Source of the DNA: Cohaesibacter haloalkalitolerans
GTDB lineage: Bacteria; Pseudomonadota; Alphaproteobacteria; Rhizobiales; Cohaesibacteraceae
Reading direction: 5' to 3'
DNA: 64,000 bases
NCBI RefSeq assembly: GCF_003574655.1
Contig: NZ_QNUM01000003.1
Span: forward strand, 1 to 64,000
The notes beneath the pieces are model-generated. The model was not told the origin of the DNA and made no database searches. It worked only from the letters and a program-made list of their open reading frames with translations. Below are positions 1 through 64,000 of this stretch, piece after piece. Position 1 is the stretch's first letter; each line of letters starts with the position of its first letter. The position numbers were made by a program, and so were the translations under genes.

Positions 1-9
1 TTCGTCCAT
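1..9 (-). CDS. First three codons of a gene running off the left edge
   Basis: On the minus strand AGGAGG is followed five bases later by ATGGACGAA, after which the window ends. Only Met-Asp-Glu is visible, so no function can be given. The strong ribosome binding site and structured leader argue that this is a true start. Confidence 0.4.
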
Positions 10-13
10 AAAA

Positions 14-62
14 ACCTCCTCATTTGATCTTCAAACCACGCCAATGGTTCAAGTGAGGAGGT
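14..62 (-). promoter_or_regulatory. Leader hairpin that can sequester the RBS of the left-edge gene
   Basis: Positions 14-22 (acctcctca) are perfectly complementary to 54-62 (tgaggaggt). A second short stem, 34-38 with 45-49 (aacca/tggtt), closes the interior. In the minus-strand transcript the upstream arm carries CCUCCU and the downstream arm carries the AGGAGGU used as the ribosome binding site for the ATG at 9. Translation of the left-edge gene could therefore be gated by this fold. Complementarity is seen directly; the regulatory role is inferred. Confidence 0.45.
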
Positions 63-92
63 CTCTTACCGATATTGTAGAACTTGTCCAGT

Positions 93-111
93 CCTCCACC
101 GTAGGTGGAGG
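93..111. repeat. Perfect 8-bp inverted repeat with 3-base loop
   Basis: Bases 93-100 (cctccacc) and 104-111 (ggtggagg) form a perfect hairpin around gta. It lies in the leader of the minus-strand gene at the left edge, upstream of the RBS-hiding hairpin. No T-run follows on either strand, so it is not a standard terminator. Confidence 0.5.
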
Positions 112-128
112 TTTAGTGTAGATACAAC

Positions 129-162
129 AAAAAGGGCCTTCTGAAATCAATCAGAAGGCCCT
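129..162 (-). terminator. Intrinsic terminator of tRNA-Asn
   Basis: A 12-bp perfect stem (133-144 with 151-162, agggccttctga) with a six-base loop is followed on the minus strand by TTTTTG. It begins five bases past the 3' end of tRNA-Asn, as expected for a minus-strand tRNA terminator. Confidence 0.85.
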
Positions 163-166
163 AATA

Positions 167-242
167 TGGCTCCCCAGGCCGGACTCGAACCAGCGACCCA
201 GCGATTAACAGTCGCTTGCTCTACCAACTGAGCTACTGGGGA
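167..242 (-). tRNA. tRNA-Asn (GTT)
   Basis: The minus strand gives a 76-nt cloverleaf starting TCCCCAGTAGCTCAG and ending TCCGGCCTGGGGAGCCA. The anticodon loop CTGTTAA carries GTT, for asparagine. The T-arm TTCGAGT and an encoded CCA end are present. It has its own terminator and seems to stand alone. Confidence 0.97.
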
Positions 243-252
243 AAACTCTTTT

Positions 253-335
253 TCGCTTGGCGACCGTGGCCGCCTCAACGTTGGTGAGGTGGTTTCTAAT
301 GGAGTGAGCCGCACTTGCCAAGCCCCTTTTTTTAT
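253..335 (+). ncRNA. Candidate structured RNA with a U-tract
   Basis: On the plus strand gcttggc (255-261) pairs with gccaagc (317-323). Inside lie an 8-bp stem (270-277 with 285-292, one G-U) and a small agtg/cact stem near 303-315. The outer stem is followed by cccctttttttatcttttt. This is the shape of a small RNA with intrinsic termination, but on the minus strand the same bases are simply the leader of tRNA-Asn. I do not recognise the family. Confidence 0.25.
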
Positions 336-506
336 CTTTTTAATTTCTCTTGTGGATCAGTGGAAAAGACCACCGAACTGTCACAGAAAACACAAGCGCA
401 GTGAATTTCCCTTCAAACGCGAGAAGGCCATATTTTGGCTGTTTTGTCGTGCTCTTATCGGCTAAAACAGCACAAAATCAATAACATCGAAAAGGTCACC
501 CCGCAG

Positions 507-794
507 ATGATCGCGCCTCAAAGAGAATTCAGGATCGGCCGGAAGACAATCAAAATTCCACAGACGCCGTTTGCCAGAAAGCTTCTTGGCAGCCTTCTCG
601 TTGTGGGCGGGATTCTCGGTTTCCTACCCATTCTTGGTTTTTGGATGCTGCCGCTGGGCCTTCTGATCCTTTCGATCGATTTGCCAACGCTGCGCAAATA
701 TCGCAGAAAGATCTCGATCAAGATGGAAAAGCGCAAACGGAACCAGTCCGTGGCGGATGCGCTCAATCAAACACAGAATCAGGATCTCGCATGA
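507..794 (+). CDS. Small membrane protein, PGPGW-like
   Basis: This 95-residue protein has a basic N-terminus, then two close hydrophobic segments (about residues 29-44 and 46-60, with LGFLPILGFWMLPLGLLIL) and a very basic, polar tail. The pattern resembles small membrane proteins of the TMEM_PGPGW type; function is unknown. I chose the ATG at 507 over a TTG at 435 because the extra 24 residues do not fit the family. Its stop overlaps the start of cobU by four bases (ATGA), so the two are probably cotranscribed and translationally coupled. Confidence 0.65.
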   Translation: MIAPQREFRIGRKTIKIPQTPFARKLLGSLLVVGGILGFLPILGFWMLPLGLLILSIDLPTLRKYRRKISIKMEKRKRNQSVADALNQTQNQDLA

Positions 795-1345
795 CACTTC
801 ATTCCGCGCGCACAACTCTCGTTGTCGGCGGCGCACGATCTGGCAAGAGCTCATTCGCCCAGAAGCTCTGCGAAGACAGCCCCCATTCTCTATTCTACGT
901 CGCAACCTCTCCCGTTCTGCCGGACGATTCCGAATTTGCGGCACGAATCCAGAAGCACAAGGATGATCGCGGCCCGCGTTGGACGGCGATTGAAGAGGAA
1001 ATTGACATCTCCCGCGTCATCAGGGAGTACGACGCCCCTCACAACGCCCTGCTGGTCGACTGCGCCACCTTGTGGCTCAACAATCTCATGTATCACGCTC
1101 TGCCGCTCAAGGAGCACATAGAGGCCCTGCTGGAACAGCTCCGGGTCTGTCAGGCTCGTGTTGTCGTGGTATCCAACGAAGTGGGGCAGGGCATCGTTCC
1201 CACAGCACCGGACGTCCGGGCCTTCAGGGACTATCAGGGTCGGCTCAATCAGCGGCTGGCGGAAACGTGCGAGAGGGTGGTTGAAGTCCGACTCGGCCTG
1301 CCGGTGCTCCTCAAGCCGACAAACCAGCCAAAGCTTGTTCTCTGA
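791..1345 (+). CDS. cobU: Bifunctional adenosylcobinamide kinase / adenosylcobinamide-phosphate guanylyltransferase
   Basis: This enzyme (CobP in aerobes) phosphorylates adenosylcobinamide and then transfers GMP to make AdoCbi-GDP, the activated donor for the nucleotide loop of vitamin B12. The 184-residue protein has the N-terminal P-loop GGARSGKS (residues 13-20), the family segment VVSNEVGQGIVP and a C-terminal GLPVLLKP. Length fits the family. The ATG at 791 overlaps the stop of the small membrane protein gene, and cbiB and cobC lie just downstream on the opposite strand, giving a compact loop-assembly cluster. Confidence 0.95.
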   Translation: MTLHSARTTLVVGGARSGKSSFAQKLCEDSPHSLFYVATSPVLPDDSEFAARIQKHKDDRGPRWTAIEEEIDISRVIREYDAPHNALLVDCATLWLNNLMYHALPLKEHIEALLEQLRVCQARVVVVSNEVGQGIVPTAPDVRAFRDYQGRLNQRLAETCERVVEVRLGLPVLLKPTNQPKLVL

Positions 1346-1393
1346 GCCAATTTGGCGGCGCCTCAAGGGAGCCGCTAGTGTTTTGAAAATGCA

Positions 1394-2389
1394 CTAGAGT
1401 GCTGCAATCAACGCTATGATCGCAACGAAACCAAACTGAACTGTTGACGCACTGACGTAAAGGCGCAGGGCGTCATGGACATCCCGTGCACCAATGGCGC
1501 GTCGGCCGGTGTCATTGACAAAGGGCTCATCAACGAGTTCACCGCCATAATAGCGGGGGCCGGAAAGGGCGATATCGAGCCTACGCGCCATGGCTCCCTC
1601 CGGCCAACCGGCATTCGGCGACCGATGGCGGTTGGCATCGGCAAAGAACCGTTCCCACGGCGGGGATTGCCTCTCTCGAGCAACAGATAGCCGCAGTGGC
1701 GAAAACAGCAGCAACAGCATCGTCAGGCGCGCCGGAATCAGGTTCAACACATCATCGAGTCGCGCCGCCGCCCAGCCGAAATAGCGATAGCGCTCGTTGC
1801 GATGGCCGATCATGCTGTCGCCGGTATTGATGATCTTGTAGCAAATGAGGCCCGGCAACCCGAACAGCACCAGCCAGAACAGCGGCGCTACAATGCCGTC
1901 GGAATAATTCTCCGCAAGGCTCTCAATTGCGGCCCGCGCCACACCGGATCCATCCAGCTTCGTCGTATCCCGCCCCACGATCATGGAAACGGAGTAGCGG
2001 GCCTGTTCAAGGTCGCCTGCAGCAAGATCCTCTTCCACCCGCTTCACGTGATCATGCAGGCTTTTCTGCGCCAGCAGGGTGGAAGCCAGAATGGCAATAA
2101 TGATCCAGCCAACGACGCCCAGCGACATCAGCAACCACTGCACCAGCGTCCCGCCAACGGCACCGACACCGACGAGCAGGAGCATGGAGACGCTTCCCAG
2201 CGCACGACCAGAGAACGCGCTCTGGGTCCGTGGGTGATTGAAGGTCTTTTCAAGAAGGGAAATCGCTTTGCCGAAAAGCACGACCGGATGGGGAAGGCGA
2301 GTCCAGATCCAGTCCGGCTCGCCAAACAATCCATCCAGTATCAGGGCCAAAAGCACAACTAAAGCGAACAGGCCGCCAGACAGAATCAC
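1394..2389 (-). CDS. cobD: Adenosylcobinamide-phosphate synthase (CbiB/CobD)
   Basis: A polytopic inner-membrane enzyme that joins adenosylcobyric acid to (R)-1-amino-2-propanol phosphate or its relatives. The 331-residue protein starts with a hydrophobic helix and LDGLFGEP (residues 18-25), and carries the conserved AIESLAENYSDGIVAPLFW and GDSMIGHRNERYRYFGWAAARLDD regions near residues 155-215. The start is GTG and overlaps the stop of the upstream aminotransferase gene by four bases (GTGA), so the pair is one operon. Naming differs by system: cbiB in anaerobic nomenclature, cobD in Pseudomonas/Rhizobium nomenclature. Confidence 0.94.
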   Translation of the reverse strand: MILSGGLFALVVLLALILDGLFGEPDWIWTRLPHPVVLFGKAISLLEKTFNHPRTQSAFSGRALGSVSMLLLVGVGAVGGTLVQWLLMSLGVVGWIIIAILASTLLAQKSLHDHVKRVEEDLAAGDLEQARYSVSMIVGRDTTKLDGSGVARAAIESLAENYSDGIVAPLFWLVLFGLPGLICYKIINTGDSMIGHRNERYRYFGWAAARLDDVLNLIPARLTMLLLLFSPLRLSVARERQSPPWERFFADANRHRSPNAGWPEGAMARRLDIALSGPRYYGGELVDEPFVNDTGRRAIGARDVHDALRLYVSASTVQFGFVAIIALIAAL

Positions 2390-3414
2390 CGATACATGAC
2401 CCTGCCGAGCGCTTCATCAAACCGGGTCATCGACTTCTGGTCGATCGGAATGCCGAAGCGGATATAATCCGTGCGATAATCGAAGATGCGCGTCCAGATG
2501 TGCATCTCGGCCAGCTTGCGGTGCAGCTCCTTGGCATCTTCCTTGATGACGAGGCGGAACAGCGACGTGCCACCGGCAATATAAAGGCCGCGTTTGTCGA
2601 GAATTTTGTCCATGAGCTCGGCTTGTGCCCGGAGCTTCTCTCTCTGGTCCTTCTGCCATTCCAGATCATTGAGAGCCTGCGTGCCAACGCGCAGCGCTGG
2701 TGTGGACACGGCCCAAGGCCCCAGCATGTCGCGGATCTTGCTGATCTGGACCTCGTGGCCCATCAGGAAACCAAGGCGAATGCCGGACAGACCGAAGAAT
2801 TTGCCGAAAGAGCGCAGGATGACGCAGTTCGGCATTTCGGCCAAATGGGGCATCACGCTCAACTCGGGATTAACGTCAGCAAAGGCCTCGTCAACGATCA
2901 GCAGCCCACGCTGGCGATGCAGTCTGTTGGCAAGATCCACCAGCAGCTCGGCGTCGAGCGTACGACCGTCCGGATTGTTGGGGTTGCAGACCAGAAGACA
3001 GTCACCGGGGAAGAATTCCTTTGGCAGCTCATTGATCATGGCCACATCGACACCAGCCCGCGCCATGGCACGCTGGTGTTCCGAATAGGTCGGACCAAGG
3101 ATCAGACAGCTCTGGTTGGTGCCCAAAAGAACTGGCATCGACTGGATGAGCGACTGCGTGCCAGGAGAGGCAACAATCGAAACTTCATCCGGAACATTAT
3201 AGGCTGAACGAGCAGCAGCGAGGCACTCCACCAGATCCCCTTGCGTTGGCAAGGCACCGATGGAATCAAGCGCGTGTTCCCGGTCAAAGGGATAGGATAC
3301 GTGGTTGATACCGGCAGACAGATCCAGCCAGCCTTCACGCGTTCCCCCATAACGATTCATCGCGGCGGAAAGATCGCCACCGTGCATCATAATATTGTCG
3401 TCACTGGCAACCAT
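2386..3414 (-). CDS. cobC: Threonine-phosphate decarboxylase / CobC-type aminotransferase
   Basis: A PLP-dependent fold-type I enzyme predicted to provide the aminopropanol phosphate arm for cobinamide synthesis. Seen motifs: HGGDLSAAMNRYGG near the N-terminus, CNPNNPDGR, DEAF (PLP aspartate) and SFGKFFGLSGIRLG, whose lysine (about residue 205) should bind PLP. The frame is open to a TTG at 3537, but family length (about 330-345 residues) favours the ATG at 3414; another ATG lies at 3387. It is translationally coupled to cbiB/cobD downstream. Confidence 0.9.
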   Translation of the reverse strand: MVASDDNIMMHGGDLSAAMNRYGGTREGWLDLSAGINHVSYPFDREHALDSIGALPTQGDLVECLAAARSAYNVPDEVSIVASPGTQSLIQSMPVLLGTNQSCLILGPTYSEHQRAMARAGVDVAMINELPKEFFPGDCLLVCNPNNPDGRTLDAELLVDLANRLHRQRGLLIVDEAFADVNPELSVMPHLAEMPNCVILRSFGKFFGLSGIRLGFLMGHEVQISKIRDMLGPWAVSTPALRVGTQALNDLEWQKDQREKLRAQAELMDKILDKRGLYIAGGTSLFRLVIKEDAKELHRKLAEMHIWTRIFDYRTDYIRFGIPIDQKSMTRFDEALGRVMYR

Positions 3415-3811
3415 GATTTTAGCCCCAAACTGTTCGGCGAGTGTGCCCTTTGCATAGACCTTTTGCCAAACGGATGCAAACCAAAAGCCCTCCTTTTTCA
3501 TGGAGTGTGACCAAACGGACGAGGTCTCTTTGGTCAACCATAAATGGGGATGATTTCACACCGGCCAGAACCTGCCGGCGATCATCATCCGGGCGTCAAA
3601 CCCCAATGGCACGAAGCCCTGAAAGCCAACAAAATCAGCAACCGCCCCATTCCGATGAACGACGCGATTGCGATACAGGAAGCGAGTTGGTAACCTCTGC
3701 AGCAAAACTATTCAAAAAGGCAACCATGGTCACCTTGCTCGGGCCTTGCCCAAACGCTCCTTGGTCGTCAATGAAGTTGTATTTCAGCAAATCAATTCGG
3801 AACAATCCATT
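3415..3811. other. Divergent intergenic region between cobC and the WcbI-like gene
   Basis: About 400 bases separate the likely starts of the divergent genes. It holds the nested inverted repeat at 3548-3590 and a hairpin gaccaaa/tttggtc (about 3509-3535). The cobC frame stays open through part of it, so some could be coding if a TTG or upstream ATG start is used. I see no clear sigma-70 promoter. Confidence 0.4.
3548..3590. promoter_or_regulatory. Nested inverted repeat in the cobC leader region
   Basis: An outer 7-bp stem (3548-3554 ggatgat with 3584-3590 atcatcc) encloses an inner 5-bp stem (3561-3565 ccggc with 3574-3578 gccgg). It lies 134 bases before the preferred cobC start on the minus strand. 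I could not find the conserved B12-box or core of a cobalamin riboswitch. It could be an attenuator or a protein-binding site. Confidence 0.3.
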
Positions 3812-4672
3812 TTGAAGATACTCGTCATATCCAATTGCTCCGAGAGAGCCTACAAGCAGATTTTCTCCCTTTTTCTGCCTCAACACGACATTCAGTCCCT
3901 CAGCGTTTCCAAACTCGGCAGCACAGATTTGGCGCAGTCGGATTTCGACGTGTTCCTGGCCCTTCAGAGCCATATCGACAGTCTCAAGTCCGGCCTGACG
4001 GCCAAACAGATAGAGACAGCCAAGATCATTCCGCTGCCCAATTTCCACTTTTCAGGATTCCACCCCGACACCTGCTATGTGCTCTCGACCAGGCGCAAGA
4101 ACGAACAAATCCCGTCTGCGGCCGGTGCCTACCACTCGATTCTGGCCTTCACCGCCTTCATGCTCGGAAAGTCAGCCGACGAAGCGCTCACACTCTTCAG
4201 GCAGGAGACCTACGAAGCACTGGGCTTTCTGCATGAGTTCGAGCGCAGCAAGAAGGCGCTTATGCAGCAGTTTCGCGCCAGTTCCCTTTCCATGGATGCC
4301 CGGTTCATCAACTGGACAAGAAAGGGCGTTTTCATGCACACCCAGAATCACCCGCATCTGCATTGTCTGCATGACGTCGCCAGAGCCGTTTGCGAAGTCC
4401 ATTTTCCGGACTTTCAGGATTATCGCCACCCGCTGCCCGACTATCTGTCAGACCTGATGATCTACCCATGCTATCCGGAAATTGCCGAGCGCCGGGGAGC
4501 CGTCGGCAGCCTGTTGTTCAAGGTCACAGCCCAGGACAAAGCACTGCCTCTTGAGGCATTCGTCCGGCAGACGTTCGAAATCTACAACCGGCACGGCCGC
4601 AGGGCGATGCAGATCAGTCCGGCCTTTCAGACCCGATATGATGAAGTCTCTGCCTATATTCAGGGAAACTAG
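3812..4672 (+). CDS. WcbI-like polysaccharide-modifying protein
   Basis: The 286-residue protein begins KILVISNC, which resembles the N-terminal nucleotide/CoA-binding strand of WcbI-type capsule biosynthesis proteins, and continues with segments such as IIPLPNFHFSGFHPD and MHTQNHPHLHCLHDVARAV that fit the same family. WcbI proteins are thought to be acetyl- or acyltransferases acting on surface polysaccharide. The frame is open back to 3668; I chose the TTG at 3812 because the domain begins there, but the ribosome binding site is weak, so the start is uncertain. The next gene starts four bases after the stop, consistent with an operon with the GSCFA gene. Confidence 0.65.
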   Translation: MKILVISNCSERAYKQIFSLFLPQHDIQSLSVSKLGSTDLAQSDFDVFLALQSHIDSLKSGLTAKQIETAKIIPLPNFHFSGFHPDTCYVLSTRRKNEQIPSAAGAYHSILAFTAFMLGKSADEALTLFRQETYEALGFLHEFERSKKALMQQFRASSLSMDARFINWTRKGVFMHTQNHPHLHCLHDVARAVCEVHFPDFQDYRHPLPDYLSDLMIYPCYPEIAERRGAVGSLLFKVTAQDKALPLEAFVRQTFEIYNRHGRRAMQISPAFQTRYDEVSAYIQGN

Positions 4673-4675
4673 ACA

Positions 4676-5761
4676 ATGACCAATCCCTATCACAAGATTG
4701 CCAGTTTTCAGCTTTGGCGCCGTGCCGTTTCCCGCGTAGAGCCGTTTGACATCAACCCTGCCGTCAATCCTCGTTTCCAGATTTCCAGCACCGACCGGGT
4801 CGCCACTGCAGGCAGCTGCTTTGCCCAGCACATTTCCCGGCGCATTGCCAAAATCGGTTTCAACTATTACTGCCCGGAACATGATGACAGCCTCTCTGCA
4901 GAAGAGGCCGTAAAGCAAAACTACGGTGTCTTCTCCGCACGCTATGGCAACATCTATACAGTGCAGCAGCTCAATCAGCTTTTCGGTGAGGCGGTACTGG
5001 GCAAAGAGAAACACGAATCCGTATGGAAAAAGGGAGACGCCTTTTTCGACCCCTACAGGCCGAACATCTTTCCGCAGGGCTTTGCAACGGAACTGGCCGT
5101 AAAGGAAGAAAGAGGCAGACACCTTGCCTGTGTCCGGCAGATTTTTGAACAGAGCGACATCTTTGTCTTCACGCTAGGCCTGACGGAGGGTTGGCGCTCT
5201 CAGGTCGACGGATCAGTCTTTCCGCTGGCACCCGGCGTCGCGGCTGGCAGTTTTGATTCTGCTCTTCACGAGTTCCACAATTTCACCATTGATGAAACCC
5301 GTTCGGAGCTTTTTGAATTCCTGACCAACCTCAAGCGGTTCAATCCCGGGGTGAGGGTGCTTCTCACCGTTTCGCCGGTGCCCCTCATCGCCACCTTCGA
5401 GGATCGCCATGTCCTGACATCAACCGTTTACAGCAAATCGGTGTTACGCGTTGCGGCCCAGGAAGCCTACGACGCATTCCCATTTGTCGATTATTTCCCT
5501 TCCTATGAAATCATCACCGGCAGCCCGACCTGCGGGATGTATTTTGAGGATGACATGCGGGAAATCAACGCCCGAGGCGTCTCCCACGCCATGCGCTGCT
5601 TCATGGCAGCCTATGCCTCAGCCGAGGGCACTCCTGCTCCCGCCACATCCGAAGCGGATGAGCAGTATTTCTCCGATCAGAAAAAGGCGTCCGAGATCGT
5701 CTGCGATGAAGAGGAAATAGAGAAATCTCTGGTCTCGAAGCTGAAGTTCTGGGGCAAATAG
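4676..5761 (+). CDS. GSCFA domain protein
   Basis: A 361-residue protein with the family signature AGSCFAQHISRRIAK at residues 43-57. Downstream are KQNYGVFSARYGNIYTVQQL, FVFTLGLTEGW and LTVSPVPLIATF, all typical of the GSCFA (SGNH-hydrolase-like) family. These proteins occur in surface-polysaccharide loci and probably act as acyl esterases or acyltransferases; no substrate can be read from sequence. The C-terminal 50 residues are acidic and look disordered. It directly follows the WcbI-like gene, suggesting a joint role in decorating an exopolysaccharide or capsule. Confidence 0.85.
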   Translation: MTNPYHKIASFQLWRRAVSRVEPFDINPAVNPRFQISSTDRVATAGSCFAQHISRRIAKIGFNYYCPEHDDSLSAEEAVKQNYGVFSARYGNIYTVQQLNQLFGEAVLGKEKHESVWKKGDAFFDPYRPNIFPQGFATELAVKEERGRHLACVRQIFEQSDIFVFTLGLTEGWRSQVDGSVFPLAPGVAAGSFDSALHEFHNFTIDETRSELFEFLTNLKRFNPGVRVLLTVSPVPLIATFEDRHVLTSTVYSKSVLRVAAQEAYDAFPFVDYFPSYEIITGSPTCGMYFEDDMREINARGVSHAMRCFMAAYASAEGTPAPATSEADEQYFSDQKKASEIVCDEEEIEKSLVSKLKFWGK

Positions 5762-5920
5762 GCACCATTCAAGGGCATTTAACACGCGCCCGGTCAAGGA
5801 TGATCAGCCAAGATCTGGACAGACTTGGAACGGCCAACTGACGAACTCAGCCAGTCAAATTCTGGCGCCCGCATTCTGGCTTTGCAGCCAGACCATAACA
5901 ATATGTATCAGGGAAGAGAT

Positions 5921-5994
5921 TGGAGGCTCGAGCCGGAATCGAACCGGCGTACACGGATTTGCAATCCGCTGCGTCACCACTCCGCCATCGAGCC
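5921..5994 (-). tRNA. tRNA-Cys (GCA)
   Basis: The minus strand gives a 74-nt cloverleaf from GGCTCGATGGCGGAGTGG to CGGCTCGAGCCTCCA. The anticodon loop TTGCAAA carries GCA, for cysteine; the discriminator base is U, as is usual for tRNA-Cys, and CCA is encoded. A hairpin tctggct/agccaga at 5875-5892 lies downstream but lacks a T-run. Confidence 0.97.
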
Positions 5995-6301
5995 TTCCTT
6001 GCGTGTGGTGGAAGGTGCATAGCAAATGGATTTCTTCGGCTCAAGTCAATTTCCACGACATTTCGATTTTTTTACAGTCACCCCCAGAAAATTGTCACAA
6101 GGATGACATCTGGCAAAACCTCTTTAAGTATATATACCGCAAATCCCCTTGCAACCGATGGGTCAGGGGGATATTCAGGCAAGAAAGATACGTCTTCCCA
6201 CGGATCCGGAAAGCAGAATGGACAGAGTGCCTCGCGTCAGATAAACCGAAAAGGCACATCGAACCAGAGAGTTGAACCAGAGAGTTTCAGGGAGTTCGCA
6301 G
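5995..6301. other. Intergenic region between tRNA-Cys and the pcm-like gene
   Basis: Just over 300 bases. It should contain the minus-strand promoter of tRNA-Cys and the plus-strand promoter of the methyltransferase gene. An AT-rich stretch (tttaagtatatataccg, near 6123) is a possible -10 region. The 3' end carries a 13-bp tandem duplication. No gene is apparent. Confidence 0.4.
6261..6286 (+). repeat. 13-bp perfect tandem duplication before the pcm-like gene
   Basis: The unit gaaccagagagtt occurs twice with no spacer (6261-6273 and 6274-6286), 15 bases upstream of the ATG at 6302. It sits in the 5' untranslated region just before the ribosome binding site. It looks like a recent slippage event. 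Confidence 0.9.
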
Positions 6302-6955
6302 ATGAGTGAATTTGGCAAAGCCCGACAGAGGATGGTCGACAACCAGATCCGCACGACCGACGTGACTGCCTACAAGGTTCTGGATGCCTTTCTGACGGTT
6401 CCGCGGGAAAAGTTCGTTCCCACGCCAATGCGTTCGCTTGCCTATTCCGATTCCGACATTCGCATTTCAGACCATCGCGTAATGACCCAGCCATCGCCAC
6501 TTGCCAAGATGCTGCAGCTGGCCGCCATCAAGCCGGACGACATTGTCCTGATCATCGCCTCAGGCTCAGGATACACTGCCGCGCTCGCGTCCCGACTGTC
6601 CAACACCGTTGTTGCCGTCGAACCGGACGAAACCCTTGCCCAGTCTTCGGAAAGCGCAATTTCTGATCTTGGTTATGACAATGTCGCCGTGATCTCCGGC
6701 GATCCCAAGGAAGGCGTGCCGTCCGAAGGCCCTTATGATGTGATCTTCATCGATGGGGCCGTCGAAGAGGTGCCACAAGGCCTGCTCGATCAGCTCAAGG
6801 ATGGTGGAGCACTGGTAACGGCCGAGGGCAGGGACCACATGGCGGAGGCGGTCAGGATCCTGCGCAATGGTGAGCATTTCTCTCGCATGTCCGCTTTCGA
6901 CACCAACGCGCCGTTGCTTGCAGAATTCACCAGAACGCCATCCTTCAATCTCTAG
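6302..6955 (+). CDS. pcm: Protein-L-isoaspartate O-methyltransferase family protein
   Basis: A 217-residue SAM-dependent methyltransferase-like protein. The N-terminus MSEFGKARQRMVDNQIRTTDV and the segment VPREKFVP are typical of the Hyphomicrobiales members often found in front of tolC. The Rossmann region ASGSGYTAALASRL followed by VVAVEPD supports SAM binding, although the first strand lacks the usual acidic-glycine pattern of E. coli Pcm. Isoaspartyl repair activity is therefore likely but not certain. The start at 6302 has GGGAG nine bases upstream; the frame is open to 6272. Confidence 0.85.
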   Translation: MSEFGKARQRMVDNQIRTTDVTAYKVLDAFLTVPREKFVPTPMRSLAYSDSDIRISDHRVMTQPSPLAKMLQLAAIKPDDIVLIIASGSGYTAALASRLSNTVVAVEPDETLAQSSESAISDLGYDNVAVISGDPKEGVPSEGPYDVIFIDGAVEEVPQGLLDQLKDGGALVTAEGRDHMAEAVRILRNGEHFSRMSAFDTNAPLLAEFTRTPSFNL

Positions 6956-7302
6956 CCGCCTGCGGCATTTTGTACGATTCGGCGTGAGGTCAAAATACGA
7001 AAAGCCAAAGGACAGAAGGCCATTCAATGCCCTTTACCAAGGTCGATTGAAGTGGAAATACATCAATTGATACAAAATGATACACAAAGAGGCAAAAAGA
7101 CTGCTATAGAATAATGGTATCAATTTGGCGAACTTGTTTCTTAAAGTGTTGCAATTAAGCTGTATTCACATTTTTTTAAGAGAATCGACCGCCAGACCAC
7201 TAGGAATGAAAAACTCTTCCTATTATGGTCCTCAACTAAACGATATCTATGTACCGGCGTGGTGAGGCTAACCATGTCGTAAATTCATTTAGGAGTAATG
7301 GT
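6956..7302. other. AT-rich leader region of tolC
   Basis: About 350 bases, clearly AT-richer from 7050. It contains the TGATACA repeats described separately and a T-run near 7171. It probably holds the tolC promoter and operator. A GC-rich hairpin-like tract (gccgcctgcggc, 6955-6966) follows the upstream gene but has no long U-tract. Confidence 0.4.
7062..7122 (+). promoter_or_regulatory. Candidate operator repeats upstream of tolC
   Basis: The palindrome atcaattgat (7062-7071) leads into two direct copies of TGATACA at 7069-7075 and 7079-7085, exactly ten bases apart. An inverted copy of the core, GTATCA, lies at 7117-7122. One-turn spacing is typical of helix-turn-helix regulator sites. 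The regulator is unknown. Confidence 0.3.
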
Positions 7303-8688
7303 GTGGCTGGGCTACGGACAATATCGCTATGTGCTGTAACTGCACTGCTTTGGAATGTGCAGGGTGCTTCGGCTGAGAATCTTTCCAATGCTTTGTCTCT
7401 TGCTTATAGCAACAACCCTACGCTGAACGCGGCGCGCGCCGGTTTGCGCGCAACTGACGAAACCGTGCCTCAGGCGCTTTCAGGCTATCGCCCAACGATC
7501 ACGGGCACAGGCTCTGCGGGTCGCACTTGGTCGGAATCAGAATATGCAACCGGCATTTCAAGACACAATCAGGTCAACACGACCTCCCTTGGTCTTCAGG
7601 TTCAGCAGATCCTTTATCGCGGCAATCGCACTAAGAATGGTGTCAAGCAGGCCGAAGCAGCCATTCTTGCTGCACGTGAGGGTCTCAAGTCGACTGAACA
7701 GTCCGTCCTTCTTCAGGTTGCAACGGCCTATATGGACATTCTTCAGAACCAGGCCATCCTTGAACTGCGCAAGCAGAATGTCGCCTTCCTTGAAGAACAG
7801 GCCCGGTCCGCAAAAGACCGCTTCGCCGTTGGTGAAACCATCAACACGGACGTCAATCAGGCTGAGGCCAGCCTCGCAGCAGCCATCTCGATGGTGCATG
7901 CAGCACAAGCCAATCTGACCGCCAGCCAGGCAACCTATGAGCAGCTCGTTGGCAAGAAGCCGACAACGCTTGTCGCAGGCTATTCGGTTGACAATTTGTT
8001 CCCGAAGACGTTGCAGCCTGCTCTCGACATGGGCCTGACCAAGCACCCATCAATCATCTCGGCCAAGTACAACGTCGATGTAGCCGATCTTGATGTCAAG
8101 ATTGCCGAGGGCGCCCTGTTGCCGACCTTGACAGTAACCGGTGCAGCATCCCGTTCCTTCTCGAACAACATCAATCAAAGCAACGTGTCCGGCTCGACCA
8201 ACAGCGCGTCCATCACCGGAGCCCTGAGCATTCCACTCTATTCCGGCGGTGCAAACCACTCCAAGGTCCGCGCAGCCAAGGAATCCCTTGGACAGGCTCG
8301 CATTCAGCTCGACCTTGCCCGCGCCCAGATCCGCGCTGGCATCATGTCCGCATGGGCCAGCCTTCAGGCCAGTATCCCGTCCATCACTGCAGCTCAGGCA
8401 CAGGTCAAGGCTGCACGTCTGGCAACGCAGGGTGTGATCGAAGAGCAGAAGGTCGGACAGCGCACGCTTCTTGATGTCCTCGACTCGCAGGAAACCCTCA
8501 TCACCGCCCGCATCTCGCTTGTGCAGGCACAGCGAGATCGTATCGTCGCTTCCTTTGCCATGGCATCTGCCACCGGCAACCTGTCAGCAGAAAACCTCAA
8601 GCTGAAGGTTCAGCGCTACGACCCGACCCAGCATTACAATGCTGTGCGCGACAAATGGGTTGGCCTGCGCACCCCGGACGGTCGCTAG
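7303..8688 (+). CDS. tolC: TolC family outer-membrane efflux channel
   Basis: This outer-membrane trimer partner serves type I secretion and RND efflux systems. The protein (461 residues from the GTG at 7303) has a signal peptide ending near GASAEN, then two repeated coiled-coil outer membrane efflux protein domains; LSLAYSNNPTLNAARAGLRA begins the first and ALDMGLTKHPSIISAKYNV begins the second. I prefer GTG 7303 because AGGAG lies seven bases upstream and it gives a clean signal peptide; an ATG at 7249 would add 18 hydrophilic residues. The RND pair at 28-32 kb has no outer-membrane component of its own and may use this one. Confidence 0.93.
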   Translation: MAGLRTISLCAVTALLWNVQGASAENLSNALSLAYSNNPTLNAARAGLRATDETVPQALSGYRPTITGTGSAGRTWSESEYATGISRHNQVNTTSLGLQVQQILYRGNRTKNGVKQAEAAILAAREGLKSTEQSVLLQVATAYMDILQNQAILELRKQNVAFLEEQARSAKDRFAVGETINTDVNQAEASLAAAISMVHAAQANLTASQATYEQLVGKKPTTLVAGYSVDNLFPKTLQPALDMGLTKHPSIISAKYNVDVADLDVKIAEGALLPTLTVTGAASRSFSNNINQSNVSGSTNSASITGALSIPLYSGGANHSKVRAAKESLGQARIQLDLARAQIRAGIMSAWASLQASIPSITAAQAQVKAARLATQGVIEEQKVGQRTLLDVLDSQETLITARISLVQAQRDRIVASFAMASATGNLSAENLKLKVQRYDPTQHYNAVRDKWVGLRTPDGR

Positions 8689-8723
8689 GCTTTTGCCGCG
8701 AGCGAGCACAAGAGCAAAAATTC

Positions 8724-8758
8724 GAAAAGCCGGTGTATCTCACCGGCTTTTCTCTTTT
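8724..8758 (+). terminator. Intrinsic terminator of tolC
   Basis: An 11-bp stem aaaagccggtg/caccggctttt (8725-8735 with 8741-8751) is followed by ctcttttt. A second hairpin, tttaacagg/cctgttaaa (8757-8765 with 8773-8781), follows at once and may act as a backup. Confidence 0.85.
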
Positions 8759-9003
8759 TAACAGGCTACCGACCTGTTAAAACCCGCCGCATCAGACAGG
8801 CACAGTCAATTCATACGTAAAGTCATCAGGATAGCGGGGAAATTAACGTATGTTTCCTTCACTCCACATGTCATTGATGCTTTTTTACGGAACAGATTTC
8901 AACAATCTGACAAACTCTCTATAGTGTTAGGATGAGCGAATCATATTCGTGGCGGAATATGTTTAGTTCTATGACCTGTTTGTCGTTAGTTTCGGGTGAG
9001 GCC
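8759..9003. other. tolC-popZ intergenic region
   Basis: From the tolC stop to the preferred popZ start is about 315 bases. Besides the terminator pair, it holds an inverted repeat catacgt (8812-8818) and acgtatg (8846-8852). The popZ frame is open upstream to 8932, but those residues do not fit the family. Confidence 0.35.
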
Positions 9004-9732
9004 ATGTCAAATTCCAGCGCAGCTCAAGAACCTTCCATGGAGGAGATTCTCGCTTCCATCCGGAGGATTATTTCGGACGAGGAAGCTGCAATTGGCGAAG
9101 AGCCGTCCGCTGCTGCACCCGAACCGAAGGCCGATCCCAATGAAGCACTGAGTCAGGAAGCGCTTGATGCGCTGTTTGACGAACCTGCCCCGAAAGCCGA
9201 ACCAGAACCCGAGGAAGAAGAAGAACTCGACATGGCTGCAGCAATGGCTGCCATGGAAGAGGAGGAAGCTCCCGAGGAAGATGTTCTGGACTTGCCTTCT
9301 GAATGGCAGGAAACCGATCTGGTTGAGCCGCGCGAAGACGACCTGATGTTCGCCAACGCCGAGGAGCCAAAGGAAGAGCCCGAAGCTCCGACCACTCTGG
9401 AAGAGATCGTCAACAACAAGCTGGAACAGTCCGTTCCCGCCGCGCTCAAGTCTTCTTTCGAGACAACGCCGATGCCGGAAGGGCCGCTGCCTACCCTGAA
9501 GCGGGGTGAGCCTCTTGTTTCCGACGACACATCGCAGAAGGTGACGAGTGCCTTTGGCGATTTGACCCATACCATCCTCAACACCAATTCCCGTACCATC
9601 GAGAATGTCGTTGAGGACATGTTGCGCCCGATGCTCAAGGCATGGCTCGATCAGAACCTGCCTGTTATGGTCGAGCGCCTCGTGCGCGCCGAGATCGAGC
9701 GAGTGTCCAGGGGCGAGCAGCACTATCGCTGA
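9004..9732 (+). CDS. popZ: Polar organizing protein PopZ (DUF2497)
   Basis: PopZ self-assembles at cell poles and anchors the ParB-origin complex and cell-cycle signalling proteins in alphaproteobacteria. The 242-residue protein shows the classical build. The N-terminal helix is PSMEEILASIRRIISDE (residues 10-26). A long Glu/Pro-rich acidic linker follows (about 30-130). The C-terminal helices include RTIENVVEDMLRPMLKAWLD and MVERLVRAEIERV, used for oligomerisation. The ATG at 9004 was chosen because it places the conserved helix at the N-terminus. It is followed by valS, a common neighbour in this group. Confidence 0.92.
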   Translation: MSNSSAAQEPSMEEILASIRRIISDEEAAIGEEPSAAAPEPKADPNEALSQEALDALFDEPAPKAEPEPEEEEELDMAAAMAAMEEEEAPEEDVLDLPSEWQETDLVEPREDDLMFANAEEPKEEPEAPTTLEEIVNNKLEQSVPAALKSSFETTPMPEGPLPTLKRGEPLVSDDTSQKVTSAFGDLTHTILNTNSRTIENVVEDMLRPMLKAWLDQNLPVMVERLVRAEIERVSRGEQHYR

Positions 9733-10002
9733 TCGCCCGCACCAACGCTACAGAGTCTCGCCCTTGTGCCCCCAAGCGGCCACATCACGTGTTTTTCTTG
9801 AAAAATCTGCGCTGATTGGCTGAAGTTTGACCGCTCATAACTGCAAACGGTTGACAGCTTTGGGGGAATGGGATTTACACCATTACCGATACAGTTTTCG
9901 TACCGACCAGTAAGACTTCCCGGTCTTTACTCTGTCGGTTCAAGCCTCAGAATGACGGCGTTGCCAGCGAACCCGCTTGGCGCGCTGCAATATGGATGTG
10001 CA

Positions 10003-12864
10003 ATGCTTGAAAAAACTTTTGATGCGGCGACCGTAGAGCCGCGCCTTTATGATGCATGGGAAGAAGCCGGCGCATTCAAAGCCGGAGCTGGGAAGAAGGA
10101 CGGTCAGGACAGCTTCTCGATCGTGATCCCACCGCCGAACGTTACCGGGTCGCTGCACATGGGGCACGCCCTCAACAACACCCTTCAGGATGTCATGATC
10201 CGCTATCACCGCATGAAGGGCTATGACGTTTTGTGGCAGCCGGGCATGGACCACGCAGGCATTGCAACCCAGATGGTTGTCGAGCGCCAGCTGGCCGCCA
10301 ACAAGGAACCGGACCGTCGTTCCATGGGCCGTGAAGCCTTTGTTGAACGCGTCTGGAAGTGGAAGGGCGAATCCGGCGGCACCATCTTCAACCAGCTGCG
10401 TCGCCTCGGCGCAACGGCTGACTGGTCTCGCGAACGCTTCACCATGGACGAAGGCCTTTCCAAGGCTGTTCAGAAGGTTTTCATCCAGCTTTACAATGAA
10501 GGCCTCATCTATCGTGGCAAACGCCTCGTCAACTGGGACCCGAAATTTGAAACCGCGATTTCCGACCTCGAAGTCGAGAACAAGGAAGTCGACGGCCACA
10601 TGTGGCATTTCAAATATCCGCTGGCTGGTGGCGAAACCTACACCTATGTCGAAAAGGACGAGGACGGCAACGTCGTCTTCACCGAAGAACGGGACTATAT
10701 CTCCATCGCCACGACCCGCCCGGAAACCATGCTGGGCGACGGTGCGGTTGCCGTTCATCCGTCTGATGAACGCTACGCGCCGATCGTTGGCAAATTCTGT
10801 GAAATCCCTGTAGGACCGAAAGAGCATCGCCGCCTGATCCCGATCATCACCGACGAATATCCTGATCCGACCTTCGGCTCAGGCGCGGTCAAGATCACCG
10901 GCGCGCATGATTTCAACGACTATCAGGTTGCCCGCCGCAACAAGATCCCGTGCTACCGCCTCATGGATGTTCAGGCTTCCATGCGCGCTGACGGTGCTCC
11001 CTATGCGGAATGCGCCTCTCAGGCGCTGGCAATCGCCAAAACCGGCACCCTGCCGGGTGAACGAGAAGTCGACGAAATCAACCTGGTGCCTGACGAATAT
11101 CGCGGACTTGATCGCTTCGAGGCACGCAAGCAGATCGTTGAAGCCATCAACGCCGAAGGCCTTTGCGTCTTCACCAAGGACGAAGAAGGCAACGCCATTC
11201 CGCTTGTCGAGAACAAGAAGATCATGCAGCCGTTCGGCGACCGCTCCGGCGTTGTCATCGAACCAATGCTGACCGACCAGTGGTTTGCCGACGCCAAGAC
11301 ACTGGCTGAACCGGCGATCGCATCTGTACGGGAAGGGCGCACCAAATTCGTTCCACAGAACTGGGAAAAGACCTATTTCGAATGGATGGAAAACATCGAA
11401 CCATGGTGTATTTCCCGTCAGCTCTGGTGGGGCCATCGCATTCCGGCATGGTTCGGCCCGGATGACCAGATCTTCGTCGCCCATGATGACGAGGAAGCCG
11501 CCGCACAGGCAAAGGCCCACTATGGCAAGGACGTCGAGCTGAAGCGCGACGAAGACGTTCTCGACACATGGTTCTCGTCTGCCCTGTGGCCTTTCTCCAC
11601 GCTCGGCTGGCCGGACAAGACACCGGAACTGGAGCGCTACTATCAGACCGACGTGTTGGTCACCGGCTTCGACATCATCTTCTTCTGGGTTGCCCGCATG
11701 ATGATGATGTCCATGCACTTCATGAAGGAAGAGCCGTTCCACACCGTCTACGTCCACGCTCTGGTTCGCGACGAACATGGCGCCAAGATGTCCAAGTCCA
11801 AGGGCAACGTCATCGACCCGCTCAACCTGATCGACGAGTTCGGGGCGGATGCGGTTCGCTTCACCCTGACGGCCATGGCGGCTCAGGGTCGCGACATCAA
11901 GCTGGCCACCAGCCGCGTAGCAGGCTATCGCAACTTTGGCACCAAGCTGTGGAACGCAACCCGCTTCACCCAGATGAACGGCTGCGAACGCACCGAGGGC
12001 TTCGATCCATCCGCCGTCAAGGAAACGGTCAACCAGTGGATCGTCACCGAGCTGGCCAAGACGGCAACTGAAGTCTCCGACGCCATCGAGACCTATCGCT
12101 TCAACGATGCAGCCAACGCGCTCTACCGCTTTGTCTGGAACCTTTATTGCGACTGGTATATCGAGCTCAGCAAGCCCATTCTGCAGGAAGAGGGCAGCAA
12201 CAGCGAAGCGAAGTCCGAAACGCAGGCCTGCGCGGCCTGGGTTCTCGATCAAATCTGCCTGCTGCTGCACCCGATCATGCCGTTCATCACAGAGGAACTC
12301 TGGGCTGAAACCGGCAAGGTCGGACCGGCACGCAACGGCCTGTTGATCCTTGAAGACTGGCCGAGCTATGACATCAAGGACACGGGAGCTGCCGACGAGA
12401 TCAACTGGCTTGTCGACATGATCACGGCAATCCGCTCCATCCGTGCGGAAATGAACATTGCCCCGTCGACCAAGTTCAAGCTTGAGATTGTTGGGGCATC
12501 GGAAGAGACCAAGGCTCGCCTTGCATCCCATGATGCTATTCTGAAGCGTCTGGCACGCGTCGAAGACATCAAGGTCTCCGACACCGTCCCGCACGGTTCT
12601 GCGCAGGTTGTCGTCCGCGAAGCAACGGTTGCCCTGCCGCTGGCCGGTGTGATCGATCTGGACGCTGAAAAGGCCCGTCTCGAAAAGGAACTCGACAAGA
12701 TCAGCAAGGTCGCCGAGAAGTTCGAGAAGAAGCTGGGCAACGAGAAATTCGTTGCCAACGCTCCGGTCGAGATCGTCGAGGAACAGAAGGCCAAACTGGC
12801 CGAACAGACCGAACTCAAGGCCAAGGTTCAGGAAGCTTTGAACCGCATTCTGGCTGCTCTCTAA
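10003..12864 (+). CDS. valS: Valyl-tRNA synthetase
   Basis: Class Ia aminoacyl-tRNA synthetase that charges tRNA-Val with editing of threonine. The 953-residue protein has PNVTGSLHMGHAL (HIGH motif, HMGH at residues 52-55), an inserted editing domain with TTRPETMLGD, the KMSKS loop at residues 595-599 (KMSKSKGNVIDP), an anticodon-binding domain and a C-terminal coiled coil rich in Lys/Glu (from LDAEKARLEKEL). The frame is open to 9868, but the family begins near MLEKTFDA. A strong terminator follows. Confidence 0.98.
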   Translation: MLEKTFDAATVEPRLYDAWEEAGAFKAGAGKKDGQDSFSIVIPPPNVTGSLHMGHALNNTLQDVMIRYHRMKGYDVLWQPGMDHAGIATQMVVERQLAANKEPDRRSMGREAFVERVWKWKGESGGTIFNQLRRLGATADWSRERFTMDEGLSKAVQKVFIQLYNEGLIYRGKRLVNWDPKFETAISDLEVENKEVDGHMWHFKYPLAGGETYTYVEKDEDGNVVFTEERDYISIATTRPETMLGDGAVAVHPSDERYAPIVGKFCEIPVGPKEHRRLIPIITDEYPDPTFGSGAVKITGAHDFNDYQVARRNKIPCYRLMDVQASMRADGAPYAECASQALAIAKTGTLPGEREVDEINLVPDEYRGLDRFEARKQIVEAINAEGLCVFTKDEEGNAIPLVENKKIMQPFGDRSGVVIEPMLTDQWFADAKTLAEPAIASVREGRTKFVPQNWEKTYFEWMENIEPWCISRQLWWGHRIPAWFGPDDQIFVAHDDEEAAAQAKAHYGKDVELKRDEDVLDTWFSSALWPFSTLGWPDKTPELERYYQTDVLVTGFDIIFFWVARMMMMSMHFMKEEPFHTVYVHALVRDEHGAKMSKSKGNVIDPLNLIDEFGADAVRFTLTAMAAQGRDIKLATSRVAGYRNFGTKLWNATRFTQMNGCERTEGFDPSAVKETVNQWIVTELAKTATEVSDAIETYRFNDAANALYRFVWNLYCDWYIELSKPILQEEGSNSEAKSETQACAAWVLDQICLLLHPIMPFITEELWAETGKVGPARNGLLILEDWPSYDIKDTGAADEINWLVDMITAIRSIRAEMNIAPSTKFKLEIVGASEETKARLASHDAILKRLARVEDIKVSDTVPHGSAQVVVREATVALPLAGVIDLDAEKARLEKELDKISKVAEKFEKKLGNEKFVANAPVEIVEEQKAKLAEQTELKAKVQEALNRILAAL

Positions 12865-12886
12865 GGGTCCGTCAGAGTCTGAAATG

Positions 12887-12921
12887 AAATGCCCGCCAGC
12901 CAAAGCTGGCGGGCATTTTCA
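12887..12921 (+). terminator. Intrinsic terminator of valS
   Basis: A 14-bp perfect stem aaatgcccgccagc/gctggcgggcattt (12887-12900 with 12905-12918) with loop caaa is followed by tcat. The stem is very stable though the U-tract is short. Confidence 0.8.
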
Positions 12922-13009
12922 TATCTGAAATTCGAGTTGTCGGCTCATCGGATGGAGCGTAGAATGTCCCCACAAGGCTTCTAATGCACCTAAACTCTGG
13001 GAGGATGTC

Positions 13010-13261
13010 ATGTCTGACTGGGTAATCAAAGGGTATGATAGCACCAAGGAATTCTACTCCCGCTCCTTCGCACAGCGGGAAACAGGCGAGATAGAACATC
13101 TGCTGACCAAACTCTATCTCCAGACATTGCCGATTGGCGAACTCGCCACATCCACAAGGAATGAGGATGTGGCATTCATCGTTACGCACCCTGACGCGGT
13201 TGACGAAACAATCCAGATCGGCACCGACCTGCACTTCGTGGCACGAAAAGTCACCCATTAG
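13010..13261 (+). CDS. Hypothetical protein, 83 residues
   Basis: The gene has a good ribosome binding site (GGGAGG, seven bases before the ATG) and normal codon use. The product is soluble, mixed alpha/beta in appearance, with no signal peptide or membrane segment. I recognise no domain. It lies alone between the valS terminator and the converging DUF815 gene. Confidence 0.6.
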   Translation: MSDWVIKGYDSTKEFYSRSFAQRETGEIEHLLTKLYLQTLPIGELATSTRNEDVAFIVTHPDAVDETIQIGTDLHFVARKVTH

Positions 13262-13296
13262 ACCCGCGACAGCGAGTTTCGTTTGCCAAGCCGCCT

Positions 13297-13324
13297 GACC
13301 AATAGCCAGTGACCAATAGCCAGT
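13297..13324. repeat. 14-bp perfect tandem duplication
   Basis: The unit gaccaatagccagt is present twice in a row (13297-13310, 13311-13324), followed by a third start gact. It lies in the short gap between two converging genes. Confidence 0.9.
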
Positions 13325-13330
13325 GACTTG

Positions 13331-13360
13331 CCAGAAGGAACCGGTCCAGAAGGGACCGGC
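13331..13360. repeat. 15-bp near-perfect tandem duplication
   Basis: Units ccagaaggaaccggt (13331-13345) and ccagaagggaccggc (13346-13360) differ at two positions. It lies six bases from the previous tandem repeat, so this convergent gap has undergone two separate duplications. Confidence 0.85.
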
Positions 13361-13392
13361 GAGGGCAGGATCATCCTGAAAAGGGTAACAAG

Positions 13393-14271
13393 TTACCTGA
13401 TCACCACGCCTTTTGCCCCGGCCAGATCCTGAATGAACTGCCAGGCGACGCGCCCGGACCGTGATCCTCGTGTCGTCGCCCATTCAAGAGCCGAAGCGCG
13501 CAACTCATCGGCGTCCACCTCAATGCCATATTCGGCAACATACCCCTCGACCATCTCCAGATAATCGTTCTGGGAACAATTGTGAAAGCCGATCCACAGG
13601 CCGAACCGGTCCGACAGCGAAACCTTCTCCTGTACTGCCTCGCTGGGGTTGATCGAGGTCGAGCGTTCATTCTCGATCATGTCCCGCGGCATCAGGTGGC
13701 GACGGTTCGAGGTTGCATAGAAGATCACATTGTCCGGTCGCCCCTCAATGCCGCCATCAAGCACGGCCTTCAGCGACTTGTAAGCCGTTTCACCCGGATC
13801 AAACGACAAGTCGTCACAGAACAGGATGCAGCGCTCTTCATGAGCCCTGAGGATGTTCATCAGGACCGGCAGGCTGTCGATATCCTCCCGCGCAATCTCG
13901 ATGAGCTTCAAGGGCGAAGCCTTGCCTGCTTCCGTGCGATTGACCGCGGCGTGACAGGCCTTGACCAGCGAGCTTTTGCCCATGCCGCGCGCGCCCCACA
14001 ACAACGCATTGTTGGCTGGCAATCCGGCGGCGAAGCGTTGTGTATTCTCGAGAATCATGTCGCGATTGCGATCCACCGCCTTGAGCAGGGACAGATCGAC
14101 CCGATTGACCTTGAGCACCGGTTGCAGGTGAGGGGCGGGATCTGTGTGCCAAACATAGGCATCAGCTACCTTGAGGTTGGTATCGACCGGCAAGGGGGGC
14201 ACCGCACGCTCGATGCTCGTATGAATTTCCTTTAGAATAGCTGCAATTTCAGCAAGTGTTTTTGCGGTCAT
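13393..14271 (-). CDS. DUF815 family AAA+-like ATPase
   Basis: A 292-residue P-loop ATPase of the DUF815 family. Walker A is WGARGMGKSSL (about residues 100-110) and Walker B is ILFCDDLSFD. Sensor-like ATSNRRHL and a C-terminal GSRSGRVAWQFIQDLAG segment complete the fold. The cellular role of the family is not established. The frame is open to 14361, but ATG 14271 gives the usual family N-terminus. In related genomes a gene of this type sits divergently from yajC, as here. Confidence 0.88.
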   Translation of the reverse strand: MTAKTLAEIAAILKEIHTSIERAVPPLPVDTNLKVADAYVWHTDPAPHLQPVLKVNRVDLSLLKAVDRNRDMILENTQRFAAGLPANNALLWGARGMGKSSLVKACHAAVNRTEAGKASPLKLIEIAREDIDSLPVLMNILRAHEERCILFCDDLSFDPGETAYKSLKAVLDGGIEGRPDNVIFYATSNRRHLMPRDMIENERSTSINPSEAVQEKVSLSDRFGLWIGFHNCSQNDYLEMVEGYVAEYGIEVDADELRASALEWATTRGSRSGRVAWQFIQDLAGAKGVVIR

Positions 14272-14525
14272 GGAAGTGACGACTCCCCCTTTTGTTGCCC
14301 TGTGCCAAATTAGGTGCAGAAAAACGGCAATAAAGCGTTCCTTTACCCTTTCCCTTTGCACAAAGGATCATTATGTCTAGGCCTTGATTAGCAGAGTTGT
14401 GCCGGGCGTTGCAAACCTTCAACTGACTATTTGCAAACTTCGCCGGGATCGCTATAGTCCGCTCAAATCGAAATACGCCTCAAGGGACGGGAAAGCCGTC
14501 CATACTGGCCTAAAAGGAGCAATAA

Positions 14526-14864
14526 ATGTTTGTATCGCCAGCTTTTGCACAGGGCGCAGGTGGAGCCGCCGGTGGCCCGGAATTCCTGATCTCCGTTCTT
14601 CCTTTCATCCTGATCTTCGTGATCATGTATTTCCTGATCATTCGCCCACAGCGCAATCAGGTGAAGAAACACGCCGAACTGGTTTCCAACGTGCGTCGGG
14701 GCGACACCATTGTCTCCAATGGCGGCATTGTCGGCAAAGTCACCAACGCAACGGAAGAAAACGAAGTCACCGTTGAAATCTCCGAAGGCGTAAAAATCAA
14801 ATTGATGCGCAAGGCCATCGCAGAAGTTCGCTCCAAGGGCGAGCCTGCCGGCGACGCAAAATAG
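14526..14864 (+). CDS. yajC: Preprotein translocase subunit YajC
   Basis: Small inner-membrane subunit of the SecDF-YajC accessory complex. The 112-residue protein has a single membrane helix (about residues 21-40, LISVLPFILIFVIMYFLII), then RPQRNQVKKHAELV and the conserved GDTIVSNGGIVGKV region. AAGGAG lies upstream of the ATG. secD and secF follow on the same strand. Confidence 0.96.
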   Translation: MFVSPAFAQGAGGAAGGPEFLISVLPFILIFVIMYFLIIRPQRNQVKKHAELVSNVRRGDTIVSNGGIVGKVTNATEENEVTVEISEGVKIKLMRKAIAEVRSKGEPAGDAK

Positions 14865-14943
14865 TCTCAATTTCGATTTTCAGATGATAATAGGCACTCG
14901 GATTACAATCCGGGTGCACTGCCAATAGTGGTAGGATAGCCGC

Positions 14944-16578
14944 ATGCTACATTTTGCCCGATGGAAGGTCACGCTGGTTCTACTGGTGGCTGTCGTAGGC
15001 CTTCTTTTCTCAATTCCAAATCTCTTTTCCGACCAGACTTTGCAAGATGAATATCCAAGCTGGCTGCCAAACGGCAAGCTGGTGCTGGGTCTTGACTTGC
15101 AGGGTGGCGCTCACATCCTGATGCAGGTTGAAAAAGACGGGATCATCAAGGACCGTCTCGAAATTCTCCGCGGCGACGTAAGGTCTGCTCTGCGAGAGGA
15201 CAAGATCGGCTACACCGGCCTTGCTGCCCGGGATGGTGCCGTTCAGGTTCGCATTCGGGATCTCGCCCAGTTGGAAAGTGCCCGGGCAAAATTGAAAGAA
15301 CTGGTTCAGCCGATCTCGACATCGCTGCTGTCTGGTGGCGGTGCAACCGAAACGTCCCTTGAAGTCAACAACGACGGTCTTGTCCGTCTGGTACTGACGG
15401 AAGAGGGGATCAATGCCCGCGTCTCCAGCGCCGTGGCCCAGTCGGTGGAAGTCATTCGCCGCCGCGTTGACGAGCTTGGCACCACCGAGCCATCAATCCA
15501 GCGCGAAGGCGATAGCCGCATTCTCGTTCAGGTGCCAGGTCTGCAGGATCCGGATCGCCTGAAAGACATTCTCGAAACGACGGCAAACCTGTCCTTCCGC
15601 ATGGTGGACACGTCCATGGCAGCTGAAACAGCGCTCCAGACCAGACCACCGCTTGATTCCGAAGTGCTCTTTGAAGCTGACGATCCTCTCAATCCGAAGC
15701 CGCAAAACGAGCGCACTCCCTATCTGGTTCAGAAGCGCGTGCTGATCTCCGGTGACGAGTTGGACGATGCTCAGCCGACCTTTGACTCACGCACCAACGA
15801 ACCGGTCGTTTCCTTCCGTTTCAACACCTCCGGTGCGAAGAAATTTGCCCGCGTAACAGAGCAGAATGTCGGTTTGCCCTTCGCCATTGTGCTCGACAAT
15901 GAAGTCATTTCGGCCCCGACCATCCGCGAACCGATCCGCGGTGGATCGGGTATCATTTCCGGCTCCTTTACAGCCCAGAGCGCCAATGACCTCGCTGTCC
16001 TGATGCGCGCCGGTGCGTTGCCAGCCAAACTGACCATTGTTGAAGAACGGACAGTCGGTCCAGGCCTTGGGGCCGACTCGATTGCGGCAGGTGAAATCGC
16101 CGGTATCGTTGGTGCCGCAGCCGTTGTCGTCTTCATGTTCCTCGCATACGGCCTGTTTGGCCTGTTTGCCAACGTCTCATTGATCGTCAACGTGGTACTG
16201 CTGCTCGGGGTGTTGTCCTTCCTTGGTGCAACTCTTACGCTGCCCGGTATTGCCGGTATCGTTTTGACCATCGGCATGGCGGTGGACGCCAACGTGCTGA
16301 TCTATGAGCGCATAAGGGAAGAGAACAATTACGGTCGCTCGACAATTGCAGCAATCGATACAGGGTATTCCCGTGCTCTGGCGACCATTCTCGACGCCAA
16401 CATCACGACCTTCATTGCCGCCGTCATCCTGTTCTCACTTGGCTCCGGTCCTGTGAAAGGCTTTGCGGTTACGCTTGCCGTCGGCATCGTTACCACAGTG
16501 TTTTCGGCCTTTACGTTCAACCGTCTGGTCGTGGCGACCTGGATCAAATACCGTCGCCCATCCAAACTGCCAATTTGA
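14944..16578 (+). CDS. secD: Protein translocase subunit SecD
   Basis: Inner-membrane RND-like protein that uses proton motive force to complete export through SecYEG. The 544-residue protein has an N-terminal membrane helix, LGLDLQGGAHILMQV (D1 signature), a large periplasmic P1 region, and six C-terminal helices with GMAVDANVLIYERIREE, the segment holding the conserved Asp and Arg. It is a normal-length SecD separate from SecF. Confidence 0.98.
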   Translation: MLHFARWKVTLVLLVAVVGLLFSIPNLFSDQTLQDEYPSWLPNGKLVLGLDLQGGAHILMQVEKDGIIKDRLEILRGDVRSALREDKIGYTGLAARDGAVQVRIRDLAQLESARAKLKELVQPISTSLLSGGGATETSLEVNNDGLVRLVLTEEGINARVSSAVAQSVEVIRRRVDELGTTEPSIQREGDSRILVQVPGLQDPDRLKDILETTANLSFRMVDTSMAAETALQTRPPLDSEVLFEADDPLNPKPQNERTPYLVQKRVLISGDELDDAQPTFDSRTNEPVVSFRFNTSGAKKFARVTEQNVGLPFAIVLDNEVISAPTIREPIRGGSGIISGSFTAQSANDLAVLMRAGALPAKLTIVEERTVGPGLGADSIAAGEIAGIVGAAAVVVFMFLAYGLFGLFANVSLIVNVVLLLGVLSFLGATLTLPGIAGIVLTIGMAVDANVLIYERIREENNYGRSTIAAIDTGYSRALATILDANITTFIAAVILFSLGSGPVKGFAVTLAVGIVTTVFSAFTFNRLVVATWIKYRRPSKLPI

Positions 16579-16596
16579 TGTACCGGAGATAAGATA

Positions 16597-17556
16597 ATGA
16601 AAAAACTACGCTTTATCCCGGATGACACAAACATCCACTTCATGCGCCACCGGCGCTGGAGCTTTCCGCTGTCCGGCACTCTGCTGATTGCTTCGATCGT
16701 CCTGTTCCTGATTTCGGGCCTCAACTACGGCATCGACTTCAAGGGCGGGACGCTGATCGAAATCCAGACCGCTGAGCAAACCGCCGACCTTGCCTTCATC
16801 CGTGGCGAGCTGAACAACCTTGGCTTTGGCGACGTCGAAGTTCAGGAGTTTGGCGCACCCAACGACGTTCTCATTCGCATCCAGACACAGGAAGGCGAGG
16901 GGGAAGACGCCGAAATCGCCCAGCAGCGCGTGGTGGATCAGGTCAAGGCGACCCTTGGCAACACGGTCACCTATCGCCGCGTTGAAGTGGTCGGCCCGCG
17001 CGTTTCGGGCGAATTGGCGACAACCGGTGCCATTTCGGTTCTTTCCGCGTTGCTGGCCATCATGGTCTACATCTGGTTCCGATTCGAATGGCAGTTCGCC
17101 GTCGGTGCCGTGGTGGCGACAGCCCATGACGTCATCATGACCATCGGTGTCTTTGCGTTGTTGCAGATCGACTTCAACCTCACAACCATCGCCGCTATTC
17201 TGACAATTGTGGGCTATTCGCTCAACGATACCGTGGTGGTCTATGACCGTATCAGGGAAGACTTGCGCAAATACAAGAAGATGCCGCTAAAGGAAGTGCT
17301 TGATCAGGCCATCAACCGGACCCTGTCACGCACGACGCTGACGTCTTTCACCACCTTGCTCGCCTTGTGTTCCCTATACTTCCTGGGCGGCGAAGTGATC
17401 CGGTCCTTCACCTTTGCCATGATCTGGGGCGTATTCGTCGGCACCTATTCGTCGATCTTCATCGCAGCTCCTCTGCTCATCTACTTCAACCTGCGATCTG
17501 ACAGCGTTCAGAAACCGGGTGATGAAGATGAACTCGAAGAAGCACCCGCGTCCTGA
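16597..17556 (+). CDS. secF: Protein translocase subunit SecF
   Basis: Partner of SecD in the accessory translocase. The 319-residue protein has the first membrane helix followed by GIDFKGGTLIEIQ, and six-helix core segments with GYSLNDTVVVYDRIREDLR and RTLSRTTLTSFTTLLAL. It begins 18 bases after the secD stop, with GGAGAT just before the start. The tail is acidic. The next gene follows almost immediately. Confidence 0.98.
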   Translation: MKKLRFIPDDTNIHFMRHRRWSFPLSGTLLIASIVLFLISGLNYGIDFKGGTLIEIQTAEQTADLAFIRGELNNLGFGDVEVQEFGAPNDVLIRIQTQEGEGEDAEIAQQRVVDQVKATLGNTVTYRRVEVVGPRVSGELATTGAISVLSALLAIMVYIWFRFEWQFAVGAVVATAHDVIMTIGVFALLQIDFNLTTIAAILTIVGYSLNDTVVVYDRIREDLRKYKKMPLKEVLDQAINRTLSRTTLTSFTTLLALCSLYFLGGEVIRSFTFAMIWGVFVGTYSSIFIAAPLLIYFNLRSDSVQKPGDEDELEEAPAS

Positions 17557-17559
17557 TTG

Positions 17560-18051
17560 ATGGTCTTGAAGTGGCTGCAGGGCAAAAAGGCCGAGCCCAC
17601 TCAAAAGGAAACACCGCGTGCCGGGGAGCCCCAGCTTTCCGGCACGAACACCACAGCAGCTCCGATGTCCGGTCTGGAAATGACCGACGCCTATTATCCC
17701 CGACATGATCCCATCGACTTCTATGGCAATGGCGGCTTCCGTTTTGGCAGCATGTCCCATCAGGGCGCCATCCTTTTCCTGCCGAGTGGCATCCACCGCT
17801 GGGATGTTGAAACGCTGGCCACACTTGCGCCGGACCATTTCCTGAAGCTGCAGAGAGAAGCTGCCGACATTGAAATTCTGCTGATCGGCACCGGATCGCA
17901 TCTGGCGATGATAGACCGTACACTTGTCGATGGACTGCGCCATGCAGGCGTCAAGGTTGACATCATGGACACCGGCGCGGCGGTCAGGACCCTCAATATT
18001 CTGCTTTCAGAAGACCGTGCAGTCGCCGCCGCGCTGTTTCCGGTAGACTGA
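17560..18051 (+). CDS. Mth938-like domain protein (DUF498)
   Basis: A 163-residue soluble protein. After a charged N-terminal extension it has the compact Mth938 fold signatures, with GSMSHQGAILFLPSGIHRWD, IEILLIGTGSHLAMID and LNILLSEDRAVAAALFPV. Mitochondrial relatives (NDUFAF3) assist complex I assembly; the bacterial role is not known. Start is ATG 17560, or TTG 17557 directly after the secF stop, so it is translated as part of the sec operon. The following gene is also related to a complex I assembly factor. Confidence 0.88.
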   Translation: MVLKWLQGKKAEPTQKETPRAGEPQLSGTNTTAAPMSGLEMTDAYYPRHDPIDFYGNGGFRFGSMSHQGAILFLPSGIHRWDVETLATLAPDHFLKLQREAADIEILLIGTGSHLAMIDRTLVDGLRHAGVKVDIMDTGAAVRTLNILLSEDRAVAAALFPVD

Positions 18052-18073
18052 ACACAGGTGACGGGAACGCCAC

Positions 18074-18943
18074 ATGTCAGAGCCAATGGACGACTTCGCA
18101 TTCTGCCAGACTGAACTGAAGCACCTTGATCCGGTTGGACATTTCATCGCACTGGCGGCCCCGGCGATCCATCGCCCGGCGTTCATGGCTCTGCATGCCT
18201 TTCTTGCCACGATCAACAGGATCCCGACGCATGTCTCTACCCCGGAAATGGGGCAGATCAGGCTGCAATGGTGGCGGGACATCATTGCGGACACTCAGTC
18301 AGGCTTTGGCAGCGGGTGCGGTCTTGCCAATATCGGGCCCTTGGCCACAGCGCTCAAGCAAGTCCAGTGGCAATACCATCTACGCGCGGAGCACCTGACG
18401 GCTATCGTTGATGCGCTGGAGTTCAACCTTGAGCACAACCCAATGCCAGACGAGGCTGCTTATCGACATCATGTCTGGCAAACCGATTCACTGCCAATAC
18501 TACTCGCTTGCCAGATCCTGAACGAAGGAGGGGAGCCGCGCTTGCCTGAGGGCCTGATGGAATCGGCGGGACTCGCAACAGGACTGGCGAGACATCTGCA
18601 GAACTGGCCCCTCGATGCCGCCAACCGCCAGCTTTTCCTGCCACTGGAAAGCTTCACACGTCATGGCCTATCGCTGTCAGATCTGTTTTCGGGCAATCCG
18701 CCGGATGGTCTGAGGATTGCTATCGAGGCGCTTTGCCAACTGGCCAAAACCAGTCACCAAAGCGCCATGACCTCTCTCGGTCAGATGCCCAAGGAAAACG
18801 CAACGCGTTTCAGCCCGGCGTTTCTTGCTTTGGCAACCGTTCCTCGCACTCTTTCCCTCCGGCGCAAGTCCCCGACGGGTCAGCTTTCAGTTGCCAACTG
18901 GCGTCGCTACTGGAGCATCTGGCGCATGGCCGCTCGCTTCTAG
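18074..18943 (+). CDS. Squalene/phytoene synthase family protein
   Basis: A 289-residue protein of the all-alpha isoprenyl synthase family, with [13 protein letters not shown] (residues about 58-70) and [15 protein letters not shown]. Aspartate-rich DxxxD substrate motifs are not evident, and the closest well-known homologue type is NDUFAF6, a complex I assembly factor, rather than a true phytoene synthase. No carotenoid genes are nearby. It follows the Mth938 (NDUFAF3-like) gene, which makes a shared role in respiratory complex assembly plausible. Its stop overlaps that of trmFO by four bases. Confidence 0.82.
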
Positions 18944-20352
18944 TCCCGAGGGATCGCTGTCGCGTCGAGCCAGGCGCGTATATCTTCCAGCGCCCGTCGA
19001 GCCAAAGCCTTTTTCTTCGAAAGCTGCTTTTCAACGCCCCGCATTCTCGACCCGTCTTCGCGCTTGCGCGGGAAATCAACTGGCGGAAACAGGCCAAAGT
19101 TGACATTCATCGGCTGGAATGACCGGACACCGCCGTTGGAATCGATAAGGTGCCCACCGGTGATATGCCCCAAAAGAGCGCCGAAAGCGGAGGTTTCAGG
19201 AGGTGCGATTGCTGTTGCGCCATGCATTTCAGCTGCAATAAAGCGCCCGGCCAGCAACCCGATGGAGGCCGACTCGACATAGCCCTCACAGCCAGTGATC
19301 TGGCCTGCAAAGCGGATGTTCGGCTGACTCTTGAGCCGCAGCGTACCATCCAGCAGCTTGGGGGAATTGAGGAAAGTGTTGCGATGAATGCCGCCGAGCC
19401 GCGCGAACTGCGCATTCTCAAGCCCCGGGATCATCCGGAAGACCTCGGATTGCGCACCATATTTCATCTTGGTTTGAAAACCGACGATGTTGAACAGGGT
19501 GCCGAGCTTGTTGTCCTGCCGCAACTGGACAACCGCATAGGGGTCTTCGTCTGGCTTATGCGGGTTGGTCAGGCCGACCGGCTTCATCGGACCATAGCGC
19601 GGTGTATCTCGTCCGCGTTCGGCCATCACCTCGATCGGCAGGCAGCCGTCGAAATATTTCGCCTTTTCCCATTCCTTGAACTCGGCCTTCTCGGCGGCCA
19701 GCATGGCATCAAGGAACTGGTTATATTCTTCTTCATTCATCGCGCAGTTGATATAGTCCGCGCCGGTGCCGGACGGGCCCTTTTTGTCATAGCGCGACTG
19801 GAACCAGGCCTTGCTCATGTCGATGGAATCGAAATGGATGATCGGCGCGATAGCATCATAGAAGGACAGGGATTCCTCTCCGGTCGCGGCAAGAATGGAC
19901 TGGGACAACGCCTCGGATGTCAGCGGGCCAGTGGCGACGAGGCACGGACCGGCATCCGGGCCGGGCAGGGCATCCATCTCGCCGCGTACGATGGTGATCA
20001 ACGGATGAGACGACAGCTTCTGGGTTACCGCCTCCGAAAAAGCCTCCCGCGCCACCGCAAGGGCGCCGCCCGCCGGAATGGCATTGGCATCGGCACAGGC
20101 GATGATCAACGACCCGGCCTGCCGCATCTCCTGATGCAACAACCCGACCGCGTTGGCCTCGAAATCATCTGACCGGAAAGAGTTGGAACAGACAAGCTCG
20201 GCGCAATGGTCTGTCACATGGGCGTCTGTCGAGCGAATCGGCCGCATTTCATGCAACCGCACCGATACACCGGCATTGGCCAACTGCCAGGCGGCTTCCG
20301 AACCGGCGAGCCCTGCTCCAATGACATTCACTACCTTGCTATCCGTGGTCAC
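18940..20352 (-). CDS. trmFO: tRNA (uracil-54-C5)-methyltransferase, folate- and FAD-dependent
   Basis: TrmFO makes ribothymidine at position 54 of tRNA using methylenetetrahydrofolate and FADH2. The 470-residue protein begins with the FAD-binding [14 protein letters not shown], and has the family segments [28 protein letters not shown] and [14 protein letters not shown], the last with a catalytic cysteine. The end contains [21 protein letters not shown]. Start codon is GTG. It converges on the phytoene-synthase-like gene, the order usual in the Hyphomicrobiales. Confidence 0.97.
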
Positions 20353-20528
20353 AACGTTGAACTTTCCTCAAGAATCCCGATCGGGAACCGCCAAAACCGG
20401 CTGAATTTTGTCAAGATGGGATACCTAGCACTCTGGGCAGAAAATGCAAGGTTTCACGCTCAAACTGACATCACGATGTCGGGTGTTCCATGTTTTGCAC
20501 CAACTGGACGCCCAAACATCTTTTTGTG

Positions 20529-20554
20529 TTGGCAGCGTAAAAATCGAGTGCTAA
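20529..20554 (+). promoter_or_regulatory. CIRCE-like inverted repeat before the lipoprotein gene
   Basis: The right arm GAGTGCTAA (20546-20554) is a perfect CIRCE half-site. The left arm TTGGCAGCG is only partly complementary and the spacing is one base short. It lies 50 bases before the ATG at 20605. HrcA control is possible but weakly supported. Confidence 0.2.
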
Positions 20555-20604
20555 CACCTATGCATCTCATACCATTTCTAAACCAGGCAAGGGGACTGAA
20601 AGAT

Positions 20605-21225
20605 ATGAACCTCAAACTGCTGACGGCACTTCCCTTGCTGGCATCTCTTGTCGCCTGTAATGCCCAAACGTCGGACTCGACGGCACGCTGGGTCTCGGCG
20701 ATGAACAACCGCGCACCAACGGCAACCACCATCTATGTCTGCCATGCATTCGGTTGCAGCTTGAAATACGGGTTCCGTTTCACAAAGAAAGACCTCGACA
20801 AACTCAAGCGCATTTTGAGCGCGGGAAGCCGCAGCCCTGAAGCCGAACGCAAGGCCATCGGCAATGCTGTCGTCTGGTTTGAGAAGCGTGTCGGTCCGAT
20901 CATCGGCTCCGACAAGGACAAGGGTGGCTTGGACATGCAAAACGCTGGCGTTCCAGGTCAGATGGATTGCATCGATGAATCGAGCAACACGACCTCGCTT
21001 ATTTCATTCGCCCAGAATCACGGGTTCCTGAAGTATCACAAAGTGCAGTCCCCTGTTGCCCGTGGCTTCTTCCTCGATGGCCGCTATCCGCACGCAACCG
21101 CTGTCGTGCTGGAAAAGGAATCCGGCAAACGCTACGCCGTGGACAGCTGGATCTATGACAATGGTGTCTTCCCCAAGATCAAGCCATTGGAAGCCTGGAT
21201 GGCAGAGTCACCCGCTCGCGGCTGA
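20605..21225 (+). CDS. Putative lipoprotein of unknown function
   Basis: The 206-residue product starts with a lipoprotein signal peptide (MNLKLLTALPLLASLVAC, lipobox LVAC, Cys18). The mature part has conserved-looking segments IYVCHAFGCSLKYGFRF, PGQMDCIDESSNTTSL, GRYPHATAVVLEKESGKRYAVDSWIYDNG, including three further cysteines and His/Asp residues. The tail resembles a small cysteine/histidine hydrolase-like fold, but I do not recognise a named family. GGGGAC lies upstream of the ATG. The frame is open to 20206 through non-coding sequence. Confidence 0.75.
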   Translation: MNLKLLTALPLLASLVACNAQTSDSTARWVSAMNNRAPTATTIYVCHAFGCSLKYGFRFTKKDLDKLKRILSAGSRSPEAERKAIGNAVVWFEKRVGPIIGSDKDKGGLDMQNAGVPGQMDCIDESSNTTSLISFAQNHGFLKYHKVQSPVARGFFLDGRYPHATAVVLEKESGKRYAVDSWIYDNGVFPKIKPLEAWMAESPARG

Positions 21226-21402
21226 TAGCCATCAACGAGGTGGCATCTGATTGCCAGCTTGAGACAACGGTTTCCGAACATCTCCATGAAGGCAGCGCTT
21301 AAGGCGTTGCAGCGTCGCCATGCCCGCAGCCTTGCAAGTTGCGCGAACGGCGACAAAAGCTTGTTGCGATAATTTCTCAGGACCGGGAAACCAGAAACTA
21401 GA

Positions 21403-21434
21403 AAGCCCACCGGGGGAGGAGGTCCGGTGGGCTT
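21403..21434 (-). ncRNA. Anti-SD stem-loop 3 of CcsR/cuckoo-type RNA array
   Basis: The minus strand reads an 11-bp perfect stem AAGCCCACCGG/CCGGTGGGCTT around the loop ACCTCCTCCC. The loop contains the exact CCUCCUCCC motif. It is the last hairpin and may double as the terminator, although only broken T-tracts follow (CTTTCTAGTTTC). Confidence 0.7.
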
Positions 21435-21442
21435 CGTAGGGT

Positions 21443-21473
21443 GTTTCAAAACGGGGAGGAGACGTTTCGAAAC
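21443..21473 (-). ncRNA. Anti-SD stem-loop 2 of CcsR/cuckoo-type RNA array
   Basis: The minus strand reads an 11-bp stem GTTTCGAAACG/CGTTTTGAAAC with one G-U pair around loop TCTCCTCCC. The loop holds CUCCUCCC, one base short of the consensus. The stem sequence is unrelated to the two flanking hairpins, so the conserved part is the loop. Confidence 0.7.
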
Positions 21474-21475
21474 GA

Positions 21476-21503
21476 CAGACTTTCGGGAGGAGGAGAAAGT
21501 CTG
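21476..21503 (-). ncRNA. Anti-SD stem-loop 1 of CcsR/cuckoo-type RNA array
   Basis: The minus strand reads a 9-bp perfect stem CAGACTTTC/GAAAGTCTG around loop TCCTCCTCCC, which contains the exact CCUCCUCCC. It starts 14 bases after the stop of the DUF1127 gene, so the RNAs are probably processed from that mRNA. Confidence 0.72.
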
Positions 21504-21516
21504 AAACTTTTAAATT

Positions 21517-21666
21517 TTACATCCCAACTGCGCGTCTTGCAGTCTGGGTGATGTCCGCACGTGAAATGCTCACTTCGCATTCTCTGTTGGACAAGCGATT
21601 TAGATTATCGACCGTGTCACGAAAATTGCGCCACTGCCTATAATTCTGAACAACCGTATCAAGCAT
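21517..21666 (-). CDS. Short DUF1127 (YjiS-like) protein, CcaF1-like
   Basis: The 49-residue protein MLDTVVQNYRQWRNFRD... ends with LNRLSNRECEVSISRADI, the arginine-rich DUF1127 pattern. In Rhodobacter a DUF1127 protein of this kind (CcaF1) is a small RNA-binding protein encoded just upstream of the CcsR RNAs and involved in stress adaptation. The frame is open to 21825, but 49 residues matches compact family members and AGGA lies nine bases before this ATG. Three anti-SD hairpins follow on the same strand. Confidence 0.75.
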   Translation of the reverse strand: MLDTVVQNYRQWRNFRDTVDNLNRLSNRECEVSISRADITQTARRAVGM

Positions 21667-21821
21667 CTTGATAATCCTGCGTTGCCGAACTCTTAGTGAC
21701 ATCGTCTCATCTGGGAGACGCCTTATTTCGTTTTCAATCAACATCTCGTTGCTGTTGATAAATAGATAGCAAACTCCGACGCTACTTTGCACTGCGAAAT
21801 TATGCATAGCTGGCTTGCAGA

Positions 21822-21983
21822 TCATGCAAAACCATCATTGCTCACGAGAAGAAGAAGAAAAATTCGCATATCAAAAATATTAATTGGAAAATACGTTATT
21901 ATTTTCAGCAAGTTAGAGAATAGAAAGACAAATTGATTCCAATCAGCCCTGATACGTAAATTACCGTATATCACTTGGGTCAA
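21822..21983 (-). CDS. Possible 53-residue ORF upstream of the DUF1127 gene
   Basis: A TTG at 21983 is preceded by a perfect AGGAGGT (21996-21990) and opens a 53-codon frame ending at 21822. The product would be hydrophobic and basic (for example NQFVFLFSNLLKIITYF and MRIFLLLLVSN). Its stop overlaps by ATGA the first ATG of the longer DUF1127 frame. No family is recognised and the AT-rich sequence makes chance ORFs likely. Confidence 0.25.
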   Translation of the reverse strand: MTQVIYGNLRIRADWNQFVFLFSNLLKIITYFPINIFDMRIFLLLLVSNDGFA

Positions 21984-22234
21984 GATCCCACCTCCTGTGA
22001 AAAGTGGAATTTTTCAAATTTTGTGACGTTGCAAAATTAACGTTCAAAAACACAATTGTGCGATGCAGCAAAATTCACCAGAATTGACATGATCTATATC
22101 AATGCGAATGAAAGATCAGTAGCGCCTGTCAATTTATTCAGAAAAATCATAAAGTTATAAAAATATTGACTTTTGACGGCGTTGTGCACCGCCAAAAGTA
22201 TTACGTATTTTACCTCACCCCTAAAGCCTGAGAA
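21826..22234. other. Long AT-rich intergenic region between DUF1127 gene and uvrA
   Basis: About 400 bases, much AT-richer than the genes around it. It contains the possible 53-codon ORF (21822-21983), the uvrA terminator (22156-22199) and, presumably, the minus-strand promoter of the DUF1127/small-RNA transcript. I could not assign a heat-shock or sigma-70 promoter by eye. Confidence 0.4.
22156..22199 (-). terminator. Intrinsic terminator of uvrA
   Basis: On the minus strand ACTTTTGGCGG (22199-22189) pairs with CCGTCAAAAGT (22179-22169) with one G-U, followed by CAATATTTTTATAAC. A separate perfect hairpin aaagcctga/tcaggcttt (22223-22243) overlaps the uvrA stop codon. Confidence 0.7.
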
Positions 22235-25129
22235 TCAGGCTTTCGAGTCGCGGCGCTCATTGAGCTCCTTCAAAAACAGCCCGGTATAGCTTTTCTCGCA
22301 TTGCATGACATCTTCCGGCGTACCCTCAACGACAACTTGGCCACCACCATCGCCACCTTCTGGTCCGAGATCGAGAATCCAGTCTGCTGTCTGTATCACT
22401 TCGAGGTTATGCTCGATGACAATGACCGTGTTGCCCTGATTGACCAACTCATGCAGCACTTCGAGCAGCTTGGCGACATCGTGGAAATGCAACCCCGTCG
22501 TCGGTTCGTCCAGGATATAGAGTGTCCGCCCCGTCGACCGCTTGGAAAGCTCCTTGGCCAGCTTGACACGCTGGGCTTCGCCGCCCGAAAGCGTTGTTGC
22601 CTGTTGGCCGACTTTGACATAGCCAAGCCCCACTCGCTGCAGGGTGACCATCTTGTCACGCACGGAAGGCACCGCCGAGAAGAAGTCGGCAGCCTCGTCA
22701 ACGGTCATGTCGAGCACGTCAGAGATAGACTTGCCCTTGAACTGCACCTCGAGCGTTTCGCGATTGTAGCGATGCCCCTTACAAACGTCGCATGTTACAT
22801 AGACATCGGGCAGGAAGTGCATCTCGATCTTGATAACGCCATCTCCCTGACAGGCCTCACAGCGCCCACCCTTGACGTTGAAAGAGAAACGACCCGGAGC
22901 ATAGCCGCGCGCCTTGGCTTCCGGCAACCCGGCGAACCAGTCGCGAATGGGCGTAAAGGCGCCGGTGTATGTCGCCGGGTTGGAGCGGGGTGTCCGGCCA
23001 ATCGGCGACTGATCGATATCGATGACCTTGTCGACATGCTCCAGTCCTTCGATCCGGTCATGCGGAGACGGCATCTCTCGGGCGCGGTTGAGCTTCATGG
23101 CAGCGCTCTTGTAGAGCGTATCAATGAGGAAGGTCGACTTGCCGCCACCGGATACACCCGTCACACAGGTAAAGGTACCAAGCGGAATGGAGGCAGTCAC
23201 ATTCTTGAGGTTGTTGCCGCGCGCATTGACGACCGTGATCTGCTTTTTCTTCTTGCCCTTGCGGCGAGCGTGGTCAAGCATGATCGTCTTGGTGCCAGAC
23301 AGATACTGGCCTGTCAGGGATGCCGGGTCGGCCATGATCTCCGCCGGGGTTCCCTTTGATACGATCCGCCCACCGTGGACACCCGCGCCCGGTCCGACGT
23401 CCACCACATAGTCGGCTTCCAATATGGCGTCCTCGTCATGCTCAACGACAACCACGGTGTTGCCGAGATCACGCAGATGCTTGAGCGTTTCCAGCAGACG
23501 GGCGTTGTCGCGCTGATGCAGACCGATCGACGGCTCGTCGAGCACATAGAGAACACCGGTTAGACCCGACCCGATCTGCGAGGCCAGCCGGATACGCTGG
23601 CTTTCACCACCTGACAGCGACCCGGAGCCACGCGACAGGGTAAGATAGTCCAGCCCGACATCATTGAGGAATTTCAGGCGCTCACGGATCTCCTTGAGAA
23701 TCCGCTCGGCAATTTCCTTCTGCTTGTCAGTCAGCGTTGAAGGCAGATCCTGCACCCAATGGGCAGCGGCGCGGATGGAAAGGCTCGCCACCTGCGATAT
23801 ATGCTTGCCATCAAGCTTGACCGCCAAAGCCTCCGGCTTCAGGCGGTTGCCTTCGCAGGCTGAACAGGCATGAGCGGACTGATACTTGCCAATCTCCTCA
23901 CGCACCATGTTGCTTTCGGTTTCGCGGAACCGCCGCTCCAGATTGGGGATCACGCCCTCGAAAGGCTTCGAGGTCTTGTAGGAACGAGCACCATCGTCAT
24001 AGACAAACATCAGTTTCTCATTGCCCGTACCGTAGAGAATGACTTCCTGCGCCTTGAAGGGCAGCTCGATCCACGGCACCGTCAGCGAAAAGTCATAATG
24101 CTTGGCCAGCGCCTCAAGGGTCTGGCGATAGAAGGGCGAAGAGGTCTTGGACCAGGGCGCAATCGCCCCGTCCTTGATGCTGCGCGAGGTATCGGGGATG
24201 ACCAGGTCCGGGCTGATCTGCAACTCACTGCCAAGGCCGTCGCAAACGGGGCAGGCGCCAAACGGATTGTTGAACGAAAACAGCCGCGGCTCGATTTCGG
24301 GGATGGTAAATCCGGAAACCGGGCAGGCGAACTTCTCCGAAAAGGTGACCCGCTTCGGCTCGCCCTTGTCGTCCGTCTCGTCAACCATTTCGATGATCGC
24401 CAGACCATCGGCCAGCTCAAGAGCCAGTTCGAGAGAATCAGCGAGCCGCTTCTCAATCCCTTCCTTGACCACCATGCGGTGAACAACGACCTCGATGTTA
24501 TGCTTGAACTTCTTGTCGAGCTGCGGCAACTCGCCGTCATTATACATCTGGCCATCGATGCGGAAACGGGTAAGGCCCCGTTTCACCAGATCGGCCAGCT
24601 CCTTGCGGAACTCGCCCTTGCGGCCACGCACCATCGGCGCCAGCAACAGGAAACGGGTTTTCTCGGGCAGTTCCATCACCCGGTCCACCATCTGACTGAC
24701 CGTCTGGCTTTCAATCGGCAGACCGGTCGCGGGACTGTAGGGAATGCCGACACGCGCAAACAGCAGGCGCAGATAATCGTAGATCTCGGTCACGGTCCCC
24801 ACTGTGGATCGCGGGTTGCGCGAGGTGGTCTTTTGCTCAATGGAAATGGCCGGTGACAACCCTTCGATGGAATCCACATCAGGCTTCTGCATCATCTCCA
24901 GAAACTGACGGGCATAGGCCGACAGCGATTCCACATAGCGCCGCTGCCCCTCGGCATAAATGGTATCGAACGCCAGTGAGCTCTTGCCAGAGCCGGAAAG
25001 GCCGGTCATGACGACCAGTTGATCGCGCGGAATATCCAGATCGACATTCTTCAGATTATGCTCACGCGCGCCGCGAATCGAAATCATCTTCTGGCCAGGC
25101 GCAAATGGCATTTTGGGGGTATCAGTCAT
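22235..25129 (-). CDS. uvrA: Excinuclease ABC subunit A
   Basis: DNA-damage sensor of nucleotide excision repair; a double ABC ATPase. The 964-residue protein has the first Walker [14 protein letters not shown], a CxxC-type zinc module ([22 protein letters not shown]), the signature [16 protein letters not shown], a second Walker [17 protein letters not shown], a second zinc module ([18 protein letters not shown]) and [16 protein letters not shown] with [11 protein letters not shown]. Start is ATG 25129; an in-frame start at 25150 would add seven residues. It diverges from ssb. Confidence 0.98.
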
Positions 25130-25526
25130 GTCAAACAGTCTTTCTCTCAACGCGGGCAGGCATCAGAACCACTACACGAATAGGCTTTACGGGGAGGGTG
25201 GGTGACAAGATCACCCAGCCTTGGTGTTTGTCCTGCAATTCTCACCCGATGCAATATCGGTTTATAAAAATCAAGGCAATGGCCAATTTCGATGGCTTCC
25301 GAACGCAAACAACTGAATCGCGGGGCTTTCATCCGTACATGATTTGTTCTATATTGTGAAGCTATTCATTGCATCGCCACCATGCATATGGCGCATATGG
25401 TGAGCACAGGCCCAAAGTATGGGGATTGCGCCAAAGCCATATGGAAGTCGGGAACGAAGCCGAATATGCTGGGCCAAATGCCTCGACGGACTGTCAGGAT
25501 ACAGCAAAGGAACAAAGGAAAAAGCA
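25130..25526. other. Divergent uvrA-ssb control region
   Basis: About 400 bases between two DNA repair genes that are often SOS-controlled. A single GTTC half-site followed by tatattg occurs near 25346, but the second half does not match the alphaproteobacterial LexA consensus GTTC-N7-GTTC. I see no other clear site and no gene. Confidence 0.35.
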
Positions 25527-26081
25527 ATGGCCGGTAGCGTAAACAAAGTCATTCTGGTGGGCAACCTGGGCGCAGATCCAGACATTCGCAGAACTCAGGA
25601 TGGCCGCCCGATCTGCAACCTGTCTGTCGCCACTTCCGAAAGCTGGAAGGACAGGAACTCTGGCGAAAGACGGGAACGGACTGAATGGCACCGCGTGGTC
25701 ATTTTCAACGAAGGCCTGTGCCGGGTCGCCGAGCAGTTTCTGCGCAAGGGCTCCAAGGTCTATCTGGAAGGCCAGCTTCAGACCCGCAAGTGGCAGGACC
25801 AGAATGGTCAGGACCGCTATTCTACGGAAATCGTGCTTCAGGGCTTCAACGGCAACCTCACGATGCTCGACAACCGCAATGAAGGCGGCGGCGGCTTTGG
25901 TGGCGGACAGTCCGGTGGTGATTTCGGCGGGCCTGGCGGATCTGGTGGTTCTGGTGGCGGCTTCAGCGGTGGTGGCAACTATGGCGGCGGCAATCCCGGC
26001 GGTTTCGGCGGTGGCCAGTCTGGTGGCGGACAGCCATCCGGCGGTTATCGCGACGAAATGGACGACGATATTCCGTTTTGA
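25527..26081 (+). CDS. ssb: Single-stranded DNA-binding protein
   Basis: The 184-residue protein begins [21 protein letters not shown], has the OB-fold segments TEWHRVVIF and [19 protein letters not shown], and ends in DDIPF, the acidic tip that docks partner proteins. Between them is a long glycine-rich linker (about residues 118-170) interspersed with Gln, Ser and Phe. AAGGAA lies before the ATG; the frame is open to 25419. It is followed by a bidirectional terminator. Confidence 0.97.
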
Positions 26082-26103
26082 TTTGACGACAGCTCAACGA
26101 CAA

Positions 26104-26129
26104 AACCCGGCCTTCGAGCCGGGTTTTTC
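26104..26129. terminator. Bidirectional terminator between ssb and the glycan-binding protein gene
   Basis: Stem aacccggc/gccgggtt (26104-26111 with 26118-26125), loop cttcga, followed by tttct on the plus strand; on the minus strand TTTTG follows. It serves ssb and probably also the converging gene. Confidence 0.85.
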
Positions 26130-26182
26130 TTTGCCTGAAATCAAGCCTGCAACACACCAGACCGTGCGCTGCCAACCATGGC

Positions 26183-26818
26183 TCACTTGCTGCCGTTGTC
26201 AACGCCATTGTCGAGATAATTGCGGGCGGCTTCAAAGTCGACCCCGAAGGCACTGATGCAGAGATCGTCATATTTCGACCCGGGATAGACCGAGAGAATT
26301 TCAATGCGCATGTCGCTGAATTCCTGCCAGCCATCCAGAAGCGGCACAATCTGCTCTCCCGGCCGGTCCTCTAGCCTGTAAGACATCTCAAGGCCGGAAT
26401 TGGTGCTGATATGAATGTCTCTGGCGCGAGCATTCTCTGTAAAGGACTTCCGGCTCTTCTGATAGCCGTTCCAGATATGGACCTCCCGTGCCGTGGCATT
26501 CGGCAGTGGGATGTATTCAAACCATTCACCAGCCCCGTCACCCGGAGCCCCTTCACACCAGGCGCTGGCCAGATTGTCTTCCCAGCCATCCAGATTGCCC
26601 GGCGTATAAGTCGCCACACGGGAAGGGGACAACACCGAGCTGGCGCAATAGGTGAAGCTGTCAACCAGCTCCGTCTGGATATTGACCGTATCGCAGCCAC
26701 TGGCCTCAGCCGGCGCCCCGGAGGTCATCACAAGACCCGCCAACACCGCAGCGCCGAACAGAACCCCGTATCGATGATCAGAATGCTCGCATGTCATGAT
26801 GTTAGCCCTTGTTTTCAT
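26183..26818 (-). CDS. Secreted NADase-type glycan-binding domain protein
   Basis: The 211-residue protein has an N-terminal signal peptide ending near APAEASG. The mature part is one domain with ASSVLSPSR, LASAWCEGAPGDGAGEWFEY, IWNGYQKSRKSFTENARARDI and SVYPGSKYDDLCISAFGVD. This pattern (variable tail, AWCEG, GYQKS, NAR.KDI, YPGSKYDD.CIS) fits the discoidin-like NADase-type glycan-binding domain. No catalytic domain is attached, so it probably binds surface or environmental glycan in the periplasm or outside. ATG 26797 is an alternative start. Confidence 0.7.
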   Translation of the reverse strand: MKTRANIMTCEHSDHRYGVLFGAAVLAGLVMTSGAPAEASGCDTVNIQTELVDSFTYCASSVLSPSRVATYTPGNLDGWEDNLASAWCEGAPGDGAGEWFEYIPLPNATAREVHIWNGYQKSRKSFTENARARDIHISTNSGLEMSYRLEDRPGEQIVPLLDGWQEFSDMRIEILSVYPGSKYDDLCISAFGVDFEAARNYLDNGVDNGSK

Positions 26819-26968
26819 AAACCTCAGGAACAGACCACGCCCGCCGGGCAAAGCCATATGTGTCACCTTTCACACCAGCAGCAACAATACCACGATTGCC
26901 ACACCAACAGCGCCAACAACAGTTTCGTATCCGTCGAGGCGCAATGTCGCAGGATGGATGCCTTTGCC

Positions 26969-27916
26969 TTAGTCGGCACCATCCAGTTTATCGGCAACCG
27001 CCTTGTGATCCTGATAGGACTGGGCCTCGATATAGATCCTATGAACCTGAGGCACCCGTTCTCGAATATGCCGCTCAAGATCGGCAATCACCTGTTCCAG
27101 TTGGCCCACGACCATGTCATTGCGGAAGTCGAGGCTGATCGCGAGCAGGATCTCGTTGGGGCCCCGATGCATCGTCCGCAACTCGTTGACCATCGTCACT
27201 GCCGGATGTGAACCGATAATGGCAGCAATCTCTGCTTCGCTTTCGGTCGAGGCAGATTCGCCGATCAGCAGGCTCTTGGTTTCGAAGGCCAGCAGGATGG
27301 CCGTCAGGCCAAGGATCAGGCCGATGACAATCGAAGCCACCCCATCCATCCACGGCAAGTCAAGGAAATGTGACAGCCCGATGCCAACGGCGGCAACGAT
27401 AAGGCCAAGCATCGCCGCACTGTCCTCGAACAGAACGGTAAAGACGGTCGGGTCCTTGGAATCGGCAACGGCCTGAAAATAGCTCCGCGTGCCCTTGGTT
27501 GCGCTAAATTCCCTCAGCGCCACAAACCAGGCCCACCCCTCGAAACAGAAGGCAAAACCGAGCACCACGAAGTTGATGGTCGGATTGCCGATCGGCTCGG
27601 GATGCATGACCTTTTCGATTCCCTCATAGAGGGACAGACCGGACCCGACGGCAAAAATCAGCAACGCGACAACGAATGCCCAGAAATACAGCTCCGCGCC
27701 ATAACCGAAGGGGTGCTTGCCGTCGGCTGGACGACCCGCCCGCCTAATACCATAGAGTAACAACCCCTGATTACCTGTATCAACAAGGCTATGAATGCCT
27801 TCGGACAACATGGCGGAGGAGCCGGTGATCGACGCCGCAATGAATTTTGTTATGGAAATCAATGTATTGCCAGCCAAAGCCGCATAAATGACCTTCTTTG
27901 AACCGTGAGATGCCAC
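26969..27916 (-). CDS. Cation diffusion facilitator transporter (SLC30A9-like)
   Basis: The 315-residue membrane protein has six predicted helices and a C-terminal cytoplasmic domain. Metal-site regions visible are SEGIHSLVDTGNQ in helix 2, KHPFGYGAELYFW, and FEDSAAMLGL in helix 5. This set resembles the SLC30A9/ZnT9 branch of the CDF family, which exports divalent cations such as zinc. Start is GTG with GGGAG seven bases upstream. It is divergent from the RND efflux pair. Confidence 0.85.
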   Translation of the reverse strand: MASHGSKKVIYAALAGNTLISITKFIAASITGSSAMLSEGIHSLVDTGNQGLLLYGIRRAGRPADGKHPFGYGAELYFWAFVVALLIFAVGSGLSLYEGIEKVMHPEPIGNPTINFVVLGFAFCFEGWAWFVALREFSATKGTRSYFQAVADSKDPTVFTVLFEDSAAMLGLIVAAVGIGLSHFLDLPWMDGVASIVIGLILGLTAILLAFETKSLLIGESASTESEAEIAAIIGSHPAVTMVNELRTMHRGPNEILLAISLDFRNDMVVGQLEQVIADLERHIRERVPQVHRIYIEAQSYQDHKAVADKLDGAD

Positions 27917-27967
27917 GTCATTTCTCCCGCAATATATTCAGTATGCAAATTGTCGCTAATTCTTCTA

Positions 27968-27983
27968 ACGGATAGACCTCCGT
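27968..27983. promoter_or_regulatory. Short inverted repeat in the CDF-RND divergent region
   Basis: ACGGA (27968-27972) and TCCGT (27979-27983) form a 5-bp dyad with a six-base spacer, a size typical of a TetR/MarR-type operator. No regulator gene is adjacent, so the role is speculative. Confidence 0.2.
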
Positions 27984-28014
27984 ATGAAAATAGACAAAAA
28001 CTGGTGATGGCCCT

Positions 28015-28041
28015 TTGACAATGTGAACATTTTCTTATATT
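28015..28041 (+). promoter_or_regulatory. Candidate sigma-70 promoter of the RND efflux operon
   Basis: TTGACA at 28015-28020 is followed by TATATT at 28036-28041. The 15-base spacer is shorter than the ideal 17. It lies 44 bases before the adaptor-gene ATG. Confidence 0.35.
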
Positions 28042-28084
28042 CGTAACTACTAATATATAATTCGACAGCAGGAGAGAATTTTCC

Positions 28085-29098
28085 ATGCGCAAGGCACTCC
28101 CGAAAAGAGGCACATTTCTTTCAGTCTGTTTGTTCGCCCTGACCGTTGCGGCTTCCGCCACCAACGCCAACAGCTTTACGGTCAAGCAGACAACCATTCT
28201 TGATAAAAAGGCGGTCTATGCCACCGTCCAGAGCACGGATTCCCTCTCGGCCCGTGTCCGCACCTCCGGCACGGTAACGGAACTGAATGTTACCGAAGGC
28301 AGCTATGTGAAGGCGGGAGAGACCATTGCCATGGTTCGCGACCCCAAACTCAGCCTGCAAATCGAGGCACTCGACGCCCAGATCAGTGCCTCCGAGCGAC
28401 AGGTCGCCAACCTGAAGACCGAAAAGGAACGCGCCCAGCAGCTGTTTGACCGCGGTTCCACGACCAAGGCAAAGCTTGACACGGCCAATACCCAGTTTGA
28501 TGTTGCCGAGAGCAATCTCGAAGCAAACAAGGCCCAGAAAGCCGTCGTTGTTCGGCAGATGGAGGAGGGCGCCGTTCTTGCCCCTCAGGCTGGCCGTGTG
28601 CTTGAGGTGCCAATCACGGTTGGCGCTGTTGTCATGACGGGTGAGTCTGTTGCCACCATCGCAAAAGACAATTACATCCTGCGCCTGTCCCTGCCGGAGC
28701 GTCATGCCCAGTTCCTCAAGAAGGGCGATCCCATCGAGCTGGCCGACCGCGGCGTCGAATGCAATGGCTCTTGCAACCAAACCGGTGAAATCGTCAAGGT
28801 CTATCCGGAAATCTCCGATGGCCGCGTTCTGGCCGACGCCACCGTTGCAGGGCTCGGCGACTATTTCGTTGGCGAGCGCATTCAGGTGCGCGTCGGGGCT
28901 GGCAGCCGCAAGGCCTATCTGGTGCCCACCGACCTCGTTTTCACCCGCTCGGGCATCGATTTTGTCCGCGTCAAGGGCACGGACGGAAAGCCGACGGAAG
29001 TCGCTGTCCAGATCGGCCTGCCGTACAAGGAAGATGGCAAGGATATGATTGAAATCCTGACCGGCCTTTCCGCTGGCGACGAACTCATTCAGCCATAA
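28085..29098 (+). CDS. RND efflux periplasmic adaptor (membrane fusion protein)
   Basis: The 337-residue protein has a signal peptide (to about ATNANS), a barrel-sandwich/lipoyl-like half (SARVRTSGTVTELNVTEGSYVKAGETIAMV), an alpha-hairpin coiled coil (about residues 95-160, with LDAQISASERQVANLKTEKERAQQLF) and the second barrel half (EGAVLAPQAGRVLEVPITVGAVVMTGE). It links an RND pump to an outer-membrane channel. The pump gene starts 18 bases downstream. GGAG lies before the ATG. No TolC-like gene is in the operon; tolC at 7.3 kb is a candidate partner. Confidence 0.93.
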   Translation: MRKALPKRGTFLSVCLFALTVAASATNANSFTVKQTTILDKKAVYATVQSTDSLSARVRTSGTVTELNVTEGSYVKAGETIAMVRDPKLSLQIEALDAQISASERQVANLKTEKERAQQLFDRGSTTKAKLDTANTQFDVAESNLEANKAQKAVVVRQMEEGAVLAPQAGRVLEVPITVGAVVMTGESVATIAKDNYILRLSLPERHAQFLKKGDPIELADRGVECNGSCNQTGEIVKVYPEISDGRVLADATVAGLGDYFVGERIQVRVGAGSRKAYLVPTDLVFTRSGIDFVRVKGTDGKPTEVAVQIGLPYKEDGKDMIEILTGLSAGDELIQP

Positions 29099-29116
29099 CG
29101 GGACGGAAGTCACATA

Positions 29117-32100
29117 ATGGAGAAGAAAGCCCATCATCTTGGCATTTCGGGGAACCTGGCCAAGAATTTCATAACGTCACCGTTGACGCCCCTGATGCTG
29201 ATCACGGCCTTCGCGCTCGGCCTCATCGCTCTGATGATGCTGCCGCGCGAAGAAGAGCCACAGATTTCGGTGCCGATGGTCGACATTCAGGTGTCCGCAG
29301 ATGGCCTGAAGGCAGAAGACGCCGTCAAACTGATCACCGAACCGCTCGAAACCATCATCAAGAGCATCGATGGCATCGACCATGTCTATTCCAACACCTA
29401 TGACGACAAGGTTGTTGTCACGGCCCGCTTCCTTGTGGGCACAGACTCCGACGCCGCCATCCTGCGGGTGCATGACAAGGTTCGCGCCAACCTCGACCAG
29501 ATCCCGGTCGGCATTTCCGAACCGCTGATTGTCGGGCGCGGCATCGATGATGTTGCCATCACCGTGCTGACCCTGTCACCGGATCCGTCCGTTGCCGACA
29601 AGTGGAACGATACGGCACTCTATGACATCGCCGACGAGCTGCGCGTTGAACTCGCCAAGCTCGACAATATCGGCCTGACCTACATCGTAGGCGGCCAGAC
29701 CAACCAGATCCGCGTCGAACCGGACCCGGAAAAACTGGCCCTCTATGGGGTCACCCTGCAACAGCTGGTCGGCAAGGTTCAGGCGGCCAACAAATCCTTC
29801 ATGGTCGGCTCCCTGAGAGAAGCAGGCAAGACTCTGCCGGTTGCCGTTGGCCAGACCCTTCATGGCGTGCCGGACATCGGCCTGTTGCTGCTGACCACGC
29901 TCGATGGCCGCCCGGTCTATGTCAAGGATGTCGCGACCATCGTTGTCGGCGGCAGCCAGGATGATCATCGCGTCTGGAACCTGACGCCAAAAGACGGGGG
30001 CGGCTTCAACCGTCTGCCAGCGGTCGAACTGGCCATTGCCAAGCGCAAGGGCTCCAACGCCGTCGTCATCGCCCATTCCATTCTGGATCGGGTCGAACAG
30101 CTCAAGGGGGAAATCATCCCTGAGGGCATTCATGTTGACGTGACCCGCGACTATGGCGAAACGGCCAACGAGAAGGCCAATGAGCTGCTCTACCACCTAG
30201 CACTGGCGACCATTTCCATCGTCATTCTGGTCGGGCTGGCCATTGGCATCCGCGAAGGTCTCGTCGTGTTGATCGTCATTCCAACGACCATTCTGTTGAC
30301 GCTCGCAGCTGCCTATCTGATGGGCTACACCATCAACCGCGTCTCGCTGTTCGCGCTGATCTTCGCCATCGGCATTCTCGTGGACGATGCCATCGTGATG
30401 ATCGAGAACATCTCGCGACACTGGTCGATGAAGGACGGACGGTCCAAGCTTGAAGCCGCAATCGAAGGCGTGGCGGAAGTCGGCAACCCGACCGTTATCG
30501 CAACGCTGACCGTTGTGGCGGCTCTGCTGCCGATGATGTTTGTCTCCGGCATGATGGGGCCCTATATGAGCCCGATCCCGGCGGTTGCCTCGGCGGCCAT
30601 GGTGCTATCCTTCTTCGTTGCAGTGATGCTGACCCCGTGGCTAATGAACCTCATCGGCAAACAGGGCCACAGCGAAGCCGCAGACGGAGGCGTACTCGGC
30701 CGCATCTACCGGGCTATTGCAAAACCGGTACTCAACGGCCGCAGCCACGCCTGGGCGTTCCTGCTCATCGTCGGTATCGCAACCATCGGCTCGACCATGC
30801 TCATCTACACCAAGCATGTCACCGTGAAGCTGCTGCCGTTTGACAACAAGTCAGAAATGCAGGTGATTGCCGATCTGCCGGAAGGCTCTTCAATGGAAGA
30901 CACCGACCGGTTGCTGCTCGCCGCCGCGCATAAACTGGAGGGGATCGAGGAAATTACCTCCATCCAGTCCCACGCGGGCACGGCAGCGCCTTTCGGCTTC
31001 AACGGTCTTGTCCGGCACTATTTCTTCCGTTCCAGCCCGGAAATGGGGGATCTTCAGATCAACCTGACTCCCAAGGGTGAACGCAGCCGCACGAGCCATG
31101 AAATCGCCCTGCAGGTCCGCGACCTGATCAAGGGTCTTCCGTCACCGGAAGGCACCGTGCTCAAGGTGGTCGAAGTTCCGCCCGGACCGCCGGTTCTCTC
31201 CACGCTTCTGGCCGAAATCTATGGCCCGGATCCGGAGACCCGTCGCGCCGTGGCAACAGAAGTGCGCAAACTGTTTGAAGAGGTGCCGTTCATCGTCGAC
31301 GTTGACGACAGCTTCGGCACACCGACGACCCGTGCACGCCTCCGCATCGATCAGGACAATCTGGAATACCACAATGTCGATCAGGGCGATGTCTACAATA
31401 CCATCTCCTATTATCTGAATGGTCAGGTGGTCGGCTATTCCCACAAGGGGGGCGGACGCCGCCCGGTCGAGATTGCCGTAAAGCCGGACAAATCGGACCT
31501 GACGGTCTCCGAACGTCTGCTGACGATCCCCGTTCCGCAAAACTCCATTCCGGACGAGCGCGGCGTGGTGGAACTGGGTGACGTGATCCGCATTGATCGC
31601 GAGAAGGCCAGCTTCCCGATCTACCGCCACAACGGACGGGCCAACGAGATGGTTCAGGCCGATCTGGCCGGCGATTTCGAAGCCCCGATCTACGGCATGC
31701 TGGCCGTACAGGAGAAGATCGACGCCCATGACTGGGGCAACCTGCCCAAGCCGAAAATCCTGCTCAACGGCCAGCCCAAGGACGATTCAGAAGTATCCCT
31801 GCTGTGGGATGGCGAATGGGAAGTCACCTGGGTCACCTTCCGTGACATGGGCGCCGCCTTTGGTGTGGCAATTCTGGCCATCTACGCTCTCGTGGTTGCC
31901 CAGTTCCACTCCTTCCGCGTGCCGCTCGTGGTCCTGACGCCGATCCCGTTGACGCTGATCGGCATCATGATCGGCCACTGGATCTTCCATGCGCCATTCT
32001 CGGCCACCTCGATGATCGGCTTCATTGCGCTTGCCGGTATCATCGTGAGAAACTCGATCCTGCTGGTCGATTTCGTTGGCCATGAAAAGGGTTCGGGAAG

Positions 32101-32323
32101 ACCGCTCAAGGAAGTGCTTCTGGAGGCAGGGTCCATCCGCTTCAAACCGATCATGCTCACGGCGCTTGCCGCCATGATCGGCGCAGTGGTCATCCTCGCC
32201 GACCCGATCTTCCAGGGTCTGGCCATCTCGCTGCTGTTCGGTCTGGCCTCGTCAACCTTGCTGACTGTGCTCGTCATCCCGGCCATCTATGTGGCCCTCA
32301 AGGGAACCGACAAGCCGGTCTAG
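29117..32323 (+). CDS. RND efflux transporter permease (HAE-type)
   Basis: Proton-driven inner-membrane pump of the AcrB/HAE superfamily, 1068 residues. It has an N-terminal helix followed by MMLPREEEPQISVPMVDIQV, a duplicated twelve-helix core with the proton-relay segment FAIGILVDDAIVMIENI in helix 4 (paired aspartates), and LAGIIVRNSILLVDF in the second half. Two large periplasmic porter loops lie between. Substrate cannot be read; sequence details resemble the export group that handles drugs or lipophilic compounds. It is cotranscribed with the adaptor and ends at a terminator. Confidence 0.95.
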   Translation: MEKKAHHLGISGNLAKNFITSPLTPLMLITAFALGLIALMMLPREEEPQISVPMVDIQVSADGLKAEDAVKLITEPLETIIKSIDGIDHVYSNTYDDKVVVTARFLVGTDSDAAILRVHDKVRANLDQIPVGISEPLIVGRGIDDVAITVLTLSPDPSVADKWNDTALYDIADELRVELAKLDNIGLTYIVGGQTNQIRVEPDPEKLALYGVTLQQLVGKVQAANKSFMVGSLREAGKTLPVAVGQTLHGVPDIGLLLLTTLDGRPVYVKDVATIVVGGSQDDHRVWNLTPKDGGGFNRLPAVELAIAKRKGSNAVVIAHSILDRVEQLKGEIIPEGIHVDVTRDYGETANEKANELLYHLALATISIVILVGLAIGIREGLVVLIVIPTTILLTLAAAYLMGYTINRVSLFALIFAIGILVDDAIVMIENISRHWSMKDGRSKLEAAIEGVAEVGNPTVIATLTVVAALLPMMFVSGMMGPYMSPIPAVASAAMVLSFFVAVMLTPWLMNLIGKQGHSEAADGGVLGRIYRAIAKPVLNGRSHAWAFLLIVGIATIGSTMLIYTKHVTVKLLPFDNKSEMQVIADLPEGSSMEDTDRLLLAAAHKLEGIEEITSIQSHAGTAAPFGFNGLVRHYFFRSSPEMGDLQINLTPKGERSRTSHEIALQVRDLIKGLPSPEGTVLKVVEVPPGPPVLSTLLAEIYGPDPETRRAVATEVRKLFEEVPFIVDVDDSFGTPTTRARLRIDQDNLEYHNVDQGDVYNTISYYLNGQVVGYSHKGGGRRPVEIAVKPDKSDLTVSERLLTIPVPQNSIPDERGVVELGDVIRIDREKASFPIYRHNGRANEMVQADLAGDFEAPIYGMLAVQEKIDAHDWGNLPKPKILLNGQPKDDSEVSLLWDGEWEVTWVTFRDMGAAFGVAILAIYALVVAQFHSFRVPLVVLTPIPLTLIGIMIGHWIFHAPFSATSMIGFIALAGIIVRNSILLVDFVGHEKGSGRPLKEVLLEAGSIRFKPIMLTALAAMIGAVVILADPIFQGLAISLLFGLASSTLLTVLVIPAIYVALKGTDKPV

Positions 32324-32352
32324 AAGACCGTGCCAGTGCCCACCAACAAACA

Positions 32353-32382
32353 AAAGCCCGGCACCTCGTGTCGGGCTTTTTA
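32353..32382 (+). terminator. Intrinsic terminator of the RND operon
   Basis: Stem aaagcccggcac/gtgtcgggcttt (32353-32364 with 32368-32379, one G-U) with loop ctc, followed by tttat. Confidence 0.85.
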
Positions 32383-32535
32383 TATGCAATATAGGAATCT
32401 GCAGATTTAGGCTGACACGCTGGTGTCTGCTTTGCGGACGAAGGAGACATTCACGCTCTTAACCCGAACTCCTGTTCAGGTTGCCAACGAGTAGACGCAC
32501 CAAATGTCGAATTGCAAGCTTTGGTTTTGTTCAAC

Positions 32536-33261
32536 TCATAGTTGAAACGACAGTCTTGCCGGAGGATCGTATAGTGTTGACCTTTTAATTTCAGCCGTAT
32601 ATCCGAGCGCTTTGATTGCTGTGATATACGATTTTCTCAAATCCTCACTCATCCTAGGGTCGAACAGTACGCGATCAAGTGTTTGGGAGGGATCTATCTT
32701 GAATCCAAATATATCGCTGGTGCATTTATGGTCCTCACCCGAGAATACCAGTCTAATCTCTTTCTCATGCGAAAATTCTTTGCGTTTATACAGTAGAGAC
32801 TCTGCTATTCCAGAACCATTTGCGTCAAATATATTCACACTTTGTAATTTTTTTTTCAATGATTTCAGAGTCAGGTATCTCACCTTGCCAATAAAACATC
32901 TTAGCTCAGAGTAATCACCACAATCTCCTTTTAGAGCATCTAGGAGCTTTCTGGGTGTTGACCTAACCCGAACTCCATCTTTGTTCGGAGAATAGATCCT
33001 CCACATTGCGTCAGTCTCTCTGTGCAATGTCCAACACTGGCCATAAACCGAGTTTCTTGCAGCGATATCAGCGGTAGTCGTTCCAACTTTTATTTCAGAT
33101 GATAGAAGCAAATTTTCAAATGGATCATCCCACTTAGATGGCTTTACTAGCGTGAGTTCCTTTGTGGTTAGAACTTGGATAAACCTGCTAACTGGAAAAA
33201 TCCGATAAATTGGTTTATCGAGATCTTCAATATTCAAATTAATATAATTGCGATAGGTCAT
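32536..33261 (-). CDS. DUF2971 domain protein in AT-rich DNA
   Basis: The 241-residue protein matches the DUF2971 pattern: IYRIFPVSRFIQVLTTKEL, then LVKPSKWDDPFENLLL (about residues 38-53), QCWTLHRETDAMWRIYS, and KRKEFSHEKEIRLVFSGED followed by an FKIDPSQTLDRVLFDPRM end. The function of the family is unknown; members are often found in variable regions. Its codons are much more A/T-ending than those of flanking genes, which suggests horizontal acquisition. It is a lone gene between the RND terminator and marC. Confidence 0.8.
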   Translation of the reverse strand: MTYRNYINLNIEDLDKPIYRIFPVSRFIQVLTTKELTLVKPSKWDDPFENLLLSSEIKVGTTTADIAARNSVYGQCWTLHRETDAMWRIYSPNKDGVRVRSTPRKLLDALKGDCGDYSELRCFIGKVRYLTLKSLKKKLQSVNIFDANGSGIAESLLYKRKEFSHEKEIRLVFSGEDHKCTSDIFGFKIDPSQTLDRVLFDPRMSEDLRKSYITAIKALGYTAEIKRSTLYDPPARLSFQL

Positions 33262-33484
33262 TCATTAACTCCATACACCCACGCTTACTCTTGCAAGCAA
33301 CAGTGCTTTATCCTTCATAGCGGGTATTATATAGAGCCGCAACTCGCTATATCGCTTAGAAGTGGGTATGCAAAAAGTTGTGGTTTTAGCATATTCACGT
33401 AACTTGTTCGCTCCCAATTAGGTGCTGATAATGCTGCATTTCCTAATGTCGAGTTTGGGCTCCACCCCCCAATTCCATCCCCGC

Positions 33485-34117
33485 CTAACCAGCGGCGATG
33501 ATGGCCTTGATGCCGTCGGCTATGAATTGCACGGAAAGTGCGGCGAGGAGGACGCCGAGCAGGCGGGTCAGAATGTTGCGGCCGCTGTCTCCCAGCATTT
33601 TCTCGACCCATCCGGCAATGAAGAAGGTCACCAGCACCAGCAACAGCACCAGAATGATGATGACAAAGATCGAGCCTCGGCTTATCCAGTCGGACGATTG
33701 CGACGACAGCAGCAGCACGGCTGAAATGGCCCCCGGTCCAGCGATCAACGGAATGGCGAGAGGAAAGACGGCGATGTCATGCATCTCGTCGTCCGACAGC
33801 GCCTGTTCGGCCGACTGGGATTTGCGTTTTTCCCGTTTCTCGAAAACCATCTCGAAGGCGATGGCAAACAGCAACAGGCCACCGGCGATTCTGAACGCGG
33901 GCAGGGATATGCCCAGCACCTGCAGGATGACATGGCCGATCAATGCAAAAACGAGCAGGATTCCGGCTGCCACCAAAACGGCACGCGTGCCGATCTTGAG
34001 GCGGGCCTGTTTGGACGCACCGCTGGTTATTGCCAGGAAAATTGGCGCCAGACCAATCGGATCAATGGTAACGAAAAGGGTCACGAAGGCATTGAGCATG
34101 ACGTCCAGAGGCAACAT
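33485..34117 (-). CDS. marC: MarC family integral membrane protein
   Basis: A 210-residue protein of the MarC/UPF0056 family with six predicted membrane helices. Seen motifs are FVTIDPIGLAPIFLAITSG near the N-terminus, PAFRIAGGLLLFAIAFEM, and FPLAIPLIAGPGAISAVLLL. Despite its name, the family has no established role in antibiotic resistance. It lies back to back with gyrA, as in many Hyphomicrobiales. Confidence 0.93.
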   Translation of the reverse strand: MLPLDVMLNAFVTLFVTIDPIGLAPIFLAITSGASKQARLKIGTRAVLVAAGILLVFALIGHVILQVLGISLPAFRIAGGLLLFAIAFEMVFEKREKRKSQSAEQALSDDEMHDIAVFPLAIPLIAGPGAISAVLLLSSQSSDWISRGSIFVIIILVLLLVLVTFFIAGWVEKMLGDSGRNILTRLLGVLLAALSVQFIADGIKAIIAAG

Positions 34118-34243
34118 TCGGGGGTACCTGTCTTAATGAAATGGGTAAAATCCGGGCGGATGCGTCCGGCAATTTCGCTCTAAGGCCGCATCATCGACCA
34201 TGCTTGTAGCAGATTCAACATCCATCCTGTGATTGAGGGGCAA

Positions 34244-34268
34244 TTTTGCTCACAGGAACAGAGCAAAA
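34244..34268. promoter_or_regulatory. 8-bp inverted repeat in the marC-gyrA control region
   Basis: ttttgctc (34244-34251) and gagcaaaa (34261-34268) are perfectly complementary with a nine-base loop. It lies 64 bases before the gyrA start and could be part of the gyrA leader or an operator. No terminator-like T-run follows. Confidence 0.3.
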
Positions 34269-34331
34269 CTTTGCTGCGCGGGGCTAAATCGGCTATACAG
34301 GGATACCTTATGACAGGGAAGAGATTCTCCT

Positions 34332-37127
<2,796 letters not shown>

Positions 37128-37157
37128 CCCTCCGACCCGATACGGACAAACAAATCA

Positions 37158-37188
37158 AAAGGGCTCCTCGGGAGCCCTTTTTCTTTTT
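37158..37188 (+). terminator. Intrinsic terminator of gyrA
   Basis: Perfect 10-bp stem aaagggctcc/ggagcccttt (37158-37167 with 37171-37180) with loop tcg, followed by ttcttttt. Confidence 0.9.
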
Positions 37189-37331
37189 GCAAAACACATC
37201 CCGAGATCAAGCACTGTACCGCGCCAAGAAAAAAGGCAAGCAATCCGCGAGGATCACTTGCCATCTTCAGGTCAGAATGTCGGTGGTGTCGCATGGAGTA
37301 TCAATCCAATCCACCGGAGGGTAATTCTCGA

Positions 37332-37604
37332 TCAGTTGAGCGCCAGGTCTACCGGAGCACAGGTCTGCGCCCCCTTGACGGCGATGCATTGGCCGGACTG
37401 ATCACCATGCCAAAGCGAAAGACTGGGCATTTCGAAGCCGGTTCCATACCCTTCGGACAAAGCGGAATTTCCGCTCATGGCAATAAAGGTCAGCCCGACG
37501 AGGCACACCAGAATGCCCGTTGCCACGAAGAATTTGGTTTTGCGAACAGAAATCATCATCTGCTTCCCGGTTTCATGCGCCTCACTCTTTCCAGTCTCAG
37601 CCAT
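37332..37604 (-). CDS. Small single-pass membrane protein of unknown function
   Basis: The 90-residue protein has a polar N-terminus, one membrane helix (about residues 22-42, TKFFVATGILVCLVGLTFIAM) and a short outer part containing two cysteines (QCIAVKGAQTCAP). The ATG at 37604 has GGGAG seven bases upstream; the frame runs on to 37643. No family is recognised. It is inserted, in opposite orientation, between gyrA and coaD. Confidence 0.6.
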   Translation of the reverse strand: MAETGKSEAHETGKQMMISVRKTKFFVATGILVCLVGLTFIAMSGNSALSEGYGTGFEMPSLSLWHGDQSGQCIAVKGAQTCAPVDLALN

Positions 37605-37783
37605 TTTAAAGCTCCCGATATGAAAGACGACTGAGCAGGCCATTCATCTTTCATTCACCTTGGTTAACACCTGTCTCCTATAAGACGCGCGAGCAGCACA
37701 AATGGTTCAAAAATTTTTTCTTCCTTGTTTGTTAGACCATTTCTGTCTTGTACTTCAGCAAGGCTGAGGCTAGGACTTTGAGC

Positions 37784-38284
37784 ATGACAGACAAAATCGC
37801 CATATACCCCGGATCCTTTGATCCCATTACTTTGGGTCACCTTGATATTGTGCAGCGCGCCTGCCACATCGTGGACAAGCTCGTGCTCGCGATTGGTGTC
37901 CACCACGGTAAGAAACCCTTCTTCTCAACCGAAGAGCGCTTTGCCTTGATCAACGAGGTGGTGGCGCCCATTGCCAGCCAGACAGGCACCGTTCTGGAAG
38001 TGGTGGCGTTCGACGATCTGGTAATCGATGTCGCGCGACGGGTAAATGCAACCATCCTGATCCGCGGCCTCAGAGACGGCACGGATTTTGACTATGAGAT
38101 GCAGATGACCGGCATGAACGAAACGCTGGCACCGGAAATCCACACGATCTATTTGCCCTCCAGCGGTGCCGTTCGCCATATTGCTGCCAGCCTTGTGCGT
38201 CAGGTAGCAACGCTGGGAGGAGACATCTCTCCCTTTGTGCCTGACGCCGTTCAGGCTGCATTCGAACAGAAGCTTTCTAGCTGA
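37784..38284 (+). CDS. coaD: Phosphopantetheine adenylyltransferase
   Basis: Catalyses the fourth step of coenzyme A synthesis, adding AMP to 4'-phosphopantetheine. The 166-residue protein has the nucleotidyl-transferase signature YPGSFDPITLGHLDIV (residues 8-23, with the HxGH-type TLGH), LIRGLRDGTDFDYEMQM, and the ATP-binding SLVRQVATLGGDIS. The frame is open to 37748, but the ATG at 37784 gives the standard length. Two cyclophilin genes follow closely. Confidence 0.97.
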   Translation: MTDKIAIYPGSFDPITLGHLDIVQRACHIVDKLVLAIGVHHGKKPFFSTEERFALINEVVAPIASQTGTVLEVVAFDDLVIDVARRVNATILIRGLRDGTDFDYEMQMTGMNETLAPEIHTIYLPSSGAVRHIAASLVRQVATLGGDISPFVPDAVQAAFEQKLSS

Positions 38285-38295
38285 CAGGATTTTTT

Positions 38296-38853
38296 ATGGC
38301 ATTCTTTCATCGTACCCTGACCGGTCTTGCCTGCGCCCTGATGCTGGCATTGGCTGCCCCCATGGTCACCTCCATGGCTGCACAGGCACAGGACAAGGAA
38401 AACACCCTTTATCTCGACACCCAGTATGGCCGCGTCGTCATCGAGCTTTTGCCAGACATTGCCCCCAAGCATGTGGAGCGCATCAAGACTCTTGCCCGTC
38501 AGGGTTTTTATGACGGCATCAAGTTCCATCGCGTCATTGATGGCTTCATGGCCCAGACCGGCGACCCGCTCGGCAATGGCACCGGCGGCTCCGATCTGCC
38601 GGACCTCAAGGCCGAGTTCAACCGTTATTCCTTCACACGCGGTGTGGTCGGCATGGCCCGCAGCAGCAATCCGAACAGCGCCAACAGCCAGTTTTTCATC
38701 ATGTTTGCTGATGCCCCATGGCTCAATGGCCAGTATACCGTCTGGGGCAAGGTCGTATCCGGCATGGAATTTGTCGACAAGCTGCACAAGGGCGAACCAC
38801 CGCGCAACCCTGATGTCATCGTCAAGATGCAGGTTGCCGCTGACGCCAAATAG
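38296..38853 (+). CDS. ppiA: Exported peptidyl-prolyl cis-trans isomerase (cyclophilin)
   Basis: The 185-residue protein has a signal peptide ending near AAQAQ, so the enzyme should act in the periplasm. The cyclophilin core has FYDGIKFHRVIDGFMAQTGDP, GTGGSD and NSANSQFFIMFADAPWLNGQYTVWG, with the catalytic Arg in FHRV. It begins 12 bases after coaD. It is a paralogue of the next gene, which lacks a signal peptide; together they supply both compartments. Confidence 0.95.
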   Translation: MAFFHRTLTGLACALMLALAAPMVTSMAAQAQDKENTLYLDTQYGRVVIELLPDIAPKHVERIKTLARQGFYDGIKFHRVIDGFMAQTGDPLGNGTGGSDLPDLKAEFNRYSFTRGVVGMARSSNPNSANSQFFIMFADAPWLNGQYTVWGKVVSGMEFVDKLHKGEPPRNPDVIVKMQVAADAK

Positions 38854-38933
38854 CGTCTGGTTGCCAACGAAATAACCCAAAGCCAAATCAGGGCTCTACC
38901 AAAGGCCCGTTCAAACCAACAAGGAATAGACAA

Positions 38934-39407
38934 TTGGCAGAGATCAAAGATCCCGAAAACACACTCGTCATGGAAACAACCAAGGGTACGGTTGTGATCG
39001 CCCTTCGCCCGGACCTTGCTCCGGCCCACTGCGATCGCCTCAAGGAACTGGCTCGTGAAGGCTTTTATGACGGCATCGTCTTCCATCGCGTCATTGACGG
39101 CTTCATGGCTCAGGTTGGCTGCCCGTATGGCACCGGCACCGGCGGCTCTGACAAGCCGAACCTGAAGGCAGAGTTCTCCACCACGAAGCATGTCCGTGGA
39201 TCCTGCTCCATGGCCCGCGCCATGGATCCGAACTCCGCCAACAGCCAGTTCTTCATCTGCTTTGACACCGCTCCTTGGCTCGACAACCAGTACACCTACT
39301 GGGGCGACGTCATCGAAGGCATGGAAAATATCGACAAGATCAAACGCGGTGAACCGGTACAGAACCCGGACAGCATCGTTTCCATGAAAGTTGCAGCCGA
39401 CCTCTGA
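38934..39407 (+). CDS. ppiB: Cytoplasmic peptidyl-prolyl cis-trans isomerase (cyclophilin)
   Basis: The 157-residue protein is a complete cyclophilin without signal peptide. It has GFYDGIVFHRVIDGFMAQVG, GTGTGGSD, NSANSQFFICFDTAPWLDNQYTYWG. Start codon is TTG, with AAGGA upstream. It is very similar to the preceding periplasmic form, pointing to a tandem gene duplication shared by related bacteria. Confidence 0.95.
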   Translation: MAEIKDPENTLVMETTKGTVVIALRPDLAPAHCDRLKELAREGFYDGIVFHRVIDGFMAQVGCPYGTGTGGSDKPNLKAEFSTTKHVRGSCSMARAMDPNSANSQFFICFDTAPWLDNQYTYWGDVIEGMENIDKIKRGEPVQNPDSIVSMKVAADL

Positions 39408-39445
39408 GGCCGGTTCTACACCCCATTGAAAAGCCCGGACCAGAC

Positions 39446-39850
39446 ATGACCGACAACACCCGTTTTCCAAAAATGCGCGTCGCCCGGTCCAGTCGCAACT
39501 TCGAAGCCATCCAGCGCTTCTATTGCACAGGTCTGGGCTTTTCCCTGCTTGGCTCCTTTGAGGGTCACAACGGCTTTGATGGCCTCATCATCGGCCACCC
39601 CGATGCCCCGTATCATCTGGAATTTACCCGGCAACAGGGGATAACCGCGCCCGTCGCCCCCGATGAAGAGGGTCTTCTCGTCTTCTACCTGCCGGACAGG
39701 GTGGATTGGCAGAAACGGGTTGATATGATGCGCAAGGCGGGATATGAACCCGTTCAATCCAACAATGACTATTGGGATGTCGACGGGATCACCTTTGAAG
39801 ATCCCGACGGATATCGTGTTGTCCTGCAAAATCGTGCCTGGTCGAACTGA
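39446..39850 (+). CDS. VOC family (glyoxalase/bleomycin-resistance-like) protein
   Basis: The 134-residue protein fits a single vicinal-oxygen-chelate module pair. RVARSSRNFEAIQRFYCTGLGFSLLGSF begins the first half, and GYEPVQSNNDYWDVDGITFEDPDGYRVVLQ ends the second with the usual Glu/Asp-rich strand. Metal ligands are only partly clear (His near YHLEF and Asp/Glu in FEDPDG). The substrate is unknown. It lies between ppiB and queA and is probably cotranscribed. Confidence 0.85.
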   Translation: MTDNTRFPKMRVARSSRNFEAIQRFYCTGLGFSLLGSFEGHNGFDGLIIGHPDAPYHLEFTRQQGITAPVAPDEEGLLVFYLPDRVDWQKRVDMMRKAGYEPVQSNNDYWDVDGITFEDPDGYRVVLQNRAWSN

Positions 39851-39894
39851 AGGACCGGGCGCTGTGAAACGCCCACTGAGAATTGTCCTGAACC

Positions 39895-40950
39895 ATGCGC
39901 GTCGACTCTTTCGACTTTGATCTCCCGCAAGACTGTATCGCCCTGCGTCCTCACCATCCGCGCGATGAGGCAAAGCTTCTGCTTGTGCCGCCGTCCGGTG
40001 CCTTTGAAAACCACCGCGTGTTGAACCTTCCCGACTTTCTGGAACCGGGCGATGCGCTGGTGTTCAACGACACAAGGGTTATTCCAGCCGAGTTGACCGG
40101 CGACCGTGTTCGGGGAGACATTCGCGCCAACATCCATTTCAATCTGCACAAGCGGGAAGATCTGGCCACCTGGCGCGCTTTTGCCCGTCCGGCCAAGAAG
40201 CTGCAGCTGGGGGACCGCATCGAGTTTTCTGAGGGTTTCAGTGCTGAAATTTCCGAGAAAGGCGATGCTGGCGAGGTTTGTCTCGTCTTCAGTTGCAGCG
40301 GTCCGGAACTGGATCAGGCCATTGCCTCGGTCGGCCACATTCCCTTGCCGCCCTATATCGCCTCCAAGCGTGCCGAGGACGAAAAAGACAAGACCGACTA
40401 CCAGACCATCTATGCCGACCGCGACGGCGCCGTTGCGGCTCCAACGGCCGGGTTGCATTTCACCGACCGCCTGTTCGGCATGCTCGACGCCAAAGGCATC
40501 GAACGCCATTTCGTGACCTTGCATGTCGGGGCAGGGACCTTCCTGCCGGTCAAGGCCGAAGACACGGATGATCACAAGATGCACGCCGAATGGGGGGAAA
40601 TCACCCCGGAGCTGGCGGCAAGGCTCAACGCCGTGCATGCGCGGGGCAACCGCATCATTGCTGTCGGAACGACGTCTCTGAGGCTGCTGGAAAGCGCCGC
40701 CGACGCAAATCATGTGATCCAGCCCTTCTGCGGCGACACGGACATTTTCATCACCCCGGGCTACAAATTCCGTGCCATTGATGGCCTGATGACCAATTTT
40801 CATCTGCCGAAATCAACCCTGTTTATGCTCGTTTCCGCCATCATGGGGCGTGAGCGCATGCAGGCGGCCTATGCCCATGCCATTGCCAATGGTTACCGCT
40901 TTTATTCCTACGGAGATTCGTCACTGCTGCTGCCCGAGAAGACCAGCTGA
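39895..40950 (+). CDS. queA: S-adenosylmethionine:tRNA ribosyltransferase-isomerase
   Basis: Makes epoxyqueuosine in tRNA by transferring the ribosyl part of SAM to the preQ1 base. The 351-residue protein begins [19 protein letters not shown] and has [38 protein letters not shown]-like [38 protein letters not shown]. All family blocks and length are normal. It is followed directly by tgt, which performs the previous step. Confidence 0.97.
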
Positions 40951-42189
<1,239 letters not shown>

Positions 42190-42254
42190 GGATCCAAGCA
42201 GCACTCAGCCCCGGCTGCGCTCAGGCTCAACAGCACTCAGGCAACAACTTTTGC

Positions 42255-42287
42255 AAGGCTGCATCATTTCCATGGTGCGGCCTTTTT
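42255..42287 (+). terminator. Intrinsic terminator of the queA-tgt operon
   Basis: A 12-bp stem aaggctgcatca/tggtgcggcctt (42255-42266 with 42273-42284, two G-U pairs), loop tttcca, followed by tttc. Confidence 0.75.
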
Positions 42288-42390
42288 CATGCACACAGGA
42301 ATCAGGCACTCAACTTGAGGCCAGCCATGAGGCGACACCAAAGGCACAGAACTGCGCCGCGCAAAAGACGATTCAATGAAAGAAAAGGGG

Positions 42391-42466
42391 TGGTACGCCA
42401 TCAAGGGTTCGAACCTTGGACCGTCCGATTAAGAGTCGGATGCTCTACCAGCTGAGCTAATGGCGC
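42391..42466 (-). tRNA. tRNA-Lys (CTT)
   Basis: The minus strand gives a 76-nt cloverleaf from GCGCCATTAGCTCAGC to CTTGATGGCGTACCA. The anticodon loop CTCTTAA carries CTT, for lysine. CCA is encoded and the T-stem is fully paired (CAAGG/CCTTG). Confidence 0.96.
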
Positions 42467-42698
42467 TTAACCTAAACAAGCTTTGAAGCGTTGTTTATCG
42501 TTTCGATGACAGTCTTCTACCAGAGATCAGAGAAAAAGCAATATACGGGAATGTACGGTTTTTGACTTTCTTCACCGCTTTGTTTGAAAAGACGTCTTTT
42601 TCCGGATTTTATCAACAAGGCATGCACATGACAAAGCCATCGACCAACCTTATCAGGCTGATTTCATAACTGAATCGCGATGTCGGGGAGGAGGAGAA

Positions 42699-42774
42699 TG
42701 GTATGCCCGGAGGGATTCGAACCTTCGACCGTCCGATTAAAAGTCGGATGCTCTACCAACTGAGCTACGGGCAC
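42699..42774 (-). tRNA. tRNA-Lys (TTT), copy with a T-stem mismatch
   Basis: The minus strand gives a 76-nt cloverleaf from GTGCCCGTAGCTCAG to CCCTCCGGGCATACCA. The anticodon loop CTTTTAA carries TTT. The T-stem reads GAAGG/CCCTC, leaving an A-C mismatch in the middle pair. The rest matches the second copy at 42988. Confidence 0.95.
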
Positions 42775-42987
42775 AAACTCTATAACGACAGTGAAACCGC
42801 CGCATTGCCTTTTCGTTAAAGGCCGGACCCTTGTAGCAGAAAAAACCATTCAGTCGAGTAGCGAATTCCACTTAATCCGGTTTTCTACAACATATTTGCC
42901 GAAGCAACCGGGCCAACAAAAAAGGCCAAAACATTCCCATTCGGTCCATCAAGAACTTTGGCTAAGATCTTCAAAAAGGGAGAGAAA

Positions 42988-43063
42988 TGGTATGCCCGGA
43001 AGGATTCGAACCTTCGACCGTCCGATTAAAAGTCGGATGCTCTACCAACTGAGCTACGGGCAC
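42988..43063 (-). tRNA. tRNA-Lys (TTT), canonical copy
   Basis: A 76-nt cloverleaf differing from the copy at 42699 by one base in the T-arm. Here GAAGG pairs completely with CCTTC. Anticodon TTT and CCA are present. The two copies are about 210 bases apart, and their spacers are not alike. Confidence 0.96.
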
Positions 43064-43488
43064 TTAACGTTGGTGAGCGCTGTTGTAACGCATTTTTCGT
43101 CTCAGTCAACACCCTCGACAAATTCATTTTGCTTTTCGTGGAAAACCTCCACCATGGTCATAATTTCGTAGTTTCCTGCGCCAAGATCGAGCCCAAGTGG
43201 CTGTTTTGGCCCCACTTGCTGTCAGTTTCAAATACAAGAAAGTGTGGTCAAAAGAACGTACAATCCTGTCAGAACCACATCATGGGTGGATAAACAGGAC
43301 CTGCCGGGTCACATTTCCTCCTGCCATGTTAAAGCTGGTGGGGAAACCTTTTAAGAAGCCAGTCATAAGAAGCGAAAAATCGCATCAGCGTGATTGGACA
43401 TTGACGAGTGCAGCCCCTATCAAGGACCACCTCGCCAAAACGGAATCGGCCAGTGGCCATTCCTGCGGAACGATGAAGGAGCAGACAG
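43064..43488. other. Intergenic region between tRNA-Lys and ccdA
   Basis: About 425 bases. It should hold the minus-strand promoter for tRNA-Lys and the plus-strand promoter for ccdA. I find no convincing gene, repeat or terminator; an open frame entering from here into ccdA in another phase looks spurious. Confidence 0.4.
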
Positions 43489-44226
43489 TTGAATTTCGAT
43501 GTATCCATCACCGGCGCGATTCTCGCCGGCTTCATCTCCTTCATTTCGCCTTGTGTGCTACCGCTGGTGCCTCCATACCTGTGCTATATAGCTGGCGTCA
43601 GCATGGATGAGTTCACCGGCAACAAGGACCAGCAGCGGGCCGCGACTCGCATTTTTTTCTCCGCCTTGGCCTTCGTGTTGGGCTTTACGACCATTTTCGT
43701 GCTGTTGGGGGCGGGGGCTTCGGCTGCCGGGCAGTATCTGAAGCTTTATTCAGGCTTCTTCTCCTACGTCGCCGGAGCGATCATCATCATCATGGGGCTG
43801 CATTTTCTCGGCGTCTTCCGCATCGCGCTGCTCTATCGCGAAGCGCGGGTCAATGTGCAGAAGAAGCCAGCAGGAATCGTTGGCGCCTATCTCATCGGAC
43901 TGGCCTTCGCCTTTGGCTGGACGCCCTGCATTGGACCGGTTCTGGCGACCATTCTGGCCATTGCCGGTACGGAAGAAAATGTCCAGCGCGGCATGCTGTT
44001 GCTGACGTCTTACAGCCTCGGCCTTGGCGTACCCTTCCTGCTGGCCGCCTTGTTTGCAGGGCAGTTCATGGGCGCCATGCAGCGCTTTCGCAAGCATATG
44101 GGAACGGTTGAGAAGGTTATGGGCGCACTGCTGGTCATCACCGGCATTCTGTTCATCACCGGTCAGGTACAGAATGCGGCCTTCTGGCTACAGGAAATGC
44201 TCCCCGGCCTCAGCACAATTGGCTGA
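43489..44226 (+). CDS. ccdA: Cytochrome c biogenesis / thiol-disulfide membrane protein CcdA
   Basis: A 245-residue inner-membrane protein with six helices, which passes electrons from cytoplasmic thioredoxin to periplasmic thiol proteins, for example in cytochrome c maturation. The two redox cysteines are visible in SFISPCVLPLVPPYL (helix 1) and FGWTPCIGPVLATIL (helix 4). Start is TTG at 43489, with AAGGAG eight bases upstream. It stands alone and shares a bidirectional terminator with the next gene. Confidence 0.93.
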   Translation: MNFDVSITGAILAGFISFISPCVLPLVPPYLCYIAGVSMDEFTGNKDQQRAATRIFFSALAFVLGFTTIFVLLGAGASAAGQYLKLYSGFFSYVAGAIIIIMGLHFLGVFRIALLYREARVNVQKKPAGIVGAYLIGLAFAFGWTPCIGPVLATILAIAGTEENVQRGMLLLTSYSLGLGVPFLLAALFAGQFMGAMQRFRKHMGTVEKVMGALLVITGILFITGQVQNAAFWLQEMLPGLSTIG

Positions 44227-44246
44227 ACGATTTGGCATCTGGAATC

Positions 44247-44281
44247 AAAAAGGGTCCGGAATCACTTCCGGGCCCTTTTCT
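44247..44281. terminator. Bidirectional terminator between ccdA and the DMT transporter gene
   Basis: A 14-bp stem aaaagggtccggaa/ttccgggcccttt t (44247-44260 with 44265-44278, one G-U), loop tcac, with A-tract before and T-tract after. It suits termination from both sides. Confidence 0.85.
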
Positions 44282-44305
44282 TTGAACATCACGACGCTGT
44301 TCCAA

Positions 44306-45274
44306 TCAGTCCTGAGCGACTGCTGCTGTGCTCCTCTGTCTTCTGAGCAGGCTGAGCGGGAAGGTCGCCATAATGACGCCCCCCATGACCAGAACAAAGC
44401 CGACGAGGTGGAACAGGCGGAAGTCCTCACCAAGGAACATCACCGCCATGAAAATCCCGAACGGCGGCATCAGATACAGCGCCAGACCGGCCGTGGAAGG
44501 CCCCAGAACGCGGATCATGTATTGATAGGCCAGCAAGGCCCCGATTGAGGCAGAGAAAACCAGCCCGCCAACGCTGAGCCACTGTTCCATCTGGGTTGGC
44601 AGCGTGTCATAGACAATGTTCTCCCAGATCACGAACGGAATCTGGATCGCCGCACCAACGAGCCCGACAACCGTGAACATGCCGATTGTCGAAAGCGACT
44701 GAAACAGCGCCTTCTTGGAAAGCACCGTATAAATCCCCCATGTCGTGGCGGCGGCAACGAACAGCAGATCACCACTGGAGAAACGGATCGTCAGCAGGGT
44801 TTCCAGATGTCCCTTGCAGACGATCAGCAGCACACCGGCAAAGCCGAGAATGATGCCCATGGCCTCGCGCAACGAGATCTTGCGCCCCCGAAAGATCCAT
44901 TCAAGCAGAATGATGATGATCGGGCATGCAGAATAGATCAGCGTTCCGTTGGTCGCAGACGTGTGCTTGAGCGCAAAGTAAACACCAGAGCCGCTGAACC
45001 CCATCCCCATGAAGGCGGTAATGAGAATGAGCTTCCATTCCGCCAGCAGGCGCTTGCGGTTTGCATAGAGCGAAGACCAGGCAAAGGGCAAAACGAGCAG
45101 CGACGCAAGACCCCAGCGCAAAAAGGTGAGGGTGAAAGGTTCAATCGACCGAACAGCCGCAGCACCGACAATGATGTTGGAGGCAAAGAAAATCGGGCAC
45201 ACTGCCATCAGCAGATAGGCAAACAATTTGGGAGACAAGGGAATGATCCATGGAGGAGAGGCTGAATTTTGCAC
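44306..45274 (-). CDS. DMT superfamily (EamA) transporter
   Basis: The 322-residue membrane protein has ten predicted helices in two EamA repeats. Seen are FLRWGLASLLVLP and NGTLIYSACPIIIILLEWIF in the first, and SKKALFQSLSTIGMF and LGPSTAGLALYLMPPFGIFMAVMFLGE in the second. Members export metabolites or take up solutes; no substrate can be given. The assigned start is GTG 45274 without a clear ribosome binding site, so the true N-terminus may differ by a few residues. The tail is basic. Confidence 0.87.
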   Translation of the reverse strand: MQNSASPPWIIPLSPKLFAYLLMAVCPIFFASNIIVGAAAVRSIEPFTLTFLRWGLASLLVLPFAWSSLYANRKRLLAEWKLILITAFMGMGFSGSGVYFALKHTSATNGTLIYSACPIIIILLEWIFRGRKISLREAMGIILGFAGVLLIVCKGHLETLLTIRFSSGDLLFVAAATTWGIYTVLSKKALFQSLSTIGMFTVVGLVGAAIQIPFVIWENIVYDTLPTQMEQWLSVGGLVFSASIGALLAYQYMIRVLGPSTAGLALYLMPPFGIFMAVMFLGEDFRLFHLVGFVLVMGGVIMATFPLSLLRRQRSTAAVAQD

Positions 45275-45365
45275 GGATACTACTGAAGTTTCATGCCCTT
45301 AACAATGGCTATTTGTCGACAGCCAACATGCAGCAAGGCAAATCCGCCCAATACGCTTCCGGGCT

Positions 45366-46463
45366 CTAGTTCAGCGCCAGTCGCTGTCCCATGAAGGCAG
45401 AGACGGTGCAGTCATAATTGGCATAGTTAAGCTCGGCACATACCGAGGCAGCCTGAGCCGCATTGGAAATCGGCCCGAGGATCAGGTGCAGTTTCAAATT
45501 GCCGTCAGCCCCCTGAATGACGCGCGTGAGCGGACGCATGGTCCCCACGAGCGTTTTTTGCTGGGCCGAAACTTCCCGCCAAGCAGAGCTGATATCGGAA
45601 ATCGACACGAAGGCCCCAAGGTCAAGCCCGAACTCGGTCTGGCTTGCAGGCAGCATGACAACCGGGGTCGGGGTGGCGACGATCTGGCTCTCCGGTTCGG
45701 AGCTGTCTTTCTCATCCGTTTTTGCATCCACCGGCGTGACCATCACCATGCTGGAAGGCTTCACCCGAGGAAGCATCGGCCTCACAGGCTCGGCACTCTT
45801 CGCGCTACCAACATCCAGATCCATTGTCAGTGGCTGCTCGGTGATCTTCATGTTGGGAATTCCTGGCTTGAACGGATCAAACGCCCCGCCGGATTGTTCA
45901 GTGTGAGTCGCGGTCTTGTCGATTGATCCGGTCGACTGGGGATCAACCATCTGAGAGCTTTTAGCAGCTGAGATGAACGGACTGCGGCTATCTTCCTGAC
46001 GCGGCAGGTCTACGACACGCACCCGCGACGCGCTATCGCCCAACTCCAGACTGGCCAGGCGTTGCCGCAGCCGGTCATTGTCGTCGCGCAGTCTCTGTGT
46101 CGTCACATGAAAGGCCTGCACTTCCTGCTTGAGGCTTTTCAGTTCGGCAATGAGTTCCTGCAACTGACGGGAGTCTTCTCCCGATTGTTTCGCAAACGGA
46201 TCGAAGGCCTTGTTCTGCCGGTCAACGAGAGAGGCGGTCTGGGGAGAAGAGGCTGTCTGGGGAGAGAATGTCTCGACCGGTTCGATGGAACCGGTGATAA
46301 GGCGCGTGTCAACGCCCCCCACCGTAGATGCAACGGTAGTGGTGTTGGCGGAATCACCGGTGTCATCCACCATCGTCAAGGCAACCAAACCGGTAAGCAC
46401 TGCCGCAAACGCCCAACCGGCCATCATGGTCACATCGAAGATGGCTTTGCCTGGCCGCGCCAT
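45366..46463 (-). CDS. Membrane-anchored protein with coiled coil and C-terminal SPOR-like domain
   Basis: The 365-residue protein has one N-terminal membrane helix (about residues 12-31), a Ser/Thr/Pro-rich periplasmic region, a coiled coil with RQLQELIAELKSLKQEVQAF and TQRLRDDNDRLRQRLASLEL (about 98-142), another disordered stretch, and a C-terminal domain of about 80 residues. That end (LDLGAFVSISDISSAWREVSAQ ... LHLILGPISNAAQAASVCAEL) has the pattern of SPOR domains, which bind denuded peptidoglycan at division sites. A good RBS (AAGGAGG) precedes the ATG. It is divergent from glmU. Confidence 0.72.
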   Translation of the reverse strand: MARPGKAIFDVTMMAGWAFAAVLTGLVALTMVDDTGDSANTTTVASTVGGVDTRLITGSIEPVETFSPQTASSPQTASLVDRQNKAFDPFAKQSGEDSRQLQELIAELKSLKQEVQAFHVTTQRLRDDNDRLRQRLASLELGDSASRVRVVDLPRQEDSRSPFISAAKSSQMVDPQSTGSIDKTATHTEQSGGAFDPFKPGIPNMKITEQPLTMDLDVGSAKSAEPVRPMLPRVKPSSMVMVTPVDAKTDEKDSSEPESQIVATPTPVVMLPASQTEFGLDLGAFVSISDISSAWREVSAQQKTLVGTMRPLTRVIQGADGNLKLHLILGPISNAAQAASVCAELNYANYDCTVSAFMGQRLALN

Positions 46464-46630
46464 ACAAATGCCTCCTTAGCGCGCGAATCTTTTTGGTTCA
46501 CGCAATGTTAAGGAAAGTCTTTTTTTCCTGTTACCGCAAGGCCCGTTCGTATATCTGTTTCAATTGTTCCTTAGGAAATTTCTTCAAATAGATCATTACG
46601 CAACAAAGAGTTGGTCGCAGGAGGCATTTG

Positions 46631-47977
46631 ATGACGCATCGCTCATGTCAGGCAATCATACTGGCAGCCGGACACGGCACCCGGATGAAATCGAAAACAC
46701 CAAAGGTCCTTCACAAGGTGGCCGGCCTGTCGATGGTGGGTCATGTTGCGCGGGCAGCAAAGGACGCTGGCGTCGAGGAAGTTGCTCTGATCGTCGGCCC
46801 CGATATGGAGCCGGTGCTTAAGGATGCACAGAGGATGCACCCCAATGTCGTTGCCTGCGAACAAACAGAACGTCTGGGCACCGCCCATGCCGTGTTGGCC
46901 GCCCGTGACCATCTGATCGATGCCAAAGACGATGTGATCGTGCTGTTTGGCGACACGCCCTTGCTGCGCAGTGAGACCATTGCGGCCATGCGCGAGAAAC
47001 TTGCGGCAGGCTACGATGTGGTCGTTCTGGGCTTTCGCACCGACACGCCGGAACCCTATGGACGCCTTTTGGAAAAGGACGGCAATCTGGTTGCCATTCG
47101 CGAAGCCAAGGACTGCACCGAAGAGGAATTCAAGGTATCCTTCTGCAATGGCGGCATCATGGGCTTTGCCGGGGCAGGGTTGCTGGATCTGCTCGACAGC
47201 ATCGAGACCAACAATGCGCAGGGCGAGTATTACCTTACCGATGCCGTCGAGATTGCCAACGCGCGCGGCCTCAAGGTAACAGCCATCGAGGCAGACGAAT
47301 CCGAGCTGCAGGGCGTCAACAGCCGCGCTCATCTGGCCAGAGTGGAAGCCACCTTCCAGCAGAGGGCGCGTGAGGAAGCCATGGCAGGAGGGGTCACCCT
47401 TGTCGCGCCGGAAACCGTTTTCTTTTCCTATGATACGAAACTGGGGCAGGATATCACCATCGAACCCAATGTCATTTTTGCACCCGGCGTGACCGTCGGC
47501 GACGACGTGACCATTCTGGCCAATTGCTATTTCGAAGGAGCAGTGATCGGTGAGGGATGCGCCATAGGACCCTATGCCCGTCTGCGTCCCGGTGCGGTGC
47601 TCGAAAAGAAAGCCAAGGTCGGCAACTTTGTCGAGATCAAGAAGGCCATTGTGGAAGAGGGCGCCAAGGTCAACCACCTGTCCTACATCGGCGATGCCCG
47701 CGTTGGTGCCAAGGCCAACATCGGTGCAGGCACCATCACCTGCAACTATGATGGCTTCAACAAGTTCAAGACCGATATCGGCAAGGGTGCGTTCATCGGA
47801 TCCAACACCGCACTCGTTGCTCCGGCGACCATCGGTGACGGCGCAATCATCGGAGCAGGCAGTGTCATCACAGACCCTGTTAACCCTGACGATCTGGCGT
47901 TCACGCGCTCGCGCCCCATTGTCAAGGCAGGCTGGGCAGCAGCTTTCCGAGAGAAAAAGAAAAAAGAAAACAAATAG
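46631..47977 (+). CDS. glmU: Bifunctional GlmU (GlcN-1-P acetyltransferase / GlcNAc-1-P uridyltransferase)
   Basis: Performs the last two steps to UDP-GlcNAc, the precursor of peptidoglycan and lipid A. The 448-residue protein has the pyrophosphorylase motif LAAGHGTRMKSKTPKVLH near residue 12, the domain-closing LTDAVEIANARG, and a C-terminal left-handed beta-helix of hexapeptide repeats (IEPNVIFAPGVTVGDDV onward), with acetyl-CoA-site NIGAGTITCNYDG. The ATG at 46631 has AGGAGG six bases upstream. glmS follows after a terminator. Confidence 0.97.
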   Translation: MTHRSCQAIILAAGHGTRMKSKTPKVLHKVAGLSMVGHVARAAKDAGVEEVALIVGPDMEPVLKDAQRMHPNVVACEQTERLGTAHAVLAARDHLIDAKDDVIVLFGDTPLLRSETIAAMREKLAAGYDVVVLGFRTDTPEPYGRLLEKDGNLVAIREAKDCTEEEFKVSFCNGGIMGFAGAGLLDLLDSIETNNAQGEYYLTDAVEIANARGLKVTAIEADESELQGVNSRAHLARVEATFQQRAREEAMAGGVTLVAPETVFFSYDTKLGQDITIEPNVIFAPGVTVGDDVTILANCYFEGAVIGEGCAIGPYARLRPGAVLEKKAKVGNFVEIKKAIVEEGAKVNHLSYIGDARVGAKANIGAGTITCNYDGFNKFKTDIGKGAFIGSNTALVAPATIGDGAIIGAGSVITDPVNPDDLAFTRSRPIVKAGWAAAFREKKKKENK

Positions 47978-47990
47978 ATGGAATGTTTTT

Positions 47991-48016
47991 GAGAGGGGTA
48001 GAAAGCCCCTCTTTTC
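47991..48016 (+). terminator. Terminator between glmU and glmS
   Basis: Stem agagggg/cccctct (47992-47998 with 48006-48012), loop tagaaag, followed by tttc. It should lower read-through from glmU into glmS. Confidence 0.65.
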
Positions 48017-48128
48017 AATTGCGTTAGAAACTGCAATCCGATTTGATTTCTCAAATCAGAAAGCTCTGCGTTACTGGTTACCCAAGACATAGACATCTTG
48101 ATTCAATATTTTTGGGAAAGACATTGCC

Positions 48129-49955
48129 ATGTGTGGAATTGTTGGAATTCTAGGTAAAGAAGCTGTAGCGCCCCAGCTGGTTGACGCTCTCAAACGGCTC
48201 GAATATCGCGGATACGATTCCGCCGGGGTCGCCACAATCTGCAACAAGACCCTGGACCGCCGTCGTGCGCCCGGCAAGCTGCGCTATCTGGAGCAGTTGC
48301 TGAGCGGCAATCCGTTGCCGGGCACCATCGGCATCGGCCACACGCGCTGGGCCACCCATGGCATTCCCAATGAGACCAACGCCCACCCACATCGGGCTGG
48401 CAATGTGGCTGCCGTGCACAACGGCATTATCGAGAACTTCCGCGAACTGCGCGAAGAGCTGACCGCCAAAGGCCATGTGTTCGAGTCGGAAACCGACACG
48501 GAAACGGTCGTTCATCTCATCCACGACGAGATTCTCGCTGGCAAGAAGCCGGTAGAGGCCGTCGCTGCCGTTCTCGGTCGTCTGGAAGGGGCTTTCTCGC
48601 TGGCCATCATCTTCGGTGATGAAGAAGACCTGATGATCGGTGCCCGTCGCGGCTCTCCGCTTGCAGTCGGCCATGGCGATGGCGAAATGTATCTCGGGTC
48701 TGATTCCTTTGCTCTCGCCCCTTTCACCGATGAGGTCACCTATCTGGAAGAAGGCGACTGGGTGGTTCTGACCAGAACATCGGCCACCTATTTCGACGAA
48801 AACAACAATCAGGTCGAGCGCAGCAAGACCACGGCACAGGCTGCGGCCAATATCGTCGACAAGGGCAACTTCAAGCATTTCATGGAAAAGGAAATCCATG
48901 AGCAGCCGGAAGTCATCCAGCACACGCTGTCCCACTATGTCGATTTTGCCAATGGCACAGTGCGCCTGAACGAAGCCCTGCCGTTCGACTTTGCCACCCT
49001 CAGCCGCATTTCTCTCAGCGCCTGCGGCACCGCCTATTATGCTGGCGTCGTCGCCAAATACTGGTTCGAACGGCTGGCCCGCATTCCGGTTGACATGGAT
49101 GTCGCCTCCGAGTTCCGTTATCGCGAAATGCCGATGCCGGAGAATGGTCTGGCGCTGTTCATCTCCCAGTCCGGCGAAACTGCTGATACACTGGCATCCC
49201 TGCGCTACTGCAAGCAGCAGGGACAGCATATCGCTTCCATCGTCAACGTGCCGGAAAGCACCATCGCCCGCGAGAGTGACGTGATCTTCCCGACCCTTGC
49301 CGGTGTTGAAATCGGCGTTGCCTCGACCAAGGCCTTCACCTGCCAGCTGTCCGTGCTGCTGGCCCTTGCCATCATGGCGGGACGCGCACGGGGCACCATC
49401 ACGGCAGACGAAGAGAAAGCCTATGTCAAGGCGCTGAGCGAATTGCCGAAATTCATCCGTCAGGCCCTCAAGCCGAACGCATCCCTGTCGGATCTCGCCC
49501 ATGAGCTCTCAAAGGTCAAGCATGTTCTCTATCTGGGTCGCGGCTCCAACTTCCCGCTGGCTCTGGAAGGCGCCTTGAAGCTCAAGGAAATCTCCTACAT
49601 CCATGCAGAAGGCTACGCCGCCGGTGAATTGAAGCATGGCCCGATCGCGCTCATTGACGAGACCATGCCGGTCGTCGTTATCGCGCCGCACGACGGATAT
49701 TACGAGAAGACGGTGTCCAACATGCAGGAAGTCGCCGCCCGCGATGGCCGCATCATTCTGATCACCGACGAACTCGGCGCATCCAAGAACTCCCTTGATG
49801 ACGCCACGATGATCGTCCTGCCAACCGTGCCGGAAGTCATCGCACCCATCGTCTTTGCCCTGCCGGTGCAGTTGCTTGCCTATTACACCGCCAACTTCAT
49901 GGGCACCGATGTGGACCAGCCGCGCAACCTTGCCAAATCGGTGACCGTGGAATAA
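48129..49955 (+). CDS. glmS: Glutamine-fructose-6-phosphate aminotransferase
   Basis: Makes glucosamine-6-phosphate from fructose-6-phosphate and glutamine, the entry to the hexosamine pathway. The 608-residue protein begins MCGIVGILG, so Cys2 becomes the N-terminal nucleophile after Met removal. It has the glutaminase region TRWATHGIPNETNAHPH, and two SIS domains with FISQSGETADTLASLRYC and YLGRGSNFPLALEGALKLKEISYIHAEGYAAGELKHGP. The end is KSVTVE. There is no glmS ribozyme in the leader. Confidence 0.98.
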   Translation: MCGIVGILGKEAVAPQLVDALKRLEYRGYDSAGVATICNKTLDRRRAPGKLRYLEQLLSGNPLPGTIGIGHTRWATHGIPNETNAHPHRAGNVAAVHNGIIENFRELREELTAKGHVFESETDTETVVHLIHDEILAGKKPVEAVAAVLGRLEGAFSLAIIFGDEEDLMIGARRGSPLAVGHGDGEMYLGSDSFALAPFTDEVTYLEEGDWVVLTRTSATYFDENNNQVERSKTTAQAAANIVDKGNFKHFMEKEIHEQPEVIQHTLSHYVDFANGTVRLNEALPFDFATLSRISLSACGTAYYAGVVAKYWFERLARIPVDMDVASEFRYREMPMPENGLALFISQSGETADTLASLRYCKQQGQHIASIVNVPESTIARESDVIFPTLAGVEIGVASTKAFTCQLSVLLALAIMAGRARGTITADEEKAYVKALSELPKFIRQALKPNASLSDLAHELSKVKHVLYLGRGSNFPLALEGALKLKEISYIHAEGYAAGELKHGPIALIDETMPVVVIAPHDGYYEKTVSNMQEVAARDGRIILITDELGASKNSLDDATMIVLPTVPEVIAPIVFALPVQLLAYYTANFMGTDVDQPRNLAKSVTVE

Positions 49956-50024
49956 TGAGGGTCTGAAATTCCTCTCACTCAGCCTGCTTGCCCAAGAAGG
50001 GCAGGCGGGCACAAGAAATGTCTC

Positions 50025-50609
50025 ATGAAGATCGCGCTCCGCCCCATCAAGCTTGAAGACCTGCCACAATACCGCAAGCTCATCGCCCCGACACAAGCCT
50101 ACCATCGCTTGAACGGGCCCTATATGGGCATGCCAACAGCAGCCGATCAGAACAAGAAGATCATGGAATTCGGCTTTGAGCTGACCAAGCCGAACCCGAG
50201 CTTCAATTTCAAACTGATTTTCGATGAAGAGGACGGTCGTGTCCTCGGCGAGGTGTCCTACTACTGGAAGGATCAGCGCACCAACTGGCTGGAGGTCGGC
50301 ATCGTCCTGTTCAACCAGACGGACTGGGGCAGGGGCATCGGAACCGTTGCCTTGCCGCTTTGGATAGACCGGCAACTGGCCGAACGCCCGGCGCTAGTTC
50401 GCATCGGCCTCACCACATGGTCCGGCAATGCTGGCATGATGGCCCTTGCGGAACGGATCGGCCTCAAGCTGGAAGCCTGCTACCGCAAGGCCAGAATCCT
50501 CGACGGCAAGTATTTTGACTCCCTGAGCTACGGCATTCTGCGCGAGGAATGGGACCAGTTGCGCGCACACCCCGCCTCAAACGCCAACAAAGCTCAGTCT
50601 CAGCGCTAA
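50025..50609 (+). CDS. GNAT family N-acetyltransferase (RimJ/RimL type)
   Basis: A 194-residue acetyltransferase-like protein. RPIKLEDLPQYRKLI opens the domain, GRVLGEVSYYW is the first strand pair, and QTDWGRGIGTVALPLWI resembles the acetyl-CoA pyrophosphate loop (Q/RxxGxG/A). NAGMMALAERIGLKLEACYRKARILDGKYFDSLSYG is the usual C-terminal part. The substrate is unknown. It lies 69 bases after glmS and its stop overlaps that of the converging YbaN-like gene. Confidence 0.88.
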   Translation: MKIALRPIKLEDLPQYRKLIAPTQAYHRLNGPYMGMPTAADQNKKIMEFGFELTKPNPSFNFKLIFDEEDGRVLGEVSYYWKDQRTNWLEVGIVLFNQTDWGRGIGTVALPLWIDRQLAERPALVRIGLTTWSGNAGMMALAERIGLKLEACYRKARILDGKYFDSLSYGILREEWDQLRAHPASNANKAQSQR

Positions 50610-50983
50610 TCCTTCGGGCCATCCGGTCGGGTGCCGACATAGAGCGCCGAGGCGGCAAAGAACAACATCACCGGAAGCAACAACCAGACCCCCGGTCGCG
50701 CGAACACAATAAACATGGCAAAGCCAAAAGCCATCCCGCCAAAGGCAAAATATTTCGCCCTGCGGCTGATCGCTCCATGGTCTCGCCACGCAACAACCGG
50801 CGGTCCGAACAGCTGATGATCGAGAATCCATGCTTCAAGCCGTGGCGATGAATGGGTGAAGCAGAAGGCGGCCATGATGAAAAAGACCGTCGAAGGCAAC
50901 ACCGGCAGAAAGGCACCGACAATGCCTATTGCGGTAAGGGCCAGACCCGACAGAAAATAGAAAGGCCGCTTGAGCTGTTTCAT
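50606..50983 (-). CDS. YbaN family (DUF454) membrane protein
   Basis: The 125-residue protein has about three to four membrane segments. It matches the family pattern GIVGAFLPVLPSTVFFIMAAFCFTHSSPRLEAWILDH, then GPPVVAWRDHGAISRRAKYFA. The function of the family is unknown. The four-base overlap of stops with the GNAT gene means no shared terminator. Confidence 0.88.
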   Translation of the reverse strand: MKQLKRPFYFLSGLALTAIGIVGAFLPVLPSTVFFIMAAFCFTHSSPRLEAWILDHQLFGPPVVAWRDHGAISRRAKYFAFGGMAFGFAMFIVFARPGVWLLLPVMLFFAASALYVGTRPDGPKD

Positions 50984-51285
50984 CCAAAATCATCCGCTGA
51001 CAGTGCAGCCCGACGCCTCAAAAAGGGAGTATGAACTCCAGAAATATTTATTGCGACGCTCAACTGCAACATGCGTAGCCCATAATTCGGGCAGGAAACT
51101 GATTTCTTCATCTTTTAAGTAGACACAGGGCGCATTATCTTTATAGGCAGGAAAGAATATCTTGACCTGCCATAAATGCCAAAAGACATAGGCTTGCTGG
51201 CCCCCAATTGACGGCCGGCGGCAAAGCGTGGTCAAGCACAGGGTTTTCGACCTCAAAAGGCCGGGATTGAACGGAACAAACACAG
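50984..51285. other. Divergent region between YbaN-like and DUF502 genes
   Basis: About 300 bases with no convincing gene; a 109-codon minus-strand frame here is cysteine-rich and atypical and I reject it. Promoters for both flanking genes should lie here, but I cannot pick them by eye. Confidence 0.35.
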
Positions 51286-52122
51286 ATGACATCGAAGAAT
51301 GAAGACAAAAAGGGTCCAATCGAACTCGGCAGGCTGACCTTTGGTGCCCGTGTGAGAAACTATTTCCTGATGGGTCTGGTCATCGCGGCTCCAATCGGCA
51401 TCACGATCTACATCACCTGGGCGTTCATCGGCTGGGTTGACTCCACCGTCAAACCCTACATTCCGCATATCTATAACCCGGACAACTATCTGCCATTCTC
51501 CGTGCCGGGTGTCGGTCTGGTCTTCTCCTTCCTGATCCTGACGATCCTCGGATTCCTGACGGCCAACTTCGTCGGGCGCTCACTGCTGACCTTTGGCGAA
51601 GTGCTCGTCGGCCGCATGCCGCTGGTACGCAACCTCTACAACGCGCTCAAACAGATTTTCGAAACGGCTCTCTCCCAGAAGGGCAAGACCTTCACCAAGG
51701 CAGCTGTTGTTGAATACCCACGCCGCGGCATCTGGGCACTTGCTTTCGTTGCCACGGAAACGATGGGCGAGGTAGCACACCGGATTGAAGACCGGGAGAA
51801 ACCCGGTGACGACCATGAGGGCTATATTTCCGTCTTTCTGCCGACCACGCCGAACCCGACATCCGGCTTCCTGCTGTTCGTACCGCGCAATGACGTCATC
51901 ATGCTGGACATGAGCGTTGAGGATGCAGCCAAGCTCGTCGTCTCTGCCGGTCTGGTCACCCCCAAGTTCATCACCAAGAATGCGACCGAGGAAGACAAGC
52001 CAAAGGCGCACAAGAAATTCGGCTCCAAGGGCGCGTCAAAGGATGTATCCCCGGCAAATGACGTGGCCTCGACGGACGAGGACAGCAAACCGAAGTCCAA
52101 GCGCATGGAAGTGGCAGAATGA
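51286..52122 (+). CDS. DUF502 family membrane protein
   Basis: The 278-residue protein has two membrane helices (about residues 23-46 and 68-93) with the family motifs NYFLMGLVIAAPIGITIYITW and PGVGLVFSFLILTILGFLTANFVGR, then VGRMPLVRNLYNALKQIFET and VPTTPNPTSGFLLFVPR-type TTPNPTSGFLLFVPRNDV. The C-terminal 50 residues are Lys/Asp/Ser-rich and disordered. The role is not established; plant homologues (LCV) act in trafficking. recG converges on it. Confidence 0.9.
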   Translation: MTSKNEDKKGPIELGRLTFGARVRNYFLMGLVIAAPIGITIYITWAFIGWVDSTVKPYIPHIYNPDNYLPFSVPGVGLVFSFLILTILGFLTANFVGRSLLTFGEVLVGRMPLVRNLYNALKQIFETALSQKGKTFTKAAVVEYPRRGIWALAFVATETMGEVAHRIEDREKPGDDHEGYISVFLPTTPNPTSGFLLFVPRNDVIMLDMSVEDAAKLVVSAGLVTPKFITKNATEEDKPKAHKKFGSKGASKDVSPANDVASTDEDSKPKSKRMEVAE

Positions 52123-52144
52123 TCAGAAGCGGCAAGGCCGTGCA

Positions 52145-54250
52145 TCAGCCGGCTTTCAGCAGCAGAATGGCTTCGTCGCGCCCGAACAGATAGAGCAGAT
52201 CCCTTAAGGGTTCCCCGCGCTTGCCCTGAAGACCGGGGTCCATTTCCACGATCAGCCGTGCCTCCTTGCGTGCCATCTCCATCAGATCCTTGTGCGCCTC
52301 GGCATCCGTCACCCTGAACCCGGGCATACCGGACTGCTTTGTGCCTAGAACATCGCCTTCACCGCGCAACCGCAGATCAGCCTCGGCAATGCGGAACCCG
52401 TCCTCGGTCTCCCTCATCATGTTGAGGCGTTCCTTGGCGACCGATCCGAGCGGCCCCTGAAACAGCAGGATGCAGGAAGAGGCCTTGTCGCCACGGCCAA
52501 CGCGACCGCGCAACTGGTGCAACTGCGCCAGCCCGAACCGCTCGGCATGTTCAATCACCATGATGGTCGCCTCGGGCACGTCAACGCCGACCTCGATCAC
52601 GGTTGTTGCCACAAGGATCTGCGCGTCACCATCCTTGAAATGATCCATGGCGGATTTCTTCTCCTCCGCCGACATCCGCCCGTGAATAAGCTCCACCCGA
52701 TGGCCAAAGACCGCCTTGAGGCTCTCGTGCCGCTCTTCGGCAGCCGTCGCATCAAGCAGCTCGGATTCTTCCACCAACGGACAGACCCAATAGCATTTGG
52801 CGCCCTTTTCAAGCTGTGCGGCGAGGCGTGACACCAGCTCACCGAGCCGGTCCAGTGACATGGTCCGCGTCTCGATCGGCTTGCGCCCGGCAGGCTTCTC
52901 GGTAAGCAGAGACACATCCATGTCACCATAATGGGTCAACACCAGCGTGCGCGGGATGGGCGTAGCCGTCATCACCAGAAGGTCTGTCGCAACACCCTTG
53001 TCCGACAACATCAGGCGTTGCTGTACGCCAAACCGATGCTGTTCATCGACAATCGCCAGCCCCAGATCGGCAAACACCACCGATTGCTGGAACAGCGCGT
53101 GGGTGCCGATCAGAAAATCGATATCACCTTTTTCAAGTGCCTGCAGGATCTGTCGCTTGACCGCAGCGCTGTCCTTGCCCGTCATCACGGCCACCCGAAT
53201 GCCCACCGTCTCGCAAAGGCGGCGGACGGACTGATAATGCTGCCGCGCCAGCAGATCCGTCGGAGCCATCATCGCCGCCTGAGCACCGGACTCGATGACA
53301 TCGGCCGCCGCCATCAGCGCCACCATGGTCTTGCCACTGCCCACATCGCCCTGAACCAGCCGCAGCATGCGTTCCGGCAAGGCCAGATCGGCCTCGATCT
53401 CGGCGATTGCCTGTTGCTGGCTGCCAGTCAACGTGAAGGGCAGGGCATCAATCAAGGCATCCTTGAGCTTTCCATCCCATTGCCGCGCCAGCCCCTTGGC
53501 CTTCTTGACATTGCTGCGAACCAGCGACAGGGCCAACTGGCTGGCAAGACATTCGTCATAGGCAATCCTGCGCCGTGCCGGGGAAAGAAGATCGAGATCG
53601 GACAACCCGATCGGATTGTGGATGCGGTCGAGCGCTTCGTGGAAGGCTGGCCAGTGTTCACGATCAAGCAATGCCGTCTCCTGCCATTCGGGCAGCGGCG
53701 GCATCTCTTCAAGGCAGGCCTGAACCGTCTTGTGCACCACCTTGCCCGAAAGCCCTGCGGTCAGCGGATAGACCGGCTCGATCAACGGCATGGAGGCAAA
53801 ATCATCCTCATCGACCACATGATCGGGATGGGTGATTTGCGGAACGCCATTGAAGCGCTCAAGCCTGCCGGAGACGAACCGGACAGAGCCGACGGGCATC
53901 TGTCGTTCCAGATAGCCGCCATTGGCGTGAAAATAGGTGAGGGTGATCTCGCCCGTTTCGTCATGAGCAAGAACGCGATAGGGAACACGCTTGTTGTTGC
54001 GGGGTGGCGGCAAATGCTTGTCGATTGTCAGGCGCACCGTGACGATGAACCCGTCAGGCGCTTCCGCAAGGGATGGCTGCAAGCTACGGTCAATGACCGC
54101 CACAGGCATGTGCAACAACAGGTCGATCCGTCGGCTCGGCTGCAACACGTCGCCCCGCAAAAGCCGCGAGAAGGCCTGACCGATCTTCGGCCCCACCCCT
54201 TTGAGGGTCGTCAGGGAAGCGAAATAGCTGTTGAGACGGTCGGGGCGCAT
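52145..54250 (-). CDS. recG: ATP-dependent DNA helicase RecG
   Basis: Branch-migrating helicase that rescues stalled forks. The 701-residue protein has the N-terminal wedge/OB region (TLKGVGPKIG near residue 17; YFHANGGYLERQMPVG), the helicase core with Walker A GDVGSGKTMVAL, the DEQH box VDEQHRFGVQQR, motif III TATPIPRT, and the second RecA domain with VGVDVPEATIMVIEHAERFGLAQLHQLRGRVGRG. Start at ATG 54250 is preferred over 54280. It is divergent from sdhE. Confidence 0.97.
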   Translation of the reverse strand: MRPDRLNSYFASLTTLKGVGPKIGQAFSRLLRGDVLQPSRRIDLLLHMPVAVIDRSLQPSLAEAPDGFIVTVRLTIDKHLPPPRNNKRVPYRVLAHDETGEITLTYFHANGGYLERQMPVGSVRFVSGRLERFNGVPQITHPDHVVDEDDFASMPLIEPVYPLTAGLSGKVVHKTVQACLEEMPPLPEWQETALLDREHWPAFHEALDRIHNPIGLSDLDLLSPARRRIAYDECLASQLALSLVRSNVKKAKGLARQWDGKLKDALIDALPFTLTGSQQQAIAEIEADLALPERMLRLVQGDVGSGKTMVALMAAADVIESGAQAAMMAPTDLLARQHYQSVRRLCETVGIRVAVMTGKDSAAVKRQILQALEKGDIDFLIGTHALFQQSVVFADLGLAIVDEQHRFGVQQRLMLSDKGVATDLLVMTATPIPRTLVLTHYGDMDVSLLTEKPAGRKPIETRTMSLDRLGELVSRLAAQLEKGAKCYWVCPLVEESELLDATAAEERHESLKAVFGHRVELIHGRMSAEEKKSAMDHFKDGDAQILVATTVIEVGVDVPEATIMVIEHAERFGLAQLHQLRGRVGRGDKASSCILLFQGPLGSVAKERLNMMRETEDGFRIAEADLRLRGEGDVLGTKQSGMPGFRVTDAEAHKDLMEMARKEARLIVEMDPGLQGKRGEPLRDLLYLFGRDEAILLLKAG

Positions 54251-54432
54251 CGGTCGAGATCTGATTCCGTAAATTGGCACGCATTTACACCAACCATGGC
54301 CAACTCAGGGGGCGGCGTCAATACATGTTCTCCTTTTGTTTTGTGATAGACTATCGATCAATGGCTGACAAGCAGCCTCACAGTGGTTATACAGGGTCAA
54401 CAAGTGACTAAGCCCTAAAGGAGCAAACGACC

Positions 54433-54732
54433 ATGTCCCACGGCACGACCCGCAGCAGCGAAGGTTTGGATGTACGGCACAAGAAGATTCTCATGCGTGC
54501 CTGGCACCGGGGCGTCAAGGAAATGGACCTGATGCTGGGACGGTTCGTCGACAACGAGCTCGACAAGCTGACCGATGAGGAACTGGACCAGCTGGAAATG
54601 CTGATGGACCAGCATGACCGCGACCTGATGCAGTGGTTTACCAACGAGCTGCCAGTGCCGGAAGCCTTTGACTGTCCGATGTTCCACCGGATCAAGAACT
54701 ACCACAAGAATTTCGAGTCCGGCCTTCTCTGA
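54433..54732 (+). CDS. sdhE: FAD assembly factor SdhE
   Basis: Chaperone that helps attach FAD to the succinate dehydrogenase flavoprotein. The 99-residue protein has the family signature RAWHRGVKEMDLMLGRF (residues 22-38, with RGxxE), followed by the Glu-rich helices LTDEELDQLEMLMDQHDRDLMQWF. AAGGAG lies eight bases before the ATG. It sits between recG and mfd, the typical place in this group. Confidence 0.95.
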   Translation: MSHGTTRSSEGLDVRHKKILMRAWHRGVKEMDLMLGRFVDNELDKLTDEELDQLEMLMDQHDRDLMQWFTNELPVPEAFDCPMFHRIKNYHKNFESGLL

Positions 54733-54838
54733 GGCCTTCCTGCCCTTATATTGCTTTTTGCCAAGCTGGCGGACAAGGCCTTTAGCTGCTATAGAGCCTG
54801 TCCGCCTTTTGCATTCACACACACGACCTTTTCCTGCC

Positions 54839-57800
54839 ATGACCACTATTGCCGACGCCCTTGCCAAGTCCATGATGCTTCACGTCAGCCACGTTCCGGA
54901 CGGGCTGGAGGGGTTGGCTGTTGCCGAAGTCGCTGAAGCGCATCTCAAGCAAACAGCAGGCAAGACACTGGCTGCGGTCTATATCGCCCGCGACGATCGC
55001 CGCATGGCTGCCATGGAGGAGGCGCTCAAATTCTTTGCGCCGAAGCTCACCTGTCTGTCGCTACCTGCGTGGGATTGTGTGCCCTATGATCGCGTGTCGC
55101 CGAATGCGGAAATCTCGGCCCGGCGGATGACGGCCCTGTCGCGGCTGGCCTATGCCAGCTTTACGAGCCCGGTCATCCTGCTGACCTCGGTCAACGCCAT
55201 GCTGCAGCGTGTCCCCAGCAAGGCTTCTGTCAAAAAGCAGAGCTGGTCGGCAAAACCGGGCAACTCGGTCGATATGGATGAGCTCATCGTCTGGCTGGAA
55301 ACCAACGGCTTCCTGCGCACACCGACGGTCAGGGAACATGGCGAATATGCGGTCAGGGGCGGCATCGTTGATCTGTTCGTGCCCGGCGCAGAGGAACCGG
55401 TGCGCCTCGACTTTTTCGGCGACACGCTGGAGAGCATCCGCAAGTTCGACCAGAACACCCAGCGCACGGTTGGCCAGCTCAAGGGCATCGACCTTGTCTC
55501 CGCCTCCGAAGTGGTGTTGACCGATGAGGCAATCTCCAGTTTCCGACGCCGATATACCTCCAATTTTGGCGCCTCGACCCGCGACGATCTGCTCTATCAG
55601 GCCATCTCGAACGGTCATCGCTATCAGGGCATCGAGCACTGGCTGCCCTATTTCAACGACGATTTGCAGACGCTGTTCGACTTCACCGACGAGGCCCCGG
55701 TCATTCTCGACCCGCTGAGCGATGAAGCCATCAAGGAACGGATGGAGCTGATCAAGGACCATTATGCCGCCCGCAGGGAAGCGCTTGAGTCCGGCCTCGA
55801 TCAGGGCGTGCCCTACAAGCCGGTTGAGCCGCATCTGCTCTATCTGGACCGCGAGGCCTGGACCAGCATCCTCGGCACCCAGAAGCGCGTGCGACTGTCT
55901 CCGTTCGACATCCCCGAAACCGGGGTAGAAACCATCGTTGATCTTGGTGGCAAGCAGGGACGCACCTTTGCAGCCGAACGCAGCGCCGAAAATGTCAACG
56001 TCTTCGATGCGCTGATCGACCACATCAAGGCCCTCAAGAAGGACAACAAGCGCGTCACCATCGCCTGCTGGACACCTGGCACCGCCGAGCGTATGCATCA
56101 GGTTCTGACCGACCACGAGATGACCGGGCTGGTGCCCTATGAAACATGGCAGGCGCGGCAGGTCATCAAGTCCAATCAGGTCGGTCTCACCGTTCTTGAG
56201 CTGGAAAGCGGCTTTGCCATCGACCGCGACGTGGTCATCGGCGAGCAGGATATCCTAGGCGACCGCCTCATTCGCAACAAGCGCCGCCGCAAGAAAAGCT
56301 CTGACGTTCTGACAGAGGCCTCAAGCCTTTCCGAAGGCGATATCGTCGTACATATCGAGCACGGTATCGGCCGCTTCATGGGGCTGCAGACCGTCGATGC
56401 AGCCGGTGCACCACACGACTGTCTCGAAATTCACTATGCCGGCGGCGACAAGCTGTTCCTGCCGGTCGAAAACATCGAGCTTCTCTCGCGCTACGGCTCG
56501 GAAGACACCGAGGCGCAGCTTGACAAGCTGGGTGGTGTCGCCTGGCAGGCCCGCAAATCGAAGATGAAAGAGCGGATCCGCATGATGGCGGACCAGCTGA
56601 TCAAGGTTGCGGCCGAGCGCGAACTGCGTCAGGCAGAGCGTGTAACGCCGCCTGAAGGCCTCTATGACGAATTCGTCGCCCGCTTCCCGTTCGACGAGAC
56701 CGAAGACCAGTTCAACGCCATCGAACAGGTATTCGACGACATGGGTTCGGGCCGTCCGATGGATCGCCTCATCTGCGGCGATGTTGGCTTTGGCAAGACC
56801 GAGGTTGCCCTGCGCGCCGCCTTTATCGCCGCCATGAACGGCAAGCAAGTCGCCGTGGTGGTCCCCACCACGTTGCTTGCCCGCCAGCATTACAAGAATT
56901 TCGCCGACCGCTTCGTCGGGTTCCCGCTCAATATCGCCCAGGCATCGCGGCTGGTTTCCTCCAAGCAACTGTCCGACACCAAGAAGGGCCTCAAGGACGG
57001 CTCCGTCGACATTGTCATCGGCACCCACGCGCTGCTTGGCAAGAGCATCGAATTCCGTGACCTTGGCCTGCTGATCATCGACGAGGAACAGCATTTCGGC
57101 GTCAAGCACAAGGAACGCCTCAAGGAACTGCGCGCCGACGTCCACGTCCTGACCCTGTCCGCGACCCCGATTCCGCGTACCTTGCAGCTTGCACTCACCG
57201 GTGTGCGCGAACTCTCGCTCATCGCCACGCCGCCGGTCGACCGTCTCGCTGTGCGCACCTTCATCTCGCCGTTTGATGCGCTCACCATCCGCGAAGCCCT
57301 GCTGCGAGAACGCTATCGCGGCGGCCAGAGCTTCTATGTCTGCCCGCGTGTTTCCGACATCGCCGAAATCCAGCGGTTCCTTGAAGAACAGGTACCGGAA
57401 GTCAAATTCGCCATCGCCCATGGCCAGATGCCCGCCGGGCAGCTTGATGACATCATGACGGCTTTCTATGACGGCAAGTTCGACGTTTTGCTCTCCACGA
57501 CCATCGTGGAATCCGGCATCGACGTGCCCACCGCCAACACGCTGATTGTCCACCGCGCCGACATGTTCGGCCTTTCCCAGCTTTATCAGCTCAGAGGCCG
57601 CGTTGGCCGCTCCAAGACCCGTGCCTATGCGCTCTTCACGGTTCCGGCCAAGAAAACCCTGACGCCGACCGCCGAACGCCGCCTCAAGGTGTTGCAGAGC
57701 CTCGACACCCTTGGCGCAGGCTTCCAGCTCGCCAGCCACGACCTTGACATTCGCGGCGCGGGCAACCTCTTGGGCGAGGAACAGTCCGGCCACGTCAAGG

Positions 57801-58342
57801 AAGTCGGTTACGAGCTTTATCAGCAGATGCTGGAAGAAGCCGTAGCGTCGCTGCGCTCTGGCGATCTGACCATCATGGAAGACAAGTGGTCGCCGCAGAT
57901 TTCCATCGGCACACCGGTACTGATCCCGGACAGCTACGTCCATGATCTGCAGTTGCGGCTCAACCTCTATCGGCGCCTTGCCGACCTGGTGGAAGCGGAC
58001 GAAATCGATGAATTCGGCTCCGAGCTGACTGACCGTTTTGGTCCGCAGCCCGAGGAGGTCAAGCATCTGCTCAAGATTGTCTATATCAAGGGTCTGTGTC
58101 GCAAGGCCAATGTCGAGAAGATCGACGCCGGACCGAAAGGGGCCGTCGTATCCTTCCGCAACAACGAATTCGCCAACCCGGCCGGTCTTGTGCAATATCT
58201 CACGGAACAGGGAACACTGGCCAAGATCCGCCCGGATCAGAAGGTCTTCCTGGCGCGCGATTGGAAATCGTCTGCAGACCGTCTCAAAGGCACGGCCGTC
58301 ATCATGACGCAGCTGGCACGACTGGCCCTCAGCGCAAAATAG
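54839..58342 (+). CDS. mfd: Transcription-repair coupling factor Mfd
   Basis: Removes RNA polymerase stalled at DNA damage and recruits UvrA. The 1167-residue protein has the UvrB-like N-terminal part, the RNA-polymerase-interacting domain with GDIVVHIEHGIGRFMGLQ, the RecG-like translocase with GDVGFGKTEVALRAAF, DEEQHFGVKHKERLK, SATPIPRTLQLAL and FGLSQLYQLRGRVGRSKTRAYA, and a C-terminal regulatory domain. The frame is open to 54668 (overlapping sdhE), but the family begins near MTTIADAL. Confidence 0.97.
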   Translation: MTTIADALAKSMMLHVSHVPDGLEGLAVAEVAEAHLKQTAGKTLAAVYIARDDRRMAAMEEALKFFAPKLTCLSLPAWDCVPYDRVSPNAEISARRMTALSRLAYASFTSPVILLTSVNAMLQRVPSKASVKKQSWSAKPGNSVDMDELIVWLETNGFLRTPTVREHGEYAVRGGIVDLFVPGAEEPVRLDFFGDTLESIRKFDQNTQRTVGQLKGIDLVSASEVVLTDEAISSFRRRYTSNFGASTRDDLLYQAISNGHRYQGIEHWLPYFNDDLQTLFDFTDEAPVILDPLSDEAIKERMELIKDHYAARREALESGLDQGVPYKPVEPHLLYLDREAWTSILGTQKRVRLSPFDIPETGVETIVDLGGKQGRTFAAERSAENVNVFDALIDHIKALKKDNKRVTIACWTPGTAERMHQVLTDHEMTGLVPYETWQARQVIKSNQVGLTVLELESGFAIDRDVVIGEQDILGDRLIRNKRRRKKSSDVLTEASSLSEGDIVVHIEHGIGRFMGLQTVDAAGAPHDCLEIHYAGGDKLFLPVENIELLSRYGSEDTEAQLDKLGGVAWQARKSKMKERIRMMADQLIKVAAERELRQAERVTPPEGLYDEFVARFPFDETEDQFNAIEQVFDDMGSGRPMDRLICGDVGFGKTEVALRAAFIAAMNGKQVAVVVPTTLLARQHYKNFADRFVGFPLNIAQASRLVSSKQLSDTKKGLKDGSVDIVIGTHALLGKSIEFRDLGLLIIDEEQHFGVKHKERLKELRADVHVLTLSATPIPRTLQLALTGVRELSLIATPPVDRLAVRTFISPFDALTIREALLRERYRGGQSFYVCPRVSDIAEIQRFLEEQVPEVKFAIAHGQMPAGQLDDIMTAFYDGKFDVLLSTTIVESGIDVPTANTLIVHRADMFGLSQLYQLRGRVGRSKTRAYALFTVPAKKTLTPTAERRLKVLQSLDTLGAGFQLASHDLDIRGAGNLLGEEQSGHVKEVGYELYQQMLEEAVASLRSGDLTIMEDKWSPQISIGTPVLIPDSYVHDLQLRLNLYRRLADLVEADEIDEFGSELTDRFGPQPEEVKHLLKIVYIKGLCRKANVEKIDAGPKGAVVSFRNNEFANPAGLVQYLTEQGTLAKIRPDQKVFLARDWKSSADRLKGTAVIMTQLARLALSAK

Positions 58343-58359
58343 CCCTGAGGGGTCACCCG

Positions 58360-59709
58360 TCAGAAGCGGACGACCGGATTCTCGAACAGGTCCCTGAGGA
58401 TGCGTTCGACATTGAATTCCGGGCTGCGTGTGTCGCAATAATGCAGGGAGAAGTCGAGCGATACATAGACCGCCCGTTCCGAATGCTGCTCGACAAAGGG
58501 ACTGAGCTGGACAATCGAGCGGATACGCTGCAGTGCCAACCGCGCCTCAAACAGATCGGTATCGGGAAAGAAGCCGACCATGAAGCCATTATCGAGCCGC
58601 GCCAACAGATCTTCCGCCCGCATCAGCGACGAGATGAGGCGGCCCACCTTGGCCAACAGAGCCGGTGGCAGGCGATCCCCGCCACGCTTTTCATGCACGG
58701 CATCAAACGAAAGATCGAACCCCACGAAGGTCACCGATGCGCCGGCATCTTCCTGCTGCAAGACCTCCAGATGCGATTTGAGGAACTCTTCCGAATAAAG
58801 CCGCGTGACAGCATCCGTCGGCATCAGCAGGCGGGCTTCGGAAAAGATCTTGCGCAACTGCAACCGATAGCGTTCCTCACGCACCAGAATGTCAAAGCGG
58901 TTCTCGAAAAAGCGCTCGGAGAAGGGGAAGGAGACGATGTCGTTTGCCCCGGCAGCAAGCCCCGCCAACCCGTCCTGAACGGCCCGCTTATGACAGACAA
59001 GGATAATCGGGAAGGAGAAATAGTTTGGATTGCGGCGCAGGTCGGCAATGAACTCGATCAGATGCTCGTTATAGTCACTGAGCTCCACGACCAGAGCATC
59101 GAACGACTTGGCCTCCAGATAGTGCATCGCCATCGACGGGGTCAGTGCGGCAATGGTCTCGACAGTATCTGGCAGGGCGACCTGTACCGGCAGAAAGGCA
59201 GCACCGGCACCAAGATAGAGCAGGCTCTGCTTGTCAAGGTCACGCGGCGGAGGAACGACTGGCAGCCCAACCCCGAACCGCTTGAAGGTGAGAGACCGGC
59301 GCTCTGCCTCACGCCGCATCGTCGCCAACCGCATCAGGGACGTCAGCCGATTGGCGATGAGATCCTGGGTGAGGGGAGGCTTCAGAATGTCGGCAAAAGG
59401 CTTCATCTGCTCTTCGGTCAGTGCCAGGGCTGAGTCCGCAATGGCTACCATCGGCACCCGAGCATCGGAGAAGCCATATTCCTTGCGCAACGCCACCGCC
59501 CGCTCGATAAAGGCGGCAACATCTTCGCCCTCCACGTCAAACAGATCGACCAGCAAAATACCCGACGCCAGCGAGACCGGATCAATCGGTTTTTCGGAAA
59601 AGACATAGTGCGACCAGACTGCAAAGTCAGCCTGTGTAAGCACATCGGCCCATTGCGGTGTATCTAGGCCAAGATCAGTCGAGGTAAAAATCAGAGCATG
59701 CTTGGCCAT
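58360..59709 (-). CDS. PleD-like protein with two receiver-like domains and a degenerate GGDEF
   Basis: The 449-residue protein seems to have two divergent receiver-like domains (about 1-125 and 155-275), of which the second is clearer (FDALVVELSDYNEHLIEFIADLR ... FPIILVCHKRAVQDGLAGLAAGANDIVSFPF). A GGDEF-like domain follows (LMPTDAVTRLYSEEFLKSHL; SSLMRAEDLLARLDNGFMVGF). The catalytic GGDEF positions read LDNGFM, so diguanylate cyclase activity is unlikely. It may bind c-di-GMP or proteins instead. It converges on mfd. Confidence 0.75.
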   Translation of the reverse strand: MAKHALIFTSTDLGLDTPQWADVLTQADFAVWSHYVFSEKPIDPVSLASGILLVDLFDVEGEDVAAFIERAVALRKEYGFSDARVPMVAIADSALALTEEQMKPFADILKPPLTQDLIANRLTSLMRLATMRREAERRSLTFKRFGVGLPVVPPPRDLDKQSLLYLGAGAAFLPVQVALPDTVETIAALTPSMAMHYLEAKSFDALVVELSDYNEHLIEFIADLRRNPNYFSFPIILVCHKRAVQDGLAGLAAGANDIVSFPFSERFFENRFDILVREERYRLQLRKIFSEARLLMPTDAVTRLYSEEFLKSHLEVLQQEDAGASVTFVGFDLSFDAVHEKRGGDRLPPALLAKVGRLISSLMRAEDLLARLDNGFMVGFFPDTDLFEARLALQRIRSIVQLSPFVEQHSERAVYVSLDFSLHYCDTRSPEFNVERILRDLFENPVVRF

Positions 59710-59774
59710 TCGGCTGCCTTGTGCCTTCTAGTACGGGGAGGACTGCACAAAGGAAACCCTTGCGCATTCAGACC

Positions 59775-61481
59775 TCAAGCAACATTTGCGACCTGACTGG
59801 CTTCCAGCAGGCTTTCCCGCATGACCTTGCCATTGGTCCGGCGCGGAATGGCTTCAACGAATATAACATCACGGGGCCATTTCATACTCGAAACACGTTT
59901 GGCCTTGAGATAGGCATAAAACTCTTCGCGCGCAGTTTCCTTGTCATCACAGACAAGCGCCGCCATCAGATGGGCCGGCCCGCTATCCTCAGCAGGTACA
60001 ACAAAGGCGGCAGCGTCCGAGACGGCAATGCAGGCGCGATAAAGTGCATCAAGGTCTTCCCCGCGCTCGGCAAACCCGCCAAACACCAGCACGTCGACCA
60101 GATCGCCAAGCGGGCGGAAGAGGGCGCGTTGATCGCCATGTTCCTCGGTCACAAGGTGGCATCCGATCTCGGTATGAATAAAGCCGTCATCCGTCGCACG
60201 CAGCGGTTCGCCTTCTACCGCCCCGGCCAGAGGGAAGGCACAATCAGGCAGCATCGCGCTTTTGATGCACAACTCCCCACCAACGATCCCGGCGTCGCCC
60301 TTGGCCCTTGCTTCTTCCATGCCATAAAGGAAGGTTTCCATATAAACCTGAGAAGGGTCTCGCAGGAAATTAATGGCACCAAGCGGAACGGAGCCGACTT
60401 CGCTTGGATGTCGGCGGATCTGGGAAACCAGCGCCAGATCCTTGAAGTTGGTCACATCGATCAGACGGGCAGCAGTTTCATTCTCGCCAAACACGCTCTG
60501 TTCAGCGTGGGCACGGTTCCACACCAGCGAAATGCTGACAAGCTGTTCGCGCACCGACATTGGCAGCAGGGCATGGACTTCCTCCCAAAGGGCTCCCGGC
60601 AGATAGACATGCTGGCCACCAAACTCGGCGAGCGCATTGACGAATTTCGGCAATGACCGGAAATTGTGAAACTGTAGCCGCGCGCCGGTTTCCAGCGCCC
60701 CGATCAGCCCGACGGCAAACCCGACAAGCCCGGACATGTGGTGGGTCACGAACACACAGCTCTCCGCGCCAAGGTCCGTCTGTTCATGGGCGTAGCGCGC
60801 AATCGTCAGCAGCTGATTGTGGCTGCGCCCGATCGGTCGGGCCTGTTCGCTCCCGGCAGAACTCCAATGGATCGCCAGAATGCTGTTGGCCCCGGCCTGC
60901 AGCGCATGCTGGAACAACGTCTCTTCATCGACCTTGTCTTCCTCGGAGAGGATGTCACCAAGATCAATGAGGCCTTCGGGGGCATTATCGCCAATGCAGA
61001 AGACAAAGCGGATGGAAAACATGTCGGCCGCAACATTGCGGACACGCTCGGCGACGGGCTCGTTTTCATAGTGTGAACAGCAGACAATTGCCTTGGCGCC
61101 AACCTGTTCGAGCTTTTCCCTGAGATCGGCCTCGCCGCTGGTCAGCGGAATGGGCGCAAGAATGATCCCCATCCGGCTCGCAACAAGCGTCAGCACGGCA
61201 GCATCGGCACTCGGCGGTACCAGCATAGCAACCACCGTGTCGCTCTTCATGCCAATGCCGGTCAGGAACTCGCAAAGGGCGACCACGCGCCGCCATGTCC
61301 TGATGAAGGACAGGCACTGGGGCCGACGACCACTGACGGAATGCAGCAACTGATCATCAACCAGCGCCAGCTCGTCCGGCCTCTGTTCTGCGTGCCGCGC
61401 AAAAACCAGATCAACACGATCTTCCCCCCAGAGGCCTGATGAAGAATAGAATTCGATTTGTTCGGGGGTGGAGAGGAGCAT
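59775..61481 (-). CDS. Degenerate AMP-binding (acyl-CoA synthetase-like) protein
   Basis: The 568-residue protein has the size and layout of the ANL adenylating superfamily: PSADAAVLTLVASRMGIILAPIPLTS, the core near residues 210-240, GGELCIKSAMLPDC, RPLGDLVDVLVFGGF and the C-terminal PRRTNGKVMRESLLE with the A10 lysine. However, the P-loop motif, usually TSGTTGxPKG, reads WSSAGSEQARPIG, and the TGD motif reads TEIGC. Normal adenylation is therefore doubtful. The ATG at 61481 follows AGAGG-rich sequence. It lies downstream of the yejA-like gene on the same strand. Confidence 0.75.
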   Translation of the reverse strand: MLLSTPEQIEFYSSSGLWGEDRVDLVFARHAEQRPDELALVDDQLLHSVSGRRPQCLSFIRTWRRVVALCEFLTGIGMKSDTVVAMLVPPSADAAVLTLVASRMGIILAPIPLTSGEADLREKLEQVGAKAIVCCSHYENEPVAERVRNVAADMFSIRFVFCIGDNAPEGLIDLGDILSEEDKVDEETLFQHALQAGANSILAIHWSSAGSEQARPIGRSHNQLLTIARYAHEQTDLGAESCVFVTHHMSGLVGFAVGLIGALETGARLQFHNFRSLPKFVNALAEFGGQHVYLPGALWEEVHALLPMSVREQLVSISLVWNRAHAEQSVFGENETAARLIDVTNFKDLALVSQIRRHPSEVGSVPLGAINFLRDPSQVYMETFLYGMEEARAKGDAGIVGGELCIKSAMLPDCAFPLAGAVEGEPLRATDDGFIHTEIGCHLVTEEHGDQRALFRPLGDLVDVLVFGGFAERGEDLDALYRACIAVSDAAAFVVPAEDSGPAHLMAALVCDDKETAREEFYAYLKAKRVSSMKWPRDVIFVEAIPRRTNGKVMRESLLEASQVANVA

Positions 61482-61553
61482 ACGAGACCTCTTGCTCAGT
61501 GAAACACACGTAGAACTTTGAGCAAGTGTAGCTGATTCCGATAGGATCAAGAC

Positions 61554-61570
61554 AGCCCCCAACGGGGGCT
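61554..61570. repeat. 7-bp GC-rich hairpin between yejA and the AMP-binding gene
   Basis: agccccc (61554-61560) and gggggct (61564-61570) form a stable stem with a three-base loop. No U-tract follows on the minus strand, so it may stabilise the yejA mRNA end rather than terminate. The palindrome ttttctcgagaaaa lies at 61589-61602. Confidence 0.5.
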
Positions 61571-61619
61571 ATCATATCGTTTCCGTTGTTTTCTCGAGAA
61601 AAACTGCGTTTTTTGAATA

Positions 61620-63506
61620 TTATTCCCCACCATACCAGAAGACGGTGGGGCGATATCCGGCCATAGGCCGCCCTTTGGCTTCCGTTTCCGGGTAGCGTAT
61701 CCGCTTCCACATGCCGACCCATTGTTCGCCCTTGTGAAACAGCGGCACCACATAGAAGCCGTTGATGAGGGTTCGGTCATAGGCCCGCACAGCAGCGGTG
61801 AAATCTTCCTGACTGCGTGCGGCAAGCAACGCATTGATCATCGCATCAACCGCAGGATCATGCGCGCCAGCCTGATTGAACCAGCCATCGACGTCCCTTT
61901 GCGAGGACTCCCAACGGGATTTCTGTTCGTTGCCCGGAGACAGCGACGCGCTCCACGACATCTTCATCATGTCGAAATCCATGGTTTTGCGCCGTTCCCA
62001 ATATTGGGCCGAGTCGACGGTTCGGATTTCCATCTTGATGCCAAGGCGTTCCAGCACCCGGGCGTAGACGAGGGCGAGGCGTTCCTCTTCCTTGGTGGTC
62101 GAAAGAAACTCGAAGACAAACGGTGCCCCGGTCGCCTCGTTCACCATGACCCCGTCCTTGAGGCTATAGCCTTCGCCTGCAAGGTCGGAGAGAGCGGCCC
62201 GCATCAGCTTGCGCATCTCGCCATTGTTGGCCGCGGAAACGGGCAGATAGCTGCCGTCCAGTATGTTTGCGTCTATGGTGTCGAGATAGGGAGCCAGCAA
62301 CGCCTTTTCCCGCTCACTTGCCGGCTCCCCCAGCGCCGAGAGAGAAGAGTTCTGGAAATAACTGCCAGAACGCTGGAACAGGCCGTGGTAGAGATTCTTG
62401 TTCACCCAGTCGAAATCGAACAGCGTGGCCAATGTGCGCCGGACAACACGGTTCTGGAAGACCGGTTTGCGCGTGTTGAAAACAAAGCCAGACATGCCGG
62501 TCGGCAAGTTCGAGCTGAAGACCTTCTTTTCGACCTTGCCGTCCCGGATGGCATTGAAATCATACTGATCGGCCCAGCGGGCAGGGTCGGATTCCGGCTG
62601 AATGTCGAACTGCCCCTTTTTGAAGGCCTCGAACATCGCGGTTCCATCCCGATAATATTCAATGCTGATCTGGTCGAAATTGTCCTGGCCGATCTTGATT
62701 GGCAGATCCTTGGCCCAGTAATCGGGGTTCCGCTTGAGCACGATTTTTGAACCGGCATCAACCTGCGAAATCAGATAGGGCCCAGAGCCAATGAACTGAT
62801 ACATGCCGGACTTGGCAAAATTCTCCGGATCAATGGCATGTTTGGGCAACACCGGCATCATGCCGATCAGCAGCGGCAACTCACGGTCTTCGCCATTATC
62901 AAAGACCAACCGAATCTGTCCCGGCCCCGGTTCCTCAATGGCAACAATCCGCTTGATCTGGCTCTTGTAGGACGGACGACCATGTTCCTCGAGCAATTTG
63001 AGTGTAAATTTCACGTCGTCCACAGTGATTGGCTGGCCGTCGGAAAAACGCGCCTCATCGCGAATTTTGAAGGTAATCGACGACCGGTCCTCCGGCATGT
63101 CTGCCCATTCGGCAATCAATCCATAAAGTGAAAAGGCCTCGTCAGCACTGCGCGCCATCAACGGTTCATAGACATTGTAGCCATAATCGGCATCCCAGAG
63201 GCCACGTGGTGCCACCCCTTTAAGAAGAAACGGATTGAGGCTGTCAAAGCTGCCCTGACTGGCATAGGTGATCTGGCCACCCTTCGGAGCATCCGGGTTC
63301 ACATAGTCCAGATATTTGAAATCTTTCGGATATTTTGGATCCCCATGCATCGCTATACTAGGAGATGGCGCAGCCTGGCTGACAGTCGACAGAAGCGGAG
63401 AGGCCAGCAGCAAGGAACAGGTCAGAACCGGCAGCACAGCCTTTCTGACCAGCGCTCCCCGAACGGAAGACCGAGAAGGGGACTGGCGCAAATATCGAAA
63501 AAACAT
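61620..63506 (-). CDS. yejA: Family 5 extracellular solute-binding protein (YejA-like)
   Basis: The 628-residue protein has a signal peptide with a long basic start, ending near VSQAAPS. The mature part fits the oligopeptide/microcin-C-binding YejA branch: HGDPKYPKDFKYLDYVNPDAPKGG, GSFDSLNPFLLKG, YNVYEPLMARSADE and DEARFSDGQPITVDDVKFT. It should deliver peptides to a YejBEF-type ABC transporter, but no permease or ATPase genes are adjacent in this window. GAGGAAG lies seven bases before the ATG. Confidence 0.9.
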   Translation of the reverse strand: MFFRYLRQSPSRSSVRGALVRKAVLPVLTCSLLLASPLLSTVSQAAPSPSIAMHGDPKYPKDFKYLDYVNPDAPKGGQITYASQGSFDSLNPFLLKGVAPRGLWDADYGYNVYEPLMARSADEAFSLYGLIAEWADMPEDRSSITFKIRDEARFSDGQPITVDDVKFTLKLLEEHGRPSYKSQIKRIVAIEEPGPGQIRLVFDNGEDRELPLLIGMMPVLPKHAIDPENFAKSGMYQFIGSGPYLISQVDAGSKIVLKRNPDYWAKDLPIKIGQDNFDQISIEYYRDGTAMFEAFKKGQFDIQPESDPARWADQYDFNAIRDGKVEKKVFSSNLPTGMSGFVFNTRKPVFQNRVVRRTLATLFDFDWVNKNLYHGLFQRSGSYFQNSSLSALGEPASEREKALLAPYLDTIDANILDGSYLPVSAANNGEMRKLMRAALSDLAGEGYSLKDGVMVNEATGAPFVFEFLSTTKEEERLALVYARVLERLGIKMEIRTVDSAQYWERRKTMDFDMMKMSWSASLSPGNEQKSRWESSQRDVDGWFNQAGAHDPAVDAMINALLAARSQEDFTAAVRAYDRTLINGFYVVPLFHKGEQWVGMWKRIRYPETEAKGRPMAGYRPTVFWYGGE

Positions 63507-63881
63507 GGTTCACTTCCTCTGTCGCAAACGGAATGCCGAACAGGGACCGAAATGAATCAGTCCCGCCGGGTCAATCTATCATAGGCAGGAAAACGGCCGC
63601 AGCATGATTCTGCCACTGGCATTTTGCTGCGACAGCTTGTAGAAGAAATAGCGTTTAGTCACTATTCTGCCCAATTCATTGTGAATGAAGAGACTAGTTT
63701 TGGATTCATGACTGCCGCCGAATTGCATCGATAACTCGCTCTTGGCATAGAGGCCATAAATGGAGCTGAGGCGATTCTGCCAATCCGGTGTCAGTCAAAA
63801 CGATCTGATGTCGCAAGGATCGACATATTGAACGGGAACTCGCCTTCCTGCAGTAACGGAACAAAATCGGGATTCTAATTA
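63507..63881. other. Divergent region between yejA and the right-edge gene
   Basis: About 375 bases without a gene. It contains a perfect inverted repeat ttcatt-gtg-aatgaa at 63675-63689 and a gggac/gtccc hairpin in the yejA leader (about 63554-63575). Three copies of the short word attctgcc occur across the region. Confidence 0.4.
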
Positions 63882-64000
63882 ATGGTCATGTTTGACAGGG
63901 CTTCCAAACTCATAAAGCCAGTTGCCACGGCTGCTTTCGCACTCGCAGCTGTTGCATTTCTCGCACCTGTGCAGAGCGCCAGCGCCCAGCAGGCAGCTGA
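63882..64000 (+). CDS. N-terminus of a secreted protein, cut by the window edge
   Basis: Thirty-nine codons are visible. They encode a clear Sec signal peptide: basic FDRASKLIKP, hydrophobic AFALAAVAFLAPV, and a cleavage site near SASAQQAA. Some invasion-associated locus B (IalB-like) proteins of this group start in a similar way, but the mature protein is not visible, so the identity is open. ATG 63888 is an alternative start. Confidence 0.6.
   Translation, partial: MVMFDRASKLIKPVATAAFALAAVAFLAPVQSASAQQAA

Follow-up and report, generated by a model that had tools for sequence, protein, structure and literature searches.

On the minus strand of a 64,000-nucleotide stretch of Cohaesibacter haloalkalitolerans DNA (the window), a small DUF1127 gene is followed by three hairpins with anti-Shine-Dalgarno (aSD) loops, which raises the question of what kind of RNA this is, which regulator would control it and how far it is tied to the protein encoded in front of it. 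Arrays of this type, their loop motif and their association with DUF1127 have already been published. In the cuckoo loci, exemplified by CcaF1-CcsR1-4 of Rhodobacter sphaeroides, a small DUF1127 gene is likewise described in front of aSD hairpin RNAs, and a DUF1127 gene with CcsR-like RNAs is there named a CIN1 locus (PMC10253847). The alpha-r14 RNAs (NfeR1/Smr14C2 of S. meliloti; RFMSmelA075), known as trans-acting sRNAs of some 115 nt, share with the window locus three hairpins, an aSD motif in each loop and stems that differ from one another; they are described with several copies per genome and with an LsrB-type box upstream, which is found here as well (PMC10746234, PMC7143759, PMC3927594). 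Targets reported for the VtlR/LsrB regulators include DUF1127 genes and AbcR2 in Brucella, abcR1, atu1667 and vrsA in Agrobacterium, and nfeR1 and abcR1 in Sinorhizobium. What is new here, and promising, is the occurrence of such a locus in Cohaesibacter and its link to an LsrB regulator. In the open-licence literature, LsrB/VtlR was not found joined with DUF1127 and cuckoo, CcsR or NfeR1 (the original cuckoo and CcaF1 papers, which lie outside that scope, may note the box); PMC12501420 has LsrB, DUF1127 and CcaF1 together, but LsrB only in the title of a reference. No Cohaesibacter paper with the term 'small RNA' was found in the same literature.

The DUF1127 gene and its three-hairpin array

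The protein gene (21517-21666, minus strand) consists of 49 codons (21520-21666) and a stop codon (21517-21519). Its Pfam match (PF06568, 23.9 bits against a cut-off of 23.3) is marginal when taken alone, and an NCBIfam scan of the frame gave no useful model match. Pooled over eight of the nine orthologues of the locus (the protein of the ninth is identical), pS is 0.436 and pN is 0.018, and because of these values the frame is regarded as a real gene despite the marginal Pfam match. Judged from its substitutions it is under strong purifying selection, so the 49-codon DUF1127 gene proposed in an earlier sequence-only reading of this DNA is confirmed. Upstream of the locus, on the same strand, lies uvrA (frame 22235-25150, named by eye), with a terminator-like hairpin on its 3' side at 22169-22199 (minus strand), and downstream of the array there is a convergent, lipoprotein-looking frame for which a Pfam scan gave no match. 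A DUF1127 gene of S. meliloti is described as having a leader frame (PMC12218461). A 53-codon TTG frame at 21822-21983, considered for that role here, has no Pfam or NCBIfam match and is not conserved in the orthologue alignment, and is thus unsupported. The third DUF1127 gene of the same genome (C17, a 132-codon frame) has no ar14 match nearby.

The array begins 7 bases past the stop codon and is 112 bases long (21398-21509, minus strand). It matches RF02344, the Rfam family ar14 to which NfeR1 belongs, with 76.5 bits against a cut-off of 58.8 (E 2.4e-13), and its assignment as an ar14 (alpha-r14, cuckoo-type) RNA draws on this match together with fold and covariation. Three separate stem-loops are predicted with a fold energy of -46.7 kcal/mol, compared with a mean of -20.9 kcal/mol for shuffled sequences (z -8.79; 0 of 200 shuffles equally stable). 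On the minus strand these are hairpin 1 at 21476-21503 with the loop UCCUCCUCCC (21485-21494), hairpin 2 at 21443-21473 with the loop UCUCCUCCC (21454-21462) and hairpin 3 at 21402-21435 with the loop ACCUCCUCCC (21414-21423). The sequence-only reading had correctly placed three stem-loops within about 100 bases 3' of the gene (21402-21503) and had also given the loop motifs as they are found: CCUCCUCCC is complete in loops 1 and 3, whereas loop 2 carries CUCCUCCC, eight of the nine letters, and differs from alpha-r14 in lacking the first C. UCCUCCC is present in all three loops and is unpaired in the fold, and the stem sequences are unrelated between hairpins within one array.

The locus had also been likened to the cuckoo/CcsR arrangement. 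An aSD RNA behind a DUF1127 gene is indeed what is found, but among the families tested alpha-r14/NfeR1 of the Hyphomicrobiales (Rhizobiales), and not CcsR, comes closest. CcaF1 is described as a 71-residue protein whose gene has an RpoHI/HII promoter and is accompanied by four CcsR RNAs (PMC10253847), whereas the present gene encodes 49 residues and precedes one three-hairpin RNA. Compared with NfeR1, which is described with its own promoter, the RNA here lies behind a DUF1127 gene. The AbcR1/2 RNAs (alpha-r15, RF02345) are likewise aSD RNAs near lsrB, and an AbcR-like sequence below the cut-off lies beside lsrB in this genome; the window array, however, matches ar14 and not ar15, for which a search of window positions 20000-23000 up to E 1 gave no match. 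A weak third ar14 match in the genome (C23, 31.5 bits) fell below the cut-off and was set aside; it sits at the 3' end of a reading frame and by eye has only two pyrimidine-loop hairpins.

Short motifs of this kind are unremarkable on their own in the window, where CTCCTCCC occurs five times against 2.8 expected (15 of 100 shuffles reach this count) and CCTCCTCCC three times against 0.7 expected (2 of 100 shuffles). This frequency, and the terminator-like look of hairpin 3, would suit an ordinary terminator region with chance pyrimidine-rich loops. Hairpin 3 has a weak U tract and may be an intrinsic terminator; a simple terminator scan did not list it, the loop limit of the scan (8) being smaller than its loop. 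However, a set of three such motifs, each in the loop of a hairpin and all within some 100 bases, is not chance, and neither is the ar14 match. The family match, the stability of the fold and the helix changes and loop cores described below refute the terminator as a full explanation, and we regard it as hardly credible.

Conservation was followed across 61 genomes (this one and its relatives). At E <= 0.001 ar14 is matched in 34 of them, and in 23 a match exceeds the cut-off. The 18 Cohaesibacter genomes contain 37 matches over the Rfam cut-off, a threshold that favours intact loops. Arrays were located within these 37 loci by a motif-cluster script, and removal of eight letter-for-letter duplicates left 29 distinct arrays for the covariation count. 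UCCUCCC is present in 87 of the 87 loops of these 29 arrays, all of them over that cut-off, and 99.4% of their stem cells pair, compared with only 56-58% when partners are slid by one base. Ten of the 29 stem pairs show two-sided changes, five show one-sided changes, 13 are invariant and one departs only through unpaired cells. The two-sided changes occur in all three helices, at 5 of 8 counted pairs in hairpin 1 (97.8% of cells paired), 2 of 10 in hairpin 2 (100%) and 3 of 11 in hairpin 3 (100%). The covariation score was reached by 0 of 500 shuffles, and a second measure, the number of further pair types, by 18 of 500.

The earlier claim of conserved loops on drifting stems fits the fixed core, but the stems are mostly conserved within the genus: the mean majority is 0.92 in stem columns, 0.85 over the loop columns as a whole and 0.71 in spacers, and in these alignments loops exceed stems in conservation only at the loop core. 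The reverse pattern, in which loops vary while stems are kept, had been named in the sequence-only reading as one that would refute it; it is nearly found at stem/loop 2, where in the nine orthologues of the locus the stem is invariant and the base just 5' of the loop core is variable, the core itself being kept. Selection seems to act on loop core and pairing jointly.

An LsrB/VtlR-type box in the promoter region

A conserved putative LsrB/VtlR operator region (21786-21830, minus strand) is kept in the orthologues and contains, at 21804-21816 read on the plus strand, an exact copy of the box published for VtlR/LsrB, GCAT-N3-TG-N3-T (PMC7486931, PMC8844928); the motif of Brucella VtlR is given as CAATGCAGCCATGCA (PMC12595884). 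A putative -10-like element, TATCTA (21763-21768, minus strand), was assigned by eye with no -35 element recognised, and an inverted repeat, TCAACA..TGTTGA (21738-21758, minus strand; by eye), lies near the presumed transcript start. In the orthologues TTTGCTATCTATTT or near variants occupy the -10-like position, and the inverted repeat is kept in the nine orthologues of the locus. A sigma-70 scan of the window did not list the -10-like element, and none of the 37 genus upstream regions contains the sigma-70-type pattern CTTG-N17..21-CTATAT, so that no core promoter of a published type was recognised. One simple RpoH-type pattern was also found in none of the 37, so that the locus differs from CcaF1-CcsR in having an LsrB-type box and no match to this RpoH-type pattern.

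Read on the opposite strand from the gene, the box precedes 35 of the 37 genus arrays, compared with a mean of 4.0 and a maximum of 9 of 37 in 100 shuffles. The exceptions are two loci without DUF1127, which carry the one-base variant GCATAGCAG; the same variant precedes the AbcR-like sequence beside lsrB. A looser core of our own definition is present upstream of all 37 loci. The core CWGCTATGCA occurs 11 times in the C. haloalkalitolerans genome (reversed control, 2) and precedes both of its ar14 loci as well as the AbcR-like sequence beside lsrB. A SulP-like transporter frame (L113, C18:435844; named by eye) is likewise preceded by an LsrB-type core, CAGCTATGCA, that has a TGCA half-site.

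The genome encodes an LsrB orthologue (C19) that matches PDB 9HH1, deposited as LsrB (PMC11975290), over its full length with 410 bits. Its gene adjoins trxB, as vtlR is described to do in Brucella (PMC12595884), and is followed by the AbcR-like sequence; the AbcR-like matches of this genome score 35.5 and 29.9 bits, under the Rfam cut-off of 40. On this sequence evidence the promoter region points to LsrB/VtlR as the regulator. Box and orthologous regulator gene are thus shared with the known VtlR/LsrB regulon, in which DUF1127 and aSD RNA targets are described as separate genes, whereas here they form one apparent unit. Upstream of the operator there is also an FNR/CRP-like site, TTGATATAGATCAT (22089-22102, minus strand); in 11 of 16 orthologues of the locus a TTGA-N6-TCA(A/T) site precedes the LsrB-type core by 289-292 bases, the sequence between site and core being poorly conserved.

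Arrays with and without the protein gene

Outside the family, an order-level survey covered 49 loci, with one DUF1127 gene per genome (29 from search returns and 20 fetched); these are part of 114 qualifying genomes, out of 121 with a match, and are skewed to stronger matches. The box is present within 300 bases upstream of 27 of the 49 DUF1127 genes (50 shuffles: mean 3.4, maximum 7). Within 350 bases downstream, 22 of the genes are followed by two or more aSD cores (shuffles: mean 0.5, maximum 3), or 21 when the cores are required to be unpaired in the fold. The two features go together, the box being found at 17 of the 22 loci with at least two cores and at 10 of the 27 others (Fisher p 0.009, an optimistic value for related genomes); five of the 22 lack it. 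Two loci, L058 (G029) and L164 (G194), have eight aSD cores within 350 bases behind the DUF1127 gene, and L164 passes the ar14 cut-off while L058 does not. Within the Cohaesibacteraceae, locus L054 of G019 has four consecutive DUF1127 genes, three of which are followed by tandem 42-base hairpin-like units (at 1039-1254, 1725-1865 and 2352-2497; 91-94% matches) that do not reach the ar14 cut-off. With stems nearly identical, L054 is probably a case of recent array growth.

The short distance between stop codon and array, and the DUF1127 gene that precedes 35 of the 37 Cohaesibacter arrays over the cut-off, would also be expected if the hairpins were a cis-acting 3' UTR that stabilises the DUF1127 mRNA or mediates autocontrol by the protein, with no targets in trans; CcaF1 is described as acting on RNAs behind its own gene (PMC10253847). 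The remaining two arrays argue against this. In 16 of the 18 genus genomes the array is flanked by both uvrA and the convergent lipoprotein-like frame (in G005 the contig starts just upstream of the DUF1127 gene, with a lipoprotein-like frame downstream, and in G008 it stops just past the array, with an upstream gene other than uvrA). At this place the DUF1127 gene is present in 14 of the 16 and missing in G007 and G012, whose arrays (L077 and L078) score 84.2 and 85.6 bits to ar14. From the operator-like core to the first loop the distance is 94-97 bases in these two and about 290-335 in the others at this place, and in the two the TCAACA..TGTTGA repeat is replaced by repeats of different sequence (by eye, GTGATC..GATCAC in L077 and GCGAT..ATCGC in L078). 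As array and box variant remain without the DUF1127 gene, the RNA has been kept without its neighbour protein.

A short uvrA tree places G007 and G012 as sisters (0.945) nested among DUF1127 carriers, and the outgroup G018 carries DUF1127 genes at the uvrA-lipoprotein place. Deep nodes of this tree are weak (0.52-0.55) and the outgroup sequence has 357 bases, so only the pairing of G007 with G012 is relied on; gene loss is the simpler reading of the absence, with that weakness of the deep nodes in mind, and the protein cistron seems to have been lost at this locus in two Cohaesibacter species. Similarly, at three arrays of G042 (L186, L187 and L190) the box is present and the 450 bases upstream contain no DUF1127 match, which also speaks against an action in cis. 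The box is present at four of the six arrays of G042 and two show none; at L188 a DUF1127 gene lies upstream and the box falls between gene and array, as if this array had its own promoter. G007 and G012 each retain one DUF1127-array unit elsewhere, so that the protein may bind in trans. Overall, we consider a purely cis-acting 3' UTR to be quite unlikely.

Candidate targets and a proposed mechanism

By analogy with its relatives, the array is probably a trans-acting RNA that masks the ribosome-binding sites of other genes. NfeR1 is reported to be activated by LsrB and to silence ntrB and two transporter mRNAs through three redundant aSD loops, its effect on ntrB being abolished when all three motifs are changed (PMC10746234). 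In the C. haloalkalitolerans genome the pattern GGGAGGAG-N3-9-ATG has 21 sites, compared with six for the reversed pattern, and because of the NfeR1 analogy mRNA sites of the GGGAGGAG type may be those silenced by the array. Seventeen candidate target frames of at least 60 codons lie behind GGGAGGAG: transporter parts account for five (two ABC permeases, one ABC ATPase, DctP and TctC), ten belong to other families and two have no Pfam match. The transporter share among these 17 is only suggestive. One pair of divergent genes, L122/L123 (C11:809256 and 809596), has GGGAGGAG before both start codons; the products are a zinc-dependent dehydrogenase (ccr-like by eye) and a member of the methylmalonyl-CoA mutase family. 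ntrB was rejected as a conserved target: all that its start region offers here is GGAGAGG, which matches poorly and sets this genome apart from the NfeR1 system, and on sequence grounds the NfeR1-ntrB loop is not obviously conserved.

Repeated identical loops would equally suit a multi-site decoy that sequesters a protein or imitates the tail of the 16S rRNA instead of silencing specific mRNAs, and relatives with up to eight cores (L058, L164) or tandem 42-base copies (L054) fit such a role. However, both NfeR1 and AbcR1/2 are reported to silence mRNAs through aSD base pairing (PMC10746234, PMC8844928), and we regard the decoy as unlikely.

The account that we favour, with fairly high confidence, is that of an LsrB-controlled transcript that would yield both a DUF1127 protein and an mRNA-silencing aSD RNA; its transcription, processing, LsrB binding and target pairing are steps that we infer. 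One minus-strand transcription unit would comprise the LsrB/VtlR-type operator and promoter (about 21763-21830), the DUF1127 cistron and, at the 3' end, the ar14 RNA, whose hairpin 3 perhaps also ends transcription. The unit would be turned on by LsrB, a LysR-type regulator whose gene adjoins trxB, in response to the signals usual for it (in relatives, redox or nitrogen stress). The RNA may then be freed by processing or may work inside the longer transcript, and any of its three UCCUCCC loops could block the translation of many mRNAs, with those of transport and metabolic genes perhaps frequent among them, by pairing with their purine-rich Shine-Dalgarno sequences. The DUF1127 protein would be a separable partner that may bind RNA or aid its maturation, as does CcaF1, which is reported to bind RNA (PMC10253847) and is described as assisting RNase E in maturing the CcsR RNAs, or may act on proteins in the manner of the Agrobacterium SDPs, which are reported to work through protein contacts (PMC12501420).

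We see an even chance that DUF1127-aSD units under LsrB/VtlR occur order-wide with separable halves, and that stand-alone alpha-r14 RNAs such as NfeR1 arose from loss of the protein cistron. If true, this would join work on the cuckoo/CIN1 loci, on NfeR1 and on VtlR-controlled DUF1127 genes, which the portions of that literature consulted treat apart so far. Independently of this, LsrB is a clear regulator hypothesis that covers the entire unit in this marine genus. The natural absence of DUF1127 at one locus separates the function of the RNA from that of the protein, and species with and without the gene at this one place offer a direct comparison for the RNA- versus protein-binding role of the DUF1127 domain, which has been called a puzzle (PMC12501420).
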